From: Tepidimonas sp.
GTDB taxonomy: Bacteria; Pseudomonadota; Gammaproteobacteria; Burkholderiales; Burkholderiaceae_C
NCBI RefSeq assembly: GCF_029335975.1
Contig: NZ_JARJMT020000153.1
Location: forward strand, 1 to 34,214
Direction: 5' to 3'
Length of the DNA: 34,214 nt
Within the stretch, counting starts at the first letter, position 1. Each line of letters opens with the position of its first letter. The notes below the pieces were generated by a model, which saw only the letters and a list, made by a program, of their open reading frames with translations, was not told the DNA's origin and did no database searches. This document shows, in pieces, positions 1-34,214 of the stretch. A program made the position numbers and the translations under genes.

Positions 1-312
1 CTGGGTCAGTGGCCGCCCCTGACGGTCCACCACACGGATATGCCAGGTCTTCATGGCCAGCGTTTGGCCCTTGTGCCAAAACCAGGTGAAGTACACCCCC
101 AGCACGGCGAACAAAAAGGCCTGCTGCAGGTGCCGGTTGTCGAGCACATGGCGGGTCTGGGTCAGGGCCGAAAACAGATAGCCCGCGATGAACACGACAC
201 CGAACAGCAGCATGCCTTCGTAGAGCCAGCAGGCCATGCGGCGCCCGAGTGAAGGGGCAGGCAGCCCGGCGAGCGCGGTGCTCTGAATGGGAGTGGCGGG
301 GGGCGCGTGCAT
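1..312 (-). CDS. RDD family membrane protein (partial, N-terminal part)
   Basis: Reading the minus strand from an ATG at 312 gives 104 codons with no stop before the left edge, so the 3' end lies outside the window. A hydrophilic N-terminus of about 23 residues is followed by [18 protein letters not shown] (from residue 24), which fits the first RDD signature (Arg-Arg, then an acidic residue in a membrane helix; here Glu replaces the usual Asp). A second hydrophobic segment (residues about 64-80) is followed by the family-typical stretch [12 protein letters not shown] proteins are small integral membrane proteins of mostly unknown role, some linked to ion transport. The gene is divergent from ilvB. 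Assignment rests on pattern recognition of the family. Confidence 0.72.
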
Positions 313-427
313 GTGCGCAGCGGGCAAAACCAGGATGGCCAATGACCAAAAAAGTTCATTGTCGCATATGGCGCACGCCGCCGTTGCAGAAAAAAATCGA
401 CCAAGGCGTGGAGTTTTCATGCTGCAG

Positions 428-436
428 TGCCATAAT
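428..436 (+). promoter_or_regulatory. Candidate extended -10 promoter for ilvB operon
   Basis: TGC followed by CATAAT makes an extended -10 element about 155 bases before the ilvB start. No convincing -35 hexamer lies 16-18 bases upstream, as expected for an extended -10 promoter. The rest of the 313-590 gap holds a short GCCCG-AAA-CGGGC hairpin (about 461-472) but no terminator, so I see no attenuator comparable to the leuA one. Confidence 0.4.
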
Positions 437-590
437 CCATCGTGGTACACACCATTGCCAGCCCGAAACGGGCCAAGGTCGCGGACCAACCGCCATGGCC
501 TTGGCCTCAAGTCCCAAAGCCGCCTCACGAGGGCGCGACCAAGGGGCACCGGAGGTCTTTCGTCAGAGAAATACTGAAAGGTTGTTTGTC

Positions 591-2369
591 ATGGAAATCA
601 ACAAGGCCGAAATCGCGTCTGCAGCCGCTGTCGCTGGTCACTCCCCCGCTGTCGAGCTCATGGGGGCCGAAGTGCTTGTCAAGTGCCTGCAGGCCGAAGG
701 GGTGAAATACGTCTGGGGCTACCCAGGCGGCGCGGTCCTTTATGTCTACGACGCGCTCTACAAGCAAGACATCATCCAGCATGTCCTGGTGCGCCACGAG
801 CAGGCGGCAGTGCATGCCGCGGACGGCTATGCGCGCGCCACCGGCGAAGTTGGAGTGGCACTGGTCACCAGTGGCCCGGGCGTGACCAACGCGATCACCG
901 GTATCGCTACAGCCTATATGGACTCCATACCGATGGTCGTTATCACCGGGCAGGTGCCCACGGCCGCCATCGGCTTGGACGCCTTCCAGGAATGCGACAC
1001 CGTCGGTATTACCCGGCCCATCGTCAAGCACAACTTTCTGGTCAAGGATGTGCGCGATCTGGCCATTACGATCAAAAAAGCCTTTCACATCGCGCGCACG
1101 GGCCGCCCCGGGCCGGTGGTGGTGGACATTCCCAAGGATGTCTCGTTCAAGAAAACCGCATTTGCCGGCTATCCCGAGAGCATCACCATGCGCTCCTATA
1201 ACCCGGTGCGCAAAGGACACGGCGGCCAGATTCGCAAGGCATTGCAGCTGCTCCTGAGTGCCAAACGCCCCTACATTTACACGGGCGGCGGTGTTATTCT
1301 GGGCAATGCGGTCGCCGAGTTGCGCCAGCTGGTGGATCTGCTCAACTACCCCGTGACGAATACGCTCATGGGGCTGGGGGCCTTTCCGGCGACCGACCGG
1401 CGCTTCCTGGGCATGCTGGGCATGCACGGGACGTTCGAGGCCAACAACGCCATGCAGAACTGCGATGTGCTGCTGGCGGTGGGGGCGCGCTTCGACGATC
1501 GCGTCATCGGCAACCCCAAACACTTCGCTCAAAACGAGCGCAAGATCATTCACATCGACATCGACCCCTCCAGCATTTCCAAACGCGTCAAGGTGGACGT
1601 GCCCATCGTCGGGGATGTCAAAGACGTGTTGACAGAGCTGATCGCGATGGTGCGCGAAAGCCCGGTTCGCCCCGATGAACGTGCGCTGGCCGCCTGGTGG
1701 GAGACCATCGAGGGCTGGCGCTCGCGCGACTGTCTGCGTTACGACCGCGACAATACCGATGTGATCAAGCCGCAGATGGTCATCGAGACGCTGTGGAATA
1801 TGACCAAGGATGTCGAGGCCTACATCACCTCGGACGTCGGGCAGCATCAGATGTGGGCGGCGCAGTTCTACAAGTTCGATCAGCCGCGGCGCTGGATCAA
1901 CTCGGGTGGCCTGGGCACCATGGGGGTGGGCATTCCCTATGCCATGGGCATCAAGTTGGCCAAGCCCGAGGCCGAGGTGTACTGCGTGACGGGGGAAGGA
2001 TCGGTGCAGATGTGCATCCAGGAATTGTCCACCTGCCTGCAGTACAACACGCCGATCAAGATCTTGTCGCTCAACAATCGCTATCTCGGCATGGTGCGCC
2101 AGTGGCAAGAGATCGAGTACTCCGGCCGCTACAGCCACTCGTACATGGATGCCTTGCCCAACTTTGTCAAGCTGGCCGAGGCCTATGGACATGTGGGTCT
2201 GCTGGTCGAACGGCCGCAGGATGTCGAGCCGGCGCTGCGCGAGGCGCGCAAACTCAAGGATCGCACGGTATTCATCGACTTTCGCACCGATCCGACGGAA
2301 AACGTCTGGCCCATGGTGCAGGCGGGCAAAGGCATTACGGAGATGCTGCTCGGCAGCGAAGATCTGTGA
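591..2369 (+). CDS. ilvB: Acetolactate synthase large (catalytic) subunit
   Basis: Condenses two pyruvates to acetolactate, or pyruvate plus 2-oxobutyrate to acetohydroxybutyrate, using thiamine diphosphate, FAD and Mg2+. This is the first common step of valine, leucine and isoleucine synthesis. The protein is 592 residues, normal for the family. Three ThDP-enzyme domains are visible: an N-terminal PYR domain with the catalytic Glu in [18 protein letters not shown] (Glu70), a central FAD-binding domain, and a C-terminal PP domain with the ThDP/Mg motif starting GEGSVQM near residue 467 and ending at LSLNN. The ATG at 591 has AAAGG about ten bases upstream. An in-frame ATG at 495 would add 32 residues without family support. 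ilvH and ilvC follow on the same strand, so this is the ilvBHC (ilvIHC) operon. Confidence 0.96.
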
Positions 2370-2445
2370 TGCTGTCGCAGCTGGCGGCGTTGGTCCGTGC
2401 GGCACGCCGGCTGAACCCCTATCGAGGAATCTATTGACCGCCGAG

Positions 2446-2467
2446 CCCGCCCCTTACCGGGGGCGGG
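2446..2467 (+). other. GC-only hairpin in the ilvB-ilvH gap
   Basis: CCCGCCCC (2446-2453) pairs perfectly with GGGGCGGG (2460-2467) across a 6-base loop. No T-tract follows, so a simple terminator is unlikely. In the ilvBH mRNA it could protect an end, stall processing, or set the subunit ratio. The sequence GAGGAATCT occurs on both sides of it (2424-2432 and 2484-2492); the second copy is the ilvH ribosome-binding site. Confidence 0.5.
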
Positions 2468-2497
2468 GGAGGGCGGCCGAAAAGAGGAATCTCATTC

Positions 2498-4035
<1,538 letters not shown>

Positions 4036-4044
4036 TCGATGCCC

Positions 4045-4071
4045 GGCTGGCGGCTGGAGCCAGCCCTTCCC
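4045..4071 (+). terminator. Possible weak terminator after ilvC
   Basis: GGCTGGC (4045-4051) pairs with GCCAGCC (4059-4065) over a 7-base loop, followed by CTTCCCT rather than a clean T-tract. It begins ten bases after the ilvC stop. The position fits a terminator but the tail is poor. Confidence 0.35.
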
Positions 4072-4213
4072 TCGCCCGCATGTGGCACGCGATGTCCAGC
4101 CGCGGGCGTGCGGTCATGCACGGGTGTTCGGGGCCTGTTCCCGTGGGCGTACACTAGCGCTCGGTCTGTGCGGTCGACGCGACAGACCACACCCCTTGCA
4201 GTGGCCTTTGTTC

Positions 4214-5017
4214 ATGCTCGACGGATCTCACATCCCCCGCAGCCCAGAGGTGCCGAGGCGCGCCAAGGGCATTTATATCCTGCCCAATTTGGTGACGTTG
4301 GCGGCGTTGTTTGGCGGCTTCTATGCCATCGTGATGGCCATGAATGGCCGCTTCGACCTTGCCACGAGCGGCATTTTCGTTGCCATGGTCTTGGATAGCC
4401 TGGATGGCCGCATCGCGCGCCTGACGCACACCCAGAGCGCCTTTGGCGAGCAGATGGACTCGTTATCCGACATGGTCTCGTTTGGCGCGGCGCCGGCGCT
4501 GGTGGCCTACGAATGGGCACTGCGCGATCTGGGGCGCTGGGGCTGGATCGCCGCGTTCGTCTATTGCGCCTGCGCGGCGCTGCGGCTGGCGCGCTTCAAC
4601 GTCAACACCCATGTGGTGGACAAGCGCTATTTCCAGGGGCTGCCATCGCCGGCGGCCGCGGCGCTGGTGGCGGGCTTCATCTGGCTGGCCACCGACGCCG
4701 GTCACGACGGCGACGGGCTGCAGTGGGCCTTGTGTGCGCTGACGCTGTATGCCGGGTTGACGATGGTGACCAATGCGCCGTTCTACAGTTTCAAGGATCT
4801 GAGCCTGCGCAAAAGCGTACCGTTTGCGACCCTGGTGTTGATCGCCCTGGGCATTGCCGTCATCAACATCCACCCTCCGGTGGTGTTATTCGCGCTGTTT
4901 GTGCTGTACGGCCTGTCCGGCTATGTCGTGTATGCGGTGCGCAAATCCAAAGGACGGCCAGTCAGCGTGGTGAGCACCTCCACCGACGAACCGGATGAGC
5001 GCGGCCTACACGAATGA
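4214..5017 (+). CDS. pssA: CDP-diacylglycerol--serine O-phosphatidyltransferase
   Basis: Integral membrane enzyme that joins CDP-diacylglycerol and L-serine to phosphatidylserine, the precursor of phosphatidylethanolamine. The CDP-alcohol phosphatidyltransferase signature is complete: Asp61, Asp64-Gly65, Ala68-Arg69, Gly78, Asp82 and Asp86 in DSLDGRIARLT and FGEQMDSLSD. Several hydrophobic helices follow, and the tail after residue 245 is hydrophilic. The start at 4214 (MLDGSHIPRSPEVPRR) is chosen because the basic segment before the first helix is typical of type II PssA. Longer in-frame starts run into a region with no membrane-protein character. No strong ribosome-binding site is seen. Being placed between ilvC and leuA is common in Burkholderiales. 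Confidence 0.93.
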   Translation: MLDGSHIPRSPEVPRRAKGIYILPNLVTLAALFGGFYAIVMAMNGRFDLATSGIFVAMVLDSLDGRIARLTHTQSAFGEQMDSLSDMVSFGAAPALVAYEWALRDLGRWGWIAAFVYCACAALRLARFNVNTHVVDKRYFQGLPSPAAAALVAGFIWLATDAGHDGDGLQWALCALTLYAGLTMVTNAPFYSFKDLSLRKSVPFATLVLIALGIAVINIHPPVVLFALFVLYGLSGYVVYAVRKSKGRPVSVVSTSTDEPDERGLHE

Positions 5018-5089
5018 CGGGCTCGGCGCAAACATTCAGAGTGATCGCCTCGGTCTATGGCATGGTGAGCGTGCGCCGCATCGCGCTTG

Positions 5090-5098
5090 TGTTACATT
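5090..5098 (+). promoter_or_regulatory. Candidate extended -10 promoter for leuL-leuA
   Basis: TGT followed by TACATT forms an extended -10 element. Transcription would start near 5104-5106, at or just before the ATG of the leader peptide, so the leader mRNA could be leaderless. No good -35 hexamer is seen at the right distance. Confidence 0.45.
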
Positions 5099-5105
5099 GA
5101 AGCCT

Positions 5106-5162
5106 ATGGAGTTTGCGCCCAGCCGCCTACTGCGACTACCCCGCTGCGGGCAGGCGGTTTAG
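5106..5162 (+). CDS. leuL: leu operon leader peptide
   Basis: An 18-codon reading frame (MEFAPSRLLRLPRCGQAV, stop TAG at 5160) sits between the candidate promoter and a strong terminator upstream of leuA. It contains CTA (5127), CTG (5130) and CTA (5136) leucine codons. CTA should be rare in a genome this GC-rich, and the neighbouring arginine codon CGA is also an unusual choice. The codons lie where a stalled ribosome would cover segment 1 of the attenuator (see the next entry). No ribosome-binding site precedes the ATG, which fits translation from a leaderless or nearly leaderless transcript. The protein itself is not expected to have a function beyond sensing charged tRNA-Leu. Confidence 0.78.
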   Translation: MEFAPSRLLRLPRCGQAV

Positions 5163-5217
5163 CGCGCGTTCTCAAACCCCCACGGCCCGCATGCCCTCGC
5201 TGCGGGCCGTTTGTTTT
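5123..5217 (+). promoter_or_regulatory. Ribosome-mediated leucine attenuator upstream of leuA
   Basis: Mutually exclusive pairings can be read directly. Segment 1 CCGCCT (5123-5128), overlapping the first leucine codon, pairs with AGGCGG (5152-5157). The adjacent segment 2 TGCGGGC (5145-5151) is perfectly complementary to GCCCGCA (5185-5191), which is the 5' arm of the terminator. That arm otherwise forms the 10-base-pair terminator stem. When leucyl-tRNA is short, a ribosome stalled at the leucine codons would mask segment 1, free segment 2 to pair with segment 3, and so prevent termination. This is the logic of the enteric leu and trp leaders. The pairings are seen; the mechanism is inferred. 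Confidence 0.75.
5182..5217 (+). terminator. Intrinsic terminator of the leu attenuator
   Basis: ACGGCCCGCA (5182-5191) and TGCGGGCCGT (5201-5210) form a perfect 10-base-pair stem with a 9-base loop, followed directly by TTGTTTT. It lies 50 bases before the leuA start codon, so it can only act on leuA as an attenuator. Confidence 0.88.
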
Positions 5218-5267
5218 GCCGGCACGCATGGGCAGCGACCACAGCCACCCTTAGCAGGAGTTCCGCC

Positions 5268-6809
5268 ATGACCGACAAGTTGATCATTTTCGACACCACG
5301 CTGCGCGACGGCGAGCAGTCCCCGGGCGCCTCAATGACCAAAGACGAAAAGCTGCGCATCGCGCGCCAGCTCGAACGGCTGAAGGTCGATGTGATCGAGG
5401 CGGGTTTTGCGGCCAGTTCCAACGGCGATTTCGAGGCGGTCAAGGCGATTGCCGGCGTGATCAAGGACTCCACCGTGTGTTCGCTGGCCCGCGCCAATGA
5501 CCGCGACATCGCACGGGCGGCCGAAGCCCTGCGCGGCGCCAACCGCGCGCGCATTCACACCTTCATCGCAACGTCGCCGCTGCATATGGAGAAGAAGCTG
5601 CGCATGACGCCCGAGCAGGTGCTGGAGCAGGCGCGGCAGGCGGTGCGCTTTGCGCGCAACCTGTGCGCCGACGTCGAATTCAGTCCTGAGGACGGTTACC
5701 GCAGCGAGTTGGATTTCCTCTGCCGCGTGTTGGAAACGGTGATCGCCGAAGGCGCCACGACCATCAACATCCCGGATACGGTCGGCTATGCGGTGCCGGA
5801 GCTGTACGGCCATTTCATCAAGACCCTGCGCGAGCGCATCCCCAACTCCGATAAGGCCATCTGGAGCGTGCACTGCCACAACGACCTGGGTATGGCGGTG
5901 GCCAACTCGCTGGCCGGCGTCAAGATCGGCGGGGCGCGCCAGGTCGAATGCACAGTCAACGGCCTGGGGGAGCGGGCGGGCAACTGTTCGCTGGAGGAGG
6001 TCGTCATGGCGGTCAAGACCCGCCGCGACTATTTCGGGCTGGAGGTCGGCATCGACACCACGCAGATCGTGCCCGCCAGCCGCATGGTCAGCCAGACCAC
6101 GGGCTTTGTCGTGCAGCCGAACAAGGCGGTGGTGGGGGCCAATGCCTTCGCGCATGCCAGCGGTATTCACCAAGATGGTGTGCTCAAAGCGCGCGACACC
6201 TACGAAATCATGCGCGCCGAAGATGTGGGCTGGAGCGCCAACAAGATTGTGCTGGGCAAACTCTCGGGGCGCAACGCCTTCAAGCAGCGCCTGCAGGAGC
6301 TGGGTATCGAGATGGAGTCCGAAACGGAGCTCAACACGGCCTTCGCCAAGTTCAAGGAGCTGGCCGACCGCAAGGCCGAAATTTTTGACGAGGACATTCT
6401 GGCGCTGGTCAGTGACGAGAGTGTCACGCCGGAAAAGGAGCAGTACGGCCTGGTGTCGCTGTCGCAGCGCTCCGAAACCGGCGAACGCCCCCATGCGCGC
6501 GTGGTCTTTACCATCGACGGCAAGGAGTACGTGGGCGAAGCCGACGGCAATGGGCCGGTGGATGCGTCCATCAAGGCCATCGAGTCGCATGTCAAGAGCG
6601 GCGCGGAGCTGCTGCTTTATTCGGTCAATGCGATCACCAGCGGTTCCACCGAATCGCAGGGTGAGGTCACGATTCGGCTGCAGCACGGCGGGCGTGTGGT
6701 CAACGGCGTCGGGGCCGATCCGGACATCGTCGTGGCATCGGCCAAGGCCTATTTGTCGGCGCTCAACAAGCTGCACAGCAAAGTCGATCGCGTCGCCGCC
6801 CAAGGCTGA
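5268..6809 (+). CDS. leuA: 2-isopropylmalate synthase
   Basis: Condenses acetyl-CoA with 2-oxoisovalerate to 2-isopropylmalate, the committed step of leucine synthesis. The 513-residue protein has the normal two-part build. The N-terminal TIM-barrel HMGL-like domain carries the DTTLRDGEQ signature at residues 9-17 and the metal-binding HCHNDLG, followed by [14 protein letters not shown]. The C-terminal LeuA allosteric domain (roughly residues 390-510) binds leucine for feedback inhibition. The ATG at 5268 is preceded by AGCAGGAG seven bases upstream, which settles the start. Expression is expected to be controlled by the attenuator just upstream. The other leucine genes (leuCDB) are not in the window. 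Confidence 0.97.
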
Positions 6810-6851
6810 CTGCGCGCTGCGCTGGGGGGCTGCCCCTTTGTTGTGGAAGTG

Positions 6852-6915
6852 GCTCAAAATTTTTGCCTAGCACGATGTCGAAAATGGTGTTTTTGAGCGA
6901 TCGGCCCCTTATACT
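6852..6915 (+). promoter_or_regulatory. Candidate promoter and inverted repeat upstream of pbpG
   Basis: TATACT at 6910-6915 is a good -10 hexamer, 33 bases before the pbpG start; only a weak -35 (near 6887-6894) is seen. An 8-base inverted repeat, GCTCAAAA (6852-6859) and TTTTGAGC (6891-6898), lies just upstream. Its right arm falls between the -35 and -10 positions, so it could be an operator. It is unusually AT-rich for this genome. Confidence 0.45.
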
Positions 6916-6948
6916 GCCGAAGTCGTCGATGACTATGGGGCCGACACC

Positions 6949-8145
6949 ATGAACAAAACGCTGTTGTGGGGCTCGCGGGCGCTGCTGCTCGCGCTGGTCG
7001 CTTGGGGTTTGGGTCTGCCGCCGCAGGAGGCGCGCGCAGCGTCCGTGGCGGTCAGCGCCAAGATGGATCGCGCCAAGTCCCCAGCCAAGCCGCGGGCCAA
7101 ACCCGCTAAAGCCGCCAAACCCGTTAAAGCCGCCAAACCCGCTAAAGCCGCCAAAGCCGCCAAGGCCGCTAAGGCCGTGCCTCGCGCCAAACAAGGGATG
7201 CAAAGCGCGGTCAGTCGCGGTGCAGGGGTGGCCGCCCTGTCGGGGGCGGCGTTTGCATCCGCACCGGCTGAGGGCGGTGTGGACGGCGCACATGGGCTCC
7301 CGATCGATCCGGTGCCCCTGAACTCCAACGCCGTGCTGGTCGTCGACCGCGACACCAACGCGGTGCTGGTCGGTAAAAACGACGCGGCGGTGCTGCCGAT
7401 CGCTTCGCTGACCAAACTGATGACGGGGCTGGTGATCGCTGACTCGGGCCTGCCGATGGATGAAGTGCTCACCATCACCGCAGACGATGTCGATCGCCTC
7501 AAGGGCAGTGGATCGCGCCTGGCGGTGGGCACGCGCCTGTCGCGGGCCGAGGCCTTGCATCTGGCCCTCATGTCCAGCGAAAACCGTGCGGCCCATGCCC
7601 TGGGGCGGACCTATCCGGGGGGAATCCCGGCGTTCGTCGCCGCCATGAACCGCAAGGCGGCCGAGCTGGGCATGAGCACCACCCGGTTTGTCGAGCCCAC
7701 TGGGTTGTCCAGCGACAACCAGTCCAGCCCCCGCGATCTGGCGCGACTCGTCTCCGCTGCGGCCGAGCGCCCCGTGCTGCGTGAACTGACCACGTCACCC
7801 GAGTACGAATTGGCCAACGGCCGGCGTGTGGTGCATTACCGCAACAGCAACAAACTGGTGCGCGACAGCGAGTGGGACATCCTGCTGCAAAAAACCGGTT
7901 ACATCCGCGAGGCGGGCCGCTGCGTGGCCATGCAGGTGCGGCTGGCAGGGCGCAACCTGATCATGGTGCTGATGGATGCTGCGGATTCGTCGGCGCGCTG
8001 GACCGATGCCGAGCGCTTGTTGCGCTGGCTGGAGCAGTCGCTGCTGCATTCTGGGGCGGTCCAGCACGAGGCGCTGGTGCCGCAGCGGGTGTCGCAGCCA
8101 TGGGGTGCCGCTGCCTATCCTGGGGCGAATCGACTGCCCGGGTAA
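6949..8145 (+). CDS. pbpG: D-alanyl-D-alanine endopeptidase / carboxypeptidase (PBP7-like)
   Basis: Low-molecular-weight penicillin-binding protein that cuts D-Ala-containing cross-links in peptidoglycan in the periplasm. All three active-site motifs are present: SLTK (Ser153 to Lys156), SEN (Ser210 to Asn212) and KTG (Lys315 to Gly317). A signal peptide (residues 1-31, ending ARA-A) directs export. The protein is 398 residues, longer than E. coli PbpG (about 310). The extra length is a Lys/Ala/Pro-rich segment (residues about 43-82) made of near-perfect repeats, followed by an Ala/Gly-rich linker before the catalytic domain begins near residue 118. The basic stretch could bind anionic wall polymers or nucleic acid; that is speculation. 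The gene stands alone, convergent with the IclR gene. Confidence 0.9.
   Translation: MNKTLLWGSRALLLALVAWGLGLPPQEARAASVAVSAKMDRAKSPAKPRAKPAKAAKPVKAAKPAKAAKAAKAAKAVPRAKQGMQSAVSRGAGVAALSGAAFASAPAEGGVDGAHGLPIDPVPLNSNAVLVVDRDTNAVLVGKNDAAVLPIASLTKLMTGLVIADSGLPMDEVLTITADDVDRLKGSGSRLAVGTRLSRAEALHLALMSSENRAAHALGRTYPGGIPAFVAAMNRKAAELGMSTTRFVEPTGLSSDNQSSPRDLARLVSAAAERPVLRELTTSPEYELANGRRVVHYRNSNKLVRDSEWDILLQKTGYIREAGRCVAMQVRLAGRNLIMVLMDAADSSARWTDAERLLRWLEQSLLHSGAVQHEALVPQRVSQPWGAAAYPGANRLPG
7102..7176 (+). repeat. Tandem repeat coding for Lys/Ala-rich segment
   Basis: Three 18-base units (7102-7119, 7120-7137, 7138-7155), differing at one base (GCTAAA against GTTAAA), are followed by degenerate 9-base half units to about 7176. 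Each 18-base unit encodes PAKAAK or PVKAAK. The unit length keeps the reading frame, so copy number can vary without inactivating pbpG. Confidence 0.9.
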
Positions 8146-8205
8146 GGGCCGCAGCGCCGCACCGGCAAGAATGGGCAAAGCGAAGCTCGGTCCGCTGCAC
8201 CCAGG

Positions 8206-8994
8206 TCAGGGGCGCTCGCTACGGTAACCCAACGCCGCGCTGATCTCCGCGGCGGTCTGCTGCAGCTTGGCAAGCCAGCTTTCGTCGATGCGGTTGGCGG
8301 GAGCGGAGATGGACAAGCCCGCCACGAGCCGCCCCTGATCGTTGTAGATCCCCGCCGCCATACAGCGCACGCCGGGTTCCAGTTCTTCGTTATCGCGCGC
8401 CACCCCCTGCCGACGGCACAAGGCCAGCTCCTTTTCCAACACCGCCAACTGGGTGATGCTGTTGGGGGTGTTGCCCGCCAGTCCAGTGCGGGTGGCGTAC
8501 GCACGCAGGCGCTGCGGGTCCTCTTGCGCCAGGAAGAGCTTGCCCACGGAGGTCAGATGTAGCGGTGCTCGCCCTCCAATGGCGCGTACCACCTGCATGC
8601 CGGAGCGCTCGCTGTAGGCGCGCTCGATATAGACGATCTCGTCGCCCTGGCGCACGCTCAGATTGACCGGCTGCTGGATTTGGCGGTGCAGCTCGCGCAT
8701 CGGACCGACGGCGGCTTCGCGCACATCCAGCCGCGCTTTGACAAGGTTGCCCAGTTCCAACAGGCGCAGGCCCAGTCGATACATGCCCGGCTCGGATCGC
8801 TCCACGAATCGGCCGATCGCCAGGTCATTGAGGATGCGGTGGGCAGTGGAAGGGTGCAAGCCGGTTTCTTCGCCCAGCGTCTTGAGGGAAACCGGGTCCT
8901 CGTGTCGCGCCAGGACGTCGAGCAGGGCGAACATGCGCTCGAGCACCTGCACACTGTGCCGTGGAGGAGGTGGGGTGTCGTCCGTTTTCCGCAT
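8206..8994 (-). CDS. IclR family transcriptional regulator
   Basis: DNA-binding regulator with an N-terminal winged helix (residues about 14-75; TLGEETGLHPSTAHRILNDL is the recognition region) and a C-terminal IclR effector domain (residues about 85-260). The 262-residue length is typical. The ATG at 8994 is used here; a GTG immediately before it (8997) would add one residue. It lies 56 bases after bpt on the same strand, separated by an AT-rich palindromic stretch. No catabolic operon that such regulators usually control is adjacent, so its target and effector cannot be named. Upstream genes nth-aat-bpt are housekeeping and are unlikely targets. Confidence 0.88.
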   Translation of the reverse strand: MRKTDDTPPPPRHSVQVLERMFALLDVLARHEDPVSLKTLGEETGLHPSTAHRILNDLAIGRFVERSEPGMYRLGLRLLELGNLVKARLDVREAAVGPMRELHRQIQQPVNLSVRQGDEIVYIERAYSERSGMQVVRAIGGRAPLHLTSVGKLFLAQEDPQRLRAYATRTGLAGNTPNSITQLAVLEKELALCRRQGVARDNEELEPGVRCMAAGIYNDQGRLVAGLSISAPANRIDESWLAKLQQTAAEISAALGYRSERP

Positions 8995-9020
8995 CACGGT
9001 CGTCGGGAGTCTCGACAGCC

Positions 9021-9039
9021 AATTTTATCATATGAAATT
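9021..9039 (-). promoter_or_regulatory. AT-rich palindromic site upstream of iclR-type gene
   Basis: AATTT (9021-9025) and AAATT (9035-9039) flank the 8-base palindrome TCATATGA (9028-9035). The stretch is strikingly AT-rich for this genome and lies 27 bases before the regulator's start codon. IclR-family members commonly repress themselves from such sites. It also contains TATGAT on the minus strand as a possible -10. Confidence 0.4.
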
Positions 9040-9050
9040 GTGATCCATCC

Positions 9051-9788
9051 TCACAGCGCCAGCCGCCAGCGGCCGTCCTGAAAAAGCTCGTGCGGCCGAA
9101 AGCGGACCTTGTAGGCCATCTTGGGACTGTCGGCGATCCAATACCCCAGATACACATAAGGCAGTTGCAGGCGGCGGGCCTGTTCGATCTGCCACAGTAC
9201 CCCATAGGTGCCCAACGATCCGGGCCAGTCCGGGTCGTAGAAGGTGTAAACCGCGGACAGGCCGTCGTCGATCAGATCGATCACGGACACCATCACCAGC
9301 CGGTCCGGGGAGTCGGTGCCGCCGCGCGCCCAAAATTCCACCAGCCGTGAGTTGACGTGGCTTTGCAGCATAAACTGGCTGTACTGCTCGACGTCGTCGT
9401 GGTCCATACCGCCCCCGGCGTGGCGGCTGCGTTGGTAACGCAGGTACAGCGCATAGTGCGCGGGCGAGTAGCCCAGCCGCATCACTCGCGCATGCAAAGC
9501 GGCGTGTTCGCGCCAGGCGCGGCGCTGGCTGCGGGAGGGGGTGAACTCTGCGGCGCGCACGCGCAACGGGACGCAAGCCTGACAGCCGTCGCAATGGGGC
9601 CGGTAGGTGAACAGACCGCTGCGCCGAAAGCCGCTGGCCACAAGGCGCGAGTAGGTCTCGCCCTGGATGAGGTGGCTCGGCGTGGCCACCTGCGAGCGGG
9701 CCAAGCGCTGCGGCAAATAGCTGCACGGGTACGGCGCCGTGGCGTAAAACTGCACGGCGCTCAGGGGCAGTTCGTGCAGGCGAGTCAC
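9051..9788 (-). CDS. bpt: Aspartate/glutamate leucyltransferase (N-degron tRNA-protein transferase)
   Basis: Transfers leucine from tRNA to proteins with N-terminal Asp or Glu, marking them for ClpAP through the bacterial N-degron pathway. The 245-residue protein has the ATE-family N-terminus with Cys residues in CDGCQAC (about residues 66-72) and the C-terminal acyltransferase fold ending in [20 protein letters not shown]. The start is GTG at 9788, overlapping the aat stop as GTGA, which fixes the start and shows translational coupling. Aat, the other bacterial N-degron transferase, is encoded directly upstream. In many Burkholderiales pyrD follows bpt; here an IclR gene follows instead. Confidence 0.92.
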
Positions 9789-10576
9789 AGGGGTGCTGCG
9801 GGAATGGGTGAGGACAACGTGTCCAGGGCGGCATCAGGCCATAACTGATTCCAGTATAGGCAATCCCAGCGCCAATCGGGGGTAGGTTCAGCAATGGCCT
9901 GACGAACGTCATGCAAAAAACGGTCGCGCGCTTCCTCGGCCGCCCCGAGCGACGCCAAATGGCGGGTGTTTTGCTGGCAATCGATCAAAGTCACGCCCCA
10001 GGCGCGGCAGGCGGCCACCAATGCCGCCAGTGCCATTTTGGAGGCGTTTGGGCGGTGGCTGAACATCGATTCGCCAAACACCGCGCGCCCCATGTTGACC
10101 AGGTACAAGCCGCCAACCAGTCGCCCATCCCACCATGCCTCGACGCTGTGGGCGATGCCCTCTCGATGCAGCCCTCGGTAGGCAGCCTTTATCTCGGGCA
10201 GGATCCAGGTGCCATGCTGCCCAGGGCGGGGGGTATGGGCGCAGGCCACGATCACGGCATCGAATGCGCTGTCCATGCGGATCTGCAGCCGCCCCTGACG
10301 CAGCGCAGCGCGCAGGGCCTTGCGCAGTGAATGGCTGGGGCGAAAGCGCGCAGGCCGCAGCACCATACGCGGATCGGGGCTCCACCACAGGATGGGCTGG
10401 CCCTCGCTGTACCACGGGAATATCCCCTGGCGGTACGCTTGCCGCAGGGTCGGAGTGTCCAGCGTGCCGCCGGCCGCGAGCAGTCCGGGGATGGGATCCT
10501 GTTGTCCCCAGGCACTTTCCGCAGGCGGGAACGGGGCGCCGGGATCCAACCAGGGTAGCGGGCGCGGGGGGCTCAT
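9785..10576 (-). CDS. aat: Leucyl/phenylalanyl-tRNA--protein transferase
   Basis: Adds leucine or phenylalanine from tRNA to proteins starting with Arg or Lys, creating an N-degron for ClpS/ClpAP. The 263-residue protein shows the family landmarks: [33 protein letters not shown], the [28 protein letters not shown] core and [13 protein letters not shown]. The ATG at 10576 overlaps the nth stop codon as ATGA, and the [13 protein letters not shown] start fits the family, so the longer in-frame upstream ATG (10678) inside nth is not used. It is the middle gene of nth-aat-bpt. Confidence 0.94.
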
Positions 10577-11256
10577 CGGGGAGCAGTTGTGGTTCGACGC
10601 CGGTTGCGGGTCTGGCTCGAGGCTTTCGCCTGCGCCTTGGCATGTTCGCACCACCCCGCCACCAGGCACGCGCCGCACTGCGGCGCGCGTGCGGTGCAGG
10701 TGTAGCGCCCGTGCAGGATCAGCCAGTGGTGTGCGTTGCGCAAAAAACGCTTAGGTATGCGCTGCAGCAGCCCTTGCTCGACCTGCAGCGGCGTCTTGCC
10801 GGGGGCAAGACCCGTGCGGTTGGCGACGCGAAAGATGTGCGTGTCCACCGCCATCGTCGGTTCGCCGAAAGCGACGTTGAGCACCACGTTGGCGGTCTTG
10901 CGACCGACGCCGGGCAGAGCCTCCAGTTCCTCGCGGCGACGCGGGACTTCGCCACCATGGCGCTGCAGCAGCAAGCGGCAGGTCTCGATCAGGTGGCGCG
11001 CCTTGCTGCGATACAGCCCGATGGTGCGGATGTGGCTTTCCAGCCCCTCCTGCCCGAGCGCGAGGATGGCTTGCGGCGTATTGGCGACGACAAACAGCCG
11101 CCGCGTGGCCTGGTTGACGCTGCGGTCGGTGGCCTGGGCGCTCAGCATCACCGCCACGAGCAGCTCGAACACGCTCGTATACTCGAGTTCGGTTTGCGGC
11201 TCAGGCCGCTCGGCCTGCAGGACCGAGAAAAAGGCTTCGATGTCGCGCGGTTTCAT
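10573..11256 (-). CDS. nth: Endonuclease III (DNA glycosylase / AP lyase)
   Basis: Removes oxidised pyrimidines from DNA and nicks the abasic site, starting base-excision repair. With the ATG at 11256 the numbering coincides with E. coli Nth: catalytic Lys120 in the helix-hairpin-helix LPGVGRKTANVV, Asp138 in AVDTHIFRV, and the [4Fe-4S] ligands Cys187, Cys194, Cys197 and Cys203 (C-x6-C-x2-C-x5-C). The protein is 227 residues, with a basic tail of about 20 residues beyond the cluster. An in-frame extension to 11526 would overlap the divergent aminotransferase and has no family support. It heads the nth-aat-bpt operon. Confidence 0.96.
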   Translation of the reverse strand: MKPRDIEAFFSVLQAERPEPQTELEYTSVFELLVAVMLSAQATDRSVNQATRRLFVVANTPQAILALGQEGLESHIRTIGLYRSKARHLIETCRLLLQRHGGEVPRRREELEALPGVGRKTANVVLNVAFGEPTMAVDTHIFRVANRTGLAPGKTPLQVEQGLLQRIPKRFLRNAHHWLILHGRYTCTARAPQCGACLVAGWCEHAKAQAKASSQTRNRRRTTTAPR

Positions 11257-11279
11257 CACAGGTCCGTGGCGCCTGAGTG

Positions 11280-11301
11280 GGCCCCTGACAACGCAGGGGC
11301 C
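11280..11301. promoter_or_regulatory. Perfect inverted repeat between nth and the aminotransferase gene
   Basis: GGCCCCTG (11280-11287) and CAGGGGCC (11294-11301) form a perfect 8-base inverted repeat with a 6-base centre. It is centred in the 76-base gap between two divergent genes. It may be an operator for either gene, or a hairpin in an early transcript; no T-tract follows on either strand. Confidence 0.4.
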
Positions 11302-11332
11302 GCGGATCGGTACTCTTCCTGAAGGATCAGCG

Positions 11333-12553
11333 ATGACCGATGATACGCCTACCTCCCCGCTGCGGCTGGCTGAGCGGCTTGCCCATGTCGAGACCTCGGC
11401 AATCCGGGAGCTGTTCAAGCTGCTGGGTAAGCCTGGCATCATCAGTTTCGCTGGCGGTTTTCCGGATGCGGCGCTGTTCGATGTGGAGGGTATCCGCGAG
11501 GCGACACTGGCAGCGCTGGCGGCCAATCCCGGCGCAGCGTTGCAGTACGGCGCGACCGAAGGCTACGAGCCGCTGCGCGAGCAGCTCGCCGCCTTTATGG
11601 CTGTCAAAGGCGCACGCGACTTGGCGCCCACCGATCTGATCGTAACCACCGGCAGCCAGCAGGCATTGGACCTGATCGGCAAGACGCTCGTCTCACCGGG
11701 CGACAAGGTGATCGTTGAGGCACCGACTTTCCTGGCCACCATCCAGTGCTTCCGACTCTATGGCGCGCAACTGCTGACGGTGCCGGTGGACGGGCAGGGC
11801 GCTGATGTCGAGGCGCTGGAGTGCCTGATCGAGCAGCACCGGCCCAAGTTCGTCTACCTGATCCCGACGTATGGCAACCCAAGCGGCGCGCAGATGAGCC
11901 TAGAGCGCCGCCGCCGCGTTCTAGAGCTGGCGGTGCGCACGCGCACGCTGGTGGTGGAGGACGATCCGTACGGCGATCTCTACTTCGACGCTCCGCCACC
12001 GCCAAGCCTGCTGGCGCTCAGCCCCGAGGTGCCTGGTAGCCGGGAGTGCCTGGTGCACTGCGGCAGCCTGAGCAAGGTGCTTTCGCCAGGGCTGCGCATC
12101 GGCTGGATGGTGGCCCCAGCCGAGCTGTTGGCCAAGGCGACGATGTGCAAGCAGTTCAGCGACGCGCACACCAGCACCTTCGCGCAGGCGACGGCGGCGC
12201 AGTACTTGGCCAGTGGCCGCATGCCGCAGACCCTTGCGCGCGTGCGCGGCATCTACGCCCGCCGCGCCGCGGCGATGGTGGATGCGCTGCGGCAGTCGCT
12301 GGGGGCGGCGATCGACTTCGTGCCGCCGCGCGGCGGGCTGTTCGTCTGGGCGCGGCTGACCGGTGCGGGCGGCAAAACGACTGACGGCGGTGAGCTGGCC
12401 CGCCGGGCGATCGAGCAGGGTGTGGCTTTCGTGCCGGGGGCACCGTTTTTCGCCCGCGATCCGGATCCGGCGACGCTGCGGCTGAGCTTTGCGACGATGG
12501 ACGAGGCGGGCATTCGTGAAGGCGTGCAGCGGTTGGCAGCGGCGCTGGGTTGA
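11333..12553 (+). CDS. PLP-dependent aminotransferase (class I/II, 2-aminoadipate/aromatic type)
   Basis: Fold-type I aminotransferase of 406 residues. Landmarks are the substrate-loop region KPGIISFAGGFPDAALFD, TTGSQQALDLIGK (PLP phosphate region), PTYGNPSGAQM (Asn contacting PLP), VEDDPYGDLYF (Asp pairing with the PLP ring nitrogen), and HCGSLSKVLSPGLRIGW, which holds the Schiff-base Lys and the phosphate-binding Arg. This subgroup includes 2-aminoadipate, valine-pyruvate and aromatic aminotransferases, and the sequence alone does not settle the substrate. GAAGGATCAG six bases before the ATG supports the start. The stop TGA abuts the stop of the convergent thioredoxin gene (TGATCA), leaving no intergenic terminator. 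Confidence 0.88.
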   Translation: MTDDTPTSPLRLAERLAHVETSAIRELFKLLGKPGIISFAGGFPDAALFDVEGIREATLAALAANPGAALQYGATEGYEPLREQLAAFMAVKGARDLAPTDLIVTTGSQQALDLIGKTLVSPGDKVIVEAPTFLATIQCFRLYGAQLLTVPVDGQGADVEALECLIEQHRPKFVYLIPTYGNPSGAQMSLERRRRVLELAVRTRTLVVEDDPYGDLYFDAPPPPSLLALSPEVPGSRECLVHCGSLSKVLSPGLRIGWMVAPAELLAKATMCKQFSDAHTSTFAQATAAQYLASGRMPQTLARVRGIYARRAAAMVDALRQSLGAAIDFVPPRGGLFVWARLTGAGGKTTDGGELARRAIEQGVAFVPGAPFFARDPDPATLRLSFATMDEAGIREGVQRLAAALG

Positions 12554-13108
12554 TCAACCTGCTGCGCCTGGCGACCGCAGCGTGGCCGCCCACAGCCTGA
12601 GCCGCATGCCGACGCCTGTCGTGTAGCCGACGGTCACATGGCGCAGGCGGTTGCCGGCGTCCAGCACCGCAAACACCGGCACCGAGCGCCAGCCGTGCGC
12701 CGCGGCGAGCTGCCCGTCTGCGTCCAGCACCGTGATCCACGGCAGCCCGCGCTGGCGCAGGTAAGCTCGCACGGCGGCCGCATCGCCGCTGCGCGTGGCC
12801 AGCGTTACCAGCGGGCGGTCGGCGGCCAGCGCGGTGACAGAGCCTTCCTCGGCGCGGCAGATGCTGCACCAAGTGGCCCAGATGTGCAGCGCCACGGGCG
12901 AGCCGGCGCCGGCGCCGAGCTGGGCGCGCAGGTCGGCCCAGCTACCGCGGCCTTCGGTGCCGTCCGGCAGCAGCCACGCCAGTGTGCCCTCGGGTGCCCA
13001 ACGCTCGGGCGTGGCGCGCGTCATCCACGCCTGCACCCCAAGGAAAACCCCGAGCGCCAGCGTCAGGGTGATCGAAGCTTCGCGTACAAAATGGCGGATG
13101 CGGCCCAT
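12554..13108 (-). CDS. Membrane-anchored thioredoxin-like protein (TlpA/ScsD type)
   Basis: A 184-residue protein with one N-terminal membrane helix (residues about 13-29) and a periplasmic thioredoxin-fold domain. The redox motif is WCSIC (Cys81, Cys84) and the cis-Pro loop is SVPVFAVLD. Proteins like this reduce or shuffle disulfides in the periplasm, for instance in cytochrome c maturation or stress defence; the partner here is unknown. The start at 13108 is preferred over an ATG at 13129 because CACAAT lies six bases before 13108, matching the promoter-start spacing seen elsewhere in the window. The gene is divergent from trpB2. Confidence 0.83.
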
Positions 13109-13114
13109 GGCGCC

Positions 13115-13123
13115 ATTGTGCCA
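13115..13123 (-). promoter_or_regulatory. Candidate extended -10 promoter for the thioredoxin gene
   Basis: On the minus strand TGG is followed by CACAAT, with only six bases (GGCGCC) to the ATG at 13108. Transcription would start at or next to the start codon, giving a leaderless or nearly leaderless mRNA. Confidence 0.42.
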
Positions 13124-13163
13124 GGGCATCCCCTACCGTATCCGACCCTCGAGGAGATCCCCC

Positions 13164-14534
13164 GTGACGACGCCGACCAAGTTCCTGCTGCAGGAAAGCC
13201 AGATGCCCAAGTACTGGTACAACATTGCTGCGGACCTACCCAAGGCCCCGCCGCCGGTGTTGCACCCGGGAACGCTGCAGCCGGTCGGTCCGGACGACCT
13301 GGCGCCACTGTTTCCGTTGGAGCTGATTTTGCAAGAGGTCAGCACCGAGCGCGAGATCGAGATCCCCGAACCCGTGCGCGAGATTTACCGCCTGTGGCGG
13401 CCGAGCCCGCTGTTTCGTGCCCACCGGCTGGAGAAGGCGCTGGGCACACCAGCCAAGATCTTCTACAAGTACGAGGGCGTCAGCCCGGCGGGCAGCCACA
13501 AGCCCAACACCGCCGTGCCACAGGCGTTCTACAACGCACAGGCCGGCACCCGGCGCCTGACGACCGAGACCGGCGCCGGCCAGTGGGGCACATCGCTGTC
13601 GTTTGCGGGCCACCTGTTCGGGCTGGAGGTGCTGGTGTTCCAGGTGCGCGTGTCCTACGACCAAAAGCCCTACCGCCGTGCCGTGATGGAAACCTACGGC
13701 GCACGCTGCCTGCCGTCGCCGTCCACCGAGACGGAATACGGCCGGCGCGTGTTGGCGCAGCGGCCGGACCACCCCGGCAGCCTTGGCATTGCCATTTCCG
13801 AAGCGGTGGAGCTGGCAGCGCAGCGCGAGGACACCAAGTACGCGCTCGGCTCGGTGCTCAATCATGTGCTGCTGCACCAGACGGTCATCGGCCTGGAGGC
13901 GATGGAGCAGCTGCAGATGGCCGATGCCTGGCCGGACGTCATCGTCGGCGCCACCGGCGGTGGCAGCAACTTTGCCGGCATCGCCTTCCCGTTCATCGGG
14001 CACGGACTACGCGGTGGGGCGCGGCCGCGCATCGTCGCGGTGGAGCCGGCCGCCTGCCCGTCGCTGACGCGGGGCAAGTACGCCTACGACTTTGGCGACA
14101 CAGCGCACCTGACGCCGCTGACCAAGATGCACACGCTGGGGTCGACCTTCACGCCGCCGCCGTTCCACGCTGGCGGGCTGCGCTACCACGGCATGGCGCC
14201 GCTGGTGTCGCACCTGAAAGAGCTGGGGCTGATCGAGGCGGTGGCCTACACGCAGACCCAGTGTTTCGAGGCCGGTGTGCTGTTCGCACGCAGCGAAGGC
14301 ATCGTGCCGGCGCCGGAAGCCAACCACGCCGTCAAGGGCGCGATCGAGGAGGCGCTGCGCTGCAAGCGCGAGGGCAGGAGCGAGACGATCCTGTTCAACC
14401 TGTGCGGTCACGGCCACTTCGACATGGCCGCGTATCAGAAGTACTTCGCCGGCGAGCTCAAGGACGAGACCTACGATGAACGCGAGCTGGCGATGGCGCT
14501 CTCAGGCCTGCCGAGTGTGCCGGAGCCGGTTTGA
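13164..14534 (+). CDS. trpB: Tryptophan synthase beta-like protein, TrpB2 type
   Basis: PLP-dependent beta-replacement enzyme of 456 residues, about 55 longer than ordinary TrpB and with the N-terminal extension typical of TrpB2 (starting near [11 protein letters not shown]). Lys113 in GSHKPN forms the PLP Schiff base, Glu135 in TETGAGQWG is the expected catalytic acid, and GATGGGSN binds the cofactor phosphate. The start is GTG at 13164 with GAGGAG seven bases upstream. No trpA is nearby; TrpB2 enzymes generally do not depend on the TrpA partner and may make tryptophan from serine and indole. A real tryptophan operon presumably lies elsewhere. Convergent with serB. Confidence 0.9.
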
Positions 14535-14540
14535 GCGCCC

Positions 14541-15257
14541 TCAGGGCCGCACGACTTCCAGCAGCCGATCCAGCCCGCCCATGTCGATGGCGACATGGGC
14601 CTGCTGGCGCACCTTGGGCTTGGCGCGGTAGGCTACCGCCAGGCCGGCAGCGGCCATCATCTCCAGGTCGTTGGCGCCGTCGCCCATGGCGATCGCCTGC
14701 TCGGGCGCGCAGCCGATCAGATCACACGCCTGCAGCAGCGTGCGGCGCTTTTCGGCGCCGTCGCAGATATCGCCCCAGTGCTGGTCCAGGAGCCGGCCGG
14801 TCAGGCGTCCATCGACGATTTCCAGCCGATTGCTGCGCGCGAAGTCCAGCGCCAGCCGCTCGCGCAGCCGGTCGGTGAAGAAGGTAAAGCCCCCGCTGAC
14901 CAGCAGCACCTTGAGGCCCGCCCCTTTGCAGGTCAGTATCAGCTCGGCAGCGCCGGGGTTGAGCCGGAGGCGCTGGCGATACACATCCTCCAGATGCTGC
15001 ACCGGCACGCCCGCCAGCAGCGCCACGCGGCGGCGCAGGCTTTCTTTGTAGTCGGTGATCTCGCCGCGCATCGCAGCCTCGGTGATGGCGGCGACCTCGG
15101 CCTTGCGCCCGGCGGCGTCGGCGATCTCGTCCACGCACTCGATGCTGATCAGCGTGGAGTCCATGTCGAAGGCGATCAGCTTGAAGTCGCGCAGGCGCAG
15201 CGGCGGCGCGATGCCTCGCACGGCGAGGCCAGGGGCGATGTCGGACAGTGGGGTCAT
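14541..15257 (-). CDS. serB: Phosphoserine phosphatase
   Basis: HAD-superfamily enzyme that hydrolyses O-phosphoserine to serine, the last step of serine synthesis. The 238-residue protein has the four HAD motifs: DMDST (nucleophile Asp31, acid Asp33), VSGGF, the Lys of a downstream conserved segment, and GDGANDLEMM. It lacks the N-terminal ACT-like domains of longer SerB forms and is a short form. The ATG at 15257 is chosen because the protein then starts close to the HAD fold and because GATAAT lies seven bases before it. A further in-frame ATG at 15266 overlaps that hexamer. It follows the YitT gene after 34 bases. Confidence 0.92.
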   Translation of the reverse strand: MTPLSDIAPGLAVRGIAPPLRLRDFKLIAFDMDSTLISIECVDEIADAAGRKAEVAAITEAAMRGEITDYKESLRRRVALLAGVPVQHLEDVYRQRLRLNPGAAELILTCKGAGLKVLLVSGGFTFFTDRLRERLALDFARSNRLEIVDGRLTGRLLDQHWGDICDGAEKRRTLLQACDLIGCAPEQAIAMGDGANDLEMMAAAGLAVAYRAKPKVRQQAHVAIDMGGLDRLLEVVRP

Positions 15258-15264
15258 GGGCGGC

Positions 15265-15270
15265 ATTATC
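15265..15270 (-). promoter_or_regulatory. Candidate -10 element for serB
   Basis: GATAAT on the minus strand, with seven bases to the chosen ATG. If used, serB has its own promoter and a nearly leaderless transcript, as well as possible read-through from mfd-yitT. No -35 was identified. Confidence 0.35.
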
Positions 15271-15291
15271 GCGGGGTGGCGTGGCGGGCCA

Positions 15292-15912
15292 TCAGTACGC
15301 CACATAGCGCCCAGGCTTGTGGTTCATGGCCAGCGTCAGGTTCATCAGCGCTGCACCGAGCACCGACAGCAGCAGCTGCAGCGGGCCGACCCAAGGCATG
15401 GCGGCCAGCAGGATGACGGCGTCGATGGCCAGCTGCACCACCCCGGCGCGCCAACCGTAGCGCTCCTGCAGCCACAGCACCAGGGTGTTGAAGCCGCCGA
15501 GGCTCGCCCGGTGGCGGAACAGGATGATGAAGCCCACCCCAATCAGCAACCCGCCGGCCACGGCGGCAAACCACGGGCTGAGCGCGCCCATGACGATCCA
15601 GCGCGGCATGACCTCGGTGAACGCGGCCAGCAGCCCGACGGCCAGCACCGTCTTGAGCGTGAACGCGCGGCCCATGCGCACCCAGGCCAGCGCGTAAAAC
15701 GGCAGGTTGATCGCGAACACCAGTGTGCCGAACGGCCAGCCGCTGGCGTAGTGCAGCACGAACGCCAGCCCCACCGTGCCGCCGGTGACGAACCCAGCAT
15801 GGCGAAACAGCACCAGCCCCAGCGCCACGATCAGCGTGCCGGTCAGCAGCGCCTGGGCATCGTCCAGCCAGGTATGGCGCGGGGTGGGAAAAGGCGTCTC
15901 GGCGGCAGTCAT
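15292..15912 (-). CDS. YitT family membrane protein
   Basis: A 206-residue integral membrane protein with about five or six hydrophobic helices. The family signature is visible in the glycine-rich first part (TGTLIVALGLVLFRHAGFVTGGTVGLAF) and in GVGFIILFRHRASLGGFNTLVLWLQE; both carry the F-R-H-x-A/x-GG type repeat of the two halves. It belongs to the short form without the C-terminal DUF2179 domain. Transport activity is suspected for the family but the substrate is unknown. The ATG overlaps the mfd stop codon as ATGA, so it is translationally coupled to mfd. Confidence 0.85.
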   Translation of the reverse strand: MTAAETPFPTPRHTWLDDAQALLTGTLIVALGLVLFRHAGFVTGGTVGLAFVLHYASGWPFGTLVFAINLPFYALAWVRMGRAFTLKTVLAVGLLAAFTEVMPRWIVMGALSPWFAAVAGGLLIGVGFIILFRHRASLGGFNTLVLWLQERYGWRAGVVQLAIDAVILLAAMPWVGPLQLLLSVLGAALMNLTLAMNHKPGRYVAY

Positions 15913-18900
15913 GCGGTTTCGGTGGCCAAAGGCTGGCCCAGCGATCGCAGAACGTCGCGCACCAACTGGGTACGCGCCGCGGGTTCGGGCAAGGCGCGCT
16001 CGATCTTCAGGCGGTCATTGCCCGCCAGTTTGACTTGGCGGTTCTTTTGCACCAGCTCGATGATGCGCATCGGGTCCACCGGCGGGTTGGGGCGAAAGCT
16101 GATCAGCACATGCGACGGGGCAGCGTCGATCTTGACCACCCCATATCGGCTGGCCAGCACCCGCAGTCGGTGTACATCGATCAGGTTGTGCGCGGGCGGA
16201 GGCAGTTTGCCAAAGCGGTCGACGATTTCTTCCACCAGCGCGTCGATCTGCTCGTTGGTCTTGGCGGTGGCGAGCTTCTTGTAAAAGCTCAGCCGCAGGT
16301 GCACATCGCCGCAGTAATCCTGCGGTAACAGGGCCGGGGCATGTAGGTTGATGTCGATGGTCGCCGCCAGGGGCTTGAGCAGGTCGGGCTCCTTGCCTTC
16401 GCGCAAACTGCGCACAGCCTCGGCCAGCATTTCGTTGTAGAGCTGAAAGCCCACTTCCATCATGTTGCCGCTCTGGCTCTCGCCCAAAACCTCACCGGCG
16501 CCGCGGATTTCCAAGTCGTGCATCGCCAGGTAAAAGCCGCTGCCCAGTTCCTCCATCTGTTGGATGGCCTCCAGCCGCTGTGCGGCCTGCTTGGTCAACC
16601 CCTGCATGTCCGGCACCAGCAAATAGGCATAGGCCTGGTGATGGCTGCGACCCACCCGCCCGCGCAACTGGTGCAACTGCGCCAGGCCAAACTTGTCGGC
16701 ACGGCTGATGACGATGGTGTGGGCGGTGGGCACATCGTTGCCGGTTTCGTTGATGGTCGAGCACAGCAGCAGGTTGAAGCGCTGCGCGACGAAGTCGCGC
16801 ATGACGCGCTCCAGCTCTCGCTCCGGCATCTGGCCGTGGGCGATTCCGATGCGCGCCTCCGGCAGTAACTGCTCCAATTTGAGGCGCCGGTTTTCGATGG
16901 TTTCCACCTCGTTGTGCAGGAAATAGACCTGTCCGCCGCGCTTGAGCTCGCGCAGTACCGCCTCACGGATGACGCCGGGGTTTTCCTCGCGTACGAAGGT
17001 TTTGATCGCCAACCGTCGTTGGGGAGCCGTGGCAATGACCGACAGATCCCGCAGTCCCTCCAGCGCCATGCCGAGTGTGCGCGGAATGGGCGTGGCGGTC
17101 AGCGTCAGCACGTCCACTTCGGCACGCAGCGCCTTGATGGCCTCCTTGTGCCGCACCCCGAAGCGGTGCTCCTCGTCGATGATCAGCAGCCCCAGGTTCT
17201 TGAACTGGGTCTTATCAGACAGCAGTTTGTGTGTGCCCACCACGATATCGATCGTGCCGTCTGCAAGGCCCTTGAGCGCTGCCGCGATCTCCTTGGCGGT
17301 GCGAAAGCGGCTCATCTCGGCGATGCGCACCGGCCAGCGCGCAAATCGGTCCACCAGCGTCTGGTAGTGCTGCTCCGCCAACAGCGTCGTCGGAGCCAGG
17401 AAGGCGACCTGCTTGCCCCCGGTGACGGCGATGAAGGCGGCGCGCAGCGCCACCTCCGTTTTGCCAAAGCCGACGTCGCCACAGACCAGCCGGTCCATCG
17501 GACGAGGGCTGATCATGTCCTGAATGACCGCGTGGATGGCTGCGCGCTGGTCCGGTGTCTCCTCGAAGCCAAAGTCGTTGGCAAAAGCCTCATAGTCCTT
17601 GGCATTGAAACGGAAGGCATGACCTTCGCGCGCCGCGCGGCGCGCATAGACGTCGAGCAGCTCCGCGGCGGTGTCGCGTATCTGCTCGGCGGCCTTGCGC
17701 CGGGCTTTGTCCCACTGGCCGCTGCCCAAGCGGTGCAGCGGCGCTTCCTCGGCGCTGACACCGGTGTAGCGACTGATCAGGTGCAGTTGCGACACCGGCA
17801 CATAAAGCGTTGCGCCCTGTGCGTACTCCAAGTGCAAAAATTCCTGCAGCGCCGGCGCGCCATCCGGGGTTTTTTCCCCTAGGTCCAGATTGACGAGTCC
17901 ACGGTAGCGACCAATGCCATGCTGGGCGTGCACGACAGGGTCGCCCAACTGCAACTCGCTCAGGTCCTTGATCAGCGCTTCAACATCGCTGACTTGTTCC
18001 TGCTTGCGCCGCCGACGCACGGTCGGGCCGGTGGCGAAGAGCTCCGTCTCGGTGACGAGCTCGATGCCGACCTCCGGCCAGGCGAATCCGGCGGCCAATG
18101 GCCCGGTGGCGATACCCACTGGCTCCGTGCTGGCTCGAAAGGCCGCCAGGTCGTCGAAGACCGGGGGATCGAGTCGGTTGGCGCGTAGAAAGTCCCGCAG
18201 GCTCTCGCGCCGGCCATCGCTTTCGGCCAAGATCAGTACCCGAGCGGCGCTGCGCCGCAGATGGGCATGCAGCCGCTGCAGGGGGTCGTCGGCGCCGCGC
18301 TGAACCGTCAGGTCGGGCAGCGCATCGATGACGCCGGACCAGGCTGTCAACGCTTGCGCGGCCGTGGCCGGGCGCAACGCCCACTGGGCGTGCGACTTGG
18401 CGCGGGCGTAAAAACCTTCGGCATCCAAAAATAGCGTCTCCGGCGGCAGGGCCGGGCGCTCCGGGTCGCCCTGCGCCAGGCGGTAACGCTCGCGGGTGTC
18501 CTGCCAAAAACGCTGGAATGCCTCATCCAAGTCTCCGTGCCACACCAGCGTGGCGTCCGGGCCCAGATAGTCGAAAACAGTGGCCGTCTCGTCGAAGAAC
18601 AGTGGCAGGTAGTACTCGATGCCCGCCGCAGCCACGCCGTTGCCGATGTCTTTGTAGAGGCGGCTTTTGCTCGGATCACCTTCGAGCAATTCGCGCCATC
18701 GGGCGCGAAAGCGCGCCCGTGCCGCTTCATCCATCGGAAATTCGCGCCCGGGCAACAGGCGCACCTCGGGCACTGGGTAGAGGCTGCGCTGCGTGTCTGG
18801 GTCGAAGGTGCGGATGGAGTCGATCTCGTCGTCGAACAGATCGACCCGGTACGGCATGGGCGAACCCATGGGGAAAAGGTCGATCAGCCCGCCGCGCACG

Positions 18901-19397
18901 GCGTATTCCCCTGGGCTGACCACCTGGGTGACGTGCTGGTAGCCCGCCAGGCCGAGCTGGGCGCGCAAGCGGCCTTCGTCGAGCTTTTGTCCGGTTTTGA
19001 AGGCGAATGTGTAAGCCGCCAAAAAAGACGGGGGCGCCAGCCGATACAGCGCCGTGGTGGCCGGCACCAGGATAACGTCCGCCCCGTCGTCAGCCGCACG
19101 CTGCTGGATGCGCCAGAGCGTGGCCAGTCGTTCCGAGATCAGGTCTTGGTGTGGCGAAAAAGTGTCGTACGGCAGGGTCTCCCAGTCGGGGAACAGCGCA
19201 CAGCGCAGCCCGGGCTCGAAAAACGGTAACTCGGCCAGCAATCGGTGGGCGTCCGCCGCGTCGGCGGTGACGATGGCTGTGGGGCGGCTGGCGGCTTTCT
19301 CGCGCGCGGCCAAAGCAGCCAGGATCAACGCGTCGGCCGACGGTCCAGGGCGCGCCGACTGGAAGCGCTTGCCAGGGGTAAGGCGTGGAAGTTCCAT
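15909..19397 (-). CDS. mfd: Transcription-repair coupling factor
   Basis: ATP-driven translocase that removes RNA polymerase stalled at DNA lesions and recruits UvrA. The 1162-residue length matches the family (E. coli 1148). Domains in order: UvrB-homology region (residues about 1-340), the CarD-like RNA-polymerase-interaction domain (around GDPVVHAQHGIGRYRG), then the superfamily 2 motor with Walker A GDVGFGKTE (near 640-647), DEEH (near 740), and motif VI in LHQLRGRVGRS, and the C-terminal TRCF domain. The ATG at 19397 is preferred because MELPRLTPGKR leads directly into the conserved fold; ATGs at 19409 and 19427 are alternatives. It is co-transcribed with the YitT gene. Confidence 0.96.
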   Translation of the reverse strand: MELPRLTPGKRFQSARPGPSADALILAALAAREKAASRPTAIVTADAADAHRLLAELPFFEPGLRCALFPDWETLPYDTFSPHQDLISERLATLWRIQQRAADDGADVILVPATTALYRLAPPSFLAAYTFAFKTGQKLDEGRLRAQLGLAGYQHVTQVVSPGEYAVRGGLIDLFPMGSPMPYRVDLFDDEIDSIRTFDPDTQRSLYPVPEVRLLPGREFPMDEAARARFRARWRELLEGDPSKSRLYKDIGNGVAAAGIEYYLPLFFDETATVFDYLGPDATLVWHGDLDEAFQRFWQDTRERYRLAQGDPERPALPPETLFLDAEGFYARAKSHAQWALRPATAAQALTAWSGVIDALPDLTVQRGADDPLQRLHAHLRRSAARVLILAESDGRRESLRDFLRANRLDPPVFDDLAAFRASTEPVGIATGPLAAGFAWPEVGIELVTETELFATGPTVRRRRKQEQVSDVEALIKDLSELQLGDPVVHAQHGIGRYRGLVNLDLGEKTPDGAPALQEFLHLEYAQGATLYVPVSQLHLISRYTGVSAEEAPLHRLGSGQWDKARRKAAEQIRDTAAELLDVYARRAAREGHAFRFNAKDYEAFANDFGFEETPDQRAAIHAVIQDMISPRPMDRLVCGDVGFGKTEVALRAAFIAVTGGKQVAFLAPTTLLAEQHYQTLVDRFARWPVRIAEMSRFRTAKEIAAALKGLADGTIDIVVGTHKLLSDKTQFKNLGLLIIDEEHRFGVRHKEAIKALRAEVDVLTLTATPIPRTLGMALEGLRDLSVIATAPQRRLAIKTFVREENPGVIREAVLRELKRGGQVYFLHNEVETIENRRLKLEQLLPEARIGIAHGQMPERELERVMRDFVAQRFNLLLCSTINETGNDVPTAHTIVISRADKFGLAQLHQLRGRVGRSHHQAYAYLLVPDMQGLTKQAAQRLEAIQQMEELGSGFYLAMHDLEIRGAGEVLGESQSGNMMEVGFQLYNEMLAEAVRSLREGKEPDLLKPLAATIDINLHAPALLPQDYCGDVHLRLSFYKKLATAKTNEQIDALVEEIVDRFGKLPPPAHNLIDVHRLRVLASRYGVVKIDAAPSHVLISFRPNPPVDPMRIIELVQKNRQVKLAGNDRLKIERALPEPAARTQLVRDVLRSLGQPLATETA

Positions 19398-19407
19398 GAG
19401 AGGCCGC

Positions 19408-19439
19408 ATTCTAGAATCCACGGCCATTCTGGATATCAA
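19408..19439 (-). promoter_or_regulatory. Candidate mfd promoter straddling the mini-element end
   Basis: On the minus strand TTGATA (19439-19434) and TAGAAT (19413-19408) resemble -35 and -10 hexamers, but they are 20 bases apart, longer than optimal. The first two bases of TTGATA belong to the inserted TnpB-derived element and the rest to the flank. The ATG follows the -10 after ten bases. Confidence 0.3.
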
Positions 19440-19679
19440 CCCCCCTGCCCGGAAGGGGGGAGCTTGTCCCTGTAGGGCGGAGCCCGCTGTTGCGGTTCCG
19501 AGACGTGAGGCGCGTTGACGAGCCCCCAGGCCCTGGGACGGATGTTGCGGGCCGCGTTCACATTCGCGCGGTCGGCCTGTCTGCAGGCCACGCAGCGAAA
19601 CCCGGCACATGACTTTTGTATCTTGTATCCTTCACGAGCAGGAACCATTCGCCGTCCTTGCGACGAGCGAGATCACACT
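19436..19679 (-). pseudogene. TnpB fragment, copy 1 (C-terminal part only)
   Basis: The minus strand encodes the tail of an IS200/IS605-type TnpB: GFRCVACRQADRANVNAARNIR, which contains the second CxxC of the zinc finger and the RuvC-III Asp in the ANVNAARNI motif. Just before it, in another frame, is CDLARRKDGEWFLLV, which belongs to the middle of an intact TnpB. The catalytic RuvC-I and -II parts between them are missing, so the protein cannot be active. It ends with a tail of about 30 residues, a CCCCCC/GGGGGG hairpin and a TGA created partly by the flank. The same junction occurs in copy 2. The other side is cut at 19678, next to a recombinase relic. Confidence 0.8.
19438..19678 (-). repeat. 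Direct repeat copy 1 (TnpB-derived mini-element)
   Basis: About 241 bases matching 20932-21173 at roughly 90-95 percent by eye, in the same orientation. The outer end is a CCCCCC...GGGGGG palindrome around 19440-19458, as found at the right end of IS200/IS605 elements. Homology stops sharply at AACCCCCC on one side and GATCACAC on the other. Confidence 0.85.
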
Positions 19680-19689
19680 GAGAGAAAAC

Positions 19690-19873
19690 GCCGCCGCGGG
19701 CCGCCTTTGAGGTTGTCCGCTGGCCGGGATAACGGACACACCGAGGTTCTTGGCATGTCCTTAGCAGACACGCCGCTGGCCAGCAGCTTCTGGGCGGATT
19801 CGATCTTGCGCTCGGGTGGATTGGGACGGCAGCGTCGTGGTGCCGCTTCCGATAATCGTCTGAGCCTGTGCAT
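19690..19873 (-). pseudogene. Serine recombinase (resolvase) C-terminal remnant
   Basis: The minus strand reads ERKIESAQKLLASGVSAKD, the typical start of the C-terminal helix-turn-helix of Tn3-type resolvases. After that a frameshift occurs: shifting one frame gives AKNLGVSV followed by IPAS, where an intact protein would have the rest of the recognition helix. The catalytic N-terminal domain is absent. The upstream stretch to 19976 (minus) is open in another frame, but I do not recognise it. Confidence 0.6.
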
Positions 19874-19996
19874 TCGGCTTTCCCGCTAGCTCGGCCATCC
19901 GCTCGTACATCGAGGCCGACTTGCCAGAGCGCGGCTCATATGTGGACGGAGCGAACCTTGCACAGAGGTCGAACATCGGCGACTTGTTGTCTTTGG

Positions 19997-20383
19997 TTAT
20001 GGCTCCGTTCCTTGATCCTTACGGTCTTCATGGTTGGCATCATGGCGCATGGCGGACAACTGCTTGAGCAACGCCGGCAGCCATTCGTGTACCGTCTCCC
20101 AAACTACATCGAGGTTGATGTCGAAATAACCGTGGGCCATTCGATTGCGCATATTTCGCATGCTGCGCCACGGTATCTCGGGGTGCGCCTGCGTGAACTC
20201 GGCGTAGCCGTCCATCACCTTCGTGGCCGCCTCGCCGATGATGATGAAGTTCATGATGACGGCTTGTTGGGTACGCTTGTCAGCGAGGAAATCATCTTTG
20301 CCCAGACCCTCCACGAAGCTGCATGCATCTGCTGCGGCTTGTCGTATGTGCTCGATGTAATCAGGAAGACGGCTCTCACTCAT
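19997..20383 (-). CDS. hepT: HepT-like HEPN ribonuclease toxin
   Basis: A 128-residue all-alpha HEPN-family protein. The catalytic R-x4-H-x-Y motif is present as RNRMAHGY (Arg79, His84, Tyr86). The FIIIGEAATKV segment is another family landmark. HepT toxins cut RNA and are silenced by the partner MntA, which adds AMP groups to the motif tyrosine. The ATG overlaps the stop of mntA as ATGA, so the two are coupled with the antitoxin first. The gene is intact although everything mobile around it is decayed. Confidence 0.9.
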   Translation of the reverse strand: MSESRLPDYIEHIRQAAADACSFVEGLGKDDFLADKRTQQAVIMNFIIIGEAATKVMDGYAEFTQAHPEIPWRSMRNMRNRMAHGYFDINLDVVWETVHEWLPALLKQLSAMRHDANHEDRKDQGTEP

Positions 20384-20670
20384 AACGGTTGCGCCTCCGC
20401 CAGCACCTTGGCTCGGAACTTCGTCGGCAAATCGTCGGGCGTCAGCAAATCGACGCGAACACCGAGTAGCGATTGCAGCTCCTCTTGCAAATCGCCCAGA
20501 TCCAATAACGTGGCGCCAGGCAGCGCATCGACCAACAGATCGAGGTCGCTGCCTTCCCGGTCAGTGCCATGCAACACTGAACCAAAGATGCGCGGATTCG
20601 CCGCGTGAAAGCGGCTTACCGCTTCACGGACGGCGATTCGCTTGAGGTCAAGCGCGAGCGAGGGTCTCAC
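20380..20670 (-). CDS. mntA: MntA-like nucleotidyltransferase antitoxin
   Basis: Minimal nucleotidyltransferase of 96 residues with the motif GSVLHGTDREGSDLDLLVD: Gly30-Ser31 and the catalytic Asp42 and Asp44, plus a later Asp74 in RVDLL as the likely third carboxylate. MntA AMPylates HepT and neutralises it. The start is taken as GTG at 20670 (VRPSLALDLKRIAV), preceded by AAGG six bases upstream. This gives the usual family length, while the ATG at 20730 would add 20 residues without family character. It is the first gene of the mntA-hepT pair. Confidence 0.9.
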   Translation of the reverse strand: MRPSLALDLKRIAVREAVSRFHAANPRIFGSVLHGTDREGSDLDLLVDALPGATLLDLGDLQEELQSLLGVRVDLLTPDDLPTKFRAKVLAEAQPL

Positions 20671-20929
20671 GGTGCGCCTTGCCGTATCGAAGCCTATTGC
20701 AATGGTGAGAGATCGAGAATAACATTTCAAGAACCATTTTCGAGAATCGCAACGCCTTGATTGAGCGTGATACGTCGGTGGTCTGGTGCGGCCTCTCGAA
20801 ATCCCTCGTTTTCAAGACTTAGGAGACGGCATGCCGCACCGTCCGATCCTATCCGCCACCAAGCGAGCAAGCAAGCCTACCGTTGCCACCCGATACCGAA
20901 GATGAACTCATCCGGCGATATGCCTTCGG
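20671..20929. other. Non-coding stretch upstream of mntA
   Basis: No gene is recognised here. Base composition is more AT-rich than the chromosome on either side, which suggests acquired DNA. An 8-base inverted repeat, GGTGCGGC (20785-20792) and GCCGCACC (20833-20840), lies within it. The 60-90 bases next to mntA contain several AT-rich stretches that could hold its promoter, but no clear -35/-10 pair stands out. Confidence 0.5.
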
Positions 20930-21460
20930 TTAACCCCCCAGCCCGGAAGGGGGGAGCTCGTCCCTGTACGGCGGAGCCCGCGGTTGCGGTTCCGAGACGT
21001 GAGGTGCGTTGACGAGCGCCCTGGCCCTGGAACGGATGTTGCGGGCCGCGTTCACATCCGCGCGGTCGGCCTGTCTGCAGGCCGCGCAGCGAAACCCGGC
21101 ATATGACTTTTGTATCTTGTATCCTTCACGAGAAGGATACCGGTTGCCGTCCTTGCGACGAGCGAGATCACACGGTCCCTTGGCGGCGGTACACCACACG
21201 CACTGGCCCCTTGGAATTCATCAGGGGCTGGTCGCGGGGAACGGCCGCGAACGGACGGAAACGGGGACGCCTGGTCTCGTCGCGCTTGTAGGCTTCGCAA
21301 GCCTGCGCGATACAGCGCACCGCCGTCTGCGCAGACAGCGAGAACCGTTCGCGCAAGGCGGCATCGTCGCATTTCTGAATCGTGACGGCGCGTATGGTCG
21401 CCCAAGGACGCAAACCTGATCGGGCGTTGGCAACCGTTGCGTATGCAGCGCCAGTTTCAT
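20930..21460 (-). pseudogene. TnpB remnant, copy 2 (N- and C-terminal parts, interior deleted)
   Basis: Starting at an ATG at 21460 the minus strand reads [15 protein letters not shown], a TnpB N-terminus. After a frame change comes RERFSLSAQTAVRCIAQACEAYKRDETRRPRFRP, the N-terminal helical region of TnpB, up to DQPLMNSKG. The sequence then jumps to KGPCDLARRKDG and, across a second junction, to GYKIQKSYAGFRCAACRQADRADVNAARNIR at the C-terminus. About 530 bases remain of an expected gene of roughly 1.1-1.2 kb. RuvC-I, RuvC-II and half of the zinc finger are gone. The stop TAA is formed with flanking bases. Confidence 0.82.
20932..21173 (-). repeat. Direct repeat copy 2 (TnpB-derived mini-element)
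   Basis: About 242 bases matching 19438-19678 in the same orientation, including the terminal CCCCCC...GGGGGG palindrome and the internal deletion junction. A single-base length difference near 21133-21145 changes the reading frame across the junction. The two copies flank the resolvase relic and the hepT-mntA pair. Confidence 0.85.
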
Positions 21461-21504
21461 AATCCGCATTACAGACAAAATGCTTCCATCTTGCAATGCT
21501 GTCA

Positions 21505-21521
21505 CGACCGCCATGCGGTCG
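21505..21521. other. Perfect short hairpin, possible left end of the TnpB element
   Basis: CGACCGC (21505-21511) and GCGGTCG (21515-21521) form a 7-base-pair stem with a 3-base loop, 45 bases before the remnant tnpB start on the minus strand. IS200/IS605 elements carry a subterminal hairpin near their left end, so this may mark it. It could also be a regulatory hairpin upstream of ispDF. Confidence 0.4.
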
Positions 21522-21614
21522 GCGCTATCCCTCCCCGGTCTGCAGGACGCAGCCGCTTGCCCAGACAGGGTTAACAGTCCGAATACCTCGCGTCTGGCGC
21601 CCAGCCAGGTCTGG

Positions 21615-22820
21615 ATGCCATGGCCCTCGGACGCACAAGGTCCGTCGCGCTGCTATGCGCTGGTTCCGGCGGCTGGCAGCGGTAGCCGAGCGGGCCTGAG
21701 CACGCCCAAGCAATACCACGTGATTGCGCGGCGTCGGGTGATCGATCACACGCTGGCCGCCCTGACGGCGGTGATGGATCTGGTCGGCATCGGGGTGGTG
21801 CTGGCACCGCTCGACAATACCCCGGTCAGCCAGGATGTGAGGGTCCGCACCTGGCGCGTGGGGGGCGCTACCCGCGCCGAGAGCGTGCTCAACGGCTTGG
21901 TGGCGCTGGCCCAAGCGGGTGCGCGCGATCACGATTGGGTATTGGTGCATGATGCGGCGCGTTGTCTGGTGCAGCCGGCAGACATCCAGGCCCTGATCGA
22001 CGCCTGTCGCGACGACCCCGTGGGCGGACTGCTTGCGGTGCCGTTGGCGGATACGCTGAAGGAGGAGGGTCCCGACGGTGGTGTCGAACGGACCCTGCCG
22101 CGAGAGGGCAAATGGCTGGCGCAGACCCCGCAGATGTTTCGCTTGGGGGCTTTGCGCGACGCCCTTTTGGCCCACCGCGACACGGGTTTTTCCGGGATCA
22201 CGGACGAGGCCAGCGCTCTGGAGCGCCGTGGCGCTCGCCCGCGGCTGGTGCGCGGCAGCAGCCACAATTTCAAGCTCACCTACCCGGAGGATTTTGTCGT
22301 GGCTCAGGCTCTGCTGACCGAAGCCGAAGCACCGGCTTGGCGTATTGGCGAGGGTTGGGATGTCCATGCCCTGGTGCCTGGCCGGCGCCTGGTGCTCGGC
22401 GGGGTGGAGATTCCATTCGACCGCGGCCTGCTGGGCCACTCCGACGCCGATGCGCTGCTGCACGCCATCACAGACGCGCTGTTGGGCGCGGCGGGTTTGG
22501 GCGACATTGGCGCCTGGTTTCCCGATACGGACGAGCGCTTGCGCGGTGCGGATTCGGTGCAGTTGTTGGCCGAGGCCCATGCCGCCGTTCGTGAACGGGG
22601 GTGGCAGCTGGTCAATGTCGATGCCACCGTCATTGCTCAGGCGCCGCGTCTGGGCCCCTATCGCGCCGCCATGCAGGCCCAGATCGCCGCTTGTTTGGAC
22701 TTGCCGCCACAGGCCGTCAACGTCAAAGCCAAGACCGCCGAACGGCTGGGGCCCGCGGGCCAGGGTTTGTGCATCGAGGCGCGCGCGGTGGCGCTGTTGC
22801 AGCGCGCGCCGCGCGCCTGA
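21615..22820 (+). CDS. ispDF: Bifunctional IspD/IspF (MEP pathway) fusion
   Basis: One uninterrupted 401-residue frame holds two enzymes of isoprenoid synthesis. Residues about 10-235 are IspD (2-C-methylerythritol 4-phosphate cytidylyltransferase), with [27 protein letters not shown] and the [11 protein letters not shown] segment. Residues about 242-401 are IspF (MECDP synthase), with metal ligands in GWDVHAL and [28 protein letters not shown], and the C-terminal [12 protein letters not shown]. The join is a short linker near residues 235-241. The ATG at 21615 has AGGT just upstream and starts close to the IspD fold. Fusions are classic in alpha- and epsilonproteobacteria; in betaproteobacteria the genes are more often separate neighbours. 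Divergent from mfd apart from the inserted island. Confidence 0.94.
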
Positions 22821-22848
22821 AGCCGCTGCTGCTGCGGGCGCAAACGGC

Positions 22849-24150
22849 TCAAGCTGGCCGCAGCCGCAGCGTCACCGATAGCCCCCCCCCATCGGCATTA
22901 CGGATATGGCAGTCGCCCCCCATGCGCTCCAGCGCACGCCGCACGATCGCCAGGCCCAGGCCGCTGCCCGGGGCGGTACGAGCGCTTTCTGCGCGAAAGA
23001 AGGGATCCGTCAGCCGTGGCAGCGCCTGCGGTGTGGTGCCCGGACCATGGTCGCGCAGCGCGAGCTCGATCCATTCGCCCCGCCGCGCGACCTGGATATC
23101 GATACGCACTCGGCCATCGGCGCTGCGGCCATGCCGCGTCGCGTTCTCGAATAGGTTGGTCAGTACACGCTGCAAGGCCGCAGCGTCTGCCATGGCGTGC
23201 AACCCTTCTGGGGCGTGCATGCGCAGCTCGACGTCGTCGCGCTGGCGATAGGGGGCGGCAGCCCGCTGCAGCGCAGCGGTGATCGGTGTGGCCTGCAGGC
23301 AGGCGGGCTGCTCACGTGCGTAATCCAGAAACTGACCGATGATGGTGTCCACGTCTGTCAAATCATCGACCATCCGGGCTCGCGTAGTAGCGTCTGGCAC
23401 CCCCATTTCGATTTCCAGTCGCAGCCGTGCCAGCGGCGTGCGCAGGTCATGCGAGATGCCCGCGAGCATCAGGCGCCGGTCCGCCTCGGCACGGGCGAGC
23501 TGCTCGGCCATGCGGTTGAAGGCCCGGTTGACACCCGCGATTTCACGCGTGGGCAGGGCGTCGTCCAGCCGTGCGCCGTCGAAATCACCGTCGCGCACCC
23601 GCGCAGCGGCCTGCGCGAGTCGTTGCAGGGGCTGGTTGATCAAGCGCGTGATTGCCGCCGCGCCAACCATCGACAATCCAAACGCCGTCGCCAACCAGGC
23701 CAGCCAAGTACGCCCGCGCACAGTGTCCAGCCGCGATGGATCGGCCAGCAGCCAGTACTTCTCCCCCTCGATGGCAAAGCCGATCCACAACCCATCGAAT
23801 CCATTGACCTCGCGCGCCACGATCGTTCCGGGGCCCAGGCGTTCGACCAGGGCCGAGGCGACCCGGTGACCAGCCGAGTCGGCCTCAAAGGGGGTGTAGG
23901 TGTCGTGTGCGTCGCGCACCGCAATTCGCACATTTTCCTCGTCCACCAGGGTCTTGACCAACGCCACGCGGGCGATGGGGTCGGTGTAGATGAGGGCCGC
24001 ACGCGTCAAATTGACCAGCGACGCCAAGGCTTGGGCACTCTGCAGGGCACGGGGCTCTTGCTCCAGTGTGCGAAAGGTCTGAAACCACGCCAGCACGCTG
24101 AGCAGCAACAAGCCCGACAGCAGCAGAAAATTGCGCCAAAACAGGCTCAT
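22849..24150 (-). CDS. envZ: EnvZ/RisS-like sensor histidine kinase
   Basis: Inner-membrane sensor kinase of 433 residues: first helix at about 7-25, a periplasmic domain of about 120 residues, a second helix at about 149-170, a HAMP linker, the dimerisation/phosphoacceptor helix with His234 in GISHDLRTPLARLRLEIEM, and the ATPase domain with NLFENATRHG (N box), DHGPG (G1) and GSGLGLAIV (G2). It is the partner of the OmpR-type regulator, whose stop overlaps this ATG as TGATG. In Bordetella the equivalent pair is RisA/RisS. The stimulus cannot be told from sequence. Confidence 0.9.
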   Translation of the reverse strand: MSLFWRNFLLLSGLLLLSVLAWFQTFRTLEQEPRALQSAQALASLVNLTRAALIYTDPIARVALVKTLVDEENVRIAVRDAHDTYTPFEADSAGHRVASALVERLGPGTIVAREVNGFDGLWIGFAIEGEKYWLLADPSRLDTVRGRTWLAWLATAFGLSMVGAAAITRLINQPLQRLAQAAARVRDGDFDGARLDDALPTREIAGVNRAFNRMAEQLARAEADRRLMLAGISHDLRTPLARLRLEIEMGVPDATTRARMVDDLTDVDTIIGQFLDYAREQPACLQATPITAALQRAAAPYRQRDDVELRMHAPEGLHAMADAAALQRVLTNLFENATRHGRSADGRVRIDIQVARRGEWIELALRDHGPGTTPQALPRLTDPFFRAESARTAPGSGLGLAIVRRALERMGGDCHIRNADGGGLSVTLRLRPA

Positions 24151-24869
24151 CAGTCGTCCGGCACGAACATGTAACCCACCCCCCAGACCGTCTGAATGTA
24201 GCGCGGGTTGGCAGGATCGGGCTCGATCAGCTTGCGCAGGCGCGAAACCTGTACATCCAGGCTGCGATCGAAGGGCTCGAACTCCCGCCCGCGCGCCAGT
24301 TGCGCCAGCTTGTCGCGCGACATGGGCTGGCGCGGGTGGCGCACGAGCGCCTTGAGCATGGCAAACTCGCCCGTCGTCAGCGGCACTTCGGCGCCGTTGC
24401 GGGTGAGGATGCGCTGGCCCAGATCAAACACGAACGGACCAAAGTGCACCATCGCCTTGTCTGCAGCAGCGGCTCCCGGGGCCTCGGGGTGGGGGCGGCG
24501 GCGCAGGACGGCATGGATGCGCGCCAGCAGCTCGCGCGGATTGAACGGCTTGGGCAGATAGTCGTCGGCGCCCAGCTCGAGGCCGACGATGAGATCGACG
24601 TCCTCGCCCTTGGCGGTGAGCATGATGATCGGTGTGCGGTTACCGCTGGCACGCAGGCGCCGGCAGATGGACAGCCCGTCCTCGCCCGGCAGCATCAGGT
24701 CGAGCACGATCAGGTCCACCGGGTCGCGCAGCAGCAGGCGGTCCAGGCGCTGGCCGTTTTCGGCCAGCAGCACCTCGAAGCCCTCCTGGCTCAGGTAACG
24801 GTGCAACAGTTCGCGGATACGGGCATCGTCGTCGACGATCACGAGGCGGTCCGGGCGGCGCGTATTCAT
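24150..24869 (-). CDS. ompR: OmpR family response regulator
   Basis: A 239-residue two-domain regulator. The receiver has the acidic pocket Asp13-Asp15, the phosphoacceptor Asp57 in LIVLDLMLPGEDG, Thr85 and Lys107 in DDYLPKPF. The C-terminal winged helix (residues about 140-235) has RSLDVQVSRLRKLIEPDPANPRYIQTVWGVGYMF, very close to OmpR. It precedes and overlaps its kinase gene. CACAAT lies six bases before the ATG, suggesting its own promoter even though bdhA lies 96 bases upstream on the same strand. Confidence 0.92.
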   Translation of the reverse strand: MNTRRPDRLVIVDDDARIRELLHRYLSQEGFEVLLAENGQRLDRLLLRDPVDLIVLDLMLPGEDGLSICRRLRASGNRTPIIMLTAKGEDVDLIVGLELGADDYLPKPFNPRELLARIHAVLRRRPHPEAPGAAAADKAMVHFGPFVFDLGQRILTRNGAEVPLTTGEFAMLKALVRHPRQPMSRDKLAQLARGREFEPFDRSLDVQVSRLRKLIEPDPANPRYIQTVWGVGYMFVPDD

Positions 24870-24875
24870 GCAGGC

Positions 24876-24881
24876 ATTGTG
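24876..24881 (-). promoter_or_regulatory. Candidate -10 element for ompR-envZ
   Basis: CACAAT on the minus strand followed by six bases (GCCTGC) and the ATG. The arrangement is the same as in front of the thioredoxin gene. The -35 region is not clear; a T-rich run lies about ten bases further upstream. Confidence 0.35.
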
Positions 24882-24965
24882 GCGCGAAAAAACCCGCAGT
24901 GACCATGCCGGCCAGCGGATCGAATCAGCCGGATTGTGGCGCTGCCGCTGCAGTGCCCCAGCGCG

Positions 24966-25736
24966 TCACTGCGCAACCCAGCCGCCGTCCATGTTCCAGG
25001 CGGCACCGCGCACATTGTTGGCTGCCGGCGAGCAGAAAAACACCGCGAGTTCACCCAATTCCTCGGGCGTGGTGAACTGCATCGAGGGCTCCTTTTCCCC
25101 TAGCAGCAGCCGCGTCGCCTCCTCGTTGCTGACGCCCAATGCCGCGGCCTTGGCATCGACCTGCTTTTGTACCAACGGCGTCAGCACCCAGCCCGGGCAG
25201 ATGGCATTGCAAGTGACGCCGGTGGTCGCCGTCTCCAGCGCCACGACTTTGGTCAGTCCGACGATGCCATGTTTGGCGGCGACGTAGGCGGACTTTTGCG
25301 CCGACGCCACCAGGCCGTGCACCGACGCAATATTGATGATACGCCCCCAGTTGGCAGCCTTCATGGCGGGCAGCGCCAGCCGGGTGGTATGGAAGGCGCT
25401 GCTCAGATTGATTGCGATGATGGCGTCCCAGCGCTCGGGCGGGAAATCCTCGATCGCCGCTACGTGCTGAATGCCGGCATTGTTGACCAGGATGTCCACG
25501 CGGCCGAAGCGTTCGGCGGCGGCGCGCATCATATCCTCGATCTCGGCTGGGCGACTCATGTCGGCGCCGTGGTAGAACACGTCTGCGCCCAAAGCGCTGA
25601 TTTCCGCCCGCGCCCCATCGACATCGCCGAAACCGTTGAGGACGATGTTGGCCCCTTGGCGGGCCAGGGCCTTGGCGATGCCCAGCCCAATGCCGCTGGT
25701 GGATCCGGTGACGAGGGCCGTCTTGTGCTCTAGCAT
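24966..25736 (-). CDS. bdhA: 3-hydroxybutyrate dehydrogenase (SDR family)
   Basis: NAD-dependent short-chain dehydrogenase that interconverts D-3-hydroxybutyrate and acetoacetate, used in breakdown of stored poly-3-hydroxybutyrate. The 256-residue protein has TGSTSGIG (residues 10-17) for cofactor binding, NNAG (85-88), and the catalytic Ser138, Tyr151 and Lys155. The stretches GIQHVAAIEDFPPERWD, ASVHGLVAS and ICPGWVLTPLVQKQ are typical of BdhA rather than generic SDRs. The ATG at 25736 follows GGGAG with suitable spacing. An upstream in-frame start at 25790 lacks family support. Confidence 0.9.
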   Translation of the reverse strand: MLEHKTALVTGSTSGIGLGIAKALARQGANIVLNGFGDVDGARAEISALGADVFYHGADMSRPAEIEDMMRAAAERFGRVDILVNNAGIQHVAAIEDFPPERWDAIIAINLSSAFHTTRLALPAMKAANWGRIINIASVHGLVASAQKSAYVAAKHGIVGLTKVVALETATTGVTCNAICPGWVLTPLVQKQVDAKAAALGVSNEEATRLLLGEKEPSMQFTTPEELGELAVFFCSPAANNVRGAAWNMDGGWVAQ

Positions 25737-25806
25737 GATGAGCGCTCCCATTCCTTTACGATGTGGTGATCGACGTCGACGAAGCTGCACGAATTATCCG
25801 CTACAC

Positions 25807-26790
25807 ATGCCCATGGAACCGACGCTGCATCACCTGGCCGTCCCTGGCCCCCGCGCTGCACATGGCGGGCCCCGTCGCATCGCCTGGTGGGAGTGGAACG
25901 CCACCGGAGCCGCCCACCCCACCCATCTCGTCGTGTGCGTGCACGGCCTGTCGCGTCAGGCGCGCGACTTCGATATGCTGGCGCAGGCGCTGGCGCCGCA
26001 CATGGCTGTCGTGTGCGTGGATGTGGCCGGCCGCGGCTTGAGTGACTGGCTCGACGACCCGATGGCCTACCAAATTCCGACGTACGTCAGCGATCTGGCG
26101 GCGTTACTGGCCCACTTGCGGCAGCGCTACGCCGCAGCGGCTGGCGCCTGCGAGCCGCTTGCGTTGCGGATCGACTGGGTAGGCACCAGCATGGGTGGGT
26201 TGATTGGCATGGCGCTGGCGTCGCAGCCCGCCATGGGTTTGCGCCGCCTCGTGCTCAACGATGTCGGGCCGGTGATCGAGCGGGCTTCGCTGGAGCGCAT
26301 CGCGCAGTATCTGGGCCAGAGAACCGTCTACCCCAGCGAGCAGGCGGCAGCGGATGCGCTCTGGGAGGTGTCCCGCACCTTTGGTCCGCACACGCCACAG
26401 CAGTGGCTGGCGCTCACGCGCCCCATGCTGCGGCCGGTCGCCGGGGGATGGACGCTACACTACGATCCCGCCATCGCGGTGCCGTTTCGCGCCTTGCTGG
26501 AGATCGAGCGCGCAGCCCAGGCTGCAGACCCCGTCGCCGCAGCCCAGGCCCGCTCTGCAGCACAACAGATGGGCGAGGCAAGCCTGTGGGCGATGTACGA
26601 CGCCATCACCTGCCCCACGCTGCTGCTGCGCGGGGCCGAGTCGGATCTGCTGTCCCGTGCCACGGCCGTTGCCATGACGCAGCGCGGTCCGCGCGCGCGG
26701 CTGGTGGAGTTCGCTGGGGTGGGACACGCCCCGACGCTGGTGCAGCAGGACCAGGTACAGGTCGTGCAGGACTTCCTGCTGGCAGCATGA
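25807..26790 (+). CDS. Alpha/beta hydrolase
   Basis: A 327-residue alpha/beta-hydrolase-fold enzyme. The oxyanion-hole segment is VVCVHGLSRQARDF, the nucleophile elbow is GTSMGG with Ser128, an Asp is available in RGAESDLL, and the catalytic His is His307 in GVGHAP. The substrate is not known; esterase, lactonase and thioesterase roles are all possible. The start could be 25807 or 25813 (two ATGs two codons apart); neither has a good ribosome-binding site. Its stop overlaps the relA start as ATGA, so it is translationally coupled to relA, an unusual partnership. Divergent from bdhA. Confidence 0.85.
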   Translation: MPMEPTLHHLAVPGPRAAHGGPRRIAWWEWNATGAAHPTHLVVCVHGLSRQARDFDMLAQALAPHMAVVCVDVAGRGLSDWLDDPMAYQIPTYVSDLAALLAHLRQRYAAAAGACEPLALRIDWVGTSMGGLIGMALASQPAMGLRRLVLNDVGPVIERASLERIAQYLGQRTVYPSEQAAADALWEVSRTFGPHTPQQWLALTRPMLRPVAGGWTLHYDPAIAVPFRALLEIERAAQAADPVAAAQARSAAQQMGEASLWAMYDAITCPTLLLRGAESDLLSRATAVAMTQRGPRARLVEFAGVGHAPTLVQQDQVQVVQDFLLAA

Positions 26791-29003
26791 TCAGTCGCAT
26801 CCTCGAAGCGGACGAAGCCCCCGGTACGGCCCCGGCGATCACGTCTGCGCTGGCTGCGCCAGCCAACAGCGACGGCCGCGCTCTGCAGCGCGCCCGGGCG
26901 TTTGCCGAGCCCTTGCTCAGCGGCGAGGCGTTGGACAGCGGCGAGCCGACGCTCGACCATGCCGATGCCGTGGTCCAGATCTTGGGCCGCATCGGCGGCA
27001 CGCCCGATTTGCAAGCCTGTGTGTACTTGGTGTATGCCAGCCCCTATCTCGCGCGCCCGCGCGAAATGATCGCAAGGGCGTTCGGTGAAGCATTCGCCGA
27101 TGTCGCCATCGAGACCAATAAGCTCATCCAATTGCAGCGCCAGGCGCGCCAGCGCAGCGCGCCAGCCAACGCCGCCGCGTCCGCGCTGGATGCCGCCCAG
27201 ACCGAAAATGTGCGCAAGATGCTGCTGGCCTTCTCGCGCGACCTGCGTGTGGTACTGCTGCGGCTGGCCTCGCGGTTGCAGACGCTGCGCTACTGCGCTG
27301 CCGTCAAACGTCCGCCGGAGCGGGCGCTCGCCGCCGAGTCATTGCAGGTGTTTTCCCCGCTGGCCAACCGCCTAGGCATCTGGCAGCTCAAGTGGGAGCT
27401 GGAAGATCTGGCTTTCCGCTTTCTGGAACCCGACACTTACAAGCGCATCGCCAGCCTTCTCGACGAAAAACGGGCTGAGCGTGAGACCCTTGTCGAGCAG
27501 GTGCGCCAACGCCTGGAGCGCGAGCTGGCAGCCCTCGGCTTGACGGCGCAGGTTCAAGGGCGGCCCAAGCACATCTACAGCATCGTCAAGAAGATGCGCG
27601 GCAAGGCCCTCGATTTCGATCAGGTCTACGACCTGCGGGCGCTGCGCGTGATCGTGGAGACCGTTGACGACTGTTACCGGGTGCTGGCGTGGGTGCACGC
27701 GCAGTTCTCGCCGGTGCCCGATGAATTCGATGACTACATCGCCAAACCCAAGCCCAATGGCTATCAGTCGCTGCACACCGTGGTGCGTGACGAGCGGGGG
27801 CGCGCCTTCGAGATCCAGATCCGCACGCGCACCATGCACGAGCATGCCGAACATGGGGTGGCGGCGCACTGGGCCTACAAGGAGGCCGGCACCAAGGGCT
27901 ACGCGGGCGTGACGGCTGGCTCCGCGTATGACGCCAAGATCGCAGTGCTGCGCCAGCTGCTGGCCTGGCAGCGCGACTTGAGCGGCCTGTCGCACGGCTT
28001 GTTCGACGACAGCATCTACGTGCTCACCCCGCAGGCGGCCATCGTCGAGTTGCCCAAAGGAGCCACGCCGGTCGATTTTGCCTACGCGGTGCACACCGAT
28101 TTAGGTCATCGCTGCCGTGGCGCGCGCGTCGATGGGCAGATGGTGCCCCTGAACACCCCGCTGGCCAACGGCCAGACAGTGGAAATTCTGGCAGCCAAAG
28201 ACGGCGGGCCGTCGCGCGATTGGCTCAACCCCGAGGCAGGCTATCTGGTCAGTCACCGCGCCAAGGCCAAGGTGCGCGCCTGGTTCAATGCGCAGGCCGC
28301 GGCCGACAACATCGCACGCGGCCGCGAGCAGGTCGAACGGGTGCTGCAGCGCGAGGGCAAAACCGCCGTCAAGCTCGACGACCTGGCGCTAGAGCTGGGG
28401 TTCGAGACCCCGGACGACCTGTTCGAAGCCGTAGGCAAGGAGGCTTTGACGCTGCGCGCCATCGAGCAGCGGCTCCATCGCGCCGAGCCGACGCCAGCGC
28501 CCGATGAACTGGTGCTGAAAAAGGCGCGCACTCAGCCCGGCGGACGCTCCGGTGGCGTGCTGGTGGTGGGGGTGGGGGCGCTCATGACCACGCTGGCGCG
28601 CTGCTGCAAGCCTGCGCCGCCCGACGACATTCGCGGCTTCGTCACCCGTGGCAAGGGCGTAAGTGTGCACCGCGCCGACTGCCCCGATTTTTTGGCCCTG
28701 GCCCGCCGCCAGCCTGGTCGGGTGATCGAAGTGGAGTGGTCTGGCAGCCCTCCCGTCGGTCCCCATGCCCCCGTGTATGCGGTGGACGTGGGCGTGCAGG
28801 CGCAGGACCGGCAGGGCCTGTTGCGCGACATTTCGGAGGCTTTTGCGCGCGAGAAGATCAACGTCATCGGCGTGCAAACCCAATCCGTCAAAGGCGTGGC
28901 GTGGATGACCTTTACCGTTGAGGTGAGCGACGCGACTCGCGTCAGCCGCGTCATGTCGGTGCTGGCGGACGTGCCGGGCGTGCAGAAAGTTTGGCGCCGC
29001 TGA
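26787..29003 (+). CDS. relA: (p)ppGpp synthetase, RelA type
   Basis: Ribosome-associated enzyme making (p)ppGpp from ATP and GDP/GTP when amino acids run short. The 738-residue protein has the long RSH layout: a pseudo-hydrolase domain, a synthetase domain with RPKHIYSIVKKM and PDEFDDYIAKPKPNGYQSLHT (about residues 310-330), TGS (about 410-470), a helical/zinc-finger region with RCCKPAPPDDIRGF, and a C-terminal ACT domain. EFDD is the EXDD form seen in RelA, not the RXKD of bifunctional SpoT. The HD metal site is missing where SpoT would have it, so hydrolysis is not expected. The ATG overlaps the upstream hydrolase stop. Confidence 0.94.
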   Translation: MISRILEADEAPGTAPAITSALAAPANSDGRALQRARAFAEPLLSGEALDSGEPTLDHADAVVQILGRIGGTPDLQACVYLVYASPYLARPREMIARAFGEAFADVAIETNKLIQLQRQARQRSAPANAAASALDAAQTENVRKMLLAFSRDLRVVLLRLASRLQTLRYCAAVKRPPERALAAESLQVFSPLANRLGIWQLKWELEDLAFRFLEPDTYKRIASLLDEKRAERETLVEQVRQRLERELAALGLTAQVQGRPKHIYSIVKKMRGKALDFDQVYDLRALRVIVETVDDCYRVLAWVHAQFSPVPDEFDDYIAKPKPNGYQSLHTVVRDERGRAFEIQIRTRTMHEHAEHGVAAHWAYKEAGTKGYAGVTAGSAYDAKIAVLRQLLAWQRDLSGLSHGLFDDSIYVLTPQAAIVELPKGATPVDFAYAVHTDLGHRCRGARVDGQMVPLNTPLANGQTVEILAAKDGGPSRDWLNPEAGYLVSHRAKAKVRAWFNAQAAADNIARGREQVERVLQREGKTAVKLDDLALELGFETPDDLFEAVGKEALTLRAIEQRLHRAEPTPAPDELVLKKARTQPGGRSGGVLVVGVGALMTTLARCCKPAPPDDIRGFVTRGKGVSVHRADCPDFLALARRQPGRVIEVEWSGSPPVGPHAPVYAVDVGVQAQDRQGLLRDISEAFAREKINVIGVQTQSVKGVAWMTFTVEVSDATRVSRVMSVLADVPGVQKVWRR

Positions 29004-29020
29004 TGGAAAGCCTCTTTTTC

Positions 29021-29029
29021 TGTTATTAT
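29021..29029 (+). promoter_or_regulatory. Candidate promoter of tRNA-Val
   Basis: TGT followed by TATTAT is an extended -10 element 38 bases before the mature tRNA and 18 bases after the relA stop. The bases right after it (CTCGGGTC) form a GC-rich discriminator, which is typical of stable-RNA promoters shut down by ppGpp. Confidence 0.5.
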
Positions 29030-29067
29030 CTCGGGTCTGTCGATGCATCGATTTGCTCAGACAAGAC

Positions 29068-29144
29068 AGGCGCGTAGCTCAGCTGGTTAGAGCACCACCT
29101 TGACATGGTGGGGGTCGTTGGTTCGAGTCCAATCGCGCCTACCA
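29068..29144 (+). tRNA. tRNA-Val (anticodon GAC)
   Basis: A 77-base cloverleaf: acceptor stem AGGCGCG paired with CGCGCCT, D-arm with GCTCAGCTGGTTAGAGC, anticodon stem CCACC/GGTGG around the loop TTGACAT (anticodon GAC, reading GUC and GUU), T-arm with GGTTCGAGTCC, and an encoded CCA end. The body closely resembles E. coli tRNA-Val(GAC). Confidence 0.97.
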
Positions 29145-29158
29145 GGCATCCCGTGCGC

Positions 29159-29194
29159 AAAGGCCCGAAGCACCCTTCGGGCCTTTGTGTTTTT
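29159..29194 (+). terminator. Intrinsic terminator after tRNA-Val
   Basis: AAAGGCCCGAA (29159-29169) and TTCGGGCCTTT (29176-29186) make a perfect 11-base-pair stem with a 6-base loop, followed by GTGTTTTT. It separates the tRNA from dnaB. Confidence 0.93.
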
Positions 29195-29231
29195 GCGATC
29201 GGCGTTGTCCGTGGCCGTGCCGAGAGGGTGC

Positions 29232-29240
29232 TGCCACAAT
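29232..29240 (+). promoter_or_regulatory. Candidate extended -10 promoter for dnaB
   Basis: TGC followed by CACAAT, with eight bases to the dnaB ATG at 29249. As the tRNA terminator lies upstream, dnaB needs its own promoter and this is the best candidate. It implies a 5' leader of only one to three bases. Confidence 0.48.
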
Positions 29241-29248
29241 CCGGTCTC

Positions 29249-30667
29249 ATGATCCACGAATCGTCCTATCCCCCGCTGACCGATGCGGTCGTTCCCGAAT
29301 ACGATGACCCGCAACTGACCCAGTTGCGGGTGCCGCCACACTCGCTGGAAGCGGAGTCCAGCGTGTTGGGAGGGCTGTTGCTCGACAACGGAGCCTGGGA
29401 CCGCGTGGCGGATCTGCTGACCGAGACCGATTTCTATCGTCCCGAGCACCGGCGCGTGTTCGAGTCGATCGCTACCTTGGTCAATGCCAACAAGCCGGCC
29501 GACGTGATCACGGTGTATGAGCACCTGTCGAGCCTGGGTCGCGCCGACGACGTGGGGGGGCTGGCCTACCTAAACCAGCTCGCGCAGTTCGTGCCCAGCG
29601 CGGCCAACATCCGTCGTTACGCAGAGATCGTGCGCGAGCGCGCGATCCTGCGCAAGCTGATTGCCGTCAGCGACGACATTGCTTCGCAAGCGTTTGCGCC
29701 GCGAGGCAAGTCAGTGGCCACCATCCTGGACGAAGCGGAGCAAAAGATCCTGTCCATCGGCGAGGAAGGCAGCCGGATGAAGCAGGGCTTCCAATCCATG
29801 GACAAGCTGGTGGTGGAACTGCTCGACCGTGTGCAGGAGATGGCCGACAACCCCAACGACATCACCGGGGTGCCCACTGGCTTCATCGATCTGGATCGCA
29901 TGACCGCCGGCCTGCAGCCGGGCGATCTGATCGTGCTGGCGGCACGCCCGAGCATGGGGAAGACGGCCTTCGCCATCAACATCGCCGAGCACGTCGCTTT
30001 GCATGAAGGATTGCCGGTGGCAGTATTTTCGATGGAAATGGGCGCCGCTCAGTTGGCGGTGCGGGTCGTCGGTTCGATCGGCCGCATCAACCAAAGCCAT
30101 CTGCGCACGGGCAGGCTCGCACCGGACGAATGGCCACGCCTGACCGAGGCGATCGAAAAGCTGCGCCATGTCTCGCTCTACATCGACGAGACCCCGGGCT
30201 TGACGCCGTCGGAGCTGCGCGCCAATGCACGCCGGCTGGCACGCCAATGCGGCAAGCTCGGCTTGATCGTGGTGGACTATCTGCAGCTGATGAACGGTTC
30301 GGGTTCGAGTGAGGAAAACCGCGCCACCGAGCTGGGTGAAATTTCGCGCGGGCTGAAGATGCTGGCCAAAGAGCTGCAGTGCCCAGTGATCGCGTTGTCA
30401 CAGCTCAACCGCGGCGTGGAGCAGCGCACCGACAAGCGCCCGATGATGTCAGATCTGCGCGAGTCGGGGGCGATCGAGCAGGACGCGGACATCATCATGT
30501 TCATCTACCGCGACGAGTACTACACCAAGGATCAGTGTCGAGAGCCAGGCGTCGCCGAGATCATCATCGGCAAGCAACGCAACGGCCCGACGGGCACCGT
30601 CAAACTGGCGTTTTTGAGCGCGCTGACGCGCTTCGAGAATTTGGCTGGCTACGACAGTGGCTATTGA
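29249..30667 (+). CDS. dnaB: Replicative DNA helicase
   Basis: Hexameric helicase that unwinds DNA at the replication fork. The 472-residue protein has the N-terminal DnaB domain (from PPHSLEAESSVLGGLLLDN, about residues 28-130), a linker, and the RecA-like motor with Walker A ARPSMGKTAFA (about 231-241), FSMEM, Walker B LIVVDYLQLM (about 335-345) and the end QRNGPTGTVKLAFL. No intein is present. The start MIHESSYPP at 29249 is chosen because any longer in-frame start would run back through the terminator and into the tRNA. Confidence 0.96.
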   Translation: MIHESSYPPLTDAVVPEYDDPQLTQLRVPPHSLEAESSVLGGLLLDNGAWDRVADLLTETDFYRPEHRRVFESIATLVNANKPADVITVYEHLSSLGRADDVGGLAYLNQLAQFVPSAANIRRYAEIVRERAILRKLIAVSDDIASQAFAPRGKSVATILDEAEQKILSIGEEGSRMKQGFQSMDKLVVELLDRVQEMADNPNDITGVPTGFIDLDRMTAGLQPGDLIVLAARPSMGKTAFAINIAEHVALHEGLPVAVFSMEMGAAQLAVRVVGSIGRINQSHLRTGRLAPDEWPRLTEAIEKLRHVSLYIDETPGLTPSELRANARRLARQCGKLGLIVVDYLQLMNGSGSSEENRATELGEISRGLKMLAKELQCPVIALSQLNRGVEQRTDKRPMMSDLRESGAIEQDADIIMFIYRDEYYTKDQCREPGVAEIIIGKQRNGPTGTVKLAFLSALTRFENLAGYDSGY

Positions 30668-30668
30668 C

Positions 30669-30713
30669 TGTGGCGCGCCTACGCCGGAATTTGGCCGGGG
30701 TCTGCGCGCCACA
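30669..30713. terminator. Long inverted repeat between convergent dnaB and globin genes
   Basis: TGTGGCGCGC (30669-30678) and GCGCGCCACA (30704-30713) are a perfect 10-base inverted repeat enclosing 25 bases, which themselves contain a CCGG/CCGG hairpin. It begins right after the dnaB stop and ends eight bases before the globin stop, so both transcripts end in it. No T-tract is present, so it may act as a 3' stabiliser or a factor-dependent terminator. Confidence 0.5.
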
Positions 30714-30721
30714 AGGCCGCC

Positions 30722-31126
30722 TCAGGCCGTTGCAGCGGTGGTTACATTGACCATGTGGTCCGCCAGTTGCTGCAGCGCTTGCTCCAGAGCGCGACGCAAA
30801 TTTTCGTCGCCAACTTCCTCCGCCAGTGCCAAACGCATGCACAACATCCACTGATCGCGCTCTGATGCCCCGATCGCGTACGGCAGGTGGCGCATGCGCA
30901 GGCGCGCAGGGCCTCGTTTCTGGGTATACAGCGGCGGCCCCCCCAACCAGCCTGATAGGAACTCGAACAGGCTCTGACGCGCAACGTCCAGGCTGGGTGG
31001 ATGCAGCTTGCGCACACCCCAGGCTTCGGGTAACTCATCCATCAGATCATAGAAGCGGTTCACCAAACGCCGTACGGCAGCCTCGCCGCCGAGTGCCGCA
31101 TAGGGGGTGGTCGGTGGGATCGTCAC
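30722..31126 (-). CDS. Truncated haemoglobin, group II (TrHbO type)
   Basis: Small haem protein of 134 residues. Landmarks are the N-terminal YAALGGEAAVRRLVNRFYDLM with Tyr26 at the B10 position, the proximal His80 in RLRMRHLPYAIG, and Trp93 (G8) in RDQWMLCMRLAL, the combination typical of group II. Proteins of this class bind O2, NO or sulfide and are linked to oxidative and nitrosative stress defence. The start is GTG at 31126, with GAGGAGGT seven bases upstream; a longer frame to 31303 runs across the promoter described next. It is divergent from the sigma-54 activator. Confidence 0.9.
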   Translation of the reverse strand: MTIPPTTPYAALGGEAAVRRLVNRFYDLMDELPEAWGVRKLHPPSLDVARQSLFEFLSGWLGGPPLYTQKRGPARLRMRHLPYAIGASERDQWMLCMRLALAEEVGDENLRRALEQALQQLADHMVNVTTAATA

Positions 31127-31164
31127 AGAGACCTCCTCAGACGGGTGCAAAACCAACTCCACAT

Positions 31165-31185
31165 GTGGCCGCAACAGACGGCCAC
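31165..31185 (-). other. Hairpin in the globin 5' leader
   Basis: GTGGCC (31165-31170) and GGCCAC (31180-31185) are an inverted repeat with a 9-base loop. It lies between the predicted sigma-54 transcription start (about 31197) and the globin start codon, so it would fold in the leader RNA. It does not cover the ribosome-binding site. Confidence 0.4.
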
Positions 31186-31207
31186 GTTTCGCTCTGGCTG
31201 CGGCAGA

Positions 31208-31223
31208 TGCAGGATGCGTGCCA
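31208..31223 (-). promoter_or_regulatory. Sigma-54 (-24/-12) promoter for the globin gene
   Basis: The minus strand reads TGGCACG, then CATC, then CTGCA. This matches the sigma-54 consensus TGGCACG-N4-TTGCA at all but one base (C for the first T of the -12 element), with the GG and GC invariant pairs at the correct distance. Transcription would start near 31197, about 70 bases before the globin start codon. A sigma-54 activator is encoded divergently next to it. Confidence 0.72.
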
Positions 31224-31271
31224 ACCGGATGGCAGCCGCGCATCCCAGCGCAAGGTCGCCAGATATCCCCA

Positions 31272-31286
31272 ACACCGGTTTGGTGT
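31272..31286. promoter_or_regulatory. Candidate activator-binding site (upstream activating sequence)
   Basis: ACACC (31272-31276) and GGTGT (31282-31286) form an inverted repeat with a 5-base centre, about 50-65 bases upstream of the -24 element of the globin promoter. This is the region where enhancer-binding proteins bind as dimers. It is also close to the start of the activator gene, so self-regulation is possible. Confidence 0.45.
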
Positions 31287-31331
31287 CGCCATTTGGCAGA
31301 CAATCATGGCAGATGTTAAAGGATGGTCTTT

Positions 31332-32699
31332 ATGAATCCGCTGCCCGAACTCGCTGCCTTCCTCGAAAGCTTGCCAGAGCCCCATATTTTGTTCGACCGC
31401 GAGTACCGCATCTTGGCGGCCAACAGCGCATATCGACTCGCATTCAGTCCGCAGCAAGAGGTGGTCGGACGGCGCTGCTTTGAAGTTTCCCACCATTTCG
31501 ATCGGCCATGCGATCAAGCCGGTGAGTCGTGTCCGCTGGCGCAGTCATTGCGCTCCCATGCCCGCGAGCGCGTCCTGCATTTGCATCACACCCCCAAGGG
31601 CGAGGAGTATGTGAACATCGAGCTGACCCCGCTGCCTGATGGGCAGGGACAGCTGAACTATTTCGTCGAGAAGATGGCTGCGCTGCCCAGCGTTCATCCG
31701 CGCGCAGGCGAGGAAATAGCCCTGGTGGGCCGCTCGCCAGCGTTTCAGCGTATGCTCGCGCGTGTGGCGCGCGTGGCGCCATCGCAAGCCAATGTCCTGC
31801 TGTTGGGCGAGTCCGGCACGGGCAAAGAGCTGGTGGCGCGGGCCATCCACGAGGGCAGCCCGCGCGCTGCGCGTGCGCTGGTGGTTGTGGATTGTTCCAG
31901 CCTTCCCGAGGCGCTGTTCGAGTCGGAGGTTTTTGGGCACGAAAAGGGCGCTTTCACCGGCGCCACGCATGCCAAGATCGGGCTCGCCGAGGTGGCCAAC
32001 GGCGGCACGCTGTTTTTGGACGAGGTGGGCGATATCCCGTTGTCGATGCAGGTCAAACTGCTGCGGTTGTTGGAGTCTGGCACATTCCGCCGCGTCGGCA
32101 GCACCGAGTTGCGACGCACCGATGTGCGGGTCATAGCGGCCACCCACCGCGACCTCGATGCGCTGATGCAGCAAAATCGGTTTCGCGAGGATTTGTACTA
32201 CCGCTTGTCGACCTTTCCCATCCATTTGCCGCCACTGCGCGAGCGACGCGAAGACATCCCCTTGCTGGCAGCGGCTCTGCTGCAGCGCATGCTGCCTCAG
32301 CGGCGCCTGAGCCTGCATCCCGAAGCGCTGGCGTTGTTGCTGGCTCATCCCTTTGCAGGCAATGTCCGAGAGCTGCGCAATATCCTCGAGCATGCCGCCC
32401 TGTGGTGCGACGGTGATGAAATCTTGCCAGAGCATGCCCAGGAAGCCCTGAGCGCCAGCTGTGCGGGTGCGGCCAACCGCGCCCTGCCGATGCCGCCACG
32501 GACGCCGGTGACATCGAAGACCGACGCCGAGGCCGCGTGCACCGAGGCACTGCCGCGTGCACGCCGCGAGCAAGAGCGCGACATGCTGCAGCGCGCCTTG
32601 CAGGAATACCCAGGCAGCCGTGCGATGCTGGCGGCTCGACTCGGCATCAGTGAGCGAACCTTGTATCGCAAGCTCAAAGCGCACGGGCTGCTGGGCTAG
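31332..32699 (+). CDS. PAS-domain sigma-54-dependent transcriptional activator
   Basis: Bacterial enhancer-binding protein of 455 residues. Residues about 5-115 are a PAS-like sensor with a Cys/His cluster (Cys49, His54, His55, Cys60, Cys67). The AAA+ domain has Walker A GESGTGKE (159-166), the sigma-54 contact loop GAFTGA (206-211) and Walker B GGTLFLDE (224-231). A Fis-type helix-turn-helix (about 430-452; ARLGISERTLYRKLKAHG) ends the protein. The ATG at 31332 is preferred over 31323 because AAAGGA (31318-31323) sits eight bases before it. There is no two-component receiver, so the PAS domain must sense directly. The divergent globin with a -24/-12 promoter is the likely target; the sulfide dehydrogenase genes nearby may also be. 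Confidence 0.92.
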   Translation: MNPLPELAAFLESLPEPHILFDREYRILAANSAYRLAFSPQQEVVGRRCFEVSHHFDRPCDQAGESCPLAQSLRSHARERVLHLHHTPKGEEYVNIELTPLPDGQGQLNYFVEKMAALPSVHPRAGEEIALVGRSPAFQRMLARVARVAPSQANVLLLGESGTGKELVARAIHEGSPRAARALVVVDCSSLPEALFESEVFGHEKGAFTGATHAKIGLAEVANGGTLFLDEVGDIPLSMQVKLLRLLESGTFRRVGSTELRRTDVRVIAATHRDLDALMQQNRFREDLYYRLSTFPIHLPPLRERREDIPLLAAALLQRMLPQRRLSLHPEALALLLAHPFAGNVRELRNILEHAALWCDGDEILPEHAQEALSASCAGAANRALPMPPRTPVTSKTDAEAACTEALPRARREQERDMLQRALQEYPGSRAMLAARLGISERTLYRKLKAHGLLG

Positions 32700-32729
32700 G
32701 CCGCAGCCCGCGGCAGGCCCGCGCCCCAC

Positions 32730-33458
32730 CTAACGCCGACGTTCGACGCCGAGATCGGCGTAATAACGGGCCAACGCCTCGATTTCGGAGCGGCTGAGCC
32801 GCTCAGCAAAAAAACGCATGCCTTTGGCGACGTCGTTGTTGCGTTGTCCACCGTGGTAGTGCAACATCGTGCGCACAAAGTACAGCGGATTTTGGCCTGC
32901 CAACGCCGGCGCTTCTAGCTTACCGCCTTGACCAGCGACACCATGGCAGCTGGCACACGGTGTGATCAGGCGTTGTGGATCGCCTCGACGCACCAGTTGC
33001 TCCGCAACCTGGGTTGTGGTGTCTTTCCCTGCACGCGCCGCCTGCTCCGGTCGCGGTGGTGGCAAGCTGGCGTAGTAGGCTGCCACATCCGCGATCTGTT
33101 GCGGTGAGAGCATCTGCGCGACATCGCGCATCAGTTGCGCACCCTGAGTCTCAAGACGGCGGCCTTGCTGGTAGTCCAGCAGCATTTTGGCCGTGTAGCT
33201 GGCTTTTTGGCCCGCCAAGTGCGCCCAATTTTGGGTCGGCGCCACACCGGCCTCACCATGGCACGAGGCACAAAACATCCGCTGGTGCACCTGTTCACCG
33301 CGCCTGGGGTCGGCTGCAGGCAGCGCCGATAAGGCTTGCCGCAGGCTCGCGCTGGTCCATTCGGCAGCGCTGGTCGTATGTGCGCCAGCCGCATGCGCCA
33401 AGCCATTGGTACCCAGCAATGCTACTGCAGTCAGCCAGGGGACGATCAAGCGTTGCAT
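32730..33458 (-). CDS. fccA: Dihaem cytochrome c, probable FccA subunit of flavocytochrome c
   Basis: Periplasmic c-type cytochrome of 242 residues with a signal peptide (residues 1-24, cleavage after AHA-A). Two haem-binding sites CASCH are at Cys63 to His67 and Cys168 to His172, in two similar c4-like domains; candidate Met ligands follow in LMRDVAQM and KGMRFF. It lies 17 bases after fccB on the same strand, so it is probably the electron-accepting subunit of flavocytochrome c sulfide dehydrogenase. AGGGA six bases before the ATG at 33458 fixes the start; two further upstream in-frame ATGs are less well placed. A stand-alone cytochrome c4 is the alternative. Confidence 0.82.
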   Translation of the reverse strand: MQRLIVPWLTAVALLGTNGLAHAAGAHTTSAAEWTSASLRQALSALPAADPRRGEQVHQRMFCASCHGEAGVAPTQNWAHLAGQKASYTAKMLLDYQQGRRLETQGAQLMRDVAQMLSPQQIADVAAYYASLPPPRPEQAARAGKDTTTQVAEQLVRRGDPQRLITPCASCHGVAGQGGKLEAPALAGQNPLYFVRTMLHYHGGQRNNDVAKGMRFFAERLSRSEIEALARYYADLGVERRR

Positions 33459-33475
33459 GTGCATTCCCTTTCGCA

Positions 33476-34214
33476 TCAAGCAAAACAGTCTTGGGTAAAG
33501 GTGCGCAGCCACGCCTGCTGGTAGCGCGCCCCCAGCCGAATTTGTACCGGCGAAGCATCCAGCGGCAAATAGCGTGCCTTGCCGTTGACGCGGCCGATCT
33601 TGCCATCGGGTTGGATGCGAAACACATCGGCTACGAACAAGCCATAGTCTTTTCCAGCCAGTGCGTAGCAGGTGTTTTCCCACAGCGGCTCGGGGGCTTG
33701 GCGACCCGCCAGTTCCTCGACGACAGCTCGCGCGACCACTTTGGCCTGGGTGTTGGCGGAAAAGCCGCTCTTGGGCATCGCGTCGGCGATGCTGGCGTCG
33801 CCAATCACATGCACATTCGGCACCCGCGTCGAGGCGAATGTGCGCCGCTCGATGGGACAAAAACCGCTGTCGTCGGCCAAGCCGAAGCTGCGTGCGATGG
33901 CGCCAGCGCGCATCGGGGGAATGATGTTGATGACATCTGCCTGCAGCGTGCCGCCCTCGGTCTGCACCTGCATGCGTTTGGCATCGAGCCGGAGGAGGCG
34001 GCCGCCTTCCTTGGCGCGAATCCAGCTGATCATGCTGGGCTTCGCGCTGGGATGCAGTTCTACCTTTTCGCTTATTTTTTTTGCATAGTCGTCGGGCAGG
34101 GTAAAGCCGTAGAGACGATGCCAGCCCAGCATCATCGTTTCATCGGTGACGAATGCGTCCTTGGGGTCAACAATGATGACCTTGGCCGTGGGATTGCGCT
34201 GCAGCAACCATTCG
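33476..34214 (-). CDS. fccB: Flavocytochrome c sulfide dehydrogenase flavoprotein FccB (partial, C-terminal part)
   Basis: The minus strand is open from the right edge (34213) to a stop at 33476, giving about 245 residues of the C-terminal part; the N-terminus lies outside. The sequence matches the FAD-dependent sulfide dehydrogenase family: AFVTDETMMLGWHRLYGF, the FAD-binding VPNVHVIGDASIADAMPKSGFSANTQAK, and the C-terminal flavocytochrome c domain with ENTCYALAGKDYG. The Cys in SGFCPIERRTF is at the place of one of the redox-active cysteines of FccB. The enzyme oxidises sulfide to sulfur or polysulfide in the periplasm and passes electrons to cytochrome c. A sulfide:quinone-type relative is less likely because a dihaem cytochrome gene follows. 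Confidence 0.87.
   Translation of the reverse strand, partial: EWLLQRNPTAKVIIVDPKDAFVTDETMMLGWHRLYGFTLPDDYAKKISEKVELHPSAKPSMISWIRAKEGGRLLRLDAKRMQVQTEGGTLQADVINIIPPMRAGAIARSFGLADDSGFCPIERRTFASTRVPNVHVIGDASIADAMPKSGFSANTQAKVVARAVVEELAGRQAPEPLWENTCYALAGKDYGLFVADVFRIQPDGKIGRVNGKARYLPLDASPVQIRLGARYQQAWLRTFTQDCFA

Follow-up and report, generated by a model that had tools for sequence, protein, structure and literature searches.

NorR is a sigma-54 activator that senses nitric oxide through a GAF domain and acts on a divergently encoded target, either a flavohaemoglobin gene or norVW. FisR of Cupriavidus pinatubonensis JMP134 was reportedly described by Li et al. in 2017 as a sigma-54 activator of sulfide-oxidising genes; we take its gene to be divergent from pdo and sqr, and the protein presumably carries an AAA+ domain and a Fis HTH. 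On the globin side, the truncated haemoglobin (trHb) of Bacillus subtilis is said to belong to group II, as does the globin considered here. In the excerpts available of PMC8614764 and PMC9495516, sulfane sulfur brings about a Cys53-Cys64 tetrasulfide in C. pinatubonensis FisR, and the available text of PMC9774590 has three conserved cysteines of FisR participating. According to the accessible part of PMC3391200, the trHb of Thermobifida fusca binds sulfide, which is stabilised by TrpG8 and TyrCD1, and the functional role of truncated haemoglobins is unclear; most group II globins are assigned a catalase-peroxidase-like role in the corresponding part of PMC4720485.

The locus described here lies in the window, by which we mean the whole 34,214-nt stretch of DNA that was analysed, taken from a Tepidimonas-like assembly of 2.15 Mb in 200 contigs. 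On its minus strand, a gene for a group II trHb of 134 aa (30722-31126, GTG start; PF01152, E 1.4e-34) follows a ribosome-binding site, GAGGAGG (31132-31138), and a sigma-54 -24/-12 element, TGGCACG-CATC-CTGCA (31208-31223). Facing it on the plus strand is the gene for a FisR-like sigma-54 activator (31323-32699), and between the two lies a putative enhancer (UAS). In our view the locus is probably a pared-back version of a widespread regulon that depends on sigma-54 and a FisR-like activator, responds to sulfide or persulfide, and counts a separate group II globin clade among its members. The adjacent activator likely controls the globin through sigma-54, and we are more confident of the promoter taken by itself than of this reading as a whole. 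The genome has one copy of rpoN (PF04552, 219 bits) and four Pfam matches to Sigma54_activat, the strong ones being the window activator and a protein on contig C25 that reads, by eye, as NtrC-like. Between 30600 and 31500 we found no terminator, no sigma-70-like promoter (by a simple consensus scan) and no Rfam match. After the activator come, on the minus strand, a neighbouring c-type cytochrome gene, probably for two haems (32730-33458; two stretches matching PF00034), and then a gene for a flavocytochrome c sulfide dehydrogenase (FCSD) flavoprotein, cut by the window end (33476-34213; PF09242, E 5.2e-19, and PF21706); the activators of Tepidimonas alkaliphilus, T. aquatica and genome G007 also have FCSD-like genes nearby. 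Elsewhere in the window, a tRNA-Val (gac) gene (29068-29144, plus strand) sits between RelA/SpoT-like and DnaB-like genes, both protein names being assigned by eye.

Relatives of the activator were collected through its PAS domain, which was found in 78 of the 399 genomes of the family. From these 78 and a few other genomes 84 distinct upstream regions were read; duplicates (L182, L186, L241), a locus with no usable start (L011) and three without a match to the PAS query (L012, L013, L066) had been left out before counting. An independent set comprised 40 loci in 39 genomes from other families of the order, being the top of 60 out-of-family rows listed minus two further copies in G775; some of its stretches end at contig ends.

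The window activator matches PAS_4, Sigma54_activat and HTH_8 in Pfam, so the preliminary description was right to call it a PAS-type divergent sigma-54 activator. It measures 455-458 aa, with a start at 31323 or 31332, the ATG at 31332 being the more likely of the two, with AAGGA at 31319-31323 8 bases ahead. The GAFTGA loop is present in 64 of 67 relatives, the window protein included, whose Walker A motif is also intact. Three related activators (L200, L205, L214) have GAFTDA and keep a -24/-12 element; their sigma-54 contact loop may work differently. Every one of the 67 proteins, and every one of the 40 from the independent set, carries C-X10-C-X6-C in its PAS domain. In the window the triad is C52, C63 and C70 (numbered from 31323; codons within 31476-31532, plus strand), where the spacing of Cys52 and Cys63 equals that of FisR Cys53 and Cys64; the third FisR cysteine we assume to be at the position matching C70. 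FisR of Acinetobacter baumannii, in the accessible part of PMC7315123, responds to sulfide even though its regulatory cysteines are not conserved; the triad therefore supports a sulfur signal and is no proof of one.

The activator was compared with a protein of C. metallidurans CH34 to which it is 49.6% identical over 98% of its length. The gene of this protein is transcribed divergently from those for a Blh-type persulfide dioxygenase (E 2.5e-116) and an SQR, which follow the promoter TGGCACG-GGTT-TTGAG. An activator tree of 89 rows groups the window protein with two other Tepidimonas proteins (100/100) inside a 59-row clade (94/98), and 23 rows including the C. metallidurans pdo-sqr type of FisR form another (100/99). 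In this tree the window clade is sister to the pdo-sqr clade and not within it, and because the join between them is weak (83/44) we call the window activator FisR-like and not FisR. This kinship makes sulfide or persulfide, not nitric oxide, the likeliest signal. A separate observation concerns the T. aquatica activator (L010), which is missing 64 AAA+ residues in frame and may be inactive, or else reflect an assembly error.

The window activator faces a globin gene and not persulfide dioxygenase and SQR genes as in C. metallidurans, and the rows of genes facing its relatives suggest how this arrangement came about. In T. alkaliphilus and T. aquatica the promoter is followed by a DUF6858 gene, an SBF-family transporter gene and then the globin, so the promoter is not globin-specific. 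In other genera the opposite row has cydP-cydA-cydB first and the globin usually late, sometimes after Rieske, ybgE, MBL-fold, DUF302 or DUF6858, SQR-like or SBF genes (the MBL and SQR-like names are weak model matches under curated cut-offs). Where cydA, cydB and a globin occur together (L281-L291, L200, L205), the globin lies downstream on the same strand in 13 of 13 loci and is the outermost of the searched markers in nine, another marker lying beyond it in L282, L284, L287 and L290. L176 has the order Rieske-globin-MBL-CcoG, other relatives carry CcoG or Rieske genes and no globin, and in some the sequence that was read contains no recognised partner. Within the independent set a globin lies within about 11 kb of the activator in 10 of 40 loci, several with an SQR-like match further out. 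These rows may be transcribed as single operons. Near the window the globin alone remains of the row, and the locus looks like a pared-down version in which a formerly late gene now comes first. Besides the window, G060 (L214) has a globin gene directly opposite the activator, with a poor UAS (3.4) and GAFTDA in the activator.

The genome holds a second DUF6858 gene, on contig C146 (L126:10-400, minus strand), which we rejected as a further target, as it has neither a -24/-12 element nor a UAS. It is 84% identical to the DUF6858 gene of T. alkaliphilus, and over contig ends sharing 136 identical bases it is followed on C28 by a 77-aa globin ORF (L125:1-425) that lacks its middle part and looks to the eye like the globins linked to activators. 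Near the pair, which seems to be an acquired, degraded copy, lies an ORF resembling a type I restriction methylase (again by eye).

The most serious alternative to a sulfide/persulfide-responsive regulon accepts a functional activator and promoter and assigns them another signal than sulfane sulfur, such as a redox cue, a metal, haem, or low O2 leading to cytochrome bd. Many rows do have cydA/cydB, CcoG or Rieske genes, with no sulfur gene recognised in the part that was read, and the activator falls outside the clade of pdo-sqr FisR. However, the cysteine spacing is identical to that of FisR, and genes for persulfide dioxygenase, SQR-like, MBL, DUF302 and FCSD proteins recur near the activator. 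Moreover, cytochrome bd genes are themselves induced by sulfide in A. baumannii, according to the part of PMC7315123 available. We therefore regard a different signal as unlikely, while giving it more weight than any other alternative, and keep sulfide or persulfide as the preferred signal.

The case for the promoter is carried by conservation. The element differs from TGGCACG-N4-TTGCW by a single mismatch, just as the preliminary description had it, and has the correct spacing, with GG and GC 10 bp apart; it is the sole match of such quality in the window, where 0.75 would be expected by chance. Genome-wide, the sub-pattern TGGCACGNNNNNTGC has 22 matches against 13 with a reversed control, which leaves the site without significance of its own. 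Beside orthologous activators the picture is different. Of the 84 upstream regions, 59 contain TGGCAYR-N4-TTG oriented divergently from the activator, where a shuffled set yields 0.50; the opposite strand has it in two of the 84. The window site, with CTG at -12, stands outside these 59 strict sites; the pattern TGGCACG-N4-NTG, which includes it, is found in 47 of 84 regions against 0.55 in shuffles. The -12 part of the strict sites reads TTGA in 45 cases and the textbook TTGC in just five. The independent set gives the same result, with a strict or window-type site at 28 of 40 loci (27 strict, one variant) against 0.25 in shuffles. The strict pattern is absent from 25 of the 84 regions, and 12 of the 40 independent loci have neither pattern; some site-less regions, for instance in G259 (L170, L286), have extra genes between the activator and the opposite row.

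The start of transcription is predicted at 31197 (minus strand), 12 bases past the C of the -12 element, which leaves a leader of 71 nt to the GTG at 31126 and agrees with the distance of about 70 bases given earlier. Comparison supports transcription of the globin from a sigma-54 promoter and, as the likely partner of this promoter, the neighbouring activator. The promoter was to be given up if close relatives with both genes had lost the element; the two other Tepidimonas genomes that encode activator and globin have kept it, and there two genes separate the promoter from the globin. In three loci of the Rubrivivax/Piscinibacter type (L007, L008, L009), a GATACC-N6-GGTATC-like inverted repeat seems, by eye, to overlap the promoter at its -12 end.

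A candidate enhancer emerged from a de novo motif search of the upstream regions that used no prior alignment and returned the palindrome CTGCCA-N4-TGGCAG. It reaches a score of at least 12 in 59 of the 84 regions, and of the 40 independent loci 36 have it, where shuffled sequences give 0.80. A split test within the 84 regions gave 26 of 42 and 30 of 42 against 1.2, but the seed consensus had been learned from all 84, so only the 40-locus result counts as independent. The window copy, GCAGACAATCATGGCAGA (31296-31313), scores 15.7, below T. aquatica (21.8) and T. alkaliphilus (23.4), and its left half-site (GCAGACA) is weaker than consensus. Its centre lies at -107 from the predicted start, as in T. 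alkaliphilus, against -118 in T. aquatica. Helical phasing of the UAS was considered and dropped: 44 in-family distances gave R = 0.56 at 10.4 bp, equalled by 0 of 2000 jittered sets, whereas 25 out-of-family distances gave R = 0.12 at this period. The preliminary description had placed the enhancer at an ACACC-N5-GGTGT inverted repeat. This repeat is indeed there (ACACC-GGTTT-GGTGT, 31272-31286) and would be expected only 0.03 times in the window, but it is probably not the enhancer, being exact in one of the 84 upstream regions, that of the window alone, and present with at most one mismatch in two (0.8 expected). The intergenic region holds four perfect 5-bp inverted repeats against 1.5 expected.

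The classification of the globin stands as first given. With PF01152, His80 and Trp93 present and 4uur and 2xyk as its nearest solved relatives, it is a group II truncated haemoglobin. His42, His80 and Trp93 are invariant in an alignment of six sequences; we take His80 to be the proximal histidine and Trp93 to be G8, with helix names transferred through the alignment, by which His42 would occupy position CD1. When the window globin was searched against the 399 family genomes, the best 150 matches, as listed, formed two groups: 17 of the best 26 (E 1.1e-45 or better) had the activator on their own contig no more than 10 kb away, and none of the next 124 did, the closest of these listed matches being 21 kb away (G307); the distances were obtained by comparing coordinates by hand. 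In a globin tree of 54 rows, a branch supported at 100/99 splits 24 of 25 sampled ordinary globins from the window-type and solved globins. L280, ordinary by score, clusters with the activator-linked globins, and the next branch (94/76) puts the two solved globins with the ordinary ones.

The nine of the best 26 globins that lie more than 10 kb from any activator or are unlinked (L292-L300) allowed a test in trans, for which we scanned upstream of the first recognised row gene or of the globin itself. Five (L293, L294, L295, L297, L300) have a UAS scoring 15.7-18.6. Each of them also has a -24/-12-like site, of good quality in L297 (TGGCACG-GGGC-TTGAT) and L294 and of poorer quality in the other three. 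No UAS was found upstream of the other four, whose best scores were -6.3 (L292), 8.8 (L296), 1.6 (L298) and 5.4 (L299). A search found an activator elsewhere in the genome for four of the five with a UAS, G348 being the exception, and for none of the four without, so that UAS and activator agree in eight of nine. This supports the proposal of a FisR-like regulon with the globin as a member.

One of the four, L292 in G006, also speaks for a different history of the window. The promoter there might be a relic, left after the row genes were lost, with the globin merely downstream and its expression or function independent of the activator. G006 has a globin 84% identical to the window globin, no such activator, no -24/-12 element and no enhancer; the -12 (CTGCA) and UAS of the window are weaker than those of both sister species, the -12 also being weaker than consensus; and the T. 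aquatica activator has its large in-frame gap. Against this, the window retains element, UAS and spacing along with an activator whose GAFTGA and Walker A are intact, the ribosome-binding site is strong, and the consensus scan offers no sigma-70-like promoter in place of the sigma-54 one. A relic thus appears rather improbable, and a step less credible than a different signal.

Control of an NO-detoxifying globin by nitric oxide, the NorR parallel drawn in the preliminary description, was not borne out and seems very improbable. The AAA+/HTH part of the activator does match the NorR model (E 1.9e-92), but with 310.6 bits against a curated cut-off of 476 and beginning only at residue 127; ahead of it stands a Cys-triad PAS of the FisR type in place of a GAF domain, for which there was no Pfam match at E <= 0.1, and the rows that the activator faces elsewhere include cytochrome bd genes and sulfur genes. 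A -24/-12 match arising by chance, as its window and genome counts by themselves would allow, is the least credible reading of all given its conserved position and orientation beside orthologous activators.

For the FisR-like regulon we favour, the following course of events can be envisaged. An oligomer of the activator would bind the palindromic UAS at 31296-31313, and sulfane sulfur formed from sulfide would react with the cysteine triad of the PAS domain, as may be extrapolated from C. pinatubonensis FisR. The AAA+ domain would then touch sigma-54 through GAFTGA and remodel RNA polymerase at 31208-31223, giving a globin mRNA that begins near 31197. The globin would probably aid respiration in sulfide stress, perhaps by binding or oxidising sulfide or persulfide; alternatively it may handle O2 or peroxide near cytochrome bd, by removing peroxide or supplying the oxidase with O2. 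In A. baumannii, sulfide induces both cydAB and the flavohaemoglobin gene hmp, as stated in the part of PMC7315123 available, which provides a precedent for co-induction of an oxidase and a globin. More tentatively, and as something a little less likely than not, the distinct group II clade could serve specifically in the response of Burkholderiales to sulfide/persulfide stress, co-induced by FisR-like activators with a sulfide-resistant cytochrome bd and genes of persulfide/sulfide oxidation, its haem acting on sulfide or persulfide.

Membership in such a regulon would give one globin clade a testable role, in sulfide/persulfide stress together with cytochrome bd, and would extend the FisR-type regulon beyond pdo-sqr into respiration. 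The analysis also yields a proposed binding site for FisR-like activators, CTGCCA-N4-TGGCAG, and a family of sigma-54 promoters open to joint testing. A partial search of the literature on FisR, sulfide, cytochrome bd and truncated haemoglobins found no report of a globin under FisR.

Among the described systems closest to the locus is FisR of C. pinatubonensis, with which the window activator shares the spacing of the regulatory cysteines and to which it was compared through the C. metallidurans counterpart; the latter has, by homology, the same AAA+ and Fis HTH and the promoter form TGGCACG-N4-TTGAG. In contrast to the C. pinatubonensis type, the window activator belongs to a sister clade and drives a globin alone, and the rows of window-type activators centre on cytochrome bd, Rieske or CcoG, and globin. 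With NorR it has in common a sigma-54 activator and a divergent target, whereas the GAF domain, the class of target and the neighbours differ. FisR of A. baumannii is likewise a sulfide-responsive sigma-54 activator, divergent from pdo1-sqr-tauE-hsd, but lacks the conserved regulatory cysteines, and the FisR operon named in the accessible part of PMC7315123 has no globin. As for the globin, the T. fusca trHb is of the same group and has TyrCD1 (PMC3391200, in the part available) where the window globin has histidine. Unlike the trHbs of T. fusca and B. subtilis, the window globin is linked to a FisR-like regulon.
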